Notes: a model not told the origin generated them from the letters alone. DNA of 64,000 nucleotides from Calditrichia bacterium (GCA_028284905.1 JANQQU010000030.1:124001-188000); one strand, 5' to 3'. Counted from the stretch's first letter, positions 1-64,000 are shown. Numbers and translations: made by a program.

Positions 1-685
1 TCCATTTTATGCCTTTCCTGGAATCACTGAGCAGCTGATGGGTCGTAAAACGTTCCCCGTCGCAGTGGTTCCGGTAGAGATACAAGCATTCCTTGACCGC
101 TTTAAAAACGGTGCCATTTTCTGCCATGCTCCAGGGAAAATCATAGTCATCAGAGGCCTGCAGTAAATTCTCATCAATGCCGCCAATTTCTGCCCACTTT
201 GTCTTTCGCCAGCAAAGCAAGTGTTTTATCGGCGACCCCCATCTGAAATCACTCATCTTAAAAGATGAGCGGCTGTCATATATCTTGCTAATCGGTTGGC
301 TTTTTTCATCAATAATTCTTCGAGATGAATGAAAAAAATCGACGCCGGGATTTTCCTGTATTTCCCGATTTAACACCGCTATGGCGTTATCCGCCCACTT
401 ATCGTCGCCAAGGAGAATGGCTGCAAAGGGTGTTTCCGCTTTTTCCACGCCGCTGTTAATTGCCCCGGCAAATCCCCGGCGGTGATTGCTGATTAGCGAG
501 ATTCGCTCATCCGTTAGTTGTGCGCACAATAAGTTGTGAAATTTGCTGAGGTCCTCAGGTTCTACGACAATATTCATTCGCCAGTTCGGATCACTCTGCT
601 GAATAATCGATTGGATCGCTTCATCCATATACGCTTTTACAAAATATTTAAGGGGGAGAACAGCGGTTACCAAAGGTGCCTGCAT
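1..685 (-). CDS. Family 2 glycosyltransferase, C-terminal end cut by the window
   Basis: An open frame runs from an ATG at 683-685 to the left edge without a stop, giving about 228 residues. The N-terminus (QAPLVTAVLPLKYFVKAYMD) has the opening beta strand and helix of GT2 enzymes. It is followed by an AGAINSGVEKAETPFAAIL-type segment and LGDDKWA, which fits the nucleotide-sugar-binding DXD region. A later EIGGIDENLLQASDDYDF stretch matches the GG-x-DE...EDYD acceptor motif of GT-A enzymes. It probably adds a sugar to a surface polysaccharide, as the next genes upstream on the same strand are also polysaccharide enzymes. An AGGA sequence precedes the ATG. Family is fairly sure; sugar and acceptor are unknown. 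Confidence 0.8.
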   Translation of the reverse strand, partial: MQAPLVTAVLPLKYFVKAYMDEAIQSIIQQSDPNWRMNIVVEPEDLSKFHNLLCAQLTDERISLISNHRRGFAGAINSGVEKAETPFAAILLGDDKWADNAIAVLNREIQENPGVDFFHSSRRIIDEKSQPISKIYDSRSSFKMSDFRWGSPIKHLLCWRKTKWAEIGGIDENLLQASDDYDFPWSMAENGTVFKAVKECLYLYRNHCDGERFTTHQLLSDSRKGIKW

Positions 686-746
686 GTTGATTGTTTCCTG
701 ATTAAAAGATCAAAAGAGTTTTCCATGAGAACAAGTGTCTGTATGA

Positions 747-1772
747 TTACTTTGGGCAAGGCCACACTGTAGGGATTGCCTTAACCAGCCATTTTACGAG
801 CGCTGCATTCACTTCGGTTGGTTTTTCCAGCGCCATCCAATGTCCTGAGCGAATAATCTCCTCTGACAAGTTAAGGCAGTAGGTTCGCATAGGTTCTGCA
901 AGGCGAGAGTGAATACACTCACAAACATAATCATAATGAGCGGCAATGAAGAGGGCAGGGATATCGAGATAACCATTATTTTGCGCCGTTTTTGCGTATT
1001 CAGCGTTCGTAGTGTGGTTCATATACCATGAAGATGGGCCAAAGAAACCGTTGCGCTCTAATGCAGAGATATAGCTCTTTAGATCATCCTCTGTAATGAC
1101 ATCTTTGTCCCGTGGTAGATCCGGAATATCTCTCAAACCGAAAATAGCATGATTACGCCGAGCCATCGCCGTTAAAGTAGGCTGGTGCTCACCTTCAGGA
1201 TTTCCCTTGCGAAACGCTAGCTTCATAAAGTTATTGACATTCGCATCCAATTGTGCAATCGCATCGTCAAAATTCTCTTCATAATAGCGCATGTAATCCC
1301 ATTGACCGGCAGGGAATTCATTTTCGGGATAGCGGTCACGATTGACAAGCGTTATTATATGATCAAGCCCACGTTCAAGCGTGTAGTATGGTAGACATAA
1401 ACTCGCAACTGCATGGCAGCGCTCCGGATGGTGACTAGCTATATTCCACACGACTGGGCTACCCCAATCATGCCCCACCCAAACCGCTTTTCTACCTCCC
1501 AGGGAGTCTAGTAAATCGAGCATATCACCCACGATCAGTTCCTGTGCGTAATCGCTGTGTTTGTCATAAATGGAAGAACGCCCGTAGCCTCGCATATCTG
1601 GTGCAATGGCACGGAACCCCAGTGCACCCAGCGCAGTAAGTTGATGTCGCCAACTGATAGACAGCTCTGGCCAGCCATGGATGAAAATGATCAACGGACC
1701 ATCTTCAGGACCCGCAGCGAGGTAGAAAGTCGTATGTGAATTCTTTTTAACGCTATGTTCTGTGATTGTCAT
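747..1772 (-). CDS. Alpha/beta-hydrolase, epoxide hydrolase / haloalkane dehalogenase type
   Basis: This 341-residue protein is complete and has no signal peptide. HGWPE at residues 32-36 is the oxyanion-hole motif of epoxide hydrolases. GHDWG at 100-104 is the nucleophile elbow with aspartate 102 as nucleophile, which separates this branch from serine esterases. SGHWMALEKP near the C-terminus supplies the catalytic histidine. The family opens epoxides or removes halides through an ester intermediate; the substrate here cannot be told. It sits between glycosyltransferase genes of an otherwise coherent cluster, has its own flanks of 60 and 120 bp, and has no evident role in polysaccharide synthesis, so it may be an insertion into the cluster. 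Confidence 0.85.
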   Translation of the reverse strand: MTITEHSVKKNSHTTFYLAAGPEDGPLIIFIHGWPELSISWRHQLTALGALGFRAIAPDMRGYGRSSIYDKHSDYAQELIVGDMLDLLDSLGGRKAVWVGHDWGSPVVWNIASHHPERCHAVASLCLPYYTLERGLDHIITLVNRDRYPENEFPAGQWDYMRYYEENFDDAIAQLDANVNNFMKLAFRKGNPEGEHQPTLTAMARRNHAIFGLRDIPDLPRDKDVITEDDLKSYISALERNGFFGPSSWYMNHTTNAEYAKTAQNNGYLDIPALFIAAHYDYVCECIHSRLAEPMRTYCLNLSEEIIRSGHWMALEKPTEVNAALVKWLVKAIPTVWPCPK

Positions 1773-1894
1773 TTATCTCTTTTTGTTGTTCAGGCAAACT
1801 ACAGATATTATACCGTCCCTTATTCTTTAGCAATTTGAGGTAATTAACTGTTGGCCGAATGATTTATTCTGAAAAAGAGAAATGATTCAATCTG

Positions 1895-2944
1895 CTATTT
1901 CTTGTTCAGATAAGCGATATGATATTTGTAATTCAGATTCTGAGTACCGGTACCCTGGGTATTCCGCCGGGTATGGTATAATGCTTCCTTAAAGGTCATG
2001 CGACCTTCTTTGTAGCCGCGAATCGCCTCCTGATGGGTTTGCAAAATTGGACTGTCGGTTTGGTACGCAAGCATCTTTTCGGTGAACTCTTCATCTTCCA
2101 GTTGAAAATAGAAGCGGCCATGGGAAATATGATAAATGCAACTGCGGTTGAAATATGCCGGAAAGTGGGTAACCTTTTTTAATTCTCTACCCAGTTCGCA
2201 AACGCCCGGTATTTCGCAGATATGAATATCTTCGAAATACATATCGTGTCCTTTCAGGAACCAGTTGTAGCGATTGGCAAATTCCTTTTTCATAAAGAAC
2301 ACATCTTCAGCGATGTAAAAAGGCGTGGTGATAAACCCGCGTTCTGTCGGCTTCAATTTTCGCCGGAAGCCAAAGCCATAAAAGTTCAGCAAGTTTTCCC
2401 GCAACTGAACCCGGTTCCAGGTAAAAAACCGGTTACTGTAGAAGCACCAGTGATTGGCGGCCTTGATGCCAAGCTGTTCGAGGAACAGATCGTAGTCTTT
2501 CCCGGTTTTGCAGGATAGGGCCGGGGCAATATCGTCGAGATTGATTTTTGAACGGGTGAGGTTACCAAAGAGGATGTCCAGCGAACTCTGCTGCAAAACA
2601 TCGAGGGCCTGCTCGACGTAATCGACATCCAGGAACTCCTCCATGTGCAATGCCATGAAGTATTCGTTGAGATAATCTTTTTCCAGCAAAAAATTGTGAA
2701 AACCGTAGAGATTCCAGATCGGATATTTGCCGAGGAAATATGACGGTTCGATACTAAAAAAACGATAGTCGAACTGCGGTTGCACCTGTAAGCAGGAAAA
2801 TACTGCCGCTTCATCCATTTGCGTCTGATTATAGAAAATGACATTAAAATCCTGCGAAGTTTGCAGGTTAAAAGAATGGACGATGTAATTCAGATACGAT
2901 ATATCTTTGATCGGATCTATGGTGACAATAAAGCTAAGCTTCAT
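1895..2944 (-). CDS. Glycosyltransferase-like protein (GT2-like)
   Basis: A 349-residue soluble protein with an ATG start. It opens with MKLSFIVTIDPIKDISYLNY, a beta strand and loop like the start of GT2 enzymes, and has an ALHMEEFLDVDYVEQAL segment that could carry the acidic metal-binding residues. No textbook DXD motif is certain. The C-terminal 80 residues are rich in basic and aromatic residues. Its neighbours on both sides are glycosyltransferases, which supports a role in making the same surface glycan. A 174-bp spacer with a large inverted repeat separates it from the upstream gene, so its transcript may be attenuated there. The exact family is uncertain. Confidence 0.6.
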   Translation of the reverse strand: MKLSFIVTIDPIKDISYLNYIVHSFNLQTSQDFNVIFYNQTQMDEAAVFSCLQVQPQFDYRFFSIEPSYFLGKYPIWNLYGFHNFLLEKDYLNEYFMALHMEEFLDVDYVEQALDVLQQSSLDILFGNLTRSKINLDDIAPALSCKTGKDYDLFLEQLGIKAANHWCFYSNRFFTWNRVQLRENLLNFYGFGFRRKLKPTERGFITTPFYIAEDVFFMKKEFANRYNWFLKGHDMYFEDIHICEIPGVCELGRELKKVTHFPAYFNRSCIYHISHGRFYFQLEDEEFTEKMLAYQTDSPILQTHQEAIRGYKEGRMTFKEALYHTRRNTQGTGTQNLNYKYHIAYLNKK

Positions 2945-2990
2945 GGGGTATTAGTATCCAATTAGGATTGGGGTGAAATTGTTTGATTTG

Positions 2991-3096
2991 TTCGTTGATC
3001 GTTGATCGTTGATCGTTGTTCGTTGTTCGTTGCTAGTAAAAATATCTTCATAAATAGATCAACGGTCAACGAGGAACGATCAACGAAGAACCCCTA
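2991..3096. repeat. Low-complexity inverted repeat built from TTCGTTGATCG units
   Basis: The left arm (2991-3036) is a tandem array of GTTGATC and GTTGTTC units. The right arm (3057-3096) is the complement of the same units (GATCAACGG, CAACGAGGAACGATCAACG). The two arms can fold into a long hairpin with a loop of about 20 nt between two same-strand glycosyltransferase genes. This is one of several simple-sequence palindromic families in the window. Confidence 0.75.
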
Positions 3097-3118
3097 GCAA
3101 ATCTGAATTTATTAAATA

Positions 3119-4210
3119 TTATCCGAAGCTTTTTCGAATCAGCTGATCATACACCGCTGCCCGCTTATCCCAGGTATGATTGTCGAGAATGTAGTTTATG
3201 GCGAAATCCCGATCCCAACTGCGGTTGGCCGCTGCAATAATTTTTTCTGCCATTAAGGGCATATCGCCGCTGGGAACCGCATATCCCAACTGAGATGCGT
3301 CTGCGAGGTAATCGTTGGGGAAACCATTTTCGCTGACGTATGGCAAACCGGCCCGCAGGTAGTGATAGATCTTGGTGCTTTCGTTATTGTGCATAAACGC
3401 CCCGGCGGAAACGACGATGCCGACATCGGCGTGATGGAAATAATCCCAGGATGCTTCGTAGGGAATAACCCCTTTGTAGGTAACATACCGGGTGTTCAGC
3501 TTACTGACATCTCCGGGACCGAACATATAGAGACGCACCCCATGATTGCCGAGCAATTTTCCGAGCTGATTCAATTTCTCGATCAGAACTTTATTCGCTT
3601 CCGGTTGGGAACGCTCATTATAAACATTACCGGCGAATATACAGATCTTTTCATCCGTTGCAGGGAAAGGATTTTTGCCGGGGTCCGGTATCTCATGGTC
3701 AACCCCGCCCGGTACAAGCAGCATCTTTTCTTCGACGCCGTGGCAATCGATCCAAAGCTCCCGCGCTTTTTCGGTGAGAACGGTAATGTACTTGCAACGC
3801 TCGGATATTCGTTCCTGACAAGCGTAAAAGTCCTCGCGCGTTTTGCCGTAGAAATAAATGCCGGGCATTTCCCGGGGACCAACCACCGAACCCAGTTTGG
3901 AAATGATAAAAGGATGTTGATCTCCCTGGTATTTTTCCAATGTTTTAAAGCCGATATTAAAGAGGGTTTTAATCACGTCATAATCGGACCACTTCGCTTT
4001 TCCGATCGGCTTTCGTTGCAGATTCGGGGCCATCGGGATTACTTTTTTGCTATCCCACCATTTTAGCCAGGTTGGTTCATTGGTGAGAATGTCCACTTCA
4101 TGGCCGCATCTTGCCAATGCTTCAGCAATTTTAATCCAGCGAATATAGCCCATGTCAGTTAGCGCCAACGGTTTTCGCCAGGCGTTGTAAATAACCGCTA
4201 TTTTTGCCAT
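3119..4210 (-). CDS. Glycosyltransferase, GT-B fold (GT4-like)
   Basis: A 363-residue cytosolic protein. The N-terminus (MAKIAVIYNAWRKP...IKIAEALARCGHEVDILT) is the classic first Rossmann half of GT-B enzymes. The second half has ICIFAGNVYNERSQPEANKVL, and the C-terminal domain has a HNNESTKIYHYLRAGLPYVS segment that matches the E-x7-E nucleotide-sugar-binding region of GT4 enzymes. It presumably transfers a sugar from a nucleotide donor to a polysaccharide or lipid-linked intermediate. It follows the deacetylase-like gene with a 31-bp gap, consistent with one transcript. Donor and acceptor cannot be deduced. Confidence 0.8.
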   Translation of the reverse strand: MAKIAVIYNAWRKPLALTDMGYIRWIKIAEALARCGHEVDILTNEPTWLKWWDSKKVIPMAPNLQRKPIGKAKWSDYDVIKTLFNIGFKTLEKYQGDQHPFIISKLGSVVGPREMPGIYFYGKTREDFYACQERISERCKYITVLTEKARELWIDCHGVEEKMLLVPGGVDHEIPDPGKNPFPATDEKICIFAGNVYNERSQPEANKVLIEKLNQLGKLLGNHGVRLYMFGPGDVSKLNTRYVTYKGVIPYEASWDYFHHADVGIVVSAGAFMHNNESTKIYHYLRAGLPYVSENGFPNDYLADASQLGYAVPSGDMPLMAEKIIAAANRSWDRDFAINYILDNHTWDKRAAVYDQLIRKSFG

Positions 4211-4241
4211 ACGTTTATTCTGTCTGTGATGATTTTAAGGT

Positions 4242-5699
4242 TTAAAATGCGTGCCGGAGGAAAATGTTATTAGCGGCGCTCTCAATGGTTTTTAATTCCC
4301 CCAGATCACTGAGCTTGCGTAAAAAGGATTCGTAATGTTCGATCCAGTATTGGGCATAGCAATCGTGTAGGCCAATCGCCGTAAACTCATTTTCCTGAAC
4401 AGCCTTAAGCGCTGCGTTTTCCCAATCCGCATAGCTAACTTTTTCGCAATAAATCGGCCAGTCGTCCAGCTGCATGGGGATTTTTATCAGGCGATTTTCC
4501 AGGTAAGGCAATCGGACTTTTTGCGGCGGCATCCAACAGCCGAGCCATTCAAAATTATGATAACAAAGATTGGCGTCGCCCAGTTCGGCAGTAAGGACTG
4601 ACTGGGGAGGACGGTAGCCCTTCAGGCGATAGTCAATCTTCCGGCAACGGTATAACTGGTTTCCACCATTTCGTAGCTGCATTTTCGAAAGCAGCTTGTG
4701 AACTCGACTGTAGATGTGCGGGTGCTTGTTAATAAATGACCAGAAAGGAGAAACTCGATGATTGTAAGAGTGAAAAGCCAGACCATGTCCGCCGGCCTCT
4801 ATTTCCGCTCGAACATCCGATAAAAATTGCCCGACAACATTATAGCTAACCTTGACGTCAACAGCTGCCTCGATAGCGAGCATCTGTTGCAAGTAATCAG
4901 GCGCCATTCTGTCGGCAAATTTTGCCAGATCATTGTCAATCCCGATATGCCCCAGTCCTCTTTCCGTGTCATGATAGATACAGATTGTTTTTTCAGCTGT
5001 CAGAACCGATTCCCTTTTCTCACCAATCGCGATGCTACCAATATTGTCATTAAGATTGATGACCCACCAATTACCTTCCCGAATGGCGTTAAAATGTTGG
5101 GTAACGGACCAATCATAAATTCGGTGAAAGAGATCGCGTTTAACGGTTCGCTGAATGTCGGTGTTTTCGATGGCGTAATCTGCAGTCGGCAGGCAAACTT
5201 CCCGCAATTTTTTTTCCCGGGCGAAATTGAGAATGCTGTTAAGAAGTATATAAGGCCAACCCTTGAAGAGAGTCTCAATTCTGGTTTTGAAAGTTCGCCG
5301 GCGGGAAATGCGCTGGACGATATCGGAAACATGGTTGTTCGTATATAACCTATCACCAACGATCACCAGGTTTGCAGATGCGATTTGGCCATTTATGTCC
5401 AAATGCTGCTGGTGCCAAACCAGATCATCGTCAAAAAAAAGGTCTTCAGGAAACTCCGCTAATAATGACTGATCTGCATAGAGAATGACTTCCCACAACT
5501 GATTCGGGTCGTTCTGCTGAACCGTCCTCCCGGCACTTTTGAATCCATCCGGACCGCATCTGGGTAAAAAATATGATTGGTGCGGGAAGAAATGCCGCTT
5601 CTTAATGCCCGCCTTAAAAAATACTTCTTTATACGGTGCCGGAAAATCGCGGAAAGATGTTTTATGCGGTAATTGCTGCTTAAGATTACTTTCTGCCAA
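4242..5699 (-). CDS. Polysaccharide deacetylase-like protein with N-terminal extension
   Basis: This frame gives 485 residues. The C-terminal 260 residues resemble a NodB-type deacetylase: YHDTERG near residue 240 supplies the early acidic residue, and HSYNH about 90 residues later fits the H-x3-H zinc-binding motif. FTAIGLHDCYAQYW supplies the late leucine-histidine element. The first 200 residues are unassigned. It may remove acetyl groups from the glycan made by the neighbouring enzymes. No ATG is available near the N-terminus: an in-frame TAA lies 24 bp upstream, so TTG at 5697-5699 is the best start, with AGG about 11 nt before it. The gene begins 8 bp after the preceding stop. Confidence 0.65.
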   Translation of the reverse strand: MAESNLKQQLPHKTSFRDFPAPYKEVFFKAGIKKRHFFPHQSYFLPRCGPDGFKSAGRTVQQNDPNQLWEVILYADQSLLAEFPEDLFFDDDLVWHQQHLDINGQIASANLVIVGDRLYTNNHVSDIVQRISRRRTFKTRIETLFKGWPYILLNSILNFAREKKLREVCLPTADYAIENTDIQRTVKRDLFHRIYDWSVTQHFNAIREGNWWVINLNDNIGSIAIGEKRESVLTAEKTICIYHDTERGLGHIGIDNDLAKFADRMAPDYLQQMLAIEAAVDVKVSYNVVGQFLSDVRAEIEAGGHGLAFHSYNHRVSPFWSFINKHPHIYSRVHKLLSKMQLRNGGNQLYRCRKIDYRLKGYRPPQSVLTAELGDANLCYHNFEWLGCWMPPQKVRLPYLENRLIKIPMQLDDWPIYCEKVSYADWENAALKAVQENEFTAIGLHDCYAQYWIEHYESFLRKLSDLGELKTIESAANNIFLRHAF

Positions 5700-5707
5700 G
5701 AAAATTT

Positions 5708-6925
5708 CTACCTGGGATCGTTAACACTTTGTTTGATTATATCTACCGCCGCTGCAGTTGCATTACCATAATTGGTAAACAGCTCGTCGCTCTTTAGATT
5801 CTGTTTGGGCGTATGTTTACCGTTATTCATAAATCGGGAAAGGATTTCCCGGATGTTCTCCGGGGAAGTGGCACTGACGGCACTTTTTTTAACCATGGCG
5901 ATGCGATTGGTGTCCCCATTCTCCCGGGTTGCACTGGTCGGGAAATAATAGATCACCGGTTTTTCCAAAAGGAGAAAATTAAAAGAACGGCTGGAGATAT
6001 CGGTAATCAGCACATCGCAGTATTTTATCGCGGGAATATCGTCGACATCATAATCTATTTTGATGTTTTCATACTTTTCATATTTTGCCAGATGCTTTTT
6101 CCAGTCGACGCCCCCGGCCATAATTTTATTGTAGGAGCAGGCGTGTAGCTTGACTATCGTGTTGACATCCATGCCGGATAAAATGGCCACAACTTCATCA
6201 AGATAATCTATGCCGTTGTTTTCCAGTAGATTTAGCCCGGACCAGGAGGGGGCAACCAAAACATTCATCTTTTTTGGGCGCTGAGAAAGTTTGCCGAGGT
6301 ATTTAGCAGGATTTTCGTCCAGTAATTTGATCCTGTCCAGAAAAGGAAAACCGATTGGGTGGACCTCAAAGTCCTCGGCGTTATTTTGATAATATTGCTT
6401 GATGCGGTTGTAGTCGAATTCGCCATTAAGTAAAATAATGTCAAAATCGGCGATGGTTTTCCGGAAGAAATGTCGCTTCATCCAGCGTTCATTTAAAATA
6501 ACCCCATGTTGTATCAAACATTTCTTTATTGATCGCAAGGGGAATTTTGCATAGACATCGTCAAAAACGATTAAGTCGAATTTTTCCCAAAGTGTCTGCC
6601 AGTAGGAATGAATATTGGCTGCCGGAATGCTCAGTTGCCGTTCGGCAAATTCTTTTAAATCTTGCCGGGATTTACGGGAGAAATGGGGATGCGGCAAAAC
6701 GATGAAAAAGATTTCATACTGTGCCGACTCTTTCAATAGCTCGGCAATAATCGTTTGATAATGCTGCGCCAGATGGATTGAGTATGCCTGAAATGCAATT
6801 CGCTTCGGCCGGGCGGATTGCCGCCGGAAAAGCGGAGAGAGGCGAAAAATGCCAATCGCCAAGGCGGCGTACTCCAGTAGAATACGTCCGAGAATCAGAC
6901 CTTGAAATGCTATCTTTTCAATCAT
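5708..6925 (-). CDS. CDP-glycerol glycerophosphotransferase-like (TagF-type) protein
   Basis: A 405-residue protein with a hydrophobic N-terminus (LILGRILLEYAALAIGIF) that could act as a membrane anchor. The C-terminal half carries the strongest signal: VLITDISSRSFNFLLLEKPV followed by IYYFP is very close to the (L)ITDYSS...KPvi(y/f)y motif of TagB/TagF polymerases. A central CLIQHGVILNERW segment fits the conserved glycine-histidine loop. Such enzymes move glycerol-phosphate or related alditol-phosphate groups, or act as inverting GT-B enzymes in capsules. Its start overlaps the stop of the upstream glycosyltransferase (ATGA), so the two are translationally coupled. Family likely; exact donor open. 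Confidence 0.7.
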   Translation of the reverse strand: MIEKIAFQGLILGRILLEYAALAIGIFRLSPLFRRQSARPKRIAFQAYSIHLAQHYQTIIAELLKESAQYEIFFIVLPHPHFSRKSRQDLKEFAERQLSIPAANIHSYWQTLWEKFDLIVFDDVYAKFPLRSIKKCLIQHGVILNERWMKRHFFRKTIADFDIILLNGEFDYNRIKQYYQNNAEDFEVHPIGFPFLDRIKLLDENPAKYLGKLSQRPKKMNVLVAPSWSGLNLLENNGIDYLDEVVAILSGMDVNTIVKLHACSYNKIMAGGVDWKKHLAKYEKYENIKIDYDVDDIPAIKYCDVLITDISSRSFNFLLLEKPVIYYFPTSATRENGDTNRIAMVKKSAVSATSPENIREILSRFMNNGKHTPKQNLKSDELFTNYGNATAAAVDIIKQSVNDPR

Positions 6926-8163
6926 TCGGAATTGCTTTGATATTGGTAGTTGAGCAATTGATTTTGCTTAGATAATGGTTGGCTTAATGAATTATAAATC
7001 TCGATAAAACTGTCAATCATTCGGGCATGGCTAAAGTTTGCTGCAATTTTTTCCCGGGCATTTTGCCCCATCTTTTCAGTTAGTTCAGGGGTTTCAGATA
7101 GTGCTAGAATAAAATCCCGGCAGGCTCGCTTGTCTGCCGGCGTGTAGATGAAACCGTCCTCGCCGTGCGTAATCATTTCCGCCAGACCGCCGACAATCGG
7201 AGCGATGACCGGCTTTCCCAGGGCCATCGCTTCCAGCACGACAATCGGATTGCCTTCGCTGGCCGAACTTAACAGCAGGCAGCTACCTTGCGCCATTATT
7301 TGCAGCGCTTCCTCATGCGGCTTTGCCCCCAGCATAATTACCTGATTATCAATGCCATACTGTCGGATGCGCGCCCGTGCCTTATCCATATCGGCACCAT
7401 CGCCGATGATATACAGCTTTTTTCGGCAACCCGCCTGAATACAATCATGGAAAATATCGATCAGGTAAGGAACACGTTTAACCGGGTGCAAGCGTCCGCA
7501 GAAAACGAAACTGTCTTTCTCGATCTCATAATCGGCCTCATTGCCGAGGCGCTTTAACGACTCCACATCAATGCCATTGTAAATATAATGGGCGTGCTGA
7601 TAAGCAAATTGGTCGGCCAGCTTCTGTTTAATCTCCAGCGATACCGTGCTGACTTGATCGGCATATTGCAGCGCTTTTTTCATTTTCCAGCGGGACATGG
7701 CACCGGCATTCGCCAGTGCGATCTCCATCCCGGTAAAGGTGATGACCAGGCGATACTTGAAAATGAATTTGTAAAATATCAGCACGAGGACATCAATATT
7801 TACCATGTGTAAATGCACGATGTCGATCTTTTCCTGACGGAAGAAAAATCCCAGCTGAATGGCGGCCTTGAAATATTTCAGCAGACGGATCAGGAACAGA
7901 ATGGGATTATGTTGAGCCAGTAGTGGATTGCAGAAAGTGTTTTGGTAGATCCGAACTTCGGGAGGCAGGGGACGAAAAAAATCACTGTCTGCCTGGGACT
8001 GCTGAACCTTTTCTGTAATCAGGTATCGTTTGAATTTTGCCATCTTCTGTGAAAGAAGGATGTCGTTAACAATCTTTTCTGCACCGCCAAATCCCCGAAG
8101 ATAACTGCTGCTCCAGAAGGCTATTTTGAGTGGTTGCTGCGGATGTCGGTTACGGTCTGCCAT
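6922..8163 (-). CDS. Glycosyltransferase family 4
   Basis: A 413-residue GT-B enzyme. The N-terminus holds GFGGAEKIVNDIL, the glycine-rich acceptor loop. The C-terminal domain has FVFCGRLHPVKRVPYLID, the hinge after which the donor site starts, then LLLSSASEGNPIVVLEAMAL and GKPVIAPIVGGLAEMI, the E-x7-E motif that binds the nucleotide sugar. It should be a retaining transferase in polysaccharide assembly. This is the first gene of the minus-strand run; an AGGTGA ribosome site precedes the ATG. About 600 bp of repeat-filled DNA lies upstream. Confidence 0.88.
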   Translation of the reverse strand: MADRNRHPQQPLKIAFWSSSYLRGFGGAEKIVNDILLSQKMAKFKRYLITEKVQQSQADSDFFRPLPPEVRIYQNTFCNPLLAQHNPILFLIRLLKYFKAAIQLGFFFRQEKIDIVHLHMVNIDVLVLIFYKFIFKYRLVITFTGMEIALANAGAMSRWKMKKALQYADQVSTVSLEIKQKLADQFAYQHAHYIYNGIDVESLKRLGNEADYEIEKDSFVFCGRLHPVKRVPYLIDIFHDCIQAGCRKKLYIIGDGADMDKARARIRQYGIDNQVIMLGAKPHEEALQIMAQGSCLLLSSASEGNPIVVLEAMALGKPVIAPIVGGLAEMITHGEDGFIYTPADKRACRDFILALSETPELTEKMGQNAREKIAANFSHARMIDSFIEIYNSLSQPLSKQNQLLNYQYQSNSE

Positions 8164-8412
8164 TCACCTGCGAATATTTATTTGAGTATAAAAATAGGGT
8201 GGCAACACTTTTTGGGTAAAGCTCCGCCAGGTTGATCCCTAAAAAGTGCTAAAAAAGGCGCCAACAAAGAAATGTATCTACTTGAAATGACTGAAGTTCG
8301 ATCTTGCGAGGCCTGAACGGCCGGGATCTTTACCTCAATTCATTATTTTATCAAAAAGCCGTGCAGCATAATTGCAAGGCATCACAAAAATATTCGGACA
8401 TTTTTCATTAAT
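8164..8412. other. Non-coding spacer upstream of the polysaccharide cluster
   Basis: No open frame with a ribosome site or protein-like composition is seen on either strand. The promoter of the glycosyltransferase run probably lies here, but no convincing -35/-10 pair was found. Confidence 0.5.
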
Positions 8413-8488
8413 GATGTACTGGAAGTATGTTGCGGGAAATTAAGGAGATGACAATGCTGGTGGGAAGGCGATAGGATTATCGTTCAGT

Positions 8489-8763
8489 GGCAGTAGCAGA
8501 GGCAGTGGGCCCGGAAGGTCCACGGTTTATACAATCTTTACAAACGCGTTTTCATGGCTTCAACTGCCATAAAATGAAAGCCGAGTTTGAATATTAGCCA
8601 CAGATAAACACAGATTTTCACTGATTTTTTCACTGTTCTGCTTATATCCGTGCAAATCCGTGTCTATCCGCGGCTAAAAATTAGGTTTTTAAGGTGTTTT
8701 TGTAACATATAAACTTGTGTATAAACCGTAGCCCTTCGGGGCCCACTAGCTTCAAGCTACTGC
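8489..8763. repeat. Long imperfect inverted repeat enclosing a second palindromic repeat
   Basis: The outer arms are 8489-8545 and 8700-8763. Read on opposite strands, both contain GCAGTAGC, AGTGGGCCC, GAAGG and CGGTTTATACA in the same order. Between them lies a second palindrome. There is no open reading frame inside. The arrangement looks like a non-autonomous element of about 275 bp, or two stacked repeats. Confidence 0.65.
8595..8676. repeat. CCACAGATAAACACAGAT-type palindromic repeat
   Basis: The left arm (8595-8616) reads TAGCCACAGATAAACACAG and the right arm (8655-8676) reads ATCCGTGTCTATCCGCGGC, an imperfect complement. From memory, repeats of this type are scattered in many environmental bacterial genomes; I have no copy number here. 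Confidence 0.7.
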
Positions 8764-8770
8764 TAAACGT

Positions 8771-9415
8771 TTATAAAGTGCTGATCAATTCAGATGTTAA
8801 CATTTGCCCCAGCCGGAGATCTTTGCCAAAACGATTGACCCCGGTGGCAATCAAGGTATGCTCCCCTGTTGCTGATTCGCCGTGATAAAATTTTAAGCCG
8901 TTGCAGCTTGGCTGGCCTAAAATCTGGCGAACCTTTTCTGCGGAAAAGAGGTAGGCGACATTACTATCGATGTTGTAGGTGAAGTTATCGGTAAGTTGAC
9001 CGGCCAATTCCGGGGAAATAAAACTGCCGGCATTCACCCAGAGATCTTTGTTCACATCACTATCGGCATCTGTAAACATATCCATGCAAAAAGGCGGGCA
9101 GGTTGTTGATAATTCCAAAATAAGGCCATCGGCCATGTCGTTGTTAAATTCATCCACTCCTATCATAATAATGGCATGCATGTTTTTGAAAAGACCATCT
9201 CTATGCTTGCCATGATAAACCCGAACACCGTGGCACTTTTCCTGGTTCAACACTTGAGCGACTTTGACACCTTCAAAAAGATGCGAGATGACGCTATCAG
9301 TCTTCAGTGTAAAATCCCTGGTAACTTCCCGGGCCTCTTTCAAAGAAATGAAGCGGTCGACATGCTGCCCAGTAATACTTTGCTGACGATCAATTACCGA
9401 ATAATGCTTTGACAT
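8771..9415 (-). CDS. Protein of unknown function with two tandem internal repeats
   Basis: I do not recognise a family. The protein has 214 residues and no signal peptide. Two segments of about 55 residues match each other: one begins SVISHLFEGVKVAQVLNQ, the other SNVAYLFSAEKVRQILGQ. Both continue with a cysteine, G[VL][KR][VF]YHG, a short loop and an I-x-x-GV(D/N)(E/R)F ending, so the fold was probably made by duplication. A cysteine-rich CPPFCMDMF lies between them. The start is set by a strong AAGGAGA (9421-9427) ahead of the ATG at 9413-9415; an upstream in-frame ATG at 9466 has no such site. The gene stands alone between repeat-rich DNA and a secreted-protein gene. Confidence 0.8.
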   Translation of the reverse strand: MSKHYSVIDRQQSITGQHVDRFISLKEAREVTRDFTLKTDSVISHLFEGVKVAQVLNQEKCHGVRVYHGKHRDGLFKNMHAIIMIGVDEFNNDMADGLILELSTTCPPFCMDMFTDADSDVNKDLWVNAGSFISPELAGQLTDNFTYNIDSNVAYLFSAEKVRQILGQPSCNGLKFYHGESATGEHTLIATGVNRFGKDLRLGQMLTSELISTL

Positions 9416-9702
9416 AAAAATCTCCTTGGATTGGTTCTTGAATGGATGAGTTATTAGGTGATGCATTTAATTAATGGCTGAAATTTCGGGAGAATAATAT
9501 CAGTCGTCGGGAGCTTCGGCAATAATCGCGGGAACAATCAGCTAGAAGAAGTCTTCTTGCGCCAAGGCAACCTAAAAAATTGTAACGTAAAACTCAAGCT
9601 TTAATTTGCCCTGTTTTCAGGAGAGATTGTCGATAGGCGATAGGTTTTAAACATCACCTTTTGCGAGGATGTGCTATCGGCGAAATATGACGCGCTCATC
9701 AA

Positions 9703-11103
9703 TTACTTTAACACTATCATTTTCTTGGTAATGTTAAAACCTGTTCCGGAGAGTTGATAGATATACACACCAGAGGCTAGATTCCCGGATTGAAAAGTAA
9801 AACGGTGACGACCGGCTGCCAGGGGATTATCTAACAATTGAGCAATTTCTCTTCCTTGAATATCATATATTTTTAGTGATGCTGCCGTGCGAATCGGGAG
9901 GTCCACGGTAATTACTGTCGCTGAATTAAAGGGATTGGGAAAATTATTATAGAGATATAAACTTTCCGGGAATGTAACCGGCGTTTCGCCGGAGATGCTC
10001 TGCGGACTTTGATTCTCATACCAGATGATTTCATTGTTACCAGCGCTGGAGAGCACATCTATATCCAGATCATTATCGAGATCGGTTGCGATAACAAAAG
10101 TCGGAAAATCCACGTTTGCGGAGATAAGCAGCTCGCGAAAATTTTCCTCGCCATCGTTTCTATACCAGACGACTTTGTCGCTGGCGGCCAAAGCGGAAAG
10201 TATGTCTATGTCAGCATCACCGTCGAGATCGGCAGCGGCAACAGAGAGCACCAATCCCGCATCTTCTGAGATGACATGTTCACTGAAATTTTCTGCACCG
10301 TCATTCTCATACCAGGCGACCTTGTCTGCCCCGGCGATTGCTGCAAATATGTCGATGTCTGCATCACCATCGACGTCAATAGCCGAAACAGCGAGCACGG
10401 CTGTAGCGTTTGCGGTAATGATATACTCGCTGAAATTTTCCTCGCCGTCATTTTCATACCAGGCAATTTTATTATCAAGGAACGAAGCGGAAAGCACGTC
10501 GATATCGCCATCCTGGTCAATGTCGAGCGCTATGACCGATGTCGCCCCGGCAGCCGTGTCGCTTATAACATGTTCGGAAAAATTTTCTGCACTGTCATTT
10601 TCATACCAGGCCACTTTATCATCACCAATCGATGCGGAAAGCACGTCGATATCGTTGTCAGCATCAAGATCAATTGCATAAACAGAGCGAGGGCCCATCG
10701 CGTTAATGCTGATGGTATGCTCGGAGAAATTCTCCATACCGTCGTTTTCATACCAGACCACTTTATCAGCCAAAACAGCCGCGGAAAGAACATCAATATC
10801 GCCATCGTTATCGACATCCAGAGCATAAACCGAGTAGGCGCCCTCGGCAGTATCTGAGATGACATGCGCTGTGAATTCCTGAAAACCATTATTCTCATAC
10901 CAGGTAATTTTATCATCACCATGTGAAGCGGAGAGAATATCAATATCGCCATCGCCGTCAAGGTCGACGGCATCGGCGGCAATAAGCCCGCTCAGGGGAA
11001 AATTATTGGATACCGAGTGTGGTGTAAAATGAACCTGTGCGTTTAGCTGATAAATGGAAAGCGCAACAAATACAAATATTTTTAAACCATACGATTTAAA
11101 CAT
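9703..11103 (-). CDS. Secreted VCBS/FG-GAP repeat protein with T9SS sorting domain
   Basis: A signal peptide (FVFVALSIYQLNAQ) is followed by seven tandem repeats of 49 residues, the last one partial. Each has a calcium-loop-like D-x-D-x-D-x-DID(I/V)LSA motif and a WYENDG motif, as in VCBS/FG-GAP domains that build a beta propeller. The last 80 residues are a type A sorting domain: NNFPNPFNSATVI, then LKIYDIQGREIAQL, then GVYIYQL and KKMIVLK. The protein should be exported by Sec and then handed to T9SS for surface attachment or release. CAGGAG (11109-11115) lies 6 nt before the ATG at 11103 and 3 nt before the ATG at 11106, so the former is preferred. Ligand unknown. Confidence 0.9.
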   Translation of the reverse strand: MFKSYGLKIFVFVALSIYQLNAQVHFTPHSVSNNFPLSGLIAADAVDLDGDGDIDILSASHGDDKITWYENNGFQEFTAHVISDTAEGAYSVYALDVDNDGDIDVLSAAVLADKVVWYENDGMENFSEHTISINAMGPRSVYAIDLDADNDIDVLSASIGDDKVAWYENDSAENFSEHVISDTAAGATSVIALDIDQDGDIDVLSASFLDNKIAWYENDGEENFSEYIITANATAVLAVSAIDVDGDADIDIFAAIAGADKVAWYENDGAENFSEHVISEDAGLVLSVAAADLDGDADIDILSALAASDKVVWYRNDGEENFRELLISANVDFPTFVIATDLDNDLDIDVLSSAGNNEIIWYENQSPQSISGETPVTFPESLYLYNNFPNPFNSATVITVDLPIRTAASLKIYDIQGREIAQLLDNPLAAGRHRFTFQSGNLASGVYIYQLSGTGFNITKKMIVLK

Positions 11104-11329
11104 CATTTGCTCCTGATATTTATGCCTCACTTCATATCAGAGTCATTTGCCTGTCTGAAAATCTCATCTCAGTATTGACTGCACAACTCCTGGCATTTTG
11201 AAATCTTTCCGGAAAGTAAATTGTGATCTGTTTCGTTAGATTTTGCCTGGTGGTCAATATAATATGGAAATAATGTTTTGCTCGATAAAAGTGGCGAAAC
11301 AGTCGTTATATCCCAATGTTGGTACATTC

Positions 11330-12520
11330 ATGAAATTAAGGAAATGGGCAAATTTTTTAACACCGTTGTTAATGATCATTGGGTCAACGTTGCTCACCTA
11401 CCTGGTTTTTGAGTTTCTGATTTTTGGATCTTTCCTCTCTTCTTTACCACTAAAAACACATGAATATCTCAACAAGAGAATTCGCCCGCTTGCCCAGAGT
11501 TCGAAAAAGTCCGTTATCCCCAGGAATTATGTTGCCCTGGTTGGCGATTCTTATGCGCAGGGCTATGGTGACTGGTTTTTGGATAGCAATTTTAATGAGA
11601 ATCCGCCGTTTCATAGCGCGCATGTTATTAATCAGCGTACCGGGATAGATATCATTTCATTTGGTAAGGGCGGTGCCAGTAGCGTTCGGGGTATGGTGAC
11701 TTTGCCGATTGCTCACTATGAATACATCAATGCCACACCGCAGTTCGAGCTGGCGCGGCCCGGAGGGATTATTGTCTATTTTTATGAAGGAAACGATTTA
11801 AATGACAATATCACTCTCATTGAGCGACATTTTCAAAAACATTTCGATATGGATAGAATTTATGACCGGGAATATTTTCGGGAGTTTATAGACTATACCA
11901 TCAATAAAGAGCATCCGTTAAGGCGAATGGAAAGTTCGATGAAAATTAAGGATTACCTGCCCTTTGCGAACTTCTCCTATCATCTGTTGAAGAGTGTACT
12001 GCCTGCTGAACCTCCAGCAAAGCAGCGTTCTGCGAAAAAAGTGACAGCCCCTCCCAATATTATTCAACTTCTTGACGGCGAAGTGGAAATTCCGAGGGGA
12101 TTACAATCCCCGGCGCTCGGCTTGAAAGAAGCAGAGTTGACGCTTGCTATCTATGTTTTCGAACAATCGTTAAGGTATTTGAGAGAATACTTTAAAGATG
12201 TGCCAATCGGAGTTGTCTACATCCCTTCTCCGTTATCTTGCTATGAAATAGCTTCCCGGGAGGTCTCGATACAAACATACCAAAACGAAGAGGTCATCTA
12301 TGACGGGCAATTGGTACGAACTAGAAGTAATGCCATTTGCTACCGGCTAAAAGAAGTTGCTGATCAACAAGGAGTGACGTTTGTGGACGCCAGAGAATAC
12401 CTTTGGCCGGTTGCCCAGGAAGAGATCATTCATGGCCCGAGAGACTGGAAGCATTTTAATAAAAAGGGCTATACGATTTTGGCAGAAGCGGTGATCGCAT
12501 TACTCGATAGGATGAAATGA
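11330..12520 (+). CDS. Membrane-anchored SGNH-hydrolase-like protein
   Basis: An N-terminal hydrophobic segment (FLTPLLMIIGSTLLTYLVFE) should anchor the protein with its body outside the cytoplasm. VGDSYAQG (residues 71-78) is the GDS block I with serine 74 as likely nucleophile. DWKHFNKKGY near the C-terminus matches the D-x-x-H of block V. GKGGASSVRG fits the block II glycine and FYEGNDLND fits the block III GxND. Such enzymes remove or move acyl groups on lipids or polysaccharides, comparable to AlgJ/AlgX or OAT accessory proteins. Longer frames begin at TTG 11243 or ATG 11264, but no position has a good ribosome site; ATG 11330 starts just before the anchor. Confidence 0.75.
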   Translation: MKLRKWANFLTPLLMIIGSTLLTYLVFEFLIFGSFLSSLPLKTHEYLNKRIRPLAQSSKKSVIPRNYVALVGDSYAQGYGDWFLDSNFNENPPFHSAHVINQRTGIDIISFGKGGASSVRGMVTLPIAHYEYINATPQFELARPGGIIVYFYEGNDLNDNITLIERHFQKHFDMDRIYDREYFREFIDYTINKEHPLRRMESSMKIKDYLPFANFSYHLLKSVLPAEPPAKQRSAKKVTAPPNIIQLLDGEVEIPRGLQSPALGLKEAELTLAIYVFEQSLRYLREYFKDVPIGVVYIPSPLSCYEIASREVSIQTYQNEEVIYDGQLVRTRSNAICYRLKEVADQQGVTFVDAREYLWPVAQEEIIHGPRDWKHFNKKGYTILAEAVIALLDRMK

Positions 12521-12563
12521 TAGTATTGTTCCCAACGATGCATTTTAAGACTGCTGAAAATTA

Positions 12564-13286
12564 TCAACGTTGAAGAGACATTTGCGCGGAAGCTTTCCCC
12601 GGCCGAATAGCCCCATCCTCGATATACAACACCCGATCAGCAACGGAGATCATCCGTTGATCATGACTGGCAACAATGACGGACTTCCCGTGAGATTTTG
12701 TCAGGCGATGCAGCAACTGGATAATTTCAAATCCCTGTGTAGACTCTAGATTGGCGGTCGGCTCATCAGCGATAATTAGTCCGGCGTTATTAGCGAGGGC
12801 GCGGGCGATGGCTACTCGTTGCTTTTCTCCCTGGCTGAGCTGTTTCGGAAATCTGCCGGCGAGTTTGGCAATATCCAGCTGTGCCAACAATGCGAGCGCT
12901 TTTTTCTTTGCGGCAGATCTGGATGTGCCAAGAAATTCCTGCACCAGTACAATATTCTGCAGCACGCTTAAGGCGTCAATCAGGAGAAAGTTTTGAAATA
13001 CAAAGCCGACTTTTCCGGCGCGCAATTTCTGAAGATCGCGCTTTCCGTATGTCTGCAAATCCTGCCCGAATAATCTTACTTTACCAGCGCTGGGTTGGAT
13101 AAAACCAGCGATTAGCGTTAACAACGTGGTTTTCCCGCTGCCACTTGGGCCTAGCAATAAAATCAACTCGCCGGGATAAACTTGCAGAGAAACATCGCAG
13201 ACCGCATTGGTGAAATGATCGTTCTGCCGAAAAGTTTTACTGAGATTTTCTAATTGCACTATCGGAAATCTATTATTCGTTTTCAT
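12564..13286 (-). CDS. ABC transporter ATP-binding protein, LolD/MacB type
   Basis: A 240-residue ATPase of the usual length. Walker A is GPSGSGKTT (46-54), the signature motif LSQGEKQ (150-156), Walker B IIADEPTANLE (171-181), and the switch histidine is H208. The family energises FtsX-type permeases that extract lipoproteins, lipids or peptides from the inner membrane instead of pumping across it. Its start overlaps the stop of the permease gene (ATGA at 13283-13286), so the pair should be made together. As last gene of the lipid operon it most likely helps move the lipid product or a linked lipoprotein. Confidence 0.93.
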   Translation of the reverse strand: MKTNNRFPIVQLENLSKTFRQNDHFTNAVCDVSLQVYPGELILLLGPSGSGKTTLLTLIAGFIQPSAGKVRLFGQDLQTYGKRDLQKLRAGKVGFVFQNFLLIDALSVLQNIVLVQEFLGTSRSAAKKKALALLAQLDIAKLAGRFPKQLSQGEKQRVAIARALANNAGLIIADEPTANLESTQGFEIIQLLHRLTKSHGKSVIVASHDQRMISVADRVLYIEDGAIRPGKASAQMSLQR

Positions 13287-14392
13287 GCGAAAGCCTCCAA
13301 AGGATAAATGTGGCGAATCCGCCGCATGGAAATGCCGGCACTGAGCAAGCTGAGAATGGCAACCGCCAGGATCACCGCGATTATTTGCGCAGGCGTGGAA
13401 ATGACGCTGACCTCCGGCACCATTGTTTCGATAAGGGCGATCATCGGGAAAAAGGAAAGCAGTGCGGCCAGGGTGGAAATGGCGGCGAGCATCAAAGCCT
13501 GACTGACAATCAACCGTCGTAAAAAGCGCAATGGGGAACCAATCGCTTTCAGTACCGCAAAATCCTGGCGTTGCTCGAGAATGTTGATGGAAAGCAGCAA
13601 GCTTAAAATGGCCGTCAGCACGATGATCCCAATGATGGCAATGGTGGAAATGAAAGGAAGAAAACCGGCTTCCATCTCCCGGATGTTGTTATCGAGAAAG
13701 GTCTGATGATCATAGACCTCGATCATGCCAGCCATTTCCTCGCGGATTTCCGCTGCCGATTGTTCCGGAGAATACCCATCCGCTACCTGCACGACAAAGC
13801 AGGTGACGATATTGGGAAAACGGATGAGCGCCTGCGCCCGTTTGAGAGTCACAAAAGCATATTGAATGACCAGGGCATTGGTACCGCTGGAAATGCCGAC
13901 AACGGTGAGCGTATCGTCCTGAATATGCACCGGGTCGCGCAGTTGATAATCATATTTCTGCGCAAAGGCTTTATCCAGCACAATCTCCTCATCACTCTCC
14001 ACATTCCGTCCCTCGACGATATGGGGCGGACCACCGGCGCCGCGCTCCGGCTGAAAACCGGTGAGAAATACTGTCGTCATTTCGCCCTCTTTTTCAATGC
14101 CGGAAAGCAGGAGAAGAATTGGGGCGGCGGAATCGACACCATCGAGATCTTCGATGAGCATGCCATGGCCGGTGGAGAGCAGGGAAGAGCCGCGTAAAAT
14201 GTTCCAGGCGTTTCGCTGCAGGATCCAGAAGTCGGCGCGATTTTCCCGGATAAACTCCACTGATCCGTCCTTGACACCGCGATAGATTGCCAGCAGAAAT
14301 AACATCAGCACGATGCACAGGGCAATGCCGCCGACGGTAAACAAAAGACGCTGCGGTTGCTTTTTTAATGTGTGAAATGCATACTGGAACAT
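13283..14392 (-). CDS. ABC transporter permease, FtsX/MacB family
   Basis: A protein of 369 residues with one membrane segment near the N-terminus (LLFTVGGIALCIVLMLFLLA), a periplasmic domain of about 200 residues, and three C-terminal segments around FISTIAIIGIIVLTAILSLL, LMLAAISTLAALLSFF and IIAVILAVAILSLLSAG. This is the four-helix plan of MacB/LolE permeases. LEQRQDFAVLKAIGSPLRFL is the coupling region that contacts the ATPase. The start is ATG 14392 because AAGGAG (14400-14405) lies 7 nt upstream; the 56-residue extension possible in this frame lies over btaA and has no ribosome site. The gene overlaps the end of btaA by 28 bp. Confidence 0.92.
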   Translation of the reverse strand: MFQYAFHTLKKQPQRLLFTVGGIALCIVLMLFLLAIYRGVKDGSVEFIRENRADFWILQRNAWNILRGSSLLSTGHGMLIEDLDGVDSAAPILLLLSGIEKEGEMTTVFLTGFQPERGAGGPPHIVEGRNVESDEEIVLDKAFAQKYDYQLRDPVHIQDDTLTVVGISSGTNALVIQYAFVTLKRAQALIRFPNIVTCFVVQVADGYSPEQSAAEIREEMAGMIEVYDHQTFLDNNIREMEAGFLPFISTIAIIGIIVLTAILSLLLSINILEQRQDFAVLKAIGSPLRFLRRLIVSQALMLAAISTLAALLSFFPMIALIETMVPEVSVISTPAQIIAVILAVAILSLLSAGISMRRIRHIYPLEAFA

Positions 14393-15504
14393 GATGGCAC
14401 TCCTTCCGCATATTGTGGGTTCGTTGACAATTCCCAGAGTTGGAATCCGCCATAAAAGAATGTCCGGCTTTCCCGATACAATTTTTCCGAGAGCTGCGGC
14501 CGGGATTTTAAAAAATCCTGCCAGACCGGTATGAGTGGGCGGGGAATAAATAAATGCCAAAAAGCGATCCTTGCCCCGTCGTCACTGGCCCGGAGAATAT
14601 TGACCATGGTTTTTTCAAATATTGGCGGGGACATATATTCGAAGACATCGGACAAATTAAATGCGGAAAACGTCGCTGCCGGTTGTCTTAGCAAGTAGGC
14701 ATTAATGTCCGCACAAACCAGGCGAATCCGCGCCAGATTGTCTTTTAGATAAGCAAAATTATTTGCCCGTAAATAAGGAGGTAGGGCATCCCGCTGACTA
14801 AATTTTCCATTAAGGATATAATCGAGGAAGTAGTTATCGGCATTGTCAATTGTTGTTAAGCCTCGGTGGGATCTTTCCAGCAATACATCCGCGATATTTT
14901 TGCGGGAAACGAATTTAAAGGCATCGGGATAACGGCCTAATTTACCGAGGAGGGTCTCGTTAAAAAAAGCGCGAAAGAGCCAACGCCAGCGCCGGCAGTC
15001 CCATATCTCTGCGTAGAATTTCTCCATCTCGTCTGTCGAGCGTGATTGCAGTAAATCCCGGCAGGTTTCCCGGGAATGAATCAGTGGAAGCATCCAGCGG
15101 CGAAACAAGGCGAAATATGCTTCAAATTTTCCCCTGTGAATTACTCCCTTATCAATGGCGGCTGGCTGATTATCCCAGAAACGCCGGGCATCTTCACTGA
15201 GCATATTTTTTAACCTTTGGTAAAATCGTTGTCGATTAGTGCAAGGCGTAACGCCGAGAAAGGTCAGGAAATCTTCATAAGTCAATATCTGTATCGCGCG
15301 CATTTTTAACTCGGTGAGATAGAGCTGCGCGGGATTGCAATCAATTGCGGTGATGCTGGCGGGATTGTCCAATAGGAGCGCAAAGGTATTGTCTCCGGCG
15401 GAAGCGATGGAAAGGAGATGATCCTGCGGTGTAATCCGTAAGGCCGCTCGGACAGTTGCCGGATCTTCCCAGCATTGGGCGTAGTGTATTCGATGTTTAG
15501 TCAT
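14365..15504 (-). CDS. btaA: BtaA-type S-adenosylmethionine:diacylglycerol 3-amino-3-carboxypropyltransferase (DUF3419)
   Basis: A 379-residue protein with the hallmarks of BtaA. IHYAQCWEDP (residues 6-15) is the family's N-terminal motif. LSIASAGDNTFALLL with AIDCNPAQLYLTELK (31-67) forms the SAM-binding Rossmann loop. A later FSAFNLSDVFEYMSPP segment matches the conserved catalytic stretch. BtaA moves the four-carbon aminocarboxypropyl group of SAM to the free hydroxyl of diacylglycerol, giving diacylglyceryl-homoserine, the first step of betaine lipids. The N-methyltransferase BtaB that finishes DGTS is absent from the window. The ATG at 15504 overlaps the psd stop (ATGA) and is preceded by AGGAG. 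Family confident; the exact acceptor is inferred. Confidence 0.82.
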   Translation of the reverse strand: MTKHRIHYAQCWEDPATVRAALRITPQDHLLSIASAGDNTFALLLDNPASITAIDCNPAQLYLTELKMRAIQILTYEDFLTFLGVTPCTNRQRFYQRLKNMLSEDARRFWDNQPAAIDKGVIHRGKFEAYFALFRRWMLPLIHSRETCRDLLQSRSTDEMEKFYAEIWDCRRWRWLFRAFFNETLLGKLGRYPDAFKFVSRKNIADVLLERSHRGLTTIDNADNYFLDYILNGKFSQRDALPPYLRANNFAYLKDNLARIRLVCADINAYLLRQPAATFSAFNLSDVFEYMSPPIFEKTMVNILRASDDGARIAFWHLFIPRPLIPVWQDFLKSRPQLSEKLYRESRTFFYGGFQLWELSTNPQYAEGVPSCSSMHFTH

Positions 15505-16463
15505 GATGAAATCTCCTGCCCGGGGCATTTTGCCAGAGTGGTTTTTTCAGATGTTTTAGTGCTGATTTTCTGCCCAATCGACTCGCCCATCCATACCTGG
15601 GTTTCCAGGCCGTTGGCGCTATTGGCGAGCAGGTCTGCATCAAAGCGGATAACGTTTTTTTGAAATAACAATACCACTGTCGATCCGCCTAACTCGAACC
15701 AGCCCTTATGATCCCCCCGGCGTAGCGGCTGCCCCGGCTGATAATCCTGCCGGATGGCGCCAACGGTAAACGCACCGATTTCCACGATTAAGATTTCTCC
15801 AAATGATTGTGAGTGAAAAGCGGTGCGAACACGATAATTCTCAGCAAAAAATGGCAGAAAACGCCGGTGGGCATAAGGCCCGCCGGCGTAATATCTGCCG
15901 TTGATGGGGTAAGCTGTGTCCGCGATGCCATCAGCGGGGAAATGGGTGTGGTGATAGTCTTTAAGATGCAAGCGGCATACGGCCATCGACCCGCCGTTAA
16001 AGCGTCGGGCGAGATTCTCATCACGGAGAAATGTGTGAAGGTTGAAAGAATGCCGTTTAATCGAAAAGGAACGATCCGCGCTGATTCCTTCATATACCAA
16101 AACTTTACTGTCCGCTGGTGCGATGCAGATGCCCGGACGACGATCTATTTTTCTCCGGGATAAATCTATCCGGCGGATAAAGAAATCATTGAAAGAGGCA
16201 AAAGAGGCCAGTGGTTGCAGTAATTCTGAACAGTCGATGTTCATCTGTTGGACGAATGGGGCAATTTTCCGGCGGCTGTATGTTTGCCGATGCCACCAGC
16301 CATACAGTCGGGAAACCCACTGCCGGCTTAGCAAAAAATGAGTGAGGAAAATTCCCAGATGAGAGTTGTAACTCCAATTGAGAAAACGCCCGGCAAAAAC
16401 AGTCTCTTGTTTTACCTGTCCATCCTGACGATCAACATAAAAGATGGCCGGCAGCTTGCTCAT
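15501..16463 (-). CDS. psd: Phosphatidylserine decarboxylase proenzyme (type II-like)
   Basis: A 320-residue pyruvoyl-enzyme precursor. FELGGSTVVLLFQKN contains the self-cleavage site; serine 261 of GGST should become the pyruvoyl group. APADSKV supplies the aspartate and DYHHTHFPADG the histidine of the processing triad, so the protein looks active. Known members turn phosphatidylserine into phosphatidylethanolamine at the membrane. No phosphatidylserine synthase is encoded nearby. Instead the gene is stop-start coupled to btaA (ATGA) and to the upstream GNAT-like gene (ATGA at 16460-16463), which raises the possibility that it acts on a homoserine-type lipid. About 20 extra residues follow the usual end of the family. 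GGAGG precedes the ATG. Confidence 0.88.
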   Translation of the reverse strand: MSKLPAIFYVDRQDGQVKQETVFAGRFLNWSYNSHLGIFLTHFLLSRQWVSRLYGWWHRQTYSRRKIAPFVQQMNIDCSELLQPLASFASFNDFFIRRIDLSRRKIDRRPGICIAPADSKVLVYEGISADRSFSIKRHSFNLHTFLRDENLARRFNGGSMAVCRLHLKDYHHTHFPADGIADTAYPINGRYYAGGPYAHRRFLPFFAENYRVRTAFHSQSFGEILIVEIGAFTVGAIRQDYQPGQPLRRGDHKGWFELGGSTVVLLFQKNVIRFDADLLANSANGLETQVWMGESIGQKISTKTSEKTTLAKCPGQEISS

Positions 16464-17599
16464 TTCGTCCTCCGCGAAAATTCATACAACTCATATTCCC
16501 GTCGAAAATCTGCTACTTGATCGCCTAATAATCTTAGCGCCCGACTGCCTTCTGCAACCAATGCCAGGGTCATCTCCGAGAATCCGGCGGTGATAATCTG
16601 GCCGATGATGTAGGAGAAAATGGCGTGGCCCAATCCGCTCTTTTTGTGCATTTCAGCCGGGGTTATTCCTCCGAAATACAATAGCACGCGTTTGGCTTTG
16701 CACATCTGTCGGCGGAATTTTAATAAGTGATAAATATCCCGCCGGCCCTTTAATGCGCGCAGGGCATCGCCAACATCCGGAAAGGCGCAGCCATAGCCGG
16801 CCAGCTGTTGTGTTTCATCGGAAACCATGGTAAACAGCTGGGAGTGAAATACCGGGCGATAGGGTAAAAATAGCGCAGTGAATTCTGCTTCGGAAATCGG
16901 CGTGAATCCTAAAAAGTTGCGGAAAGAAGGCAGCAATAGCTGATACCAGCGACGCAACTCTTCCCGGAAGCGATCCAATTGAAAGTGGGCGAAATAATAT
17001 CCCTGATCGACCAGCTCATGGTAGCGCTGTAGCCAGCAGTCGTAAAAATACTGTAACGAATTGATGCTATTGTATTCCAGGCTAAACCAGCGTTGCCGGG
17101 GGATAAAGCCATACGCCTGAAACATCTCCGGATAGTAGGCTTGCTGATACGGTTCGCCGGGAAAAATGCTTCTTCCAAATCCTTTCGTCATAAAACGATA
17201 GCCATGCCAGATGTCGAAATTCATTGGCCCCCAAATATCGCCGGAATGCGCTTCCTTCTCCAGCCAGGAGAGGGCTGTATCGAGTAAATCCTGCGCAACG
17301 GCTTTATCCGGCACACATTCAAAAAAGCCGATGGTGGCAACGGGTTTCTCCTTGTCATTCTTTAATTTCTGGTTAATGAAAGCGGAAATCCGCCCGAGCA
17401 CTTTTTTATCCTTCAGCGCCAGAAAATGCCGGTGACGATTGTCGGCTTTTTGATAGAATGGAAACGTCGCTGCTAGTTGCGCTTTAATATCCTGCCGGCG
17501 GGGTGGGAGCCAGTTTTTATCGTCGCGGTAAAGCTCGTACGGGAATGCCACAAATTTCTCGGCAAGGTTGTGATCGAATGTGAAGCTAGTGATTGCCAC
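16460..17599 (-). CDS. GNAT-like acyltransferase protein of unknown substrate
   Basis: A 379-residue soluble protein. The start (FVAFPYELYRDDKNWLPP) is typical of a family of large GNAT-related proteins, in which a first half with GRISAFINQKLK and IGFFECVPDK resembles the acetyl-CoA-binding beta strands. WGPMNFDIWHGYRFMTKGFG follows. The C-terminal half has a second GNAT-like unit ending in GLGHAIFSYIIGQIITAG. The start codon is GTG (17597-17599), with GGGAGGTGA upstream inside the end of the dikinase gene; only 3 bp separate the two genes. In this operon it could acylate a lipid or its precursor. Family call moderate, function inferred only from context. Confidence 0.65.
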   Translation of the reverse strand: MAITSFTFDHNLAEKFVAFPYELYRDDKNWLPPRRQDIKAQLAATFPFYQKADNRHRHFLALKDKKVLGRISAFINQKLKNDKEKPVATIGFFECVPDKAVAQDLLDTALSWLEKEAHSGDIWGPMNFDIWHGYRFMTKGFGRSIFPGEPYQQAYYPEMFQAYGFIPRQRWFSLEYNSINSLQYFYDCWLQRYHELVDQGYYFAHFQLDRFREELRRWYQLLLPSFRNFLGFTPISEAEFTALFLPYRPVFHSQLFTMVSDETQQLAGYGCAFPDVGDALRALKGRRDIYHLLKFRRQMCKAKRVLLYFGGITPAEMHKKSGLGHAIFSYIIGQIITAGFSEMTLALVAEGSRALRLLGDQVADFRREYELYEFSRRTK

Positions 17600-17602
17600 T
17601 TC

Positions 17603-20278
17603 TCACCTCCCGTTTTTGCCGTTGTAATGGATACTTTCACTAATAACAATCTCCCCACTGCCGCCATCCATTTTCAGCAGACTGCCGTTGGGAATTTGCC
17701 GGGTCGCATTTTTTACCCCAATAATGGTGGGAATACCGAGCTCCCGCCCGATAATCGCAGTATGGGATAAAACACTTCCTTTTTCCACGACAATGCCTTT
17801 CGCCGCCAGCATGAGAAACACCCACCCGGGATCAGTGGATTTCGCTACGAGAATATGATCCCCGCCAATATTCGCTGTTTCCGGATGATGGACGATTTGA
17901 GCCGGCGCCAGCACAACACCGGACGCGCAACCGGTTCCCCGTAATACGTTGCTGCTCGACTGAATCTCTTCGCAGGTTTGCAAATCTTGCAGATCAGGAA
18001 TCCCGCGCGTGATGAATCTTTCCGGTAGTTGCGAGGATTTATAGCTGGCATATTCCGTTTTGCGGAGCGCTACCAGTCCGGGTAAGTTTTTTGTGACCGC
18101 ACTTCCTTCCACTGTAGCAAATATTTCCTGATGGGTTAAGTAAAAGATGTCTTTCGCCGGAATGATTTCCCGGGCAGCAAGCAGTTCGCCAAAGCGCCGG
18201 AAAATGCGCCGAATAAGTCCAAAAAAGCGACTGCGGGCGAAGCGCATATTTTCCCGGTTTTTCACAGCCAACCGGCAATTGCGGAGAATGACGCTAAAAA
18301 ATAAGCGTTTGAGTGGGTGGTGCAGCGTCCGCCGAACAATTGCTTCTGCGTTTTCTCGAATCAGGCGATCCTGGCTTTCCAATTGCTCGACATTAAGTCC
18401 GCTGTTTGCATAATGGCGGATATACTGTAATAGTCGCTCCGGCGCTTCCCGGAATCCCGGCGTTTCTAACTTCAGTTCTTCAAAACTACGATCGCCATAA
18501 TGTTTTAGATAGCTTGCCAGTGATGTTTTCAATGTGGCAAAGGCGGGGTCGTATTGGATGCGGGCCCTGATAATCGGTATATTTTCATCCTGGAACAGTG
18601 CCCGATACAGCGGATTTTCCCGCACGTTTTCCGCCAGCTTAATGAGCATATGTACCGGCGCAACACTTTCCACACCGCTTTCCCCGGCGAGTAAATCGTT
18701 TTGTAAATTGGTATGCTTCTCCAGGCCCCAACGCTGGCAGAGCTGTTTGAGCCAGTGATAGTATTTCATCGCACAAAAATCGTTAAACAACGTTAGATGC
18801 CAAAAAGCGCTGAGAGAATTCGCAATCGAGTGGTAGTAGTGGATTAGCTCATTTTCATTGGCGTTGGCGATGTCCCAATCCCGCGCGGTTTTGTAAAAGG
18901 CGTTAAATTTCCGGAAGAATTTCCGGGCGTTTCCTTTACCACTGAGTAATTTCCAGGTGATAATCAGCCAACCATAACAGCGGTTCAACAGGGAGAGCTG
19001 CTGGCCGGGAAAATCCATCGGTTCGTCGATGCCGATCATTTCGTCCCACGCTTCCTTGTGCTTTTCAAATCCCGGTAGAAAGGAGAGCATCTGGTACCAG
19101 CTGAGAAGATTGTAATAGACGCGTCCGTTCAGCAAACCGAGCATTTGTTTGAACAGGGGCATGCTGCTCTTCAACACTTTCTTTTGCAGTAAAAAGCTGC
19201 GAGTGGTATTGCTAAACGCGGTTTCGTAACAGTCCTGGATAAAGCTGAAAGTGAGTGGCAAGGTTAAGCCGGGATAGCTCTCGACAATATTGGCATTATC
19301 CCAAACTCTACGGTAGCCTGGATGGAAAACGATTGGGCGGGATTGTAAAATAAACAAACGTCCTTGTTGGTCATAGGTCCATTCGATATCCTGCGGTTGC
19401 CCAAATTTTTGTTCCGCTTGTGCAGCTAGCTTGCTGAGCTCGCGAATTTGCTGATCGCTTAGCACAGCGTTTTTTTGCTTGGAAGGGGAGAGTGCCTCCA
19501 ATCGATGGCTTGATTCCGCCGTTGGGGCATAAATAAAAGCATTCTTTTTCTTCGGGATGGTTCTGTGAAAATCCCCGCTGTGGCGGTTGATTCGATAAGT
19601 GTCAGTATCTACCTGGTTGCTGACCACGCCTTCTCCTAATCCGAAACCAGCGGAGATAAGGCAGTATTGATGGCGATTTTCCGGATCATCACTAAACATC
19701 ACCCCGGAGGAGGTGGCACGAACCATTGGCTGGATAATCACCGCTGCGGAGATCGCCAGAGGATCCAGCCTTTTTTTATGGCGGTAAATGAGCGCACGTG
19801 GAGAAAAAGCAGACGCCCAGACCTGTTTGATTTTTTGGGGGATCTCGGAGAACGCCACATCGAGATAGGAATTCATTAATCCGGCAAAGGAATTTTTCGC
19901 CGAATCTTCTCCCAGCAAGGAAGAACGAACGGCGAAGTGCGTCTGCTTTGAAACTGCCGGTTTAATCTTCTCCCGGCACGCCTGCCATAATTTTTCCGGA
20001 AAAGGAAATTGTAGTATCAGTGTTTCAATTGCCGCGGTGGCTTCCTTCAGCTGTTGTTGGTTCTGATAATTTATTCCTTTTAAGTGATGCGCAATTGCTG
20101 GCCGCAACTCTCGAAAAACTTCCTGGAAATTCTTTGTGGAAACGACCCACCAGTCGGGAACATTAAATCCGTATTTCCTCAGGAGGAAGAGGTTCGCTGC
20201 TTTTCCGCCCACCAGTGCTGCTTTTGCAGCAAGTGGATTTTGCCAATCGAGAATAAGTTGTTGATGGTTTGCAGTCAT
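17603..20278 (-). CDS. PEP-synthase-family dikinase with rifampin-phosphotransferase architecture
   Basis: An 891-residue protein in three parts. Residues 1-320 are an ATP-grasp PPDK/PEP-synthase domain: LVGGKAANLFLLRKYGFNVP, FAVRSSLLGED, SAGFGLGEGVVSNQVDTDTY and FILQSRPIVF. The middle 430 residues are mostly helical and unassigned. The end is the swivelling phosphohistidine domain, GSVLSHTAIIGRELGIPTI, with histidine about 839. There is no C-terminal PEP-binding barrel, so this is not a true PEP synthase. Order and length match rifampin phosphotransferase, which splits ATP to AMP and phosphate and phosphorylates an acceptor bound by the middle domain. Inside a lipid operon the acceptor may be a lipid or head group. 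ATG 20278 is chosen because AAGGAG lies 6 nt upstream. Confidence 0.82.
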   Translation of the reverse strand: MTANHQQLILDWQNPLAAKAALVGGKAANLFLLRKYGFNVPDWWVVSTKNFQEVFRELRPAIAHHLKGINYQNQQQLKEATAAIETLILQFPFPEKLWQACREKIKPAVSKQTHFAVRSSLLGEDSAKNSFAGLMNSYLDVAFSEIPQKIKQVWASAFSPRALIYRHKKRLDPLAISAAVIIQPMVRATSSGVMFSDDPENRHQYCLISAGFGLGEGVVSNQVDTDTYRINRHSGDFHRTIPKKKNAFIYAPTAESSHRLEALSPSKQKNAVLSDQQIRELSKLAAQAEQKFGQPQDIEWTYDQQGRLFILQSRPIVFHPGYRRVWDNANIVESYPGLTLPLTFSFIQDCYETAFSNTTRSFLLQKKVLKSSMPLFKQMLGLLNGRVYYNLLSWYQMLSFLPGFEKHKEAWDEMIGIDEPMDFPGQQLSLLNRCYGWLIITWKLLSGKGNARKFFRKFNAFYKTARDWDIANANENELIHYYHSIANSLSAFWHLTLFNDFCAMKYYHWLKQLCQRWGLEKHTNLQNDLLAGESGVESVAPVHMLIKLAENVRENPLYRALFQDENIPIIRARIQYDPAFATLKTSLASYLKHYGDRSFEELKLETPGFREAPERLLQYIRHYANSGLNVEQLESQDRLIRENAEAIVRRTLHHPLKRLFFSVILRNCRLAVKNRENMRFARSRFFGLIRRIFRRFGELLAAREIIPAKDIFYLTHQEIFATVEGSAVTKNLPGLVALRKTEYASYKSSQLPERFITRGIPDLQDLQTCEEIQSSSNVLRGTGCASGVVLAPAQIVHHPETANIGGDHILVAKSTDPGWVFLMLAAKGIVVEKGSVLSHTAIIGRELGIPTIIGVKNATRQIPNGSLLKMDGGSGEIVISESIHYNGKNGR

Positions 20279-20288
20279 CACTATCTCC

Positions 20289-21215
20289 TTACAATCCCAG
20301 TGTAAATTCGCAGATAATTGCCAGGTAGCAGCTCAGGATGTATCCTTCCGTGTATGGCCTTAGCAGCGCGGTACCTGGCTTTTCCGTCAGTAGAAAACGG
20401 ATACCGGCAATTAACGGGAGGGTAAATCCCACCAGAAAAATGAGTAGAAAAATGAGAGAAAGCTGTAGCTGCTGTTGGAAGTAAACTCCGAGTAGTAAAG
20501 CAAGTAATTGAACCGCAATGGCAATAACTACAGATCCGCGAAAGCCGAAAATTTGCGAATAGGTGACGTAAGCATCTTCCGCCCGCGGGGCGCGGATTTT
20601 CCGCACAAATTCCCAGGAAAAGAGCAGCAACCAATACATCCCGATCAACCAGAGAATATTGCCGTCGATCTGCCGCCAGCTGAGTTGTTGCGCCTGCAGG
20701 TAAATTTGGGCGAGATAAATGAGCATGATTGGGATAATCGGATTGTGGGTGAGCAGATTCAGCAGCAAATGCTTTTTCAGGATTCTTGGAATGAAGAAAA
20801 ATTTGAACATTAGGAGGGCGTAGATTAATACAGCGGCGGCGATGAGAAAGTTAGAACTACTGCCGATTGATGGGATGAGGAAAAAGGCCATAGCAATAAA
20901 GAGGCTAAAGGCGATGTCATTCTTCAGGACTTTGCCGGAGGGGAGCGGGCGCTGCGGAAACAAGCGTTCGTCGATGTCCTGATCTTTCAATTCATCCATC
21001 AAGCGTAAAACCAGCAAGAGCATAAACACGCTCCAGGCGCCGACCAGGCTATATCCGCTCAGAAAATCGAAACTGGCACCTTTTATCCAGGAGAGCGCCA
21101 TCATAAAGCTGCCGGAAAGGAAAACTGCCTGCAGCAGGCGCTGCCCGGGAGGAAACATCTCTGTTAAATAAACAGCCATTCTTTTACTATATCCGCTTGT
21201 TGGGATGGGAATCAT
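20289..21215 (-). CDS. UbiA-superfamily membrane prenyltransferase-like protein
   Basis: A 308-residue integral membrane protein with about eight or nine hydrophobic segments. LVLRLMDELKDQDIDERLFPQ then RPLPSG (residues 69-94) is the first aspartate-rich motif, in the R-x-x-DE-x-KD-x-x-x-D form seen in a large UbiA subgroup. RAPRAEDAYVTYSQIFGFRG is the second conserved region. UbiA enzymes join an isoprenyl diphosphate to an acceptor; some make ether-lipid cores. The aspartates needed for magnesium-diphosphate binding are present. AAAAGGAG (21222-21229) sets ATG 21215; an 11-residue extension to 21248 has no ribosome site. The short gap to the dikinase holds only that gene's ribosome site. 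Substrates unknown. Confidence 0.75.
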   Translation of the reverse strand: MIPIPTSGYSKRMAVYLTEMFPPGQRLLQAVFLSGSFMMALSWIKGASFDFLSGYSLVGAWSVFMLLLVLRLMDELKDQDIDERLFPQRPLPSGKVLKNDIAFSLFIAMAFFLIPSIGSSSNFLIAAAVLIYALLMFKFFFIPRILKKHLLLNLLTHNPIIPIMLIYLAQIYLQAQQLSWRQIDGNILWLIGMYWLLLFSWEFVRKIRAPRAEDAYVTYSQIFGFRGSVVIAIAVQLLALLLGVYFQQQLQLSLIFLLIFLVGFTLPLIAGIRFLLTEKPGTALLRPYTEGYILSCYLAIICEFTLGL

Positions 21216-21228
21216 GATATTCTCCTTT

Positions 21229-22140
21229 TTAAGCCGGTACGATAACATTTAATGCCGAGGGCAGAAGCTTGATATTGAATGTCCGCGTTGGCGGGAGCGT
21301 CTCTCCATCCGCAAAAAAAGTCAACGGCTTTTCGGTTTGAACGGTCAGTTCGGATTCCTGCCATAAATGCGTCTGCGGGGAATAAATGTGTTGACCTTTT
21401 AGCACTTGTAGAATGACCGACAAAATGCCCAGGCGGGAGCGCAAGCTTTCGATCAAGCAGACATCGAAGCGTCCGTCATTGTTTTTTGCCTGTGGGGTCA
21501 TCTGGAAATGGGAGCCGAGAAAATGTTGATTATCGATCATCAGGAAAAGGCTGTCCCAATCAGCGACGGCGCCATTGCAACGAACGGTGACCGGATAACG
21601 ATGGGCGTCCTTCCGGAATAGAGACATCAGGGTTGCCAGCACGTATATTCTGCTACCGAGGAGGCGCAGCAGCAGTTTGCCGAAATAGGCACGCCGCTTC
21701 AATTTATTGGCGCGATGGCTGACGTCGCTGGCCATGCCGAACCCGCCCGCCGTAACGTAGCACCAGCCGTTAACAGAAATGATATCGGCCTGGCAATCAT
21801 TTCCATAACGGATAATCTCGCAGGCTTTTTCCGGATCGGCGGGAATTTGATATAAGTTGGCAAGATCGTTGGCAGTGCCGGCGGGGATAATACCCAGGGC
21901 AACATCGCGCCCGGCGATAATATTCAGCACTGCGTTGATGGTGCCATCGCCACCGACGGCGACAACAATATCAATTTTTTCGGCATCCAGCCTTCGCTGC
22001 AAATCTTCATGCATTTCCTCGACCGAAGGATGCTCGATGATGCCGGCAATGTATGGGGCAAATTGCTGATGAATAATTGATTTGATTTGCTCGCTACGGC
22101 CATTTTTCGCCCTGGGATTGATGACAACCAGCATTTTCAT
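21229..22140 (-). CDS. Diacylglycerol-kinase-family lipid kinase (YegS/DgkB-like)
   Basis: A 303-residue enzyme. VVINPRAKNGRS opens the domain. AVGGDGTINAVLN (61-73) is the nucleotide-binding GGDGT motif, and IPAGTANDLA (85-94) is the second glycine-rich motif. GGFGMASDVSHRANKLKRRAYFG fits the conserved stretch after the hinge, and FFADGETLPPT the C-terminal DGE element with a catalytic aspartate. The family phosphorylates diacylglycerol, phosphatidylglycerol, sphingoid bases or similar lipids. It is the first gene of the lipid operon. ATG 22138-22140 is chosen for its AAGGAG about 9 nt upstream; the 31-residue extension in this frame lacks one. Confidence 0.9.
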   Translation of the reverse strand: MKMLVVINPRAKNGRSEQIKSIIHQQFAPYIAGIIEHPSVEEMHEDLQRRLDAEKIDIVVAVGGDGTINAVLNIIAGRDVALGIIPAGTANDLANLYQIPADPEKACEIIRYGNDCQADIISVNGWCYVTAGGFGMASDVSHRANKLKRRAYFGKLLLRLLGSRIYVLATLMSLFRKDAHRYPVTVRCNGAVADWDSLFLMIDNQHFLGSHFQMTPQAKNNDGRFDVCLIESLRSRLGILSVILQVLKGQHIYSPQTHLWQESELTVQTEKPLTFFADGETLPPTRTFNIKLLPSALNVIVPA

Positions 22141-22546
22141 GATGCTTGCTCCTTCCTGGTTATTTTGCCAAACCGCGCTTTCTGAGGGCCGATTTGTTCC
22201 AGACATTGATTGCCTGCACCCTGGAAAGATCAATATCTATGCCAAAATGCTACTTGAGTTTTTTGGCTTTGTTATTATTGAGTTTATGGATTTTACTTGC
22301 GAGAAGGTAATTGTCCCAGAGTATACATTTTTAGACGTTGTTGCAAAAAAGTATACTGTGGCAATTTTTGTCGAGTTTGCCCAGGGTTATGGGAAAATAG
22401 CGCGGCGAGATGTGTTCGAAGAATAAAGCAGGGGCGACATATTTTTCTGCTACGATTAGAAGGTTAAAAAAACAAGGCGATCAGTAAAGAAGGCACCGAC
22501 CGCCCTGGTAATATTATTTGAAGCAAATGTTTCAAAACCGGCGATG
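22141..22546. other. Leader region of the lipid operon
   Basis: No gene is supported. A plus-strand frame (22082-22426) overlaps the kinase gene and has no ribosome site. The promoter of the lipid operon should lie here, but no clear -35/-10 pair was seen. Confidence 0.5.
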
Positions 22547-22709
22547 TTATAGATGCTCAAAACTCTCTGCACCATCGATGTTGACCCGGGTTGCAGTCAC
22601 TTTATTTTTATCGCCGGTTCGGTTATCAGGATTGCTACAAGCGATAATGATGACGCTGGTGACCAGCCACCATAACCATAAACTTACCTGATAATAATTA
22701 TCAATCATG
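22547..22709 (-). pseudogene. Small lipoprotein gene with a one-base frameshift in a T-run
   Basis: A strong AAGGAG lies 7 nt before an ATG at 22707-22709, but this frame stops after 24 codons. If one base is removed from the four-T run (A-run 22680-22683 on the plus strand) the frame reads 53 residues: MIDNYYQVSLWLWWLVTSV, then IIIACSNPDN, then a polar tail to a TAA at 22547. That product has a positively unremarkable but clearly hydrophobic signal and a lipobox-like IIAC, as in very small lipoproteins. The frameshift may be a true decay event, a sequencing or assembly error in the homopolymer, or slippage. I do not recognise a family. Confidence 0.45.
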
Positions 22710-23013
22710 CGTCGCTCCTTACATTATACGTTTTAATGATGCCGTCATTCATCATTTGGAATTATGGAATAGGTTTAACATCGTGCATCATCGATGTCTA
22801 AGGCATTTGTTTTAACGCCTCCCGAATTTCCTGGAAGCTCCCTGGAAACTGAGGGAAGCGCTGCTTGCAGTCTTCAATGTGACCCGGGTCATCTCGCTAG
22901 AAGTATCATCGAAAGTCTGGAAAGTTGGCAGAATTGATAAGAGGGCAAGAATAAGGTTGTAATAAAATTTTTTCAGGCAGGTTTGAAAGTAAATTTAAAA
23001 ACTGTCGAATATG
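22710..23013. other. Non-coding spacer
   Basis: No protein-like frame or RNA gene is seen on either strand in these 300 bp. Confidence 0.5.
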
Positions 23014-23178
23014 TCGCCCCTATGGGGTTAAAAATAGTCTTTAGCTAACTTGATGCTATAAATATGCCGTCCCGCTGGGATTTTTAGGGATAACGTATTT
23101 AATGTCAATTTAACGCCCTGTAGGGGCGTAATATTTATAGCTGTTTATTCGGCAAAGCCCCTTAGCCCTGTAGGGGCG
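23014..23178. repeat. Three copies of a short CCCTGTAGGGGCG hairpin repeat
   Basis: Copies lie at 23014-23027 (GCCCCTATGGGG), 23114-23128 (GCCCTGTAGGGGCG followed by TAATATTTATAGC) and 23165-23178 (GCCCTGTAGGGGCG). Each is a short palindrome. The last sits just past the stop of the beta-helix gene and may add a weak 3' hairpin to its transcript. From memory, similar sequences are common between genes in Bacteroidota relatives. Confidence 0.7.
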
Positions 23179-23181
23179 GAA

Positions 23182-25332
23182 TTAACGCATCAATATCATT
23201 TTTCGTTGCTGCACGAAGTTGCCGGCCCGCAAGCGGTAGATATAGATGCCGGAGCTGAGCGCCCTTCCCGAACGATCACGCCCATCCCAATGATATCGAT
23301 AATTACCCGCTGCTAACTCCTCTGCGACTAATTCGATCACTGCCTCTCCAAGAATATTATAAACTCGCAAGCTGACCCATTCGGACCTTGGAATTTCGAA
23401 TTCGATCATAGTTACCGGATTAAAAGGATTGGGATAATTTTGCTGCAGGAAATATTGAGATGGCAGATTCTCCGAGAGCGGTTCGAGTCCAACAGGCATT
23501 GCCGATTCGTGAGCACCGATATCGGGGCGGGAACCGAAAGGGGTCGGGCGCGGGTTGCCAGCAAAATCGTCATGTGGCGCGAAGTACCAAACTCCCTCGA
23601 TTTCAATGGAATCGATACCGGCACTAATGCAGGGACTGGCATCCGAAAGCTCAAAAGTCGTTGGGGAAAGAAAAGCCGGGTTCGCGTCGATGTTTCCCAG
23701 ACCTTCCCAACCATGCTGTACATCGCTATAGCGCACAGCTAATGTGCCGACGGATTGGGTAAGTTGTTCGGGAGTATTCTCCCAAAGGATCGTATTAACA
23801 ATTGTAACCTGACTAGAACTATCGACATAAACACCACCGCCGCTGCCGCTGGCCATATTATTAACGATAGTGCTATTGATGATTTCCGCCTGTAATGGTG
23901 CAAGTGGAGTGCCGGACGCGTAAACGGCAGCGCCAAGGGTAGCGCTATTCCCGGTGTATATATTGTTGCTGGATTGAATCATGCCGCGAATCAGACGCAT
24001 CCCGCCGCCAATGGATACCCCGCCTTCAGCAGAATTTTCTTGAAAATAATTACCGCTAACAATCCCAATGGAATTATTAATGGCGATGCCGCCACCGATG
24101 CCATAATCAAAAAGGCTGCTGGCGGTGTTTTTGAGAAATTGATTCCCGCGAATCCGGGGATAGTCGCCAGCGGAATCACCACTATCCTGAAGACCCAATC
24201 CTCCCCCCGAACCCCGCCCGGCAATACTTTTTGCCGTGTTGTTTTCAAAAAGATTATTTTCCACAAGAATATCCGCAGTGTTAAAAAGGAATAATCCGCC
24301 ACTGACGCCATTATCATCGACGGCATCAGCTAAATTCTCCCGGAAAATGTTCTCGCGGATTATGCTGTTTTGTAATGAATCCACCGCCCAAATATAACTC
24401 GCCCCACCGACAGCAAATGATTGTGCAACAACTGTATCTCGTTCGAAGGCATTGCCAGCCACATAAATTTCGGTCCTGCTGCCATCGATATACATACCGC
24501 CACCCCGGCCAATGCCATTGTTCGCTGAAAGGCGGTTGTCGCTAATTGCATTGTCGCTAACGTAAACTTGAGCATCAACGCCAGAAATTAAGATACCGCC
24601 GCCACCTCCAACGGCGGCACTGGTCGTGACACGATTTCCAGAGATATGATTTCCGGAAAGGCGAAAAAGAAAATCTTCCCCGGCGCAAAAAACACCGCCG
24701 CCAACGCCAATTTCGCCGGTTGAAATTTGATTATTCATAATTCGGTTATTAGTAATGGTGGCCCCAAAGTCACTCGTACAAAAAACACCACCGCCAGCTC
24801 GAAGCAAAACATTAAAAGGGTTTGTCCATAAGGTGCCGCTACCGCCCTGGATCGTAAAACCGCTCAGCACTGAGCTGGTATCTTCCCCGGCAGCAAAAGT
24901 GACGGCAGCACCGCTATCCGGATGGGTATGCTGACTACCGTCGATAATGGTATTGTTGATATGGCTGCTGTCCCCATTAATAATGAAATAGCTGGCAACG
25001 ACAATCGCTTTCCCCTTGAAATTGATATTCTCGAAATAGGTGTTTTCATCCACCAACACGGTGTCGCCATCTGCACTGTTGTTGATCGCTGCCTGAATGG
25101 AGGGATATTGCTGCGGCACCAGGTGACGGATGCCATTTATAGCAGTTTTGGGAGGAGTTCGCCGGTGCTTTGTAGCTTTTGCAGAATTAACCGGATAGCC
25201 AGCTATTGGAAATATCGCTTCCGGACTTAAGCTCTCATTCTCACTCATGGGGGAATTATTCTGGGAGAAAATTGGTGTTCCTATTCCAGCAAGGAATACA
25301 ATACACACACAAATAAGCATCGAACGCTGCAT
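23182..25332 (-). CDS. Secreted right-handed beta-helix protein with T9SS sorting domain
   Basis: A 716-residue protein. The signal peptide is MQRSMLICVCIVFLAGIGTP with cleavage after IFSQ. A segment beginning YPSIQAAINNSADGDTVLVD opens a choice-of-anchor/parallel beta-helix domain, followed by many NN-x-I and GGG-x-x-I coils (GGGGGILISG, GGGMYIDG, GGGLGLQDSG). RPDIGAHE closes the helix, and a type A sorting domain ends the protein (NYPNPFNPVTMIEFEIP, LGEAVIELV, GIYIYRL). Such proteins bind or cut polysaccharides at the cell surface; no catalytic residues were recognised. GAGGG precedes the ATG. It runs in the same direction as the MORN protein 150 bp upstream. Confidence 0.9.
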   Translation of the reverse strand: MQRSMLICVCIVFLAGIGTPIFSQNNSPMSENESLSPEAIFPIAGYPVNSAKATKHRRTPPKTAINGIRHLVPQQYPSIQAAINNSADGDTVLVDENTYFENINFKGKAIVVASYFIINGDSSHINNTIIDGSQHTHPDSGAAVTFAAGEDTSSVLSGFTIQGGSGTLWTNPFNVLLRAGGGVFCTSDFGATITNNRIMNNQISTGEIGVGGGVFCAGEDFLFRLSGNHISGNRVTTSAAVGGGGGILISGVDAQVYVSDNAISDNRLSANNGIGRGGGMYIDGSRTEIYVAGNAFERDTVVAQSFAVGGASYIWAVDSLQNSIIRENIFRENLADAVDDNGVSGGLFLFNTADILVENNLFENNTAKSIAGRGSGGGLGLQDSGDSAGDYPRIRGNQFLKNTASSLFDYGIGGGIAINNSIGIVSGNYFQENSAEGGVSIGGGMRLIRGMIQSSNNIYTGNSATLGAAVYASGTPLAPLQAEIINSTIVNNMASGSGGGVYVDSSSQVTIVNTILWENTPEQLTQSVGTLAVRYSDVQHGWEGLGNIDANPAFLSPTTFELSDASPCISAGIDSIEIEGVWYFAPHDDFAGNPRPTPFGSRPDIGAHESAMPVGLEPLSENLPSQYFLQQNYPNPFNPVTMIEFEIPRSEWVSLRVYNILGEAVIELVAEELAAGNYRYHWDGRDRSGRALSSGIYIYRLRAGNFVQQRKMILMR

Positions 25333-25486
25333 AGCTGTGTCCCTCGATAAATATATTGGTCTTTTTGCGTAGGTTTTTACGAATAGACGTTAAGCCTTTT
25401 CGACAATAAATGCAAAAAAATCTAATTCAGAATCGAGGAAAAACAAAAAGTAAGGATGCTTATTAGATGTTTTTCTAAGTAATTGC

Positions 25487-28456
25487 CTAGCGAACCCAGA
25501 AAGGGGTGAACTCGTCCGGCAGATACCAGCCGCTGCAGGTATCATATGTGATGTCCACATTTCTCGGTTCATAATCGAGTTTACGGCAACTGAGTAGCTC
25601 CCAACCGCCCCAGCTATAATAATCATTGCAACTGCAGGAGCCGCTTGTTTCCAAATACAGCTTCGATTCCAGTAAATTGAAATTGAGGTTATTGTTAATG
25701 CGTCGCTCGTCGGAAAGCAAGCTGGAATAAGAGAGTTCTGCTATTTTCAGATGTAAGTCATCGCCGCCGTAATCATCCGGGGCGCGTTGGACGATGCTGT
25801 TGTCAGAGCGGCGTTGCACCGCACGATAGATCAACTCATAGTAAACTACCCGGTCGCTCACGCCCTCTTTCATCAGGCTTTTTCCGCCTATCTGCGCATC
25901 GAGCACCTGGCCATCATTGGTAAAGTAGTAGGTAATCGGCTGGCCATTTTGGGTTACTATCCATTTGCCCACCGGGCTTTTCCCGCGCATTTTGCCCTTG
26001 CCGACATTGCCATGTTTATCCTTGATGGTAAATTCCCGTTCCATCCAGCCATGCAGAAAAAAGCCCCGGTAACTAATCTCTTTGTAGACCCAAACGCCCT
26101 GGCCATGGGGAGGTTTATTGAGATTTACCCGGTTCTCGTTGATAAATGGAATGAAACGGCCACCGCGCCAGGGAAAGCCAACGGTTTCGTCCCCGGCCAT
26201 CGCTTGCCTCTCACTCTTTCTTAAATCCGCTTCCCGCGCACTTGCCACTGCTTCACTACGTTTTTTCCAGATAAAGTTTGTGGCGCGATCTTTTTCACCT
26301 TTGATTTTTGCCTGCATCGCTTTATAGGAAAGATTATCGTAGTTCACCCGAACCAGTTTATCATTCCGATATTCCAGCCAGAGGATGCCGTCGTCATTGA
26401 CCGGCACCAGTAGAAAATCTTTCCGGGTGCCCCCATATTCGTCATAGGATTGCCCGGTGATGCGCGTGTAATACTTATTTAATTCAGCCTCATCATAGAT
26501 AGCGAGCAAACTGTCTATTTCTGCCGCTGTTAGTCCGCCCGGCAGCTTCCCTTTAAACTTGGAAGGATTAATCATTACATTTTCCGCGATCATTTGCCCA
26601 AATGGCTCCCGTGGCTGGCGCTTCCTGTTGCCACCCCAATTGATGTAGCCGATTGAAATGCCCAGCTCCTCCTGGGTATACGTCCAGGTGCGCCCACTGC
26701 TCGATTTCCGAAACGGCTTTGGCGATTGCTTCAGCCAATATTGTACCGGAATGCTATTAAACGGCATGGTAATCAGCGTTTTGAAATGATCGTGCGTCAG
26801 CTCTCCCTTGGCACTCTCGACGTAAAGTTTCAGCTTGAGCGGGCCAATATTGCGCATTTCCAGGGTGACCTTTTCGGCTTTTTTCTTTTTGGTATTACCA
26901 CCTCTTTTGAACTCGATGAAGATGGATTCATCGCCATTGCGCCAGTAGAGGGAGCGCTCTATCCGCCCGTTCTGGCGAATGCCGGCGGCTTTGTAATCGT
27001 CAAAAGAATGCTGGTTCATATGTTTGCGGATCTTGCTGGAACGGGGGAGTTCTTTTTTCTCGAAGATGATTTTTTCCAGCACATTATTACTCCAAAGCAG
27101 TTCCACGCCATTTTTTCGGGAAACAAACGCCTGCTGCATCATCTGCTCGGGATGCGGCATGGTGTGCCCAATCTCGCGGAGCCACTCCTGAAACCGCGGT
27201 ATCTGATACCCTTGCACTAAAAATCGTAAATAGTTTTGATAGAAACCGACCGGACCGGTGAGTAATGGCGGCTCTGGAATGCTTGCCGCCGTTGTATTCT
27301 CCGGAGCAGTCTCTTCAACTTCATTTGTTGCTACTCTCCGGGTGCTTTCTCTTTCGCTTGTATTTTCCGGCGTTGTTTCCTCAGTTTCATTTTCTGCAAT
27401 GACGGTTGTATTCGTTTCTGTCTCCGGAGTTTCCGTCACTTCTGCCGGATTTTCCTCGGCTGGCGGACCTGCCACCATCGTCGAAGAAACGACGTTGTCA
27501 TCGGCATAGATAGTTTGATGGATGCTGCCATCTGCCCTGGTAACCTTAAACTCTCCATGCCTTTTGTCTGCCTGAAAGTTGCCTTCCCCGGCGGCACCAG
27601 CAGCGGTTCTGTATTTACCGAATCCATGTTTCTTTCCGTTTCGCCATTCGCCGTTATAGGTCGCTCCGTTTTTCCAGACGTAATGGCCCTTGCCCTCCAA
27701 CTTGCCATTTACCCATTCGCCTTTAAGGCGGGAGCCGCTGGCCAGATAGAGAAACCCGCTGCCCCAATATTCGCCATTTTGCCATTCACCTTCATAAATC
27801 GCGTTATTATGCGCCTCGAAGCGCCCTTTGCCATGGGGGAGACCGTTATGCAGATCGCCGGTATATTTCCCACGATTATAAGCCATACTAATTACGAATT
27901 TGCCTGCATCCGGGAGTGGCCCATTTCCCGCTGCGATAATGACCGTATCTCCCTGCACTTCATTATTGACAAACTCAAGTTCGATAATGCGCCCGTTCGC
28001 ATAAGTGTGGCGAAATTTGCCATTGCGCCGGCCCCGGGTAAAATTCCCTTCGCGAGTCTCCCCGTTTTTATAGGTGTATTTTACCAAGCCATTCATCCTG
28101 CCATTGGCGTAATTGCCTTCAATGATGGTGCCGGTAGCGATGCGCGTGATGACGCCTTTGCCATTCTGTAAATTATCTTTCCAGCCGCCTTTATAAACTT
28201 CTCCGCTCCAGTAATAGTAGGTGCCTTCACCACTACGCTTACCATCAACAAACTCGCCGACATAACGATCAAAAAAGCGCTGATAAAGGATTTCTCCTTT
28301 CCCATGCGGCTGACCATCAAGCATTTCGCCGCTGTAAATTTTGCCTCCGAGGTCCTTGTTCTCAACAGTTGTTGATTGGGCCTGGATGAGGGAAAAACAA
28401 GTTAGGAGGTAAAAAATGATCAGGGAGTTGCGGGAAAATAATCGGCGTGGCATCAT
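25487..28456 (-). CDS. Large secreted MORN-repeat protein
   Basis: A 989-residue protein. A signal peptide (LIIFYLLTCFSLIQAQ) is followed by two blocks of MORN repeats, about residues 37-165 and 195-315, with repeated Y-x-G-x-(W/F)-x-x-G-x-x-x-G-x-G cores such as YSGEMLDGQPHGKGE and YEGEWQNGEYWGSG. A linker of about 65 residues rich in Glu, Pro and Thr follows. The remaining 600 residues are unassigned and include another MORN-like stretch (PPHGQGVWVYKEISYRGFF) and a cysteine-containing tail (SCSCNDYY, CSGWYLP). No sorting domain is visible, so it may stay in the periplasm. MORN repeats bind lipids or act as protein scaffolds. Function unknown. Confidence 0.85.
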   Translation of the reverse strand: MMPRRLFSRNSLIIFYLLTCFSLIQAQSTTVENKDLGGKIYSGEMLDGQPHGKGEILYQRFFDRYVGEFVDGKRSGEGTYYYWSGEVYKGGWKDNLQNGKGVITRIATGTIIEGNYANGRMNGLVKYTYKNGETREGNFTRGRRNGKFRHTYANGRIIELEFVNNEVQGDTVIIAAGNGPLPDAGKFVISMAYNRGKYTGDLHNGLPHGKGRFEAHNNAIYEGEWQNGEYWGSGFLYLASGSRLKGEWVNGKLEGKGHYVWKNGATYNGEWRNGKKHGFGKYRTAAGAAGEGNFQADKRHGEFKVTRADGSIHQTIYADDNVVSSTMVAGPPAEENPAEVTETPETETNTTVIAENETEETTPENTSERESTRRVATNEVEETAPENTTAASIPEPPLLTGPVGFYQNYLRFLVQGYQIPRFQEWLREIGHTMPHPEQMMQQAFVSRKNGVELLWSNNVLEKIIFEKKELPRSSKIRKHMNQHSFDDYKAAGIRQNGRIERSLYWRNGDESIFIEFKRGGNTKKKKAEKVTLEMRNIGPLKLKLYVESAKGELTHDHFKTLITMPFNSIPVQYWLKQSPKPFRKSSSGRTWTYTQEELGISIGYINWGGNRKRQPREPFGQMIAENVMINPSKFKGKLPGGLTAAEIDSLLAIYDEAELNKYYTRITGQSYDEYGGTRKDFLLVPVNDDGILWLEYRNDKLVRVNYDNLSYKAMQAKIKGEKDRATNFIWKKRSEAVASAREADLRKSERQAMAGDETVGFPWRGGRFIPFINENRVNLNKPPHGQGVWVYKEISYRGFFLHGWMEREFTIKDKHGNVGKGKMRGKSPVGKWIVTQNGQPITYYFTNDGQVLDAQIGGKSLMKEGVSDRVVYYELIYRAVQRRSDNSIVQRAPDDYGGDDLHLKIAELSYSSLLSDERRINNNLNFNLLESKLYLETSGSCSCNDYYSWGGWELLSCRKLDYEPRNVDITYDTCSGWYLPDEFTPFWVR

Positions 28457-28701
28457 GGTAATCTCAGTCTGCTGAATGTTCGTTGGGGAAAAGATCTCTG
28501 CATGTTCCTTAAATAAATAAGATAATAATCAATCACTTAAGAAACTTGCTTTTATCATGATTCGCAACAGTAAAATTTAGAAATATTTTGCTGGGTTGAA
28601 AGAATGTTTTTTGTAGCAGGAGGAGTGAAGCCATTTTCGCCGGCGTGGCGGTTTGGTCGGTAATTGCTAATGACATAATCTCTTACCGAGAAGATAATAA
28701 A
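28457..28701. other. Spacer between the MORN gene and the small HEAT-like gene
   Basis: No coding frame is supported. It should contain the promoter of the MORN gene; no clear elements were recognised. Confidence 0.45.
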
Positions 28702-28734
28702 AAAGCCAGCCCGGAATTCTACCAGGCTGGCTTT
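28702..28734 (-). terminator. Rho-independent terminator
   Basis: A 10-bp stem AAAGCCAGCC / GGCTGGCTTT with a 13-nt loop. On the minus strand it is followed by a T-rich run (TTTTTATTATC), so it ends the gene whose stop is at 28805. Confidence 0.85.
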
Positions 28735-28804
28735 GAGTTTACGCTTAATACGTTATTGTAATTGAATAGACATGCGCAGTGGAATGCGCGATCATCAACA
28801 GTCG

Positions 28805-29269
28805 TTAAGATGCACGATCGTACTTATGAGCTGCCGGTATGATCTCCAAATCGAGTAATTGCAGTTCGACCTTCTCTTTGAATATCTGAAAGCTGTCCAT
28901 TTTTTCTTCCAGGCCTTCCATCTCAGTTACCTGGGTATTCAACCAGGGCACCCATTCCGGATTAGTTAAATACGATGTGGCGATATAAGCCATATAGCGG
29001 ACTTCCGAGTTCTCGGCATTAAAGGCAAGTTTACCCAGCGCCTTCGTCGCCAGACTATAATCGCGATCCGGATACCTGCCCTTCAGAGAAATTAAATTGA
29101 AGATCGTTGATTCAACGATACCGACATTTTTGTTGCTCAAGTTTGCGACCATTGTCTCGATAAGTTTGTGAACCGACTCAATGTTGTTATCTTCTGCCCG
29201 GATAGTGCTTACCGGCGCGTAAAACATATTCATCATAAAAATGCTATACATAATTTTTCTAAAAAACAT
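28805..29269 (-). CDS. Small exported HEAT-repeat-like protein
   Basis: A 154-residue protein. MFFRKIMYSIFMMNMFYAPV is a signal peptide, with cleavage probably near IRA. The rest is helical and resembles HEAT repeats: paired helices with VGIVESTIFNLISLKGRYP, ATKALGKLAFNAENSEVRYMAY and a C-terminal helix EKMDSFQIFKEKVELQLLDL. Small exported HEAT-like proteins are frequent in Bacteroidota relatives and usually lack a known function. ATG 29267-29269 follows AAGGAG by 9 nt; a further upstream ATG at 29296 lies beyond that site and is rejected. Monocistronic, ended by the hairpin at 28702. Confidence 0.78.
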   Translation of the reverse strand: MFFRKIMYSIFMMNMFYAPVSTIRAEDNNIESVHKLIETMVANLSNKNVGIVESTIFNLISLKGRYPDRDYSLATKALGKLAFNAENSEVRYMAYIATSYLTNPEWVPWLNTQVTEMEGLEEKMDSFQIFKEKVELQLLDLEIIPAAHKYDRAS

Positions 29270-29706
29270 AACCTTTATCTCCTTAGTGTAAATCAATTTT
29301 TATTTCATTCTTATAAATTCTGATCGGCTTTTTTTCCGATCGACAAAGAATAAAGCAAACAGTTTGCCAATTTTTAAAAATTTGCTTAAGCGTCTGTTTA
29401 GTATGAGTTTATGGTTGTGGCCTGTTGAGGGAGGCTTTCTGAGGTAGTGGTACAAAATGATACCGGCCAATATTCAGTTAAGTCGCTTAAAGCTATATTT
29501 AACGCCCTTTCCTGCCGGCTGGAATATTTGGGCAAAATAGGTATAAATGTACCACCCCTGGACTTTTGACATCAGAATTGAGGAAAATTTGAGCCAGAAA
29601 TGCCTGGATTTTCTAATTAATTTAACCTGACAGTAACAAACCGAAGGCGACATCTGCTTAAGTTCTTGTGAAAATAAGTGGGGCTAATGAAATAATGCTA
29701 CTTTCC
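29270..29706. other. Non-coding spacer
   Basis: No coding frame or structured RNA is supported. A-T-rich DNA just upstream of the small HEAT-like gene is a likely promoter position. Confidence 0.45.
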
Positions 29707-29818
29707 TGTCATTGCTCCCAGGGAGCCCCTTCGGGTGATCCCGGCTGCCGGGAGAAGCAATCTCAAATGGTATATCTGCTCAAGAGATCGCTTCGTCGCT
29801 GTACTCCTCGTGATGACA
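29707..29818. repeat. MITE-like palindromic element, copy A
   Basis: The ends are TGTCATTGC and the reverse complement of TGTCATCACGAGG. The left arm is a third type (CCCAGGGAGCCCCTTCGGGT, then CGGCTGCCGGGAGAAGC), and the right arm is the type GCGACGAAGCGATCTC. See copies at 31210, 37504, 42804 and 62915. It lies 150 bp upstream of the PAS histidine kinase. Confidence 0.8.
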
Positions 29819-29972
29819 TACAAACCGCCGTTTAACGTAAAATGTTTGATATTATCTGATAATTAGAAAAAATAATTATCTTGGATTTCCAAAAGGGAAA
29901 ACAGATATTCCGGGCTTTAAAATTAAATTTGACTAATATTTAAGATAAATACTTTACATATATAGATTTACA

Positions 29973-31181
29973 ATGAAACGAAATTCGCTTGAGCATATAT
30001 TCAGAGAGAGCGAAACCCATTATAAACGACTGTTAGAACACTTAACAGATTATGTTTATACTGTCTCTGTTAAAAAAAATGGTAATGTCGAAACCTACCA
30101 CGGCCCCGGCTGTAAAGCTGTCACCGGGTATGAATCCGAAGATTATTTTGCCAATCCGGAACTGTGGCACCAGATGGTCTATGTGGAAGACCGGGAACGC
30201 GTCATCGAAATATCCCGGAAAGCGCTCGCTGGTGAAAAAGTACCTCCGTTAGAACACCGAATACTGCACAGGGACGGGGGACTGCGTTGGGTCCGGAATA
30301 CGATTGTTCTGGAAAATGATTCCGATGGGCATTTAAAAGCTTATCATGGTTTGATAAAAGATATATCCCTCGAAAAAGAAGCTGATCGCAGGGCCCGGCT
30401 GAAAGAAAAGCAGTTGATCCAGGCAGATAAAATGGTTGCCCTCGGCACCCTTTCCGCCGGCGTTGCCCACGAAATTAACAATCCGAATAATTTTATTCTG
30501 CTCAATACCCAATTGTTAAAAGATATTTGGAAAGACGCCAATCCCATTCTGGAAGAATATTATCAGCGGGAAGGAGAGTTTCTGTTGGCGGGTATTCCTT
30601 ATTCTCAGGCAAATCAGGATTTTCTCGACCTTACCGGGGGGATAGTTGAGGGGGCGACGCGCATCAATAAAATCGTCAAAAATCTGAAGACCTTTTCCCG
30701 AAAAGATCCCGGCAGTTTAAGCGCGTTGATTGATATGAACGATGTTGTTGAATCTGCGATTCCGCTGGTCGATAATCTGCTTAAAAAGTCGACCAATCAT
30801 TTTCGCTTATCGAAATCGAAAAACCTCCCGAAAGTGCGTGGAAATAAACAGCAGTTGGAACAGGTGCTGATCAATTTAATCATCAATGCCTGCCATGCAT
30901 TAACCGATCCGGAACAGATGATTCATGTTAGCACCAATTATGAAGCGGAGCATGAAAGTGTCCTCATAAAAGTGGTCGATATGGGACGGGGAATTTTAGC
31001 GAAAAACCTCAATCATATTTTCGATCCCTTCTTCACGACGAAACGTGATCTGGAGGGCACCGGATTGGGGCTTTCCATCAGTTATCAAATTGTGAAGGAT
31101 CATGGTGGGAATATTTATTGTGAATCGGAACCGGATGTCGGTACATCCTTTACGGTTCGCTTACCAATAGTTAAGAAATAA
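29973..31181 (+). CDS. PAS-domain sensor histidine kinase
   Basis: A 402-residue cytosolic kinase. Residues 14-130 form a PAS/PAC domain (LLEHLTDYVYTVSVKK, GYESEDYFANPELWHQMVY, EHRILHRDGGLRWVRNT). The dimerisation helix carries LSAGVAHEINNPNNFI with phosphorylatable H166. The ATPase domain has an N box (INLIINACHAL), DMGRGI, a FDPFFTTK F box and GTGLGLSIS. There is no membrane segment, so it should sense an internal signal. The sigma-54 regulator gene follows 174 bp later on the same strand, and the two likely form a pair. The spacer holds a palindromic element. No good ribosome site is seen before the ATG. Confidence 0.92.
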   Translation: MKRNSLEHIFRESETHYKRLLEHLTDYVYTVSVKKNGNVETYHGPGCKAVTGYESEDYFANPELWHQMVYVEDRERVIEISRKALAGEKVPPLEHRILHRDGGLRWVRNTIVLENDSDGHLKAYHGLIKDISLEKEADRRARLKEKQLIQADKMVALGTLSAGVAHEINNPNNFILLNTQLLKDIWKDANPILEEYYQREGEFLLAGIPYSQANQDFLDLTGGIVEGATRINKIVKNLKTFSRKDPGSLSALIDMNDVVESAIPLVDNLLKKSTNHFRLSKSKNLPKVRGNKQQLEQVLINLIINACHALTDPEQMIHVSTNYEAEHESVLIKVVDMGRGILAKNLNHIFDPFFTTKRDLEGTGLGLSISYQIVKDHGGNIYCESEPDVGTSFTVRLPIVKK

Positions 31182-31209
31182 GATTTTGTAAAAAAGTAAT
31201 ACTGCATGC

Positions 31210-31297
31210 TGTCATCGCGAGGAGTGCAGCGACGAAGCGATCTCTTCGTTGCATACACTTTAAAGATTGCTTCGGCAAAAAGCGCCTCGCAATGACA
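31210..31297. repeat. MITE-like palindromic element, copy B
   Basis: An 88-bp imperfect palindrome, TGTCATCGCGAGG to CCTCGCAATGACA. The left arm is GAGTGCAGCGACGAAGCGAT and the right arm the complement of GCGCTTTTTGCCGAAGCAAT, so its arms are of two types. It lies between the kinase and its presumed response regulator and would be part of their mRNA if they are co-transcribed. Confidence 0.85.
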
Positions 31298-31355
31298 AGT
31301 TTAGACGATGCGACTTTTTTAACGAATTAAAAAACAAGTATATAAAGGCCTTATT

Positions 31356-32786
31356 ATGAGAAAAAAACCATCGTTGCCAATCCTGATTGTGGATGATGAA
31401 GAATTATTCCTGAAAAGTGTTTCACTGACATTAAAGTCTGCACAGATAAATAATATTGTTACCTGTTCGGATAGCCGCCAGGTCTTGGAACTCCTGGAAA
31501 AGGACAGTTATTCACTGATTCTCCTCGATATGCTGATGCCGGGGGTTTCCGGTGATGAATTGGCCCGGGTGATCACCCGGAATTATCCGGAAACGCCGCT
31601 GATTATCATTACTGCCGTCAATGAGGTTGAAACCGCCGTGGAATGTATGAAAAACGGAGTATTCGATTATATCCTTAAACCGGTGGAAAAGTCCCGCTTG
31701 CTCGGCGCGATTAAACGGGCGCTGGAGCTTGGTGATATCCGCAGAGAGAACCGGATGCTGAAACAGGCATTGCTGAAAAATAAATTGGAACAGCCCGATG
31801 CCTTTTCGGAAATTGTTACCCAATCGCCGGTAATGAAATCCATTTTCCAATATATCGAAGCCATCGCCGCCACGTTTTTACCGGTGTTGATATCCGGGGA
31901 AACCGGGGTCGGTAAAGAACTGGTTGCCAACGCGGTTCATCACTTGAGTGGCCGGAAAGGGCAGTTTATCCCGATTAACGTGGCTGGTTTGGATGATACG
32001 CTTTTCTCCGATGCACTCTTCGGACACAAAAAAGGTGCTTTTACCGGCGCCGAGATGGACCGGAAGGGATTGATCGAACAAGCAGCGGAAGGCACGCTTT
32101 TTCTCGATGAAATCGGGGAGCTGAGTATCGAATCGCAGGTGAAGTTGCTGCGCTTTTTGCAGGAAGGGAAATATTATCCGCTCGGATCGGATATTGCGAA
32201 AGTCGCCGATGTACGGATTGTTGCCGCCACCAATCAAAATCTCGATACCTTGCAGGCGAATGGAAAATTCCGGAAAGATCTCTTCTACCGCTTAAAATCG
32301 CACCAGGTATTTATTCCGCCCTTACGGAAACGCTCGGATGACATTCCCTTACTGGTAGAGCATTTTCTCGAAAAAGCCGCCGCCCAGCTCAACAAGGTAA
32401 AGCCGACAGCACCGCGGGAATTATATACTCTGCTAAAAACCTATCATTTCCCCGGTAATATTCGCGAGTTGGAAGGCATTGTTTATGATGCGGTCAGCCA
32501 GCACAAATCCGGTGTGTTGTCGATGGCGCCGTTCCGGAAAAATATTGCCGGGCAACCGGATGAGAACGATGTCTTTGAAGCAGATACTGTTGTCAAACCG
32601 AATGGTATTTCGGAAAAGGTCTCCTTCCATGATCAGCTACCGACTTTAAAAGAAGTCGAAAAAGGCTTGATCGATGAGGCGCTCAGAAGAGCAGAGGGAA
32701 ACCAGACAATTGCCGCGCGATTAATCGGAATGAGCCGGAAGGCGCTGAATAATCGCTTGTTAAGAACCTCGAAAGAATCAGCGTAA
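31356..32786 (+). CDS. Sigma-54-dependent response regulator, NtrC family
   Basis: A 476-residue protein. The receiver domain has DDEE (13-16), phosphorylation site D58 in LILLDMLMPG, T87 and K108. The AAA+ domain has Walker A GETGVGKE (181-188), the sigma-54 contact loop GAFTGA (227-232) and Walker B LFLDEIGE (247-254). A Fis-type helix-turn-helix (NQTIAARLIGMSRKALNNRL) ends the protein. It should open sigma-54 promoters after phosphorylation, most likely by the PAS kinase just upstream. No certain GG-N10-GC promoter was found in the adjacent spacers, so targets are unknown. Confidence 0.95.
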   Translation: MRKKPSLPILIVDDEELFLKSVSLTLKSAQINNIVTCSDSRQVLELLEKDSYSLILLDMLMPGVSGDELARVITRNYPETPLIIITAVNEVETAVECMKNGVFDYILKPVEKSRLLGAIKRALELGDIRRENRMLKQALLKNKLEQPDAFSEIVTQSPVMKSIFQYIEAIAATFLPVLISGETGVGKELVANAVHHLSGRKGQFIPINVAGLDDTLFSDALFGHKKGAFTGAEMDRKGLIEQAAEGTLFLDEIGELSIESQVKLLRFLQEGKYYPLGSDIAKVADVRIVAATNQNLDTLQANGKFRKDLFYRLKSHQVFIPPLRKRSDDIPLLVEHFLEKAAAQLNKVKPTAPRELYTLLKTYHFPGNIRELEGIVYDAVSQHKSGVLSMAPFRKNIAGQPDENDVFEADTVVKPNGISEKVSFHDQLPTLKEVEKGLIDEALRRAEGNQTIAARLIGMSRKALNNRLLRTSKESA

Positions 32787-33091
32787 CGATATTTCAAAAT
32801 ATCGTATTGTCAGCAATACTATGTTGAAGAATAACCCGCGGTTTATCCGGATGGTACGCCGCGGATCTACCATCCTAAACTGACAAATCAGAAAGCCAAT
32901 CCTGGTAAAACGGGACTTTCATAGCGGTAAATTCCCCATATGTCTCAATTGTGTCAAAGGCTGTCGCATCAGTGTATGCGATCGCCGGTTGCGATTTGCT
33001 ATCCTGCAGTGGGCGCTAAATCTGCCGGTTTTTCACGGCGAGCGTTCATAGAGAATTGCAAAAGTCTAACACAACCAATGGAGACTATCTC
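32787..33091. other. Spacer before the cytochrome gene
   Basis: No gene seen. A search by eye for a TGGCAC-N5-TTGC sigma-54 promoter gave nothing convincing. Confidence 0.4.
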
Positions 33092-34066
33092 ATGAAAAAA
33101 TTACTGAAGATTCTCGGAATTATCCTTGCCATCGTTTTCCTCATGGCAATCAGCGGGATGTCCTATCTGCAAACGGCCTTCCCGAATGTGAGCCCGGCAG
33201 AAGATCTGCAGATCGAAGTAACCCCGGAAGTACTGGAAAGAGGCCGTTACCTGACGGAGAATGTGGCGCTCTGCCTCGATTGCCATTCCCGGCGGGATTA
33301 CACTTATTTCCCCCCGAAAATGATTGAAGGCAGCATTGGCGGCGGCGGAGAACCGGTGCACGGCGCGCCCGGCGATATCTTTAAATCGAATATCACGCCG
33401 GCGGCATTGAGCGACTGGAGCGATGGGGAAATTGCCCGGGCGATCACCAGTGGCGTCGATAAGGATGGCCGGCCGCTTGTTCCCATGATGCCCTACTCGG
33501 AATACCGCCATATGGCGAAAGAGGATGTCGCGGCAATCGTCGCTTATATCCGCACCCTCGCACCGGTCGAAAATGAGATTGCCGAACCATCGATCGACTT
33601 TCCTCTGAACTTCGTTTTCCGCACTTTGCCAGGCGATGCTGAGCCACCGGTACGTCCGAATGCCGCGGATGTTGTCGGCACCGGGAAATATTTGGCGCGA
33701 ATCGGCGGGTGCTTTTTTTGCCACTCCCAGGTGGAACAGGGTGTGCCGATTCCCGGGCTGGCGTTCGCCGGTAATCATGACTTTGATATGGGCCAAGGCG
33801 GGATTGTCCGCTCGGCAAATTTAACCCCGGATAAAGAAACCGGGATTGGCAACTGGAGTAAGGAGTTCTTTATTTCCAGATTCAAGATGTATGCGGATGC
33901 CAACTATGAATACCGGAAAATAAAACCGGGCGTCGACATGCAAACCGTGATGCCCTGGAACCTGCAGGCCGGCATAAGTGAAGAAGATCTCGGGGCGATC
34001 TATGAATATCTACAAACTCTAAAACCGATTAAGAATAGCGTGGTGCGGTTTACGCCGGCTAATTAG
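33092..34066 (+). CDS. Membrane-anchored di-haem cytochrome c
   Basis: A 324-residue protein. An uncleaved or cleavable N-terminal hydrophobic segment (ILGIILAIVFLMAISGMSYL) leads to two cytochrome c domains. Haem-binding motifs are CLDCH (61-65) and CFFCH (207-211); candidate distal methionines lie in PLVPMMPYSEY and QTVMPWNLQ. The layout resembles gluconate/alcohol-dehydrogenase-type electron-transfer subunits and other periplasmic di-haem carriers. It should pass electrons in the periplasm, facing the inner membrane. GGAGA about 8 nt before the ATG at 33092 sets the start; a 12-residue upstream extension is not used. No dehydrogenase gene lies next to it, so its partner is unknown. Confidence 0.88.
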   Translation: MKKLLKILGIILAIVFLMAISGMSYLQTAFPNVSPAEDLQIEVTPEVLERGRYLTENVALCLDCHSRRDYTYFPPKMIEGSIGGGGEPVHGAPGDIFKSNITPAALSDWSDGEIARAITSGVDKDGRPLVPMMPYSEYRHMAKEDVAAIVAYIRTLAPVENEIAEPSIDFPLNFVFRTLPGDAEPPVRPNAADVVGTGKYLARIGGCFFCHSQVEQGVPIPGLAFAGNHDFDMGQGGIVRSANLTPDKETGIGNWSKEFFISRFKMYADANYEYRKIKPGVDMQTVMPWNLQAGISEEDLGAIYEYLQTLKPIKNSVVRFTPAN

Positions 34067-34117
34067 CATTTTTTACAGATGTTAATCTGGGTGTCTGCGG
34101 TTGCCGGCCCTTTAGGC

Positions 34118-34157
34118 AATGGAAGCATAAATTTACTTGCTGTTTTATGCTTCCATT
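34118..34157. terminator. Hairpin between convergent genes
   Basis: A 14-bp perfect stem AATGGAAGCATAAA / TTTATGCTTCCATT with a 12-nt loop lies between the cytochrome gene and the convergent propeller-protein gene. It lacks a strong T-run, so it may be an intrinsic terminator of modest strength for both directions. Confidence 0.55.
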
Positions 34158-34195
34158 ACCGATAAACAAAACAATAGGTTGCCGGAAAAAGCACC

Positions 34196-35479
34196 TTAAC
34201 GAAGCAAGATCATCTTCCGGGTATGTTGATGTTTACCGTAGCGCAATTGATAAAAATAGGCCCCGCTGCCAACCAGCTGTCCGGAATTATCCGTCGCATC
34301 CCACTGCACAGAATAGCTACCGGGGACGCGATGCTCGCTCACCAGCTTTTTCACCATTCGTCCGGATGCATCATATATTGCCAGGTCAACAAATCCCAAA
34401 TCCGAGATCCTAAATCCGATATTGGTAAGGGGATTAAAGGGATTGGGATAGTTCTGCTCAAGTGTGAAATATTCCGGATGCGAGGAAGATTCGTCTTCAA
34501 TGCCAGTTACAGGCGTGTAAGCATAGGCGGACAAGCCATCGGCATCGTTGGCCAAAAAGATGGTACCATCTGAAGCAAGCGTGATTCCATATCCATCTAC
34601 ACCGTCTTCAAGATGGGCGGTTTGGGTTAAAGTGGCGCCATCGTAACTGTAGGCCTGCAAGCTGCCATTCGAGAATATGCTGTTTCTATTCGCAACAAAG
34701 ATGGTATTGTCTGCTGTTACGGCAAAGTCCTGTGGCCAATCGTTAAGGTCCATGTTTATCACTTCTGTATAAACTGTATCCTGAGACGTAAATACACGCA
34801 GGGTTTCAATATCTCCGACAAGGACTGAACCATCGCTTGAAAGTGCGACTTCCCAGACAACATTCTCGTTTTGGTAAATATGAGTTATGTTGATGAAAGC
34901 GGTGCCGGTATACTGATAGGCCCGGACGCCATCCTGAAGATTCGCCAGAAAAATTGTGCCATCCGGTGCAATTGCCAGTTCCTCCGCGGAGCCGCCGTCG
35001 TTTACATGAGCGGTATTAGTAAAAGAAGTGCCGTCGTAAGTATATGCACGTAATCCGTCGAAATCATTGGCGAGAAAGATGGTGCCATCATCCGCCACTG
35101 CGACTGCTTCTGCCGAGCCGCCGTTATCAATATGGGCAGTATTGGTAAAAGAAGCACCATCATAACTGTAGGCTCGTAAACCGCCGCCACCATCGGCGAG
35201 AAAAACCAGGCTATCGGAAGCAATCGCCACCCCCAGGGCAGAATCCCCATCGTTGATATGGGCGATATGGGTAAATGTTGAGCCGTCATAACTGTAGGCA
35301 CGCAAGCCGTCGAAGTCATTGGCAAGAAAGATGGTGCCATCAGGCGCCTGTGCGACATCCCGGGCTCTGCCACCGTCGTAAATGCTGGCGATTGAGGCAA
35401 ATGAATGCGATAACTGCCCATAAGCCGGGGCGATGATTCCTAACAGTGTAATGATTAGAAAAAAACGGATGCTATGCAT
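34196..35479 (-). CDS. Secreted propeller-like repeat protein with T9SS sorting domain
   Basis: A 427-residue protein. The signal peptide is MHSIRFFLIITLLGIIAPAY, followed by GQ. About seven repeats of some 42 residues follow, each with a DGTIFLAN(D)-x-x-DGLRAY-type strand and an SYDG-x-x-(F/L)-T element, as in LVIVD/propeller repeats. The end is a type A sorting domain (NYPNPFNPLTNIGF, LAIYDASGRMVKKL, GAYFYQL, RKMILLR). ATG 35477-35479 is preceded by GGAGGAAATT; a 38-residue upstream extension lacks such a site. The first strand of the sorting domain (GFRISDLGF) is encoded by a repeat described separately. Ligand unknown. Confidence 0.88.
   Translation of the reverse strand: MHSIRFFLIITLLGIIAPAYGQLSHSFASIASIYDGGRARDVAQAPDGTIFLANDFDGLRAYSYDGSTFTHIAHINDGDSALGVAIASDSLVFLADGGGGLRAYSYDGASFTNTAHIDNGGSAEAVAVADDGTIFLANDFDGLRAYTYDGTSFTNTAHVNDGGSAEELAIAPDGTIFLANLQDGVRAYQYTGTAFINITHIYQNENVVWEVALSSDGSVLVGDIETLRVFTSQDTVYTEVINMDLNDWPQDFAVTADNTIFVANRNSIFSNGSLQAYSYDGATLTQTAHLEDGVDGYGITLASDGTIFLANDADGLSAYAYTPVTGIEDESSSHPEYFTLEQNYPNPFNPLTNIGFRISDLGFVDLAIYDASGRMVKKLVSEHRVPGSYSVQWDATDNSGQLVGSGAYFYQLRYGKHQHTRKMILLR
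34391..34425. repeat. In-frame GGATTT-type repeat inside a sorting domain
   Basis: Units of GGATTT(A/G)GGATCTCGGATTT lie in the coding strand of the propeller gene and encode GFRISDLGF. They resemble the intergenic and HTCS-linker repeats of the window. Confidence 0.5.
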
Positions 35480-35701
35480 AATTTCCTCCAATTCTGTCCG
35501 GGTAAAATATTTGACGCTAAGACTTATCTTGAGAAGTAGTATTGAACCGCGTTCCCGATAACCTGTTGATGCGCACATATTTATTTGTAACATAAACGAA
35601 GCTGAGGAAGGAATTCGACCAGAATTGGATCAAATCATACCAGAATCAAATCGTTTTGAAGCAGCGGTGTAAATAATGTTTAGTGGTGCAATCGGATCAA
35701 T

Positions 35702-35731
35702 AAAAAAGCGCCTCAATTGAAGCGCTTTTTT
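35702..35731. terminator. Rho-independent terminator
   Basis: Stem AAAAAAGCGC / GCGCTTTTTT, with the partly palindromic TCAATTGA as loop. It lies 64 bp past the stop of the DUF5519-like gene and its symmetric A and T runs would let it act in both directions. Confidence 0.85.
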
Positions 35732-35794
35732 TAGAAGAGGCCGGACACTAACCGGCATAGTAGCAATCCGCGGGGCTGTTTAAGATGTCGTTCA

Positions 35795-36400
35795 TCAATT
35801 CTCACTTAAAGCGAGGTGCCAGGCGGCACTGATAATTTTTTTAATGTTATCCAGATCTGTTTCATTCCGCGGGGCATATATCATCATCAAGACAAGTCCC
35901 TCATCTGCGAGATTATCGCTCCAGGGATGCTTGATGCCCCATCCCGTTTCTTCCACCAGGAGAAAACCTGTTTCCCGTAAGGTCAAATGCAGCGATCCGG
36001 GACCGGGCTCAATATGAATATGGGTGAACTCCCGGTTAATCTGGCTATTTATGTTTACATCGGATTTGATGAAAGCACCAAGAGCTGAGGGCAGACTGCT
36101 GCGCGAACTACCCTCTTCAACATGATCCAGGGAAAATAAATAGGTTTTTAATTCTGCAAGAACTTCCGCCGTTGAATTTTGATCCAGTTGCTGATGGGGA
36201 ACGATGTTCGGCACTTCAGGTGCTGTACCGGATCGCTCCTCCAGAACAAGTTCATAGCTGCCAATATTCGCATCCATATTAGTGACACTTTCCTCTGAAC
36301 AAGCAAATCCCAGGCTGAGTAGTAGAGATAACATAAACAGCAATGCGAAACCAGATGACATTAAATTAAATGGTCGATTTTGAGATTTATTTTCAGACAT
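35795..36400 (-). CDS. Exported DUF5519 (luciferase-family) domain protein, possible lipoprotein
   Basis: A 201-residue protein. A hydrophobic segment (GFALLFMLSLLLSLGFACSE) ends in a cysteine in a lipobox-like position (GFAC), so it may be a lipoprotein. The C-terminal half, from HIHIEPGPGSLHLTLRE through GWGIKHPWS to LVLMMIYAPRNETDLDNI, fits DUF5519, a domain named after a link to luciferase-like proteins whose chemistry is unknown. The start is ATG 36398-36400 with AAGG upstream; a longer frame overlaps the preceding gene and is rejected. The gene follows the metallo-hydrolase gene by 28 bp and ends at the terminator at 35702, so the two form an operon. Confidence 0.7.
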   Translation of the reverse strand: MSENKSQNRPFNLMSSGFALLFMLSLLLSLGFACSEESVTNMDANIGSYELVLEERSGTAPEVPNIVPHQQLDQNSTAEVLAELKTYLFSLDHVEEGSSRSSLPSALGAFIKSDVNINSQINREFTHIHIEPGPGSLHLTLRETGFLLVEETGWGIKHPWSDNLADEGLVLMMIYAPRNETDLDNIKKIISAAWHLALSEN

Positions 36401-36428
36401 ATTTTTACCTTCGATAATAGGTTGATAT

Positions 36429-37352
36429 TTACTCAATCTCCCGGGAATTCTCGATTGGATGCCATGGGAAAGGCCCCATGAATTCATCCAACAAGATTCT
36501 CCAGGTATTCATAGGCAACCACTGCTCATACATTGCCCACTTTTCATATTTTGGTAATTTTAAAGTCGACGGAATCATCATCGGATTGGTACCCTTTTCA
36601 AATTCGGCGTAAATAGCACCGCGTAAATCTTTTAAAAATTGCAGTGCTTCTTTTGCATCCTGTTTATTGCCGCCGTTTAGGGCATTTTCGCTTTCGTTAT
36701 GTGAATATACCGCTTTTTCAAAGTCTAATTTGATGATTTCTGCAATGGATCTTTCCAGCTCTTTGATGTTGAAATCCGGCACGATTGCAAAAAGCACCCG
36801 GTTTGGGGTGACTAAGTCGGCGATATAAGCGACCTTTTCTTCTGGTAATAAGAAAACTGTCATGCCCATGCCATGATTCATTCCCAGGTAATGCATTTCC
36901 ACAGTGGTATTCCCCAAAACAATATCTTTTCTCTTGCCGGACCAGCTTTCATCGGGAAGTGCCATATCTTTGCCAGTATTGGCCTTCATCCAATTATATG
37001 CTTCCAGATGAGCAATGGTTCTGGCGCCCTCATTTTTGAAAACCTGGCCGCCACTCGCATGGTCCCAATGGTTATGGCTGTGGAGCAAATACTTAATCGG
37101 TTGATTAGTGACTTCCTTAATAGCCTTCACCAATTCAGTGGAATGATTCGAGTCGAAAGACTCAAAGACAATCACGCCATCACCGGTTACAACGAACATT
37201 GAATAAACGCCGTGCCCGATTCCAAAACTATAGACACCATTGGCGATTTCTATCGCATTCTGGGATTGTGCTTTTCCAGCAGTAACGGAAAGAAATCCGA
37301 GAATGAAAATACATCTGATTAATCTACCGGATGTATTGCATATTTTCTTCAT
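36429..37352 (-). CDS. Exported metallo-beta-lactamase-fold hydrolase
   Basis: A 307-residue protein with a signal peptide (CIFILGFLSVTAGKAQS). HSHNHWDH (residues 91-98) is the zinc-binding H-x-H-x-D-H motif, preceded by a strand that ends in DGVIVFESFD. MHYLGMNHGMGMTVFLLPEEKVAYIADL holds the third histidine region and the bridging acidic residue. AVYSHNES supplies a last histidine. The protein is probably a periplasmic zinc hydrolase; members of this broad group include quinoprotein-relay-type SoxH-like proteins as well as beta-lactamases. It is the first gene of a pair with the DUF5519 protein. Confidence 0.85.
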   Translation of the reverse strand: MKKICNTSGRLIRCIFILGFLSVTAGKAQSQNAIEIANGVYSFGIGHGVYSMFVVTGDGVIVFESFDSNHSTELVKAIKEVTNQPIKYLLHSHNHWDHASGGQVFKNEGARTIAHLEAYNWMKANTGKDMALPDESWSGKRKDIVLGNTTVEMHYLGMNHGMGMTVFLLPEEKVAYIADLVTPNRVLFAIVPDFNIKELERSIAEIIKLDFEKAVYSHNESENALNGGNKQDAKEALQFLKDLRGAIYAEFEKGTNPMMIPSTLKLPKYEKWAMYEQWLPMNTWRILLDEFMGPFPWHPIENSREIE

Positions 37353-37503
37353 GGTTCACCTTTCATTGAATAAGTGGATAGAATTTATTTGGGTGAAATT
37401 CCTTTTAAAGCTCAACGCAAAATAAAGACTATCCGGAAAATTCTCATTCACATAGGTTCATGAATTCGAAAAAATGTTGGTTTAAAGAAATAATACTCCA
37501 AGA

Positions 37504-37593
37504 TGTCATCGCGAGGAGTACAACGACGTGGCGATCTCTCTGTTGCAAGCAACTATGAGATCGCTTCTCCCGGCAGCCGGGATCGCGATGACA
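37504..37593. repeat. MITE-like palindromic element, copy C
   Basis: A 90-bp imperfect palindrome from TGTCATCGCGAGG to ATCGCGATGACA. The left arm is of the GAGTACAACGACGTGGCGAT type; the right arm is the complement of a CCCGGCTGCCGGGAGAAGCG arm. It lies in the 290-bp spacer between the Crp-like gene and the metallo-hydrolase gene, which otherwise shows nothing. Confidence 0.85.
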
Positions 37594-37643
37594 GAATCAA
37601 AAGTTTAACACAACAATCTCTGACTTTAATAAAATCGAAATTT

Positions 37644-38216
37644 CTAAAGCTCTTTTCTAATACGGCTTAACGATTGCGGTTTGATGCTAAGGTAGGAGGC
37701 AATTAGATAATGCGGGATGTGCTCCATTAATTGAGGGTAATTTTTAACGAGGTCAAGATAACGTTGTTTTGCGCTGCTGCTATGTAGTTCAAACACCCGG
37801 TCAATCAGGTTGCTGTAGGCATTTTGCAAGGATCTCAGGAAATATCTTTCGAATACAGGATGCTTATCGGTTATGTAGTTAAATGTATCATGATCTACCA
37901 GAAGTAACTCTGTTGGTTGGTAAGCGCGAATATTAAATTTCGATGGTTTTTCTGTAAAAAAACTGAGGAGATCACCCAACCAAAATCCCTGCCAGCGTAT
38001 TTGTAATACGTGAATATCGCCACCAGGATCGAGGCGGTAATTAACCATTAATCCTTTATTAATAAACGGCATGTATTGAATGGTTTCGCCTTCCCTCAAT
38101 AAATACGCTTTATTTTTCAACCGTTTTACTTTTACTCTTTCTTCAATTGCATAATAATCTTCGCTGGAAAGATTGACAAAATTGCTAAGGCTTTTATATA
38201 GGGTGGGATATTTCAT
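37644..38216 (-). CDS. Crp/Fnr-family transcription regulator
   Basis: A 190-residue protein. Residues 20-125 form a cyclic-nucleotide-binding-like barrel (LLREGETIQYMPFINKGLMV, GDLLSFFTEKPSKFNIRAYQ). A long helix follows and then a short C-terminal helix-turn-helix (PHYLIASYLSIKPQSLSRIR). Length and ending match the short Crp/Fnr regulators of Bacteroidota; there are no clustered cysteines for an iron-sulphur centre. The effector is not obvious because the canonical cAMP-binding arginine-serine pair is not seen. It is transcribed toward the metallo-hydrolase/DUF5519 pair and may regulate nearby genes. Confidence 0.85.
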   Translation of the reverse strand: MKYPTLYKSLSNFVNLSSEDYYAIEERVKVKRLKNKAYLLREGETIQYMPFINKGLMVNYRLDPGGDIHVLQIRWQGFWLGDLLSFFTEKPSKFNIRAYQPTELLLVDHDTFNYITDKHPVFERYFLRSLQNAYSNLIDRVFELHSSSAKQRYLDLVKNYPQLMEHIPHYLIASYLSIKPQSLSRIRKEL

Positions 38217-38530
38217 CGTATGTAAATGTCCGTTCTTTAAAGATTATACTGAATTACCCTTTTGCAAGGTGTTAGTGGGCTGCTTTTTAAATTGCCTGAT
38301 TCTTTTGTGGTGTTTCTCAGATTTTGTAAGCCCCTCGATTCTTAGATAATGGTAATTTACAACTTAATTTGGTGTCTCCAAAATTTGGGACTTCCAACCC
38401 TGCGCACAGCATCTTATTGCAAAAGGGATACATTTTTTCTATCTTAAAATTCGAGATAAATCCACTGAGAGAAAATAGAGTACCCGCACTACTAAATTTC
38501 CCGATTGTGTTTGATAAAGGATTATTGTTG
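38217..38530. other. Divergent promoter region before HTCS 1
   Basis: It lies between the minus-strand Crp-like gene and plus-strand HTCS 1. No RNA gene is seen. An in-frame extension of the HTCS frame to 38369 runs through it but lacks a ribosome site. Confidence 0.45.
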
Positions 38531-41500
38531 ATGACGCGAAAGTTAATCATATACAGTTTTTCCATATTTATTATCCTCTATTTGCAGGTGGCCTCCGGAC
38601 AATCCTCTCAAATTGCCAGCGAGGAGCAAATCAGCATTCCGGATATCCAGAACTTTTCCCCAAAAGATTACGGTGGTTATCATAGCCAGAACTGGGCTGT
38701 CACCCAGGATCATCGCGGCGTCATGTATTTTGGCAACGGTTCCGGAGTGCTGGAATATGACGGGGTATTCTGGCGGATTATTTACACTGAGAAGCAGATG
38801 ATTGTCCGTTCCCTGGCAACCGCAGATAATGGGCGAATCTATGTCGGTGGAAAAGGTGAATTCGGATACTTGGCTGCCGACGAAACCGGCCAATTTAATT
38901 ATGTCTCTTTGCTATCCGGATTTCCGGAGGAGGTTCTGGATTTTAGAGATGTTTGGGATATCATACCAGCCAGAGAGGGCATTTATTTTATAACCAACAA
39001 TTATCTCTTTCGCTGGCAACCCGATAAAAATCAGCAGCTTGAACATCCGGAAAGCGGTACGCTTAAATATTGGAAAGCCAACAACCGGTTTCACAAAATT
39101 TTCTTAATCCGGAATACCCTTTATACGCGCGAGCGGTTTTCTGGTTTATTCAAATTGACCGCGGATTCATTACAGCTTTTGCCTGGCAGCGAAATATTTT
39201 CAAGGTCGGCAATTTTTGCAATGACAGCATTTCCGAGTGCGAACGAAGATAACGGTATAAACAATGGACAGCAATTACTTGTTTTTACCAGAAGCAGGGG
39301 CGCTTTCCTGTTTGACGGGGAAAAATTTACGCCGTATTTACAGAACAGTAACATTCCGGAAATGTCATCAACATACCGGCTTCTGAACGGTATCGAACTT
39401 ACCGACAACAATATCGCACTTGGCACAAGTAATACCGGGCTTATTATTGCCGATAAAGCGGGCCGGATAATCAAAGTGATTAACAAGGATGCCGGCCTCA
39501 GAGATCAGGCTGTCCGGAAAATTTATCAGGATAAACAAGGGGGCATTTGGCTGGCGCTGAATAACGGCATCGCCCGGATCGAATATCCCGCTACATTTTC
39601 ATTTTATCAGAATCAGCCTTTTACTTTAAATAATGTTAACAATTTTGTACGCCACAACGAACGCTTGTATTTGTCGACAAGTTATAACATTTATGAGCTC
39701 TCATTTTCAGATAATGCGCCGGATGCCCCTGTTTTACAACCCCTTTTTGACGAATCCATCCGCTGCTGGGCATTATCAAGCAATGGACGCTCGTTACTGG
39801 TTGCAACGGAGCGCGGTATATATGAAAGTAGAAATGGCCAATTAACGCTTTTGAGCAGATCACATACCAGGTCGATAAAACAATCCCGATTTAATGAAAA
39901 TTTAATATTTGCCGGTTTGCTAGAGGGCTTACAAATTATCAAAGCGTCGCCGGTCGGCACGTTTGAAGTATTCACAATTGATAGTCTCGAATCTTACGAA
40001 GTACGTTCCATTGCGGAAGAAAGCGAAACAGTCCTTTGGTTGGGACTATATCAAAAAGGATTTATACGTATCGAAATTCCGGCGCTGAAGGATTTGGCAA
40101 GCAAAGAAGGCCGATATTCAACCAGCAGCGATAATAGTTTGAGCGCGAAGATAGAGCGCTTTGACCGGCGGCATAGGATGCCGTCCAACAGTGGAAGGGC
40201 ATTTTTTGTTGATGATCGGATTGTCCTGGCAACCAACCGGGCCCTGAAGAAATACGACCCTCTTAAAAAACGCTTTTTTGCCGATTCGTCCTGGGGGCCT
40301 GTATTTGCGGATAGCATGAGATTCGTTACCCATATTGCTGAACGGAAACCGAACATTTGGGTCAAAACATCCAGTGAGGAAGGCCGGGAAACGTTTGCCC
40401 TGACGCTTAACAACGATGGCAGCTATGAAGTTGATGCCACTACTTTTAATCGGATTGCCGATTGGGGTAGTATCTATGCAATATATCCGGATCCTGCTTC
40501 GGATGCTGTCTGGTTTGGCGGTCCGGAAGGGGTCGTTCGCTATCAACCGAATTTGCCGAAGGATTATAGTATCGACTTTCCGGCCATTGTCAGACGGGTG
40601 ACCATGTTAAAGAATGATACGCTCATCTATGGCGGCACAGCAGCGGACAGCAGCGGTATTGCGATTGCCGGCTTATCTCCAAGCAGTCCTATCATCAATT
40701 ATGCAGATAATTCACTCCGTCTGGAATATGGATCTCCCAGTTATGATGCGATTAAGCAAAATCGCTATCGCTATATGCTTGATGGGTTTGATGAGGAATG
40801 GTCGCTATGGACAACTGAAACCAAAAAAGAATATACCAATCTTCCGGAAGGCAATTATACATTTCAGGTGCAGGCGAAAAATGTATATGAAAAACTCAGT
40901 ACCGTCGGCCAATTTCATTTCACGGTATTACCGCCCTGGTATCGCAGTTGGTGGGCCTTTTTAATTTATGGCGTATTTGCAGTGGGGATCATTTACGGTT
41001 ATAACCGCTGGCGCACGGCCAAACTGAAATCGCAGAACCTGGTGCTGGAATCACTGGTGATGGATCGGACCGAAGAATTGGCCGAAAAGAATCTTGAACT
41101 GCAGGAAATGAATGAAATGAAGTCCCGCTTTTTTGCCAATATTTCTCATGAATTTCGCACGCCACTCACCTTGATCCTTGGTCAGATCAATCATGTGCTC
41201 CCAAACCTGAAAAAACCGGATAATATCGACGCCTTGCAAATGGCATCGCGGAATGCCTCTCTGTTACAGAAGATGATCAATCAACTGCTGGACCTGTCCA
41301 AACTAGATGCCAATAAAATGGTGCTTCAGGCAAGCGAGCAAAATATTGTTCCATTGCTTAAGCAGCTCACCAGCGCATTCGATTCATTTGCGCACCAGCG
41401 GGAAATTGCCTTGATGTTTAAGAGTGAAGCAGAAAATATCCCGGTTTATTTTGAACAGAATAAATTGGAGAAAGTTATCTATAACTTGCTTTCCAATGCG

Positions 41501-42709
41501 CTCAAATTTACCGAGGCTGGCGGGAAAGTGTTGGTTGAGGTAAAAGAAAATCAGGCTGCAGAAAGCAGTTCATCATCCGACGCCGGTGAAGTGCTTATTA
41601 TCGTGAAGGACAGTGGGGTTGGTATTCCGGTGGATCGCCTGGCGAATATTTTCGATCGCTTTTACCAGGTGGATGACTCTTCCACCCGTGAATTTGAAGG
41701 CACCGGAATTGGGTTGGCCTTAACGAAAGAACTGGTCCAAATTCATGGCGGCGGCATCGATGTGCAAAGTGAAGTAGATTTCGGCACGACATTTACCGTC
41801 CATCTACCCCTGGGCAAAGCGCACTTGCAGCCGGCGCAAATCGTTACAGCAGCAGCGCCCGTTGAAACAGATGCGCCTGCAGAGGTTGCTACGCTACCAA
41901 CACCTGCGCCCGCAGCGGAAAGCGAGACAGCAGCCGGTGCATCGTCTCAAAATGACCTGGTTCTCATCGTCGAGGACAATGCGGATATGCGCGCTTACAT
42001 CGGTAATACATTAATGCCGCATTACAACATCATCACTGCGGTAAACGGCGAAGAAGGCTTTGAGAAGGCGAAAACAGAAGTGCCGGATCTGATTATCACC
42101 GATGTGATGATGCCCAAGGTTGATGGGTATGAATTAACCGAGAAGCTGCGGGAAGAGCAGATGACCAGCCATATTCCGATCATTATGCTGACCGCAAAGG
42201 CAGCAGAACAGGATAAATTCCAGGGACTGGAAACCGGCGCAGATGCCTTTCTTGTCAAGCCTTTCAGCACCGAAGAATTGAATATCCGGGTGCGGAAACT
42301 GATCGAACTGCGCCAGCTGCTCCGGAATGAGCAGGGAAAGAAAGCAGCGTTTGAGCCGCTAACCGTAAAAATGGCCTCATTGGATCAGGCATTTCTGGAA
42401 AAGCTGCGCAGTATTCTTAAGGAGAATATCACTAATGAAGATTTTACCTCCGATCATCTCGCGGCGGAGGCCGGCGTCAGTATACGTCAGTTACAGCGCA
42501 AATTAAAATCGCTGACCGGTTTCTCCCCGCACCAATATATTCGTTCTCTCCGATTGCAATGGGCAAAGCAGATGCTGGCGCAAGGCGCAGGCAATGTCAC
42601 AGATGCCGCCTTCAGTATCGGCTATCAAACCGTTAGTGCATTTTCGAAAGCCTTCCGTGCGGAGTTTGGCGTATCCCCGTCTGACTTTCTTGCTTCATTG
42701 GACAAGTAA
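38531..42709 (+). CDS. Hybrid two-component system protein (HTCS 1): propeller sensor, kinase, receiver, AraC output
   Basis: A 1392-residue single-chain signalling protein. A signal/anchor (LIIYSFSIFIILYLQVASGQ) leads to about 700 periplasmic residues of two-component-regulator propeller blades, then a Y_Y_Y domain (YRYMLDGFDEEWSLWTTE) and a membrane helix (WAFLIYGVFAVGIIYGY). The kinase has H873 in ANISHEFRTPLTLILG and GTGIGLALTKELV. The receiver has D1191 in LIITDVMMPKVDG. The end is an AraC helix-turn-helix (SIRQLQRKLKSLTGFSP, VTDAAFSIGYQTVSAFSKAF). HTCS proteins sense outside glycans or ligands and switch on adjacent genes. ATG 38531 has AAAGGA 9 nt upstream. The next genes are a small sorting-domain-like protein and a secreted T9SS protein. 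Confidence 0.93.
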   Translation: MTRKLIIYSFSIFIILYLQVASGQSSQIASEEQISIPDIQNFSPKDYGGYHSQNWAVTQDHRGVMYFGNGSGVLEYDGVFWRIIYTEKQMIVRSLATADNGRIYVGGKGEFGYLAADETGQFNYVSLLSGFPEEVLDFRDVWDIIPAREGIYFITNNYLFRWQPDKNQQLEHPESGTLKYWKANNRFHKIFLIRNTLYTRERFSGLFKLTADSLQLLPGSEIFSRSAIFAMTAFPSANEDNGINNGQQLLVFTRSRGAFLFDGEKFTPYLQNSNIPEMSSTYRLLNGIELTDNNIALGTSNTGLIIADKAGRIIKVINKDAGLRDQAVRKIYQDKQGGIWLALNNGIARIEYPATFSFYQNQPFTLNNVNNFVRHNERLYLSTSYNIYELSFSDNAPDAPVLQPLFDESIRCWALSSNGRSLLVATERGIYESRNGQLTLLSRSHTRSIKQSRFNENLIFAGLLEGLQIIKASPVGTFEVFTIDSLESYEVRSIAEESETVLWLGLYQKGFIRIEIPALKDLASKEGRYSTSSDNSLSAKIERFDRRHRMPSNSGRAFFVDDRIVLATNRALKKYDPLKKRFFADSSWGPVFADSMRFVTHIAERKPNIWVKTSSEEGRETFALTLNNDGSYEVDATTFNRIADWGSIYAIYPDPASDAVWFGGPEGVVRYQPNLPKDYSIDFPAIVRRVTMLKNDTLIYGGTAADSSGIAIAGLSPSSPIINYADNSLRLEYGSPSYDAIKQNRYRYMLDGFDEEWSLWTTETKKEYTNLPEGNYTFQVQAKNVYEKLSTVGQFHFTVLPPWYRSWWAFLIYGVFAVGIIYGYNRWRTAKLKSQNLVLESLVMDRTEELAEKNLELQEMNEMKSRFFANISHEFRTPLTLILGQINHVLPNLKKPDNIDALQMASRNASLLQKMINQLLDLSKLDANKMVLQASEQNIVPLLKQLTSAFDSFAHQREIALMFKSEAENIPVYFEQNKLEKVIYNLLSNALKFTEAGGKVLVEVKENQAAESSSSSDAGEVLIIVKDSGVGIPVDRLANIFDRFYQVDDSSTREFEGTGIGLALTKELVQIHGGGIDVQSEVDFGTTFTVHLPLGKAHLQPAQIVTAAAPVETDAPAEVATLPTPAPAAESETAAGASSQNDLVLIVEDNADMRAYIGNTLMPHYNIITAVNGEEGFEKAKTEVPDLIITDVMMPKVDGYELTEKLREEQMTSHIPIIMLTAKAAEQDKFQGLETGADAFLVKPFSTEELNIRVRKLIELRQLLRNEQGKKAAFEPLTVKMASLDQAFLEKLRSILKENITNEDFTSDHLAAEAGVSIRQLQRKLKSLTGFSPHQYIRSLRLQWAKQMLAQGAGNVTDAAFSIGYQTVSAFSKAFRAEFGVSPSDFLASLDK

Positions 42710-42803
42710 AATGCGTCATTATACCAGGCATATTTAAATTAATGTTTTTAAGCACTCGATGAAAACTAATAGGGTGTGTTAAAGAAGTAATGCTATTAGC
42801 TCA

Positions 42804-42891
42804 TGTCATCGCGAGGCGCTTTTTGCCGAAGCGATCTCCTTGTTGCATGCACCTTAGAGATTACTTCGGCAAAAAGCGCCACGCAATGACA
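42804..42891. repeat. MITE-like palindromic element, copy D
   Basis: An 88-bp near-perfect palindrome, TGTCATCGCGAGG to CCACGCAATGACA, with both arms of the GCGCTTTTTGCCGAAGCGAT type. It lies just past the HTCS 1 stop and could act as a 3' stem-loop on its mRNA. Confidence 0.88.
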
Positions 42892-42981
42892 GATAAAAAA
42901 CTAGCCACGAGAAACCAGCCACCAGTAACAAAAGTTCGATATCTATCTAAAGTCTATTCAAATCGCCTGCAATTTACCATT

Positions 42982-43062
42982 TGTCGTTTTTAAACCAGAA
43001 AATGTCGTTTTTGAACCAGCCTTTTCGCTTTTCGACCAACCTTTGACGTATTCGAACGCGCA
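42982..43062 (+). promoter_or_regulatory. Four phased direct repeats, candidate AraC-type operator
   Basis: Four units of a TGTCG-N5-(A/G)AACC-like motif lie head to tail. Their TCG (or ACG) cores start at 42984, 43005, 43025 and 43046, so the steps are 21, 20 and 21 bp. Units 1 and 2 both read TGTCGTTTTT(A/G)AACCAG; units 3 and 4 are more divergent. The array ends about 100 bp before the small sorting-domain gene at 43162. About two helical turns per step puts all units on one DNA face, as for AraC-family half-sites. The likely binder is the AraC domain of HTCS 1. Confidence 0.6.
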
Positions 43063-43161
43063 GCCCTTCCCACAAAATTCTATCTTAATTACAGAATAAA
43101 TGAGCAACGATTCAGCAGGAATAAACTCAGTTTTTAACCAAATAACCAATGGCAAGCAGAT

Positions 43162-43497
43162 ATGTTCAGGAAGAAAAAAAGCAATACATCTCAAGTGGAG
43201 AAACTATCCTCAATCGGGCGATTCGATTTTATAATGACCCAAAACAGCCCGAACCCGGTGGTCAATAAAACAAAAATATGCTTCGCCATTCCGGTGGCCT
43301 GCCGGGTGAAAATTGGTATTTACAATAATCGTAATGAAGAAAAATGTCTGTTGATACACGACTTTCTGATGCCGGGGTATTATCGGCTAATCTGGAACGG
43401 CAAGAATCAGGATAATCAACGGCTAAGACCCGGGCACTACACCTATATGCTACAGGCCGGCGTTTTTGTAGCCACACGCCAAATAAGCATTCAATGA
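43162..43497 (+). CDS. Small stand-alone T9SS-sorting-domain/FlgD-like protein without signal peptide
   Basis: A 111-residue protein beginning MFRKKKSNTS, with no signal peptide or membrane segment. The rest reads like a type A sorting domain alone: TQNSPNPVVNKTKICFAIP, then VKIGIYNNRNEEKCLL, then PGYYRLIWNGKNQDNQRLRP, then GHYTYMLQAG and RQISI. These are the strands of the FlgD-Ig-like fold that in secreted proteins directs T9SS export. Without a Sec signal it cannot reach T9SS by the normal route. A paralogue with the same MF-x-KKK start lies after HTCS 2. Both follow an HTCS gene and a phased-repeat array, so they are probably targets of HTCS regulation. Confidence 0.75.
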   Translation: MFRKKKSNTSQVEKLSSIGRFDFIMTQNSPNPVVNKTKICFAIPVACRVKIGIYNNRNEEKCLLIHDFLMPGYYRLIWNGKNQDNQRLRPGHYTYMLQAGVFVATRQISIQ

Positions 43498-43568
43498 TCA
43501 CTGATAACTGTTCACTGTTCACTGATAACTGTTCACTGATAACTGTTCACTGATAACTGATAACTGAT
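43495..43568. repeat. ACTGATAACTGTTC tandem repeat
   Basis: About four or five imperfect head-to-tail units of the 14-mer ACTGATAACTGTTC, partly shortened to TTCACTG. The array starts at the stop codon of the small sorting-domain gene and fills half of the spacer to the next gene. Confidence 0.85.
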
Positions 43569-43651
43569 TTGTCCGAACCAGCAACTTTAAAAAATGAATC
43601 TGTCATTTAAACACAACTAAATCCACCATATCTAATTTAAGGAGTATTCGC

Positions 43652-45595
43652 ATGAGCACAATTACCAAGAATTCCGCAAGCAATAATGTTTACGATTTAT
43701 TAAAAAAAGCGATTTTTCTGTTCTTAACCCTGGGCATGTCCCTCACAGCTTCTGCCGAACCGCCCGATCCCTGTGATACACCGCTAATTTTTGCTGACAT
43801 GGAAGTAGATGCCGGCTGGGGCGTATTTAGTGGTGGTGGTTTAACCGGTGGTTTCGAACTCGCTGAAGAAGGCAGTGTCGCACCGTTAAATGGCGGCACC
43901 TGGGCAGCTTTCCTTGATGTAAACACTTTCGGCGGTAGCGGATTCGGTGGCTTTTTCCGGACCTTCCCGCTCGATTTAACCGGGATGACCCACTTCAACT
44001 TTTGGATTAACCCTGCAGCCGGGCAGGAATATGTTATCGAAATTAATCTTCAGGAAGATGATAACAACGACAACGACGTTCAATTTGCGAATCCTGCCGA
44101 CGATGATGAATTTCGAAATTATCTTTATGTTGCGCCGTTCGGCACCAGAAATGCGCAAGCTATTAGTGGCGAAGGCTGGCAGTTGGTTTCCATTCCCCTG
44201 GCAGATTTTGAGGACAATAATTCTCACTTCCAGGGCAACGATATATTTGATCCGTTCCTTAGCGGCAACGGCCAGCTAATTAATGTGGTCTTTACAGTAA
44301 GTTTACCTGCTGGTGTTGCAGTAAAGTTCACCACTGACAATTGGTTCTTTAGCTGTGAGGATGTGTTTTGCAACAGTCTGAAAACACTCAGTAAAAACAT
44401 TAGCGATAAATTGAATGGCGCAGGCTACCCTGCCGGCGCAGCAAGCGATATTAACGCTGCGATTGGCGATCTTGATGCCGCAGTGGCGGACTGTGAGGGG
44501 AATGATGTGCAGGAAGCATATAAAGACCTCGAAGATGCAATGAAAGAACTGATGGATGCCGCCAAAGACGGCGCGAACGTCTCCGAAGAAATTGGCGCAT
44601 TGATTGCTCTGGTGAGAGGCGAGCTTATTAGGGGATATTCCGAAGCGTATAGCAACTACGGCTTCGTTCCGCAGTTTGACAATTATATCGATAAGGGGCA
44701 GAATTTTATGGTTTCTGCCGATCAGAAAAACGCTGATGGAGAATATAATTTGGCCATTCGCCGCTGGACCAGTGCACGTAAGGAACTGCAGCGGGCCATC
44801 CACCTCGGCACTGCACTCTCAACGAACTTGGCAGAGGTTGCCGAGAGGGTCAGGAGTAATGTCGAGGGTTTAATCGCTAATGGTGGCTATAGCAGCGATG
44901 CGAATGCCCATCTGCAGGATGCCAGCGATGCATTGTTGGATGCCGCAACCAGTATAGGCGCGGGTGAGATTTTCGATGGCTTTGGAGACTTACGCGATGC
45001 TGCAGAAGCATTAATGGACGCCGAAGAAGATGGCGCAGCCGCCCCTGTAGCAATCAACGGGGTTATTAATGCGGCAAGGTCGCTCGCCGAATTCTACATT
45101 AACGAAGCGCAGGCTTATGCCGGCAATCCGCAGACCGACACTAATTTGGCGAAAGCCCAGGCAGATATGAGCGACGCGATTGACGAGATCATCGATGGCC
45201 GGCCTGATCGGGCAGTAAAAGAATATCGTGATGCCTGGAACGATGCTCGTGTTGCCCTCGAACATGGCCGCGGCCTCCGGAAAATCGACGATGAAGTAAC
45301 CACCAGCCTGACCCCGGAAACATTCAGCCTGGCGCAGAACTATCCCAATCCGTTTAACCCGTCAACCAATATCGCTTTTCAGATTGGGGACCCGGCATTT
45401 GTCGAACTGAAAGTATATGACATCTCCGGCCGTTTGGTAAAAACGCTGGTGAATGAAAATCGCGCAGCCGGTAACTACACCGAGCAGTGGGATGGCAGCA
45501 ACAGCATCGGCCAAAAGGTCGGTAGTGGCATCTATTTCTACCAGATCAAAGCTGGTGAATTTCAGCAGATCAAGAAAATGATGCTGGTTAAGTAA
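43652..45595 (+). CDS. Secreted protein with carbohydrate-binding-like domain, helical repeats and T9SS sorting domain
   Basis: A 647-residue protein. The signal peptide is within LLKKAIFLFLTLGMSLTASA. Residues 40-230 form a beta domain (CDTPLIFADMEVDAGWGVFS, FNFWINPAAGQEYVIEINLQ, WFFSCEDVFC) resembling CBM11/galactose-binding-like carbohydrate modules. About 330 residues of Ala/Asp-rich helices follow, with repeated DLDAAV, DASDALLDAA and DLRDAAEALMDAE patterns. The type A sorting domain ends it (NYPNPFNPSTNIAFQI, LKVYDISGRLVKTL, GIYFYQI, KKMMLVK). AAGGAG precedes ATG 43652. It follows HTCS 1 and the small sorting-domain gene, and may bind the polymer that HTCS 1 senses. A terminator follows at 45648. 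Confidence 0.88.
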   Translation: MSTITKNSASNNVYDLLKKAIFLFLTLGMSLTASAEPPDPCDTPLIFADMEVDAGWGVFSGGGLTGGFELAEEGSVAPLNGGTWAAFLDVNTFGGSGFGGFFRTFPLDLTGMTHFNFWINPAAGQEYVIEINLQEDDNNDNDVQFANPADDDEFRNYLYVAPFGTRNAQAISGEGWQLVSIPLADFEDNNSHFQGNDIFDPFLSGNGQLINVVFTVSLPAGVAVKFTTDNWFFSCEDVFCNSLKTLSKNISDKLNGAGYPAGAASDINAAIGDLDAAVADCEGNDVQEAYKDLEDAMKELMDAAKDGANVSEEIGALIALVRGELIRGYSEAYSNYGFVPQFDNYIDKGQNFMVSADQKNADGEYNLAIRRWTSARKELQRAIHLGTALSTNLAEVAERVRSNVEGLIANGGYSSDANAHLQDASDALLDAATSIGAGEIFDGFGDLRDAAEALMDAEEDGAAAPVAINGVINAARSLAEFYINEAQAYAGNPQTDTNLAKAQADMSDAIDEIIDGRPDRAVKEYRDAWNDARVALEHGRGLRKIDDEVTTSLTPETFSLAQNYPNPFNPSTNIAFQIGDPAFVELKVYDISGRLVKTLVNENRAAGNYTEQWDGSNSIGQKVGSGIYFYQIKAGEFQQIKKMMLVK

Positions 45596-45647
45596 CCCTT
45601 CCCGATTTGTAAAAATTCGGTTATTGCCGAATGCAACTACCCTAACC

Positions 45648-45677
45648 CCGTAGGAGAATTCACGAATTCTCCTACGG
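45648..45677 (+). terminator. Rho-independent terminator
   Basis: Stem CCGTAGGAGAATTC / GAATTCTCCTACGG with a minimal 2-nt centre, followed by CTTATATTTTT. It ends the secreted-protein gene whose stop is at 45595. Confidence 0.85.
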
Positions 45678-45741
45678 CTTATATTTTTAAATTAAATTTG
45701 TAGATTCGGTTTGGCCGTACACCTCAAGCCCAAATTATTCC

Positions 45742-45779
45742 TTGACAATTTGAATTTTATTTGTTACAGTTAAAGTAAC
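45742..45779 (+). promoter_or_regulatory. Sigma-70-type promoter overlapped by GTTAC-N7-GTAAC operator
   Basis: TTGACA (45742-45747) and TACAGT (45765-45770) are separated by 17 bp, a good -35/-10 pair. The -10 box lies inside the palindrome GTTAC-AGTTAAA-GTAAC (45763-45779). The Rrf2 gene starts 28 bp later. A bound repressor would block RNA polymerase, so the gene is probably autoregulated. Confidence 0.75.
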
Positions 45780-45807
45780 TAATTGAGATAAATAACGGGT
45801 AAGACCC

Positions 45808-46218
45808 ATGGGCTACGACCTGACATACGCGACCGCGACCCACATAATGGCTGTACTGGCATTCTATGATGGTGAATGGGTAACTTCGCAAAAAATGGCG
45901 GATAGCATTCAAACCAATCCAGGGCTTGTACGGCGGTTGCTGACCCAGCTCTCGGCCGCGGGTCTCGTGGTTACCAGATCCGGACCGCAAGGGGGTGCCC
46001 GTTTGGCTAAATCGACGCAATCAATAAACCTCCGCGATGTATATGATGCCGTTATGCAACAACCTGTGTTAAAGACATCCACCAGGGAACCAAACCAAAC
46101 CTGTCGGGTAAGCCGGGGGATTGGCAATGCCCTTGAGGGTGCCTTCAGCGGTGCCGAAAATGCGATGCGAAATCAGCTAAAGAAAACAACGCTTCAAGAA
46201 GTCATGAAGAAAATTTGA
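45808..46218 (+). CDS. Rrf2-family transcription regulator
   Basis: A 136-residue protein. Residues 1-80 are an Rrf2 winged helix-turn-helix: YATATHIMAVLAFYDGEWVT, SQKMADSIQTNPGLVRRLLT, QLSAAGLVVTRSGPQGGARL. The usual three-cysteine iron-sulphur cluster motif is missing: only one cysteine (in NQTCRVS) is present, so it more likely senses redox or a ligand by other means, like the YwnA/NsrR-lacking-cluster branch. An operator half-palindrome lies in its own promoter and again before the downstream short-chain dehydrogenase, so it probably represses both. Confidence 0.88.
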   Translation: MGYDLTYATATHIMAVLAFYDGEWVTSQKMADSIQTNPGLVRRLLTQLSAAGLVVTRSGPQGGARLAKSTQSINLRDVYDAVMQQPVLKTSTREPNQTCRVSRGIGNALEGAFSGAENAMRNQLKKTTLQEVMKKI

Positions 46219-46228
46219 CCCTTTTTTT

Positions 46229-46265
46229 ACTCCTAAGTGTTACTTTTAAAGTAACACTTAGGAGT
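46229..46265 (+). promoter_or_regulatory. Perfect 37-bp palindrome containing the GTTAC-N7-GTAAC operator
   Basis: Two 18-bp arms (46229-46246 and 46248-46265) are perfectly complementary around one T. The core GTTAC-TTTTAAA-GTAAC (46239-46255) has the same half-sites and spacing as the operator in the Rrf2 promoter. It lies between the Rrf2 stop and the dehydrogenase start at 46323. No T-run follows on the plus strand, so it is more likely an operator than a terminator. Confidence 0.75.
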
Positions 46266-46322
46266 GCTGTAAATATTTAACTCACGAAAACTGTAGCTAC
46301 AACGCTACGAAAGGAGAACACT

Positions 46323-47081
46323 ATGCATTCAACTCACGAAAACAAGATCTATCTCGTTACTGGCGGTACTACCGGGATCGGCGCAGCGACCGTGGCATAT
46401 TTGGCCGCGGCTGGCGCCAGGGTAATCGCTACCGGGCGGTCGCCGGAGACACTCGAAGCAGCTAAAAGTGCGGCACCGTCCAATGTTGAGATCCTCGCCT
46501 CCGACGCCGGAGATCTAAAGGCGATAAATGCCCTGAGCGACCATATCCGAGCTACTTATGGAAAAATCGATGGGGCGTTCATCAATGCCGGAATTGCGCC
46601 CTTCGCCCCGCTGGAAACCTGGACCGAATCCCAGTTCGACAAATTGTTTGATATCAACGTAAAGGGACCCTTCTTCCTGGCGCAGAAGCTGGTGCCGCTA
46701 CTCAATGAAGGCGGTTCTCTGGTATTTAATACCTCCATGGTTCACGAGATGGGCATGGGCACTGCTGCTGCTTACGGCGGTAGCAAAGGTGCGCTTCGCT
46801 CCATCGTACGCTCGCTGTCGGTAGAGTTGGCGGAAAAGGGGATCCGGGTGAATGCAGTGGCCCCCGGGCCGATCCAGACGCCGCTTTATGGGAAGCTCGG
46901 CATGGATGACGCTCAGCTGGAAAACTTCGCTTCCCATGTGGCTAATCGGGTGCCACTGAAGCGATTTGGCACCGGCGAGGATATCGCGCAGGCGACGGCA
47001 TTTTTGCTGAGCAATGGCGCTGGTTTCATCACCGGTGAAGAACTGGTTGTTGACGGCGGTTGGCTCAACAACGTCGGCTAG
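46323..47081 (+). CDS. Short-chain dehydrogenase/reductase
   Basis: A 252-residue classical SDR. The NAD(P)-binding motif TGGTTGIG is at residues 13-20, NAG at 88-90, catalytic serine S138, and the Y-x3-K pair Y151/K155 in AAAYGGSKGALRS. VNAVAPGPIQTPLY and GFITGEELVVDGGW are typical C-terminal elements. ATGRS after the second strand suggests NADP(H) preference. It should reduce or oxidise a small carbonyl or alcohol. AAAGGAG precedes the ATG. The Rrf2-type palindrome 60 bp upstream suggests induction together with the regulator gene. Confidence 0.92.
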   Translation: MHSTHENKIYLVTGGTTGIGAATVAYLAAAGARVIATGRSPETLEAAKSAAPSNVEILASDAGDLKAINALSDHIRATYGKIDGAFINAGIAPFAPLETWTESQFDKLFDINVKGPFFLAQKLVPLLNEGGSLVFNTSMVHEMGMGTAAAYGGSKGALRSIVRSLSVELAEKGIRVNAVAPGPIQTPLYGKLGMDDAQLENFASHVANRVPLKRFGTGEDIAQATAFLLSNGAGFITGEELVVDGGWLNNVG

Positions 47082-47199
47082 CCGGTTATCGTGCATGCCT
47101 CTACAGTAAGAAGCTCACCTCGACCCTGAATCGGACAAGCGGTCCGGGGACGGGCCGGCCATTATCAATCACCCGATTTAGGACAAGTACCTGAAAAAC

Positions 47200-47234
47200 A
47201 AAACCCGCAATGGCGAATAATCATTGCGGGTTTT
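47200..47234 (+). terminator. Rho-independent terminator
   Basis: A 13-bp perfect stem AAAACCCGCAATG / CATTGCGGGTTTT with a 9-nt loop. It ends the dehydrogenase transcript. Confidence 0.9.
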
Positions 47235-47477
47235 CTACTCCTGAAGAGATACGTAAGCGATTCATGCAAATTCTGTGGGGCTTGATTGCATGTCTCTTGA
47301 AATTTCTATATCTTTTGCTGGAGTTGAATAAAGAAAGGCAAACAAGATCAGGTCGAGTTTTGTCGCTCCGGGGAAAGGTTTTTGGTAATAACGAAAGGTA
47401 ATAACGAAATTATGGAAGGATGGAAAGGTGGTATCCAAATATTCCCCTTTTCCTGTGGTAACAAATGCTATAAAATT

Positions 47478-50400
47478 ATGCCTCGTTTTATTTACTTCAT
47501 ATTTTTCTTTGCCTTTATTACAAGCACCGCTTTTGCCCAACTCAGCCCTCGGGAGAAAGTTAAATTTGAGCATATCACTATAGAGGATGGTCTTGCCGGT
47601 AACAATATGTGGCATATGATGCAGGACAGTAAAGGCTTTTTGTGGTTTGGCACCTACAAGGGCCTGAATCGCTACGATGGTTATGAGTTTAAGACCTTTA
47701 ACCCGGATGGCAACGAGCAGTTAAACGAGAACGGTGTTTGGTCGGTCTTTGAAGATGCCAATGGCATTATCTGGTTTGGCACTTATACAGCAGGGCTGAA
47801 CCGCTACGATCCGTCAACCGGAACATTTAAACGGTATCAACACAATCCGGATGATCCGAACAGTTTGAGTGGTAATACTATTCGGGTGATACACGAATCT
47901 CCCCGGGAGCCGGGAGTTCTTTGGCTGGGAATGTTTAACAAGGGATTGAACCGCCTCGATACCCGTACAGGGAATATAACCCGCTATAGTCACGATCCCG
48001 ATAATCCTGGCAGCCTTAGTCATAATAATGTTATTTCCATGTACGAAGACTCGAGCGGTGATATTTGGGTGGGCACTAAAAATGGCCTATCCTGTTTAAA
48101 AAGAATTAACGGGCAAGATGCTTCTTCGGACAGCATTTGGTTTAAAAATTATCAGCACAAACCCACCATGCCAGGTAGTTTACAACCGGGACCAATACAT
48201 TCTATTGAAGAAAGCCGAACCGGTATTCTCTGGTTTGGCGGCCAGGGGGGGCTGAGTGCTTTAGGCCGGAGCAGAAAAGAGTTTATACGCTTCGATTTTA
48301 ATCCCGATACGCCCGACAACCTGGGCCCGGTCAGGATCCGGGCGCTATTAGAAGATAAAGATGGCCAACTTTGGGTTGGCACGAGCAATGGCCTTTTCAA
48401 GTTTAACCCGGATACTGAAGGCTTTACCCGCTATGCGCATGATCCTGACGATCCGTATAGTTTGAGCAATAATCGCGTTCGGGATCTTTTTGAAGATCCC
48501 ACCGGTGCTTTATGGGTGCTCACCTGGGGTGGGGGCATCAATAAATCGATCAGCCCCAAATTTGAGTTGTATCGCCATGAGCCGAATAATCCCAACAGCC
48601 TTGCCCGCAACCATATAACCGCGATCTGTGAGTCCGGGGATGAAAATGAGGGCACTTTGATGGTCGGCACGGAATTTGGTGGCATCACACGAATAAGCTG
48701 GTTTCCCGGGAGTCCGCTTGAATACCACCATTATAAACACGACCCCGATAATCCGAATAGTTTAAGCGGAAATTTTATTAAAGTCATTAAGGAATCAAGG
48801 GAAAAGATTGGTGTATTTTGGATTGGCGGCGTTGATATGCCGCTGAATCGGTTGGACACCGAGACAGGGGATATTCAGCGATTCACAAATTTAAAAACCG
48901 CCTCTAAAGGCACTATTAATGCCATCTATGAATCTCCGGCAGAGCCCGGTATACTGTGGCTCTCTGTGTTCGGTAGCGGGCTAAAACTATTTAATTCAAA
49001 AACACTTACTGTGAGCGATGTACCTTTATATGTTGGAAATCAAACTGATCAAAACAGGGGAGTCATTAACGAAATTTATCCCTGGCCGGGGCGGCCAGAC
49101 CTTTTTTGGGTGCGTTCGCGGGGAGGATATTCCCGTTTCACATTATCATCCGGCCTTCCGGGATCGTTTAACGAATTAAATTTATCCCGGGATAAGGATG
49201 CGGCGCATTATGTTCGCCTTCAAATTAAAGCTGATTCCTTACTTCGTCCGATCAGCAAGGGGTATACATTTGTTTTACAAGCAAGTGATGGAATACTTTG
49301 GTTTGCCATGCAGACGGGCTTGTGGAAATTTGATCCAATCACGGAAAGAATGATAAATTACAATGTTGAGGATGGCCTGCCAGGCCAGCAGGTTATGGGG
49401 ATTCTGGAAGATAATGATAAGAATCTTTGGCTTAGCACAGCAAAAGGGCTTTCCCGCTTCAATCCGCAGATTGAAACGTTTCGAAATTATGATGTCTCCG
49501 ACGGCCTGCCGGGAAATGGTTTCAACATAGGTATTTATCATCAAGGTAGTAGCGGAAAAATGTATTTTGGGGGATTGAGTGGATTAACGGCTTTTTATCC
49601 CGACCGCGTAAAAGAGAATACCATCATCCCACCAGTGGTGTTTACTGATTTTCGGGTATTCGGTAAATCTGCCGCGACTGGTGCTTCGGGAAAAGAAAGC
49701 GGCTTCACAATGCCCGAGTATATTACTACTGCTGATGAAGTTGTTCTTCAGCATCACGAAAATGTCTTCTCCTTTGAGTTTGCCGCCCTGGATTATAATG
49801 CACCATACAAAAATGAGTATGCTTACAAAATGGAAGGCTTTGATGAGAATTGGATTTATTCCGGTAAGCGCCGTTTAGTTAACTATACCAATTTGGACCC
49901 GGGCCAGTATGTATTCAGGGTAAAGGGGGCCAATAGTGACGGCTACTGGAATGAGGAAGGCGCATTCGTTAAGATAACCATTCTGCCGCCCTGGTGGCAA
50001 ACCTGGTGGGCATATCTGATTTATACGCTGTTATTTAGCGCTGCCATCTTCGGATTTATTCGTTTTAGGGAACGAGCACTGCACAGGCGTACGGAGGCGC
50101 TGGAGATCGCTGTGCAGGAACGCACCCAAACCATCTCTGAACAGGCCGAGGAGCTGCGGGAAATGAATATCCTAAAGTCCCGTTTTTTTGCGAACATCTC
50201 CCATGAGTTCCGCACGCCGTTGACTTTGATTCTTGGTGAAATTGAAGGCGTGTTGCCGCAGGTAAGTAAGGAAAATATCCGGAACAAGCTGCAGCGAGCC
50301 TTCCGCAATGCAGGGCAATTGCAGCGATTGATCAATCAACTGCTCGACCTCTCCAAATTCGACGCCCGCGAAATGACCGTGAGTGCTTCCGAAGAGAACA

Positions 50401-51854
50401 TTATCCCTTTGCTTCGTCAGCTAACCAGTGCTTTTGAATCAATCGCCTCTCAACGGAATATTCGATTGCAATTTGAGTGTAATGAAGAAAATATCCCGGT
50501 TTACTTCGAGGAGGATAAAGTAGAAAAGATAATCAACAACTTGCTTTCCAATGCGTTTAAATTTACGCCGGAGGAGGGGACTGTACAGGTGGTGGTAGGC
50601 AGTAGCAGTATGGGGCGTGGCGCAGAAGGCGGAGAGCAAAATGAAAAAGGTGACATGCGCGCGGTTCAAGATGCGCTGCCAACATCTGAAACCGGCGAAG
50701 TAAAAATCATCGTGCGGGATTCCGGTATTGGCATTCCGAAAGACCGCCTGCCGCATATTTTCGACCGATTTTTTCAGGTGGACAGCTCTGCCACTCGTGA
50801 GTTTGAAGGCACGGGCATCGGCCTGGCGCTTACGAAAGAACTGGTGCAAATCCACGGTGGCAGTATTGCCGTGGAAAGTGAGGAAGGCTTTGGCACCACT
50901 TTTACCGTGCGATTGCCTTTAGGAAAAGCCCATTTGAAAGAAGATCAGATTGTTGAAAATATTTCGGAATTCGGAATTCGGAATTCGGATTTGAAAGAAA
51001 AAGACGAGGAGCGGGAAGTAATTGGCGGAACCCAAATTCCTAATGAATCCGAAATCCCTGAAGAGGCAAACCAAAATCCGAATTCCCCATTCCGAATTCC
51101 GCATTCGCAAATAGTTTTGATCGTGGAAGACAACCCCGACATGCGAACCTATATTTCCGAAACGCTGGAAGTCAATTATGAGATTCTTGAAGCGGCGAAT
51201 GGTGAAGATGGTTTTTCCCGGGCGAAAGAAAGCATTCCGGACCTGATCATCACCGATGTGATGATGCCGAAAGTCGATGGCTATGCTTTAACCCGTTTGC
51301 TACGGCAAGAGCAGGCCACCAGCCACATTCCAATTGTTATGCTTACCGCGAAAGCTGATGAAAGCGATAAGTTTGAAGGTCTGGAAACCGGCGTCGATGT
51401 TTTTCTCACCAAACCCTTCAGCACCCAGGAACTGCAAATCCGGGTCCGCAAACTGATTGAGCGGTATCGAAAATTACGACATGATATCGGGATTAAAGCG
51501 GTTATGAAGCCTTCCGAGGTCGCGGTGTCTTCCCTCGACCAGAAATTCTTACAACGGTTGCAGGATATTATCGAAGCAAACATCGACAATGAAAAATTTA
51601 GCGTAGAAGATTTGGCCTTGGAAATCGGCGTTGGCAAACGCCAGTTACAGCGTAAAATAAAAGCCCTGACCGACCTTTCTCCGCTCCATTGCATTCGTAA
51701 TATGCGGTTAGAGCGAGCGAAACAACTCCTTGAGCAAGGCGCAGGCAATGTTACCGAAATCGCTTTTAGTGTGGGCTATAGTGATCTTACCGCTTTCTCC
51801 AGAGCCTTCCGGGAAAAGTTTAACCAATTGCCTTCCGCTGTTATTCCGAAATAA
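47478..51854 (+). CDS. Hybrid two-component system protein (HTCS 2)
   Basis: A 1458-residue single-chain signalling protein. The signal peptide (FIYFIFFFAFITSTAFAQ) is followed by two seven-blade-type propellers with repeated D-x-x-G-x-(L/I)WFGT motifs (DSKGFLWFGTYKGLNRYDGY, DANGIIWFGTYTAGLNRYDP), a Y_Y_Y domain (YAYKMEGFDENWIYSGK), and a membrane helix (WAYLIYTLLFSAAIFGFI). H909 in ANISHEFRTPLTLILGE, GTGIGLALTKELV, receiver D1260 in LIITDVMMPKVDG and a C-terminal AraC domain complete it. ATG 47478 starts the signal peptide; a 32-residue extension is possible in frame but unlikely. The linker before the receiver is partly made of a DNA repeat. It probably controls the small sorting-domain gene, AraC gene and fibre genes that follow. 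Confidence 0.93.
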   Translation: MPRFIYFIFFFAFITSTAFAQLSPREKVKFEHITIEDGLAGNNMWHMMQDSKGFLWFGTYKGLNRYDGYEFKTFNPDGNEQLNENGVWSVFEDANGIIWFGTYTAGLNRYDPSTGTFKRYQHNPDDPNSLSGNTIRVIHESPREPGVLWLGMFNKGLNRLDTRTGNITRYSHDPDNPGSLSHNNVISMYEDSSGDIWVGTKNGLSCLKRINGQDASSDSIWFKNYQHKPTMPGSLQPGPIHSIEESRTGILWFGGQGGLSALGRSRKEFIRFDFNPDTPDNLGPVRIRALLEDKDGQLWVGTSNGLFKFNPDTEGFTRYAHDPDDPYSLSNNRVRDLFEDPTGALWVLTWGGGINKSISPKFELYRHEPNNPNSLARNHITAICESGDENEGTLMVGTEFGGITRISWFPGSPLEYHHYKHDPDNPNSLSGNFIKVIKESREKIGVFWIGGVDMPLNRLDTETGDIQRFTNLKTASKGTINAIYESPAEPGILWLSVFGSGLKLFNSKTLTVSDVPLYVGNQTDQNRGVINEIYPWPGRPDLFWVRSRGGYSRFTLSSGLPGSFNELNLSRDKDAAHYVRLQIKADSLLRPISKGYTFVLQASDGILWFAMQTGLWKFDPITERMINYNVEDGLPGQQVMGILEDNDKNLWLSTAKGLSRFNPQIETFRNYDVSDGLPGNGFNIGIYHQGSSGKMYFGGLSGLTAFYPDRVKENTIIPPVVFTDFRVFGKSAATGASGKESGFTMPEYITTADEVVLQHHENVFSFEFAALDYNAPYKNEYAYKMEGFDENWIYSGKRRLVNYTNLDPGQYVFRVKGANSDGYWNEEGAFVKITILPPWWQTWWAYLIYTLLFSAAIFGFIRFRERALHRRTEALEIAVQERTQTISEQAEELREMNILKSRFFANISHEFRTPLTLILGEIEGVLPQVSKENIRNKLQRAFRNAGQLQRLINQLLDLSKFDAREMTVSASEENIIPLLRQLTSAFESIASQRNIRLQFECNEENIPVYFEEDKVEKIINNLLSNAFKFTPEEGTVQVVVGSSSMGRGAEGGEQNEKGDMRAVQDALPTSETGEVKIIVRDSGIGIPKDRLPHIFDRFFQVDSSATREFEGTGIGLALTKELVQIHGGSIAVESEEGFGTTFTVRLPLGKAHLKEDQIVENISEFGIRNSDLKEKDEEREVIGGTQIPNESEIPEEANQNPNSPFRIPHSQIVLIVEDNPDMRTYISETLEVNYEILEAANGEDGFSRAKESIPDLIITDVMMPKVDGYALTRLLRQEQATSHIPIVMLTAKADESDKFEGLETGVDVFLTKPFSTQELQIRVRKLIERYRKLRHDIGIKAVMKPSEVAVSSLDQKFLQRLQDIIEANIDNEKFSVEDLALEIGVGKRQLQRKIKALTDLSPLHCIRNMRLERAKQLLEQGAGNVTEIAFSVGYSDLTAFSRAFREKFNQLPSAVIPK
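50963..51110. repeat. Palindromic GAATTCGGAATTCGG repeat inserted in HTCS 2 coding sequence
   Basis: The left arm (50963-50993) is a run of TTCGGAA units. The right part (51021-51110) carries the complement (CCGAATTCC, CCATTCCGAATTCCGC). All is in frame and encodes ISEFGIRNSDL and NSPFRIPHSQ, in the linker between the ATPase and receiver domains (residues about 1162-1211). HTCS 1 has an unrelated Ala/Pro-rich linker at the same place. Confidence 0.75.
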
Positions 51855-51858
51855 GAAT

Positions 51859-52027
51859 CTTCCAAATCCCAAATAACAAGCCCCAAATTCCAAATAAGCA
51901 CCAAATTCAAACTTCCAAAATTCGAAACGAGGTTTGACGATCCCGATTTCGATGAAACCCGGTTTGACTCTCCAGTTTTGAAATTTAGAGATTGTTATTT
52001 GGAATTTATTTGTTATTTGAAATTTTT
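51859..52027. repeat. CAAATTCCAAATAA-type inverted repeat after HTCS 2
   Basis: The left arm (51859-51918) consists of CCCAAATAACAAG, CCAAATTCCAAATAA and similar units. The right arm (51974-52027) is the complement (TTATTTGGAATTTATTTGTT). It begins 5 bp past the HTCS 2 stop and can form a long A-T-rich hairpin. Confidence 0.75.
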
Positions 52028-52082
52028 CATCACAGTTCAAATCTCTTTAAAGAGAACTAATTCACACTCCCAAATACCCCCA

Positions 52083-52155
52083 TGTCGCATTGAGCCGAAT
52101 AAATGTCGCATTAAGCCGAACGCTGTCGTTTCGAGCCGAATCAAAGTCGTGGCTT
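52083..52155 (+). promoter_or_regulatory. Second array of four phased direct repeats, candidate HTCS 2 operator
   Basis: TGTCGCATTGAGCCGAAT, TGTCGCATTAAGCCGAAC, TGTCGTTTCGAGCCGAAT and a weaker AGTCG unit lie head to tail. Their TCG cores start at 52085, 52106, 52126 and 52147: steps of 21, 20 and 21 bp, the same phasing as the array at 42982. The array ends about 110 bp before the small sorting-domain gene at 52265. The common core with the first array is TGTCG followed 4-6 bp later by (A/G)A(A/G)CC. Confidence 0.62.
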
Positions 52156-52264
52156 GCAGAGCATCGCAAGGAGCATTCTCATACTTTTATCCCAGCAACG
52201 ATCACAAAGGAAAACGAAGGTGAATTCAAAGTTGCAAACTGTGAAGTAGGAAAGGATGCAAAAA

Positions 52265-52612
52265 ATGTTCGGCAAAAAGAAAACGGATAAAATCGTTAAA
52301 ATCAATCAGCCGCAAAACAGCGCAGCGGAGTTCAGTCTGGATCAGAATACCCCCAATCCATTCTCCGGTCAAACCTCGATTTGTTTTTCCGTTCCCCGGT
52401 CCGGCAATATAAGGATCATCGTCTATAATCGCCGGGAAGATCTGCAATGTATTCTCCATAACGGGCATCTGGCCCCCGGCAGCTATCGCCTTATGTGGGA
52501 TGGTACCGATGCCGAAAGCCGTGCTCTGAAACCGGGCAGCTACAGTTATTGCCTGGCAGCGGAAGGGGTTTTTGTTACGCGAAAATTAACTATAAAGAAT
52601 TCTGAAAAATAA
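52265..52612 (+). CDS. Small stand-alone T9SS-sorting-domain/FlgD-like protein, paralogue of the gene at 43162
   Basis: A 115-residue protein beginning MFGKKKTDKI, without signal peptide. It reads as a sorting domain alone: FSLDQNTPNPFSGQTSICFS, IRIIVYNRREDLQCIL, PGSYRLMWDGTDAESRALKP, GSYSYCLAAEGVFVTRKLTI. It aligns end to end with the protein at 43162, including the CILH/CLLIH region and W(N/D)G. ATG 52265 is preferred over ATG 52256 because AAAGGA lies 8 nt upstream and because the paralogue starts MF-x-KKK. It sits between a phased-repeat array and an AraC gene. Role unknown; candidates are a cytosolic adaptor, a decoy for sorting-domain binders, or an FlgD-like scaffold. Confidence 0.75.
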   Translation: MFGKKKTDKIVKINQPQNSAAEFSLDQNTPNPFSGQTSICFSVPRSGNIRIIVYNRREDLQCILHNGHLAPGSYRLMWDGTDAESRALKPGSYSYCLAAEGVFVTRKLTIKNSEK

Positions 52613-52693
52613 GGCAAAGACTGCGGCGCTAGCAAAGCGGAAATTTTAGCCGCTTTCACAGCTTTGTCGCGATGTATAGAAAGGAAACTTCTC

Positions 52694-53191
52694 ATGTATA
52701 ACTACCAAATCGATACACTGTCGCTCCCTCTTCCGGACATGATGCTCCGGGATGAAAGACGTTGGGAGGGCCCTGCCAGGTGGCCGGAAAGCTTTCAGCT
52801 GGCAATGGAAATGGGCGCGCCTGAAGCCAGAGTTATCAATGCTGATGTACAACTCTTAAAGCGGATAATTGCCATCGTGAAAACGAATATGGCCGACGAA
52901 AATTTTGGTGTTAGTCAATTGGCAAAAGAGACCGGTCTTTGTCGCCGGCAATTGCACCGAAAGCTGCGGTCGTTGGTGAATCTATCTCCCTCGCACTTTA
53001 TCCGCACACTGCGATTACAGCGCGCTGCGCTAATGATCCGCCAAAACGCCGATACCGTCGCTGGCATTGCCTACCAAACCGGGTTTAATACACCGAATTA
53101 TTTTTGCACGGTATTTCGCAAAACGTTTGGTTGCACACCTAAGGTGTATCGGGATAAAATGTTAAGTGAACTAAAGTTTAAAGCGATCTAA
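52694..53191 (+). CDS. AraC-family regulator resembling a detached HTCS output domain
   Basis: A 165-residue protein. The last 105 residues are an AraC double helix-turn-helix: FGVSQLAKETGLCRRQLHRK, LRSLVNLSPSHFIRTLRLQR, VAGIAYQTGFNTPNYFCTVF. The first 60 residues have no recognised ligand or receiver domain. It resembles the HTCS 2 output segment closely (R-Q-L-(H/Q)-RK-(L/I)-(R/K)-(S/A)-L-x-(N/D)-LSP, I-R-x-(L/M)-RL-(Q/E)-RA), so it may have split off from an HTCS gene and may bind the same phased repeats. ATG 52694 has AAAGGA 8 nt upstream; a 10-residue upstream extension is rejected. The fibre genes start 125 bp downstream. Confidence 0.88.
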   Translation: MYNYQIDTLSLPLPDMMLRDERRWEGPARWPESFQLAMEMGAPEARVINADVQLLKRIIAIVKTNMADENFGVSQLAKETGLCRRQLHRKLRSLVNLSPSHFIRTLRLQRAALMIRQNADTVAGIAYQTGFNTPNYFCTVFRKTFGCTPKVYRDKMLSELKFKAI

Positions 53192-53315
53192 AGTTAGAAA
53201 ATGATAATTCGCAATAGCGAACAATCAATAAAATTTCCAATGACAGGCATCAAATGACAAATAAAGTGAAATTTGGATTTTGCCATCCGGAATTTGTCGA
53301 CGAAAGGAGATAATC

Positions 53316-56300
53316 ATGCAAAAATCAATCATAGTTCTCAGTTTTATTATTTTTTCTACCGCAGCACTTTTTGCGGGAAACGCCAATAGCCAGAAAAAGG
53401 CAAAAAATACAGCGAGTGTAAAACAATCACAAAATACCCAAAAAGGCACCGGCGTGGAAAGCACCAGTACAGGCGGGGTCAGCTTTGTAAAGAGCAATGG
53501 CGATACGCTACTGCAAGTGCGGGGAAATGGGGTTGTTATTGCCGACTCTATTAAAACAGATTCTCTCGCCGTCAGTGGTATGGTAACGGCCAGGGCATTT
53601 GTCGGCGATGGCTCCGGTTTAACCAATCTTCCTGCCGGCAAAGATAATCTTGGTAATCATATCGCGACGCAAAATATCAGCCTCAATGGTAATTATCTTT
53701 CCCGCGATGGTGACAATGAAGGCATTTATCTCAATCATAGCGGAGCGGTTGGCATCGGTGATATAACGCCGAACTCACGACTCTCCGTGCGGGATTCATC
53801 CCGGGCAGCGATCAGTATCAGAAATATTGCTAATACCAATTCGACCGGTCTGGCATTTGAGAACAGCGGGGCATCTTACTCCTGGAATATTTACCGCGAA
53901 GCAAACCCCGCTGCCGCTGCAGATCTGGTTATCGCCGGCGGCAATGCCAGCACGACGATCGAGGGGTTGACCGAACAAATGCGTATCACCAAAAATGGTA
54001 ATGTCGGCATTGGCACTAACGCGCCTGCTGCCGATTTACATGTTGCCGGAACGATAGCAGCGGATATTATTCAAGTAGATTCCATCGCCGTCAGTGGAGC
54101 AGTAACTGCTACTGCTTTTATTGGCGATGGTTCCGGCTTAACGAATTTACCCAGTAGTGGTTGGGGGCTTTCCGGTAATAGCGGTACAGATACAACGCTT
54201 AACTTTATCGGCACTACGGATAATAAGGCGCTGGATTTTAAGGTGAATAACGAGCGCGCTCTACGCCTGTTTCCTAACGAGGTGAGTCCGAATATAATCG
54301 GTGGATTTCGCAACAATACCGTCGATCCCGGTAAGGTTGGCGCTACGATTTCCGGCGGCGGTTTAAATTCATTAGGCAATCATGTATTTGACGACTTTGG
54401 AACGATTGCCGGTGGCTTAGATAATACAGCAGGGGGAGCAGGATCGGTTGGCGGTGGTTTTTCCAATATTGCAAGTGGCAGTACTGCAACGGTTCCTGGC
54501 GGGGCTTATAATGAGGCTATTGGTGATTACAGTTTTGCAGCGGGCAACAGGGCAAAGATAAGTGCAGCGCACGGCGGCACATTTGTATTTTCCGATCAAA
54601 ACAACCACGATTTCAACTCTGCTGCTGCAAATGAATTTGCCGCCCGCAGCACTGGTGGGGTGCGTTTTGTTACAGGGATCAACGGTTCCGGCAACCCTGT
54701 AGCAGGTGTAAAACTGGCCGCCGGAGGCAGTGTTTGGACGACATTAAATGGGGATCCCATCGGTAATGATGATCTTGGTAATCATACAGCCGCACAAAAC
54801 ATCAATCTAAACGGCAATTATCTTTCCGGTGACGGGGATGATGAAGGCGTGTTTGTCGGAACAGACGGCAAGGTTGGGATCGGCACAACGGCGCCGGCTA
54901 ACAAACTGCATCTTTTCGACTCCGGCGGCACACGCGTGCATGTTCAGGATTCGCTGAATGGTTTTTCAGGTCTGATGGCTGTTAATGCTCAGAGCAATTA
55001 TTTTATGGGAGCGGCCGGTGCTGGTGATGGTGATCCCAGCAGGTGGCATCTTTATGACAATAATGCAAATAAGGCCCGGATGGTCGTAAAGGCGGATGGC
55101 AAGGTGGGCATCGGTACCACAACACCGGCCACTGCATTGGAAGTGGATGGCACGGTAACCGCTACTGCCTTCGTAGGAGATGGCTCCGGCTTAACCGGAA
55201 TCTCCACCACTGATAATTTGGGCAATCACACTGCAACCCAGACGCTCAATCTTAACGGCAACCATCTTTCCGGCGATGGCGACAACGAGGGTGTGTTTGT
55301 GGATGCCAGCGGCAATGTCGGCATCGGAACGAGTAATCCCGGCCATTTGTTTAATGCAGTTAGTAGTAAAAATGCACTATTGAATAGCAGTACCGTTGAT
55401 GTTTCGGAGCTAAGCGCGGTCTTTCGGAATCAAGTAAATACAGGCGGTAATGGCGTCGGCATTGGCTTCGCAAATTCGACTAATCTTTTGACCGTGGGCG
55501 CTGCAATTCTCCACGAACACGACGGGGCTGAGTCTGAAGGGTACCTGCATTTTGCGACCAAAAGTAGCGGCGGGATTGGCGCTGATATCCCGATCAGAAT
55601 GACGATCAACCAAAATGGAAGAGTCGGTATTGGCACCACGGCGCCCGCCAGCATACTCGAGGTCAAGGGCACGGCGACTGCCACTGCCTTTGTCGGTGAC
55701 GGCTCAGGGCTTTCCAATCTGCCTTATACCGGCCCGTGGTCTCTAAACGGTAACGATCTTTACTATAATAGCGGCGATGTTGGCATCGGCACCACAACAC
55801 CATCGACAAAGTTTGAAGTTGAAAGCAGCAACGCCACGCTGACGGTAGATGGCCAGAGTAGCGGTAACAATAACCGGATTGGTACTATTGACATCCAGGG
55901 GGCACAGCATAATAATACAGGCCAGTTTGGCACGTTGAATTTTACAAACTATGACACTGATGACGGGGCAGCAAAATATACCGGTGCGCAGATAAATTCC
56001 CAGAACTCAAATCTTCATGACAGTGGCGATCTGCGCTTTGCGACAAATGATGGCAGTGGATTATCCCAACGAGTAATTATTACCCCCGATGGCGATGTCG
56101 GCATCGGCACCAATAACCCGACTTCAAAATTAGATGTAAATGGCGCCGCTGCTGTTGATACTATTACGTTCCCCGACGGATCCACGCAAATAAAAGCTTA
56201 CCCGTCGACAGGAATTTATACGGTGAGCGCAGGGGACTTTGATGCTGCCTCCTCAGGCGGTGCTGTCGTTTCCGGCAATGTTGATTTTGGGCTCGGAGGA

Positions 56301-56645
56301 TCTTTTCTTAGGTCTGGCTCTGATTTACTCATCGCTCCGGTTCACCTGCCACAGGGAGCAACAGTCACGAAGGTGACCTTCTATGGGTACGATCTTCATA
56401 CCACAAATATCAGTATAGTTCTTCTTCGCAGCCTTTTCCACGGTACAACTCAGCCCATTATGGCAGCCCATACCAGCAGCACATCCGCGGGCGCATATAC
56501 AGCAACGGATACATCTATTTCACTGGCGAATGTGGACAACAGCCAATATTCCTACTATGTCGAGGTCGAACTGGTGGGCGGCGGTTGGCATTCCCAGGGA
56601 GAACTGGCTGTCAATGCGGTGGTCATCGAGTATGATATGCCATAA
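53316..56645 (+). CDS. Tail-fibre-like/YadA-head-like secreted surface protein
   Basis: A 1109-residue protein. The signal peptide is [20 protein letters not shown]. The body is built from repeated VGIGT(T/N)(A/T)PA-x-x-L-(E/D)V-x-G-T-(V/A)[14 protein letters not shown] units and LGNHTA-x-Q-x-(I/L)-x-LNGN-x-LSGDGD-(D/N)-EG units, as in bacteriophage-fibre-like TMF proteins. Residues about 330-440 form a YadA-head-like stretch ([45 protein letters not shown]). Such folds are trimeric. The last 140 residues ([15 protein letters not shown] to [11 protein letters not shown]) form an unassigned beta domain in place of an S74 chaperone. AAAGGAG sets ATG 53316. It is the first of two tandem paralogues. 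Confidence 0.85.
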
Positions 56646-56776
56646 AAATGGCTAAGGAAGCATAGGAAATCCAATGCGCTTTATACAAGCACTGCGGTTA
56701 TTGGTCGATTGGGTAATAACAGTATCTGGCTATTAATTACTACCAGCAACCAGAAACAAGAACAAGGAAAAATACC

Positions 56777-58999
56777 ATGAAAAAGCAAATCATCATTCTT
56801 AGTTTTATCATTTTTGCTACCGCCACGCTGTTTGCAGAAGATTCATCCGAACAGAAGAAAGCCAAAACCACCTCAGTAAGCCTGCAGCAAACACAACCTT
56901 CAAACAAAAATGCCAAGTCAAATGCGACAAGTACCGGCGCAAACACTGAAAGCACAGGCGCAAGCGGGGTTAGCTTTGTAACCAGCAGCGGTGATACTGT
57001 TTTAAAAGTGCAGGAAAACGGCGTTGTACTGGCAGATTCCATTGCCGTTAGTAATACGGTGACTGCCGGGGCATTTGTGGGCGATGGCTCGGGTTTAACC
57101 GGAATTCCCACCTCAGCTGATAATTTGGGTAATCACACCGCCACGCAAAATATTCGCCTCAATGGCAACTACCTCTCTCGCGATGGTGGCAATGAAGGTA
57201 TCTTTATCGGTAACGATGGAGCGGTTGGCATTGGCGATGGGGCGCCGAACTCGCGGCTATCGGTGCGGGATTCATCCCGGGCAGCCATTAGTCTCAGGAA
57301 TATTGCTAATACCAATTCGACTGGCCTGGCCTTTCAGAACAGCGGGGGTTCTTATTCCTGGAATATCTACCGGGAAGCAAATCCTGGTGCTGCTGCAGAT
57401 CTGGTTATCGCCGGCGGAAATGCCAGTACGACAGTTGAGGGACTGACCGAACAAATGCGCATCACCAGAGATGGCAAGATCGGCATTGGCACCAGCGCGC
57501 CTGCCGCCGATTTACAGGTTGCCGGGACGATAGCAGCAGATATTTTTCAAATAGATTCCATCTCGATCACCGGCACTGCTTTAGTGAGCACCAGCGATTT
57601 ACTGCTTGATCACGGCGGTGCGCCAAGCATTACCCGGCAAATAACATTGCGGGGCGTACGGCAGGGAGTAAACGATGCTTTCGCCCAAATCAATTTTTCT
57701 AACCGTGATCCCAACGCAGCGGATCAGGATCAAACTGCGGCGCGAATCGCTTCTTATAATAGCAATTTAACTGATAGCGGCGATCTGCGTTTTTATACGC
57801 TAGCGGAATTCGATGATGTCGACGGCCCGCTGGAACGAATGCGGATCACGGAAACCGGCAATGTCGGTATCGGTACTGAGACGCCGGAGACGCCACTGGC
57901 TATTTTAGGAAATGAAGCCAACAGACCGGTGGGAATTACCCAAAACCAGGTGGGTGGGGGCGCAACGATGGAGTTTACTACTACTGATAATTCCGGCGCG
58001 CAGGCGACGCGATTGATGTTGACGGGAAATAACGATAACACCAACATCGAATTTTACCGCGGCGCACGAGGCTCGGAAACCCAGACGATGGTGATCGAAG
58101 GCGCTACCGGCAATGTCGGCATCGGTACGAACTCACCGGTTTCTACGCTGGATGTTGGCGGCGGTAATATCTCCCTGAACGGAGGATGGCTGAGCGGCGA
58201 TGGCGACGACGAAGGGGTTTGGATCGATACCGACGGCAAAGTTAGTATCGGAACTAATTTTTCCGAGAATGCGCTCACTGTTATGGGGAATTCTGCAGGC
58301 GCTGGGGTTAATGGGGGCCTTATGACCATGCAAAATACAAGTATGGCTGGTTTCAGCGGTATATATTTCAATGGTGCTACTGGTAACAGAAAAGGATGGG
58401 TGGGCTGGGTCAATGGCAATGCTGGAGGCATAGTTGGGCCCCAGACCATGCAGATTGGCGCACTCGGAGATTCTACGATATATATTGCTATGAAACCCAC
58501 CACCGGAAATGTTGGGATTGGCACTGCTTCTCCCAGCTATAAACTGGAAGTAAATGGCAGCGCCGGGAAACCGGGCGGCGGTTTTTGGGCAACCGCCTCT
58601 GACCGGCGCCTGAAAGACGTGCAAGGCAATTTTCAACGTGGTTTGGAAGCCCTTGACGGATTGCAGCCAATCTATTACAACTACAAAAATGGCAACGCTC
58701 TCAGCCTCCCTTCCAGGCCACAGCATGTTGGCCTCATCGCACAGGAAGCACAAAAAGTCATTCCCGAAGCGGTCGAGAAGGACGAAGATGGCTATCTTTC
58801 CATAGATAACGAAGCGATCCTCTGGACGATGCTCAATGCCATCAAGGAATTGAAAGCGGAAAAAGATGCCCTGAAGGCACAAAATGCACAACTCGCGAAA
58901 CAAAATAAGGCATTCGAAAAACGTTTCGCACAGATTGAGCTGGCGTTGAAGAAAATAGGCGCCACCAGTAGTGATATTCAAATGACAAGTGCTGAATAA
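56777..58999 (+). CDS. Tail-fibre-like surface protein with C-terminal S74 intramolecular chaperone
   Basis: A 740-residue protein. The signal peptide is KKQIIILSFIIFATATLFA. The body has the same VGIGT and [11 protein letters not shown] units as the gene upstream, and residues about 140-260 are nearly identical to it. The end is a peptidase S74 chaperone: ATASDRRLKDVQGNFQRGLE, LQPIYYNYKNGNALSLPSRP, HVGLIAQEAQKVIPEAV, then a coiled coil (LNAIKELKAEKDALKAQNAQ). In phage fibres this domain trimerises the shaft and cuts itself off at the serine of the SD-x-RLK motif; serine and lysine are present here. AAGGAAAAAT precedes the ATG. Likely a trimeric surface fibre of the cell rather than of a phage, since no phage genes are near. 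Confidence 0.88.
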   Translation: MKKQIIILSFIIFATATLFAEDSSEQKKAKTTSVSLQQTQPSNKNAKSNATSTGANTESTGASGVSFVTSSGDTVLKVQENGVVLADSIAVSNTVTAGAFVGDGSGLTGIPTSADNLGNHTATQNIRLNGNYLSRDGGNEGIFIGNDGAVGIGDGAPNSRLSVRDSSRAAISLRNIANTNSTGLAFQNSGGSYSWNIYREANPGAAADLVIAGGNASTTVEGLTEQMRITRDGKIGIGTSAPAADLQVAGTIAADIFQIDSISITGTALVSTSDLLLDHGGAPSITRQITLRGVRQGVNDAFAQINFSNRDPNAADQDQTAARIASYNSNLTDSGDLRFYTLAEFDDVDGPLERMRITETGNVGIGTETPETPLAILGNEANRPVGITQNQVGGGATMEFTTTDNSGAQATRLMLTGNNDNTNIEFYRGARGSETQTMVIEGATGNVGIGTNSPVSTLDVGGGNISLNGGWLSGDGDDEGVWIDTDGKVSIGTNFSENALTVMGNSAGAGVNGGLMTMQNTSMAGFSGIYFNGATGNRKGWVGWVNGNAGGIVGPQTMQIGALGDSTIYIAMKPTTGNVGIGTASPSYKLEVNGSAGKPGGGFWATASDRRLKDVQGNFQRGLEALDGLQPIYYNYKNGNALSLPSRPQHVGLIAQEAQKVIPEAVEKDEDGYLSIDNEAILWTMLNAIKELKAEKDALKAQNAQLAKQNKAFEKRFAQIELALKKIGATSSDIQMTSAE

Positions 59000-59139
59000 A
59001 GATACGGGTTTCTTGTTGTTGGTATCCGGGATGGATGGCAAAATGTTGTGCAGTCCAAAGTTGCTATTCTGTTGAGAGAATTGGGTGATACAAACAAATA
59101 GCGATTCGAGCTCATGTTAAGAGTCACCCAAACCCAATA

Positions 59140-59173
59140 AAAAAGCCGGTTACAAATCTGTAACCGGCTTTTT
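59140..59173. terminator. Perfect bidirectional terminator after tRNA-Glu
   Basis: A 15-bp perfect stem AAAAAGCCGGTTACA / TGTAACCGGCTTTTT with a 4-nt loop, beginning 5 nt beyond the tRNA 3' end. The A and T runs let it stop transcripts from both sides. Confidence 0.92.
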
Positions 59174-59177
59174 CTCG

Positions 59178-59250
59178 TACTCCCAAGGGGATTCGAACCC
59201 CTGTTGCCGCCGTGAAAGGGCGGAGTCCTAGGCCTCTAGACGATGGGAGC
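59178..59250 (-). tRNA. tRNA-Glu (anticodon TTC)
   Basis: All arms fold: acceptor GCTCCCA / TGGGAGT (with a G-U closing pair), anticodon stem CCGCC / GGCGG around loop CTTTCAC, and T arm AGGGG-TTCGAAT-CCCCT. The anticodon TTC is at 59214-59216. Total 73 nt; the CCA end is not encoded. Confidence 0.95.
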
Positions 59251-59344
59251 ATGATTCGATTTTTAAAATCAGGCCTGAATATAAAATAAGCGGCCGGTGA
59301 TGTCAAATAAAAAATTGAAATTATGAAAAAATAGTTTAAACAAT

Positions 59345-59396
59345 GGGCAAATATGCAAATGGGCAAATGAGCAACAATGCCCATTTGCCCATTTGC
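59345..59396. repeat. GGGCAAAT inverted repeat at the end of the propeller kinase
   Basis: CAAATGGGCAAATGAGC and GCCCATTTGCCCATTTGCTA are complementary, and ATATGCAAATGGGC precedes them. The hairpin begins just past the kinase stop and may also act as a weak terminator. Confidence 0.75.
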
Positions 59397-62300
59397 TACT
59401 CAGGAATCTTTAAGGGGATGGTAATTACTGCTTCACTCCAGTCTGTGGCGTCGCTGTCGATCTCCAATGTGCCGTGGTGGATTTTGACGATAATGTCGTG
59501 ACTGATGGATAGTCCCAGGCCGGGATGCCCTTGTCCTGTTGGTTTCGTGGTGAAGAACGGGATGAATATTTGCTCGCGAATGTCTGCCGGAATCCCGCCG
59601 CCATTGTCGCGAATGCGTATTTCCACCGAGCCGTTTTGTTGGATGGTAGAGACGGCAATTTCCCCGACAAATGTTTTCTCCGCTTTATCATCCCGCGTTT
59701 TTAGCGCTTCAAAACTGTTATTGAGGATATTGGATATTGCCCGGCTAAGATCCTGCGGCACTGCCGATATCTTATCAATATTGGCATCCAAATTCTGTTT
59801 GATGTCTACATTAAAATTGGCATCCCGCGCCCGCATACTGTGAAAGGAAAGATTGGTATATTCTTCTAACAGGGCATTGATATCGGTTGGCTGAAAACTG
59901 CCGGATTTCCCGCGCGAGTGTTGCAGCATGCCACTAACAATGCTGTCTGCCCGGGTGCCATGATGTTTGATCTTGGCGGCATTCTGGGCAAGATCGCGAA
60001 TGATATCATCGAAGTTTTCTTTCTCTTCCTCTGGCAACTGCGGAAGCAGGCGTTCGAGATCCTCTTTGAGCTCTTCTACCATCTCCAGAGAAAGCTCCGC
60101 AAAGTTATTGATAAAGTTCAGGGGATTTTTAATTTCATGGGCGATACCCGCCGTTAACTGCCCCAGAGAAGCGAGTTTTTCCTGGGCGATGAGCTGCTTT
60201 TGCCGGCGAAGAATCTCTTCCGCCTGTCGGCGCAGTTTTTTCGTGCGGGCGGCAACGGTTTCTTCCAATTGCAGATTCCGTTGTTTCAGCTGATGTATCC
60301 GCCAGCGATTGGTGAAATAGACGATTGCAACGATTGCACTCAGCGTAAAAAGGGTATAGCCAAGGAACGCCCACCAGGTACGATACCAGGGCGGTAAGAT
60401 AGAAAAGGTATATACCGCCTCTTCACTAAGCTGATCATAAATATTACGGGCCTTTACCCGGAAACGATACTGCCCTTCCGGCAAGTTGGTATAATTGCGC
60501 TGGGTCTGTGTACTCCAGGCCGACCATTTCCGGTCGAAACCTTCCAGGCAGGTTTGATAAAGATTTTCTGTGGAGGCATCGTATGCCGGTAAAGCATAGT
60601 CAAACTGTATTGTATTAGCACTATACGCTAAACGCTGCGCAGGCATCGGGCCGTAGCCGTTAAACACAATGGAATCGTTATTCACGGTCACCCGGCGAAT
60701 TCTGGCGCTATTTGCGCCATCAAACTTGTGGGAAAATCGAGGATCATAACGATAGATATTATCAGACCCAACCCAGATAATGTCCTCGGCACTGCCACTA
60801 CTTTCCGGATATATCTTCAAAATTTCGCTGGCATCGCGAATTCTTGAAAATTGCCGGGATTCCCACTCATAGGTGCCATCTGCCTGGGGAATACCGACGG
60901 CGATATTCTCTACGCCGGGATTAAATTTGGTGGATACCCAGATTCGCTGCTTGTTGTCCACTTTGCCGTAATAGCCCCACTCTTTACCGACCATCTCTCC
61001 ACTGTGGAAAGTGCTGTCCGCTATAAAGCTGGTGTCAGAAGGTTGAAAACGCCAGGCAATATGATTACTGAGGAAGTAAATTGTATCGTCCACCCGAATC
61101 GGGTTAATATCTTCTTCATCTGGTAAGCCGTGGGCGGTATCGTAATGGGATATCGTTGCCGGGAATTTCCACTCCTCTATCGGCTCACTGGCAATGTCAC
61201 TGATACGAAAAATACCCTTTTCCGCGGTGTTGACCCATAAACTGCCATCAGCATCTTCAATTAGCAAATAGGATTTCTGATTAAAATCTTTTACCCATCC
61301 GGCAGAGCGCCACTCGTTATCTTCCATTTTCAAAATGCCAATCCCTTTGCGGGTAGCCATATATAGTCGGCTGGTGTCGATGGCCGAACGGCACATTTCG
61401 AAAACACTCTGCCAGCCTCCGGAAATACCTTCGAGAATTTGTTTTGGGGCATCCTCGGATATCCGGAAAACCCCGTTGCTGGTACCGGCTAATAAATTTT
61501 TCCCATCATGAAATAATGAGAACGAGTAAAGTGTAATCGGTTCTACGCGGCGAAAAGCAGTTTTTTGTCCGGTTGGTGCCGGAGGTGATGTCAATAATTT
61601 ATTCGTCGAAGATTTGCTTACTTCGTACTCTTCATGATCCAGCGAAAAAATGCCTTCACTGGTTGCCGCATAAATTTTCCCATTATGGCGTTTAATATCA
61701 TTAACGATGCCGTTCAGATTACTAATCGTAGAAAAGCGGGTGAGTGGGCCGGGGAATTCCACCCGGGAAATGCCATTATTTAAACCGAGCCATAATCCGC
61801 CCTGGTTGTCCCGATGGACATACCAGACCGAATTATCCTGTAAGCCATAGGATTTATCAATGATCTTTAATAATTCACCGTCACTATTGATAATTACCAG
61901 GCCACCGAATTGGGTACCGATGGCGAGCAGGTTGCTGGCCAGTGGTGCGAAAGTATAAATGCGGTTTTTCCGTAAATAAGATGTAGAAGTCGTTGTCAAC
62001 TTCTCAAGGGTTTCATAATCGAATTTATACAAACCGAGGCCATATGTACCAATAAGCAGTGATTTTTCATCATAGGGATGGAGTAGAAAAGGGGATCTAT
62101 GACTGCTGGCAAGATTACCGTTTGGTACCATTTTCAACGAATCACCGTCAAGATAGGAGAGGCCGTAGCCGCCATGCCGGAAGAACAGGCGATTCTTGAT
62201 TTTAAACATATGGGTGACATAGGTGTTTGGTTTAATCGCATCCAGCTTTTGGTTGGCCCAACGGAAGATTACCTGTTCCGCCATAAAAAAAACGGTGTCA

Positions 62301-62752
62301 CCTAAAGTTTTCGTAAACCAGAAATCGTAAAAATCTTTATGGGTAGAGTCGACCAGGTGTTTTAGAGAAGTAAACTTGAGATTACCAATGCTATCTGGAG
62401 AATAATAACCAAAGTCTGACTGAAAGCCGCCGTAAATCAGGCCGTCTTCACCAATGACCAATGAGCGCATCAGTGGGGCATTCTCTTTCTCGTGGAGCCG
62501 CCAATTTACCCCGTCATAAGTGAGCAATCCGTCATTGTTTGCAAAATAAACGATGCCGTTACTATCCTGATCGATACACCAGTTTTGAAAATTTCCTCCG
62601 TATTCCTTCGGGGTAAAATTACGAATGAATGGTTCACCGGATTCCTGCCAGGCACTGAGGGGAATGTCATTATCCTGTGCACGAAGCTGCCCGGAATGCA
62701 CTCCTGAGAGGAAGGCTAACACTAGAAAAATGTATAGAAATAAGCGCGGCAT
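59396..62752 (-). CDS. Propeller-sensor histidine kinase
   Basis: An 1118-residue protein. The signal peptide is LFLYIFLVLAFLSGVHSG. About 680 periplasmic residues form two-component-regulator propeller blades, then a Y_Y_Y domain (NLYQTCLEGFDRKWSAWSTQ) and a membrane helix (AFLGYTLFTLSAIVAIVYF). A coiled coil leads to LGQLTAGIAHEIKNPLNFIN with H872, and the ATPase domain has an N box (ISNILNNSFEAL), RDNGGGI, FIPFFTTKP and GLGLSIS. Unlike the two HTCS proteins it has no receiver or AraC domain, so it must signal to a separate regulator not encoded nearby. Its sensor is close to that of HTCS 1. Confidence 0.93.
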   Translation of the reverse strand: MPRLFLYIFLVLAFLSGVHSGQLRAQDNDIPLSAWQESGEPFIRNFTPKEYGGNFQNWCIDQDSNGIVYFANNDGLLTYDGVNWRLHEKENAPLMRSLVIGEDGLIYGGFQSDFGYYSPDSIGNLKFTSLKHLVDSTHKDFYDFWFTKTLGDTVFFMAEQVIFRWANQKLDAIKPNTYVTHMFKIKNRLFFRHGGYGLSYLDGDSLKMVPNGNLASSHRSPFLLHPYDEKSLLIGTYGLGLYKFDYETLEKLTTTSTSYLRKNRIYTFAPLASNLLAIGTQFGGLVIINSDGELLKIIDKSYGLQDNSVWYVHRDNQGGLWLGLNNGISRVEFPGPLTRFSTISNLNGIVNDIKRHNGKIYAATSEGIFSLDHEEYEVSKSSTNKLLTSPPAPTGQKTAFRRVEPITLYSFSLFHDGKNLLAGTSNGVFRISEDAPKQILEGISGGWQSVFEMCRSAIDTSRLYMATRKGIGILKMEDNEWRSAGWVKDFNQKSYLLIEDADGSLWVNTAEKGIFRISDIASEPIEEWKFPATISHYDTAHGLPDEEDINPIRVDDTIYFLSNHIAWRFQPSDTSFIADSTFHSGEMVGKEWGYYGKVDNKQRIWVSTKFNPGVENIAVGIPQADGTYEWESRQFSRIRDASEILKIYPESSGSAEDIIWVGSDNIYRYDPRFSHKFDGANSARIRRVTVNNDSIVFNGYGPMPAQRLAYSANTIQFDYALPAYDASTENLYQTCLEGFDRKWSAWSTQTQRNYTNLPEGQYRFRVKARNIYDQLSEEAVYTFSILPPWYRTWWAFLGYTLFTLSAIVAIVYFTNRWRIHQLKQRNLQLEETVAARTKKLRRQAEEILRRQKQLIAQEKLASLGQLTAGIAHEIKNPLNFINNFAELSLEMVEELKEDLERLLPQLPEEEKENFDDIIRDLAQNAAKIKHHGTRADSIVSGMLQHSRGKSGSFQPTDINALLEEYTNLSFHSMRARDANFNVDIKQNLDANIDKISAVPQDLSRAISNILNNSFEALKTRDDKAEKTFVGEIAVSTIQQNGSVEIRIRDNGGGIPADIREQIFIPFFTTKPTGQGHPGLGLSISHDIIVKIHHGTLEIDSDATDWSEAVITIPLKIPE

Positions 62753-63063
62753 CCGATCCCTTTATTTTTAAAAAGATACGCCTTTTAAGCGTTTTTTCAA
62801 AAAATAATATATTGGGAAACGGAAATGCTTTGGGGGAGTTCCGTCTGGAAACAGGAGGGATGATAGGTAAGCAAAAGAATATAAAATAATGTAAAAATGT
62901 AGTGCCCTTTGTCCTGTCATTGCCCCCAAGGGATCCCTACCGGGCGATGACAGCTTACAACAGAACTTGTTTAACGCTACTGAATATAGATTTTGCAACC
63001 AGATTCAACATCATAATGGCGAATCTGGTTACAAATGAAGTAATTGCAGCATTCGTTCCTGGT
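62753..63063. other. Spacer with a truncated palindromic element
   Basis: The 310 bp between the kinase and the last gene hold MITE copy E (62915-62952) and otherwise no gene. The kinase promoter should lie here; no clear elements were seen. Confidence 0.5.
62915..62952. repeat. MITE-like palindromic element, copy E (short)
   Basis: A 38-bp version with intact ends TGTCATTGCC and GGCGATGACA but almost no interior (CCCAAGGGATCCCTACC). Confidence 0.7.
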
Positions 63064-64000
63064 TTAACGCATCAACATCATCTTCCGGGTTTTAGTATAT
63101 TGATCGCCTAATTGCAGTCGATAAAAATATACACCACTGGCAACCGGTAGGCCAAATTGATTGGTTCCATTCCACACCGTCTGTTGACGCCCGCTGGAAA
63201 CCCGGCCGTTGAATAGTGTTTTGATTGCGCGTCCGGAAATATCATAGACGACCAATTTTCCGGTGATATTTTGCATTTCCTGTGGAATGTCGAAAACGAT
63301 CGTGGTCGATGGGTTAAAGGGATTGGGATAGTTTTGTTCGAGCGAAAGCGTTTCCGGGATATACTGCGGGGTAGGATCGGAAATACCTACGGCAGTACCG
63401 CTATATTTGATAATGTTACCATCCTGCCCAACCAGCCAGCCGTTATTGGTATCCCAAAAATACATGCTTTCGAAGGCCTCAACGGTACCGACGAAGTTTT
63501 GGTTCCATATACCGCCGCCTTGTGAGGCCTTCAATACAATACCGTCCGATCCTGTCGCCCAGCCATTTTCAGTATCGAGGAACTGGATTTTAAAGAGTGT
63601 TTCAGTCGTGCCGGTATTTTGTGCAGTCCAGTTGGCACCACCGTCCGTTGTATGTAGAACGGTGCCATTTGCGCCACAGACCCACCCGGTATTGGCATCG
63701 AGAAACCAGGCCCCGTAAAGCGGGCGGGTTGTGTTGCTGGTTTGTGTCGTCCAACTGTTGCCGCCGTCCGCTGTTTTCATGATTGTGCCACTGGCGCCAA
63801 CCATCCAGCCGGTGTTGTTATCCGGAAAGAAGACATCGTTGAAATAAGTATAAGTACCGGTGCTCAGATCTGTCCAGTTTTCGCCGCCATCGACAGTACG
63901 AACAATAGTGCCGGCTGCGCCGATCACCCAGCCATTATTGGGATCGCTAAAATGAGCGGCAACATAAAATGGCGTGCCGCCGGTTACTGTCTGTGAGGTC
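63064..64000 (-). CDS. Secreted YCF48/BNR-repeat protein with T9SS sorting domain, N-terminus beyond the window
   Basis: The frame stays open to the right edge, so the N-terminus and signal peptide lie outside. Visible are at least five repeats of about 43 residues with NN-x-GW-x-VG-x-x-G-x-I-x-(K/R)T-x-DGG-x-x-W, as in YCF48-like/BNR propellers (SDPNNGWVIGAAGTIVRTVD, FPDNNTGWMVGASGTIMKTA). A type A sorting domain follows (NYPNPFNPSTTIVFDIP, LVVYDISGRAIKTL, GVYFYRL, RKMMLMR). The propeller is the fold used by YCF48/HCF136 proteins and by sialidase-like surface proteins; no catalytic residues were recognised. Ligand unknown. Confidence 0.88.
   Translation of the reverse strand, partial: TSQTVTGGTPFYVAAHFSDPNNGWVIGAAGTIVRTVDGGENWTDLSTGTYTYFNDVFFPDNNTGWMVGASGTIMKTADGGNSWTTQTSNTTRPLYGAWFLDANTGWVCGANGTVLHTTDGGANWTAQNTGTTETLFKIQFLDTENGWATGSDGIVLKASQGGGIWNQNFVGTVEAFESMYFWDTNNGWLVGQDGNIIKYSGTAVGISDPTPQYIPETLSLEQNYPNPFNPSTTIVFDIPQEMQNITGKLVVYDISGRAIKTLFNGRVSSGRQQTVWNGTNQFGLPVASGVYFYRLQLGDQYTKTRKMMLMR

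Follow-up and report, generated by a model that had tools for sequence, protein, structure and literature searches.

An eight-gene operon of lipid-enzyme families in a Calditrichia bacterium is apparently a rare form of a widespread, undescribed gene cluster

Introduction

The closest described counterparts of the locus studied here belong to separate systems. They are the BtaA/BtaB pathway to the betaine lipid DGTS, archaeal DGGGP synthase, the RPH, PigC and RedH dikinases, the DevBCA exporter of heterocyst glycolipids and bacterial ceramide synthesis. Among enzyme families relevant to them, UbiA enzymes usually require an allylic diphosphate, and prenols are substrates of SEC59/VTE5-like kinases. 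Spt and the acyltransferase bCerS are a known ceramide pair in Caulobacter (PMC11087976), and their genes are often clustered (PMC11334938). Open-access papers on DUF3419 deal, by their titles and abstracts, with algal, plant-lineage or fungal subjects.

Here we analyse an operon in a window of 64,000 nucleotides (the whole stretch of DNA considered) from a Calditrichia bacterium (GCA_028284905.1, JANQQU010000030.1:124001-188000). Its component families are all known; their combination is the new part. The window's eight genes appear to be a rare form, which we call type II, of a widespread, apparently undescribed cluster. The first-pass annotation, made from the sequence of the window, knew of no described pathway with the full set, and our search of the open-access literature (subscription papers and preprints lay outside it) likewise found no description of the gene set; the cluster and its product are apparently undescribed.

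Materials and methods

Searching 85,000 species genomes with two aligned DUF3419 proteins returned 273 relatives, and the best 80 loci were taken. These are the loci most similar to the window's DUF3419 protein, and frequencies among them are not a census; many belong to metagenome assemblies, and the phylum labels may in part be erroneous. Greedy ORF calls lost genes lying under longer antisense frames and misplaced starts, and families were therefore found again by running profiles, made from the window and Roseinatronobacter proteins, over all ORFs of the 80 loci. Loci with at least 7 kb on either side of the DUF3419 gene (n = 35) are called well covered. The alignments and trees of the HMGR, GNAT and DUF3419 proteins were made with MAFFT, free of manual curation, and the DUF3419 tree is the version without the Sinorhizobium (S. 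meliloti) ORF. Gene starts in the window are mechanical calls. The observations concern gene content, conservation, folds, clades and conserved residues.

Results

Layout of the operon

All eight genes lie on the minus strand and run from position 22140 down to 12564, as first annotated. In the order of transcription they encode a lipid kinase (21229..22140), a UbiA-superfamily membrane transferase (20289..21215), a dikinase of the PEP-synthase/RPH/PigC type (17603..20281), a predicted two-lobed GNAT-type N-acyltransferase (16460..17599), a PSD-family pyruvoyl enzyme (15501..16463), a DUF3419 protein of the SAM:aminocarboxypropyl-transferase type (14365..15504), a MacB/FtsX-type ABC permease (13283..14392) and an ABC exporter ATPase (12564..13286). 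The spacing described in the first-pass annotation is present: three four-base ATGA overlaps (16460-16463, 15501-15504 and 13283-13286), a 28-base overlap between the DUF3419 and permease genes (14365-14392) and gaps of 3, 7 and 13 bases. These overlaps and short gaps make it likely that the eight genes form one transcript. A GGAGG-like ribosome site lies 5' of the lipid kinase gene. Two further features come from a consensus scan only, namely a terminator-like hairpin of 14 pairs upstream of the operon (22473..22507, minus strand) and, after it, promoter-like sites at 22347-22290.

Six of the eight family names are backed directly by Pfam and NCBIfam: ABC_tran, MacB_PCD/FtsX (PF12704 and PF02687), DUF3419, PS_Dcarbxylase, PPDK_N with PEP-utilizers, and DAGK_cat/YegS_C (PF00781 at 5e-25, PF19279 at 1.5e-20). 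The UbiA protein and the 379-aa product of the fourth gene, taken alone, have no Pfam match; both were placed through profiles over their cluster relatives and AlphaFold models, the former also through an NCBIfam prenyltransferase model (PRK13592, 4.5e-39). The first-pass annotation had missed the GNAT family, and its title omits this gene.

A conserved cluster

UbiA, dikinase and DUF3419 genes occur together at 61 of the best 80 loci of the 273, in at least 20 named phyla, and at 52 of these 80 they are joined by a GNAT gene, which argues that the grouping is not due to chance. The suggestion that the eight genes are one conserved unit is borne out by the recurrence of this core across the phyla; what had not been seen is that the wider cluster has HMGR-like, SEC59-like and AMP-ligase partners. 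Among the 35 well-covered loci, UbiA and dikinase genes are found at 34 each, GNAT at 32, AMP-ligase at 29, SEC59-like at 28 and HMGR-like at 23. The order HMGR-UbiA-dikinase-DUF3419-SEC59-GNAT-AMP, which we call type I, is identical at 15 of the 35, and at five further loci the GNAT and AMP-ligase genes are shifted to the front as a pair. The first distant relative came from a plasmid of Roseinatronobacter sp. S2, on which the genes for UbiA and the dikinase are followed directly by those for DUF3419, a membrane kinase-like protein, GNAT and AMP-ligase. The SEC59/VTE5-like proteins, presumably of this kind from sequence motifs that we recognised, gave zero matches in Pfam or NCBIfam.

The distribution within the window's own phylum is different. 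A protein search found DUF3419 in only three of 40 genomes, and of the phylum's genomes only that of the window clearly carries the UbiA subfamily. One of the three DUF3419 genes (L004) adjoins a second SAM-dependent methyltransferase-like ORF, as in canonical btaA-btaB pairs, and another (L003) is flanked by an alpha-oxoamine-synthase-like gene and a GNAT gene. Taken literally, the condition that the first-pass annotation set for its refutation, a neighbourhood not conserved in related genomes, goes against it in the phylum, from which the operon is nearly absent, but the neighbourhood is conserved in at least 20 others. This near-absence at home together with conservation in distant phyla points to horizontal transfer. 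A search of viral contigs gave no match.

The type II variant

At three loci, the window, L031 (Ignavibacteriales) and L032 (labelled Deltaproteobacteria), SEC59 gives way to a DAGK-family kinase, and the AMP-ligase, not found at any of them, to a PSD. DAGK profile matches occur at L031, L032 and L105. The ABC pair is shared by the window and L031, and at L031 a PF07993 acyl-CoA/thioester reductase gene lies directly before that of the kinase. Two loci mix the types (L061 and L095), with dikinase, DUF3419 and SEC59 accompanied by UbiA, GNAT and PSD. The window's DUF3419 protein shares a clade with those of L031 and L032 (support 99/96), and the five loci with a PSD have GNATs that likewise fall in a single clade (support 98); judged from these two trees, type II is a real lineage, spanning four or five phyla. 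We dropped the idea that PSD replaces HMGR together with the AMP-ligase, as L032 has both HMGR and PSD and an HMGR-like gene exists, unlinked, in the window's genome; the exchange of AMP-ligase for PSD alone holds in the loci seen.

The DUF3419 and PSD-family proteins

The operon's DUF3419 protein (PF11899, 6e-73) has a SAM-binding region, A-G-x-N ... D-x-x-P-x-Q, read from alignments, and no match to a solved structure. In the tree the cluster proteins separate from canonical BtaA and from the type associated with alpha-oxoamine synthase and KAS (support 95/87), the canonical sequences being long branches. The protein thus falls outside the canonical clade, and the name BtaA, used at first, is too specific for its subfamily. 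No btaB-like methyltransferase is found among the operon's eight genes.

Aligned to E. coli PSD, the PSD-family enzyme (PF02666, 8e-50) has an intact GST self-cleavage site (GGSTVV) and keeps the catalytic His (DYHHTH), with Tyr137 replaced by Arg and Ser166 by Ala. Arg is found at the Tyr137 position in 15% of PSDs (PMC7952604). We considered an altered substrate, from lost phosphate contacts, and found it unsupported; since Arg at this position is normal in part of the family, the operon enzyme could be an ordinary PSD. Other amino acids are substrates for some members of the family, L-tryptophan decarboxylase among them, an enzyme found among the solved relatives, and by analogy the operon's enzyme may remove a carboxylate. 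Elsewhere in the window's genome another PSD gene adjoins a pssA-like gene.

The HMGR-like partner

In the HMGR-like proteins of the cluster (n = 41) the catalytic residues E559, K691, D767 and H866 are kept in essentially all. S684 is replaced by E in 41 of 41, and K735, again in every sequence, by M, V, A, L, F or I. We take these two positions to be contacts to the HMG carboxylate in human HMGR. R590 and K692, which presumably also contact HMG, are kept, so that the sequences give an indication, and not a proof, of a changed substrate.

The window's genome has a separate HMGR-family gene within a mevalonate-pathway gene group, as well as an unlinked HMGR-like gene (C85:89603-91144) with the same residue signature as the cluster proteins, a signature also present in five sampled relatives of that gene. 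Relatives of this gene, full-length or partial, are present in about 11 further genomes of the phylum, none of which has the operon; the gene is also unlinked, so it need not belong to the pathway. In some genomes these relatives lie near GMC oxidoreductase, acyltransferase and PHA-granule genes, a context that hints at acyl-chain metabolism.

UbiA, dikinase and lipid kinase

The AlphaFold model of the UbiA protein, made with an alignment of cluster relatives, has a mean pLDDT of 93.3 and predicts an all-helical membrane UbiA fold, whose nearest solved fold is archaeal DGGGP synthase (6m31/7bpu). A cluster homologue (L027) matches PF01040 at 2.4e-11. Two motifs, LRxxDExKDxxxD and ExxRKx(6)E, are invariant over 35 sequences; the first contains the DExKDxxxD of motif 1, and the second (E202..R205K206..E213) stands in place of the usual DxxxD of motif 2.

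The dikinase (PF01326, 5e-74; PF00391, 9e-22; NCBIfam PRK06241.2-2, 695 bits) consists of an ATP-grasp domain, a long central domain and a phospho-His domain (SHTAIIGRE), the His motif being recognised in 59 of 63 relatives. Against the RPH rifampin phosphotransferase equivalog it scores 314.5, with a cut-off of 999. The DAGK-family kinase of the operon occupies the place that in most relatives is held by the SEC59/VTE5-like membrane kinase.

The GNAT protein

For the 379-aa protein an AlphaFold model with a mean pLDDT of 93.7, again made with an alignment of cluster relatives, gave 202 PDB matches at E <= 0.001. The best are tandem GNATs, and mycothiol synthase and, lower, N-myristoyltransferase are also matched, whereas by sequence the matches to solved structures are at chance level only. 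By these fold matches the protein is predicted to have a two-lobed GNAT-type N-acyltransferase fold, and its placement also draws on the tree and on the context of a paralogue. A second GNAT of the broad family in the window's genome (L113) is encoded immediately behind a gene resembling serine palmitoyltransferase (SerpalmtaseCFB, 494 bits against a cut-off of 640), and the same pair is found in a relative (L115). The type II GNATs fall on the same side of the tree as GNATs from the window's phylum, two of which lie beside a serine-palmitoyltransferase-like gene. Type I and type II GNATs share about 22% identity and may differ in action. At one locus where no GNAT was found (L068), a formyltransferase-domain protein beside the AMP-ligase fits a capping of the amine.

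Exporters

The exporter is closer to DevA/DevC-type than to LolD/LolE models. The ATPase scores 205 bits with DevA (TIGR02982), below cut-off, and 185.5 with the LolD equivalog (TIGR02211; cut-off 307.75); the permease reaches 61 bits with DevC (TIGR01185), and the LolE score is 28 against a cut-off of 439. Exporters recur in the cluster: there are ABC pairs at the window, L031 and L037, an ABC ATPase at L068, and MMPL proteins at L033, L059, L097 and L105.

Discussion

The reading that we favour, tentatively and at less than even confidence, is that the cluster yields an amphiphile for export: the 3-amino-3-carboxypropyl group of SAM would be placed on a lipid alcohol, followed by N-acylation of the amine. 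Catalytic roles, step order and product are taken from family chemistry. A lipid alcohol would be made first, in type I and at L032 probably by the HMGR-like protein as an acyl-CoA reductase; the PF07993 reductase at L031 and the unlinked HMGR-like gene in the window's genome are candidates for the same step. The alcohol, or a glycerolipid, would be phosphorylated by the DAGK-family kinase (in type I by the SEC59-like kinase). The dikinase, via its phospho-His, would phosphorylate or activate it further, and the UbiA protein would form an ether-type bond, as DGGGP synthase does. The DUF3419 enzyme would then move the aminocarboxypropyl group from SAM and the GNAT would N-acylate the amine. In type II only, the PSD-family enzyme would decarboxylate the amino-acid-bearing lipid, or else supply PE, and the DevA/DevC-type ABC pair would export the product. 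In a fuller form, which we hold to be possible and more doubtful, this would be a new bacterial lipid class in at least 20 phyla, made by a mobile pathway of seven to eight genes: an ether-type, N-acylated homoserine-like lipid (in type II a decarboxylated aminopropyl lipid), its alcohol provided by an HMG-CoA-reductase homologue turned into a different acyl-CoA reductase.

It is unlikely, though far from negligible, that what the cluster makes is a small specialised metabolite for secretion (a signal, antibiotic or pigment) and not a membrane lipid, with the dikinase as a PigC/RedH-like condensing ligase and the ABC or MMPL proteins exporting the compound. The dikinase scores high with the PigC and RedH models, the clusters of Verrucomicrobia have an additional dikinase and a PigE-like aminotransferase, related dikinases adjoin AfsA-type genes in Streptomyces, and the sporadic distribution, plasmids included, fits specialised metabolism. 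However, three types of integral-membrane lipid enzyme (UbiA, SEC59/DAGK and PSD) recur together with lipid-type exporters, and we saw neither PKS nor NRPS genes in the cluster core.

An isoprenoid product, either a prenyl-ether aminolipid or a prenylated compound, with HMGR and UbiA forming a true mevalonate/prenyl branch, strikes us as distinctly improbable. The HMGR and UbiA folds, DGGGP synthase as the nearest fold and the general activity of SEC59/VTE5-like kinases on prenols would all suit it. Yet every one of the 41 HMGR-like proteins carries E in place of S684 and a hydrophobic residue in place of K735, the window's genome keeps its separate HMGR-family gene in the mevalonate-pathway group, and we noticed neither a prenyl synthase nor a reductase in the clusters.

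There is only a slim chance that the operon is an ordinary phospholipid supply, with PSD leading to PE, DAGK to PA and the remaining genes loosely associated; although both enzymes look catalytically intact from their sequences, they are the variable parts of the cluster, whereas UbiA, dikinase, DUF3419 and GNAT are constant, and the second PSD gene stands beside the pssA-like gene. A betaine-lipid (DGTS) operon with extra genes, which has the strong DUF3419 match in its favour, is least credible of all and was rejected on the DUF3419 tree and the missing btaB, and canonical pairs differ in appearance (L004 and S. meliloti L118). The separate DUF3419 clade, the lack of an operon btaB and the other PSD thus leave neither DGTS nor bulk PE as a good account, and the first-pass annotation was right to set the operon apart from both standard pathways.

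If the conserved cluster makes one compound class, an exported amphiphile or a lipid has so far escaped notice in Cyanobacteria, Planctomycetes, Verrucomicrobia, Acidobacteria, methanotrophs and sulfate reducers. The cluster is open to testing now, because there are cultured carriers: Methylomonas sp. SURF-1, Desulfobulbus rhabdoformis DSM 8777, Natronospirillum operosum, Roseinatronobacter sp. S2 and FACHB strains of Microcoleus, Leptolyngbya and Phormidium. Within these clusters it is unsafe to infer betaine lipids from DUF3419, or the mevalonate pathway from PF00368.

Each described system resembles the operon in part. With BtaA/BtaB it shares a DUF3419 enzyme with a SAM-binding region and, presumably, the aminocarboxypropyl transfer; it differs in having no BtaB, in its separate clade and in an acceptor that is probably different, and whereas the amine of DGTS is trimethylated, that of the operon is apparently acylated. 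Archaeal DGGGP synthase is nearest to the UbiA model in fold (TM 0.63-0.69), but the identity is 16-17%, the second metal motif is E...RK...E, and the operon is without GGGP synthase or G1P dehydrogenase. Domain order and phospho-His motif are those of the RPH, PigC and RedH dikinases, although the operon's dikinase forms its own, PRK06241.2-2-like subfamily, below every equivalog cut-off. The ATPase and permease score best with the DevA and DevC models of the heterocyst glycolipid exporter, but below cut-off, and the operon has no DevB-like gene. The likeness to bacterial ceramide synthesis (Spt-bCerS-CerR) comes through the relatedness of the type II GNAT to the own-phylum GNAT beside Spt-like genes, and not through a bCerS sequence. 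In both systems N-acylation of a lipid amine, taking place in the cytoplasm, is to be expected; the operon is without Spt or CerR, and its amine would come from SAM, not from serine.

Genes and repeats around the operon and elsewhere in the genome

A GDSL-lipase-family gene on the plus strand (window 11243-12520) converges on the operon and lies 43 bases from the stop of the ABC ATPase gene. Palindromic GCCCTGTAGGGGCG units (23055-23182; two direct copies 50 nt apart and a 19-nt inverted pair) separate the operon's upstream region from the next gene. The 30-nt inverted repeat at 8504-8533 and 8718-8747, with arms 90% complementary and 184 nt apart, sits in non-coding DNA and is possibly a mobile-element remnant.

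The genome also encodes, unlinked to the operon, an HMGR-like protein of 514 aa (G000 contig C85, 89603-91144; L117:7604-9148) with the signature E684/Q657/I735; human HMGR contacts the HMG carboxylate through S684 and K735. We consider it a candidate non-HMG acyl-CoA reductase. About 11 further genomes from this phylum encode relatives that share 63-81% identity with it, and in the genomes sampled the nearby genes include those for a GMC oxidoreductase, an acyltransferase, a phasin and a PHB regulator. A serine-palmitoyltransferase-like gene followed by a GNAT gene, found in the window's genome (L113:8287-10787) and in a relative (L115), likely reflects ceramide synthesis in this phylum.

Variants and relatives of the cluster

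A Verrucomicrobiota variant of the UbiA, dikinase and DUF3419 cluster (L045:1836-9884, L067, L073) adds a PigE-like class-III aminotransferase (~840 aa) and a SnoaL-like protein and has two dikinases instead of one; a SEC59-like gene was not found at these three loci. At four loci (L033:7818-9965; L059:12470-14746; L097; L105:4626-6437) an MMPL/RND-type exporter, within or adjoining the cluster, replaces the FtsX permease and ABC ATPase.

Another DUF3419 clade occurs in gene sets unlike the cluster: on Rhizobium plasmid pMK-2 (L028:1814-8152) with KAS III, an epimerase, an MBL protein, a CoF-synthetase-like protein and an unknown protein, and in the window's own phylum (L003) flanked by genes for an alpha-oxoamine synthase-like protein and a GNAT. 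Dikinases related to the cluster's are encoded on Streptomyces plasmids (L029:10303-15680; L030:4669-10616), adjoined by AfsA-type and isoprenylcysteine-methyltransferase genes; these loci may encode a butanolide-type pathway that includes a dikinase of the cluster's family.
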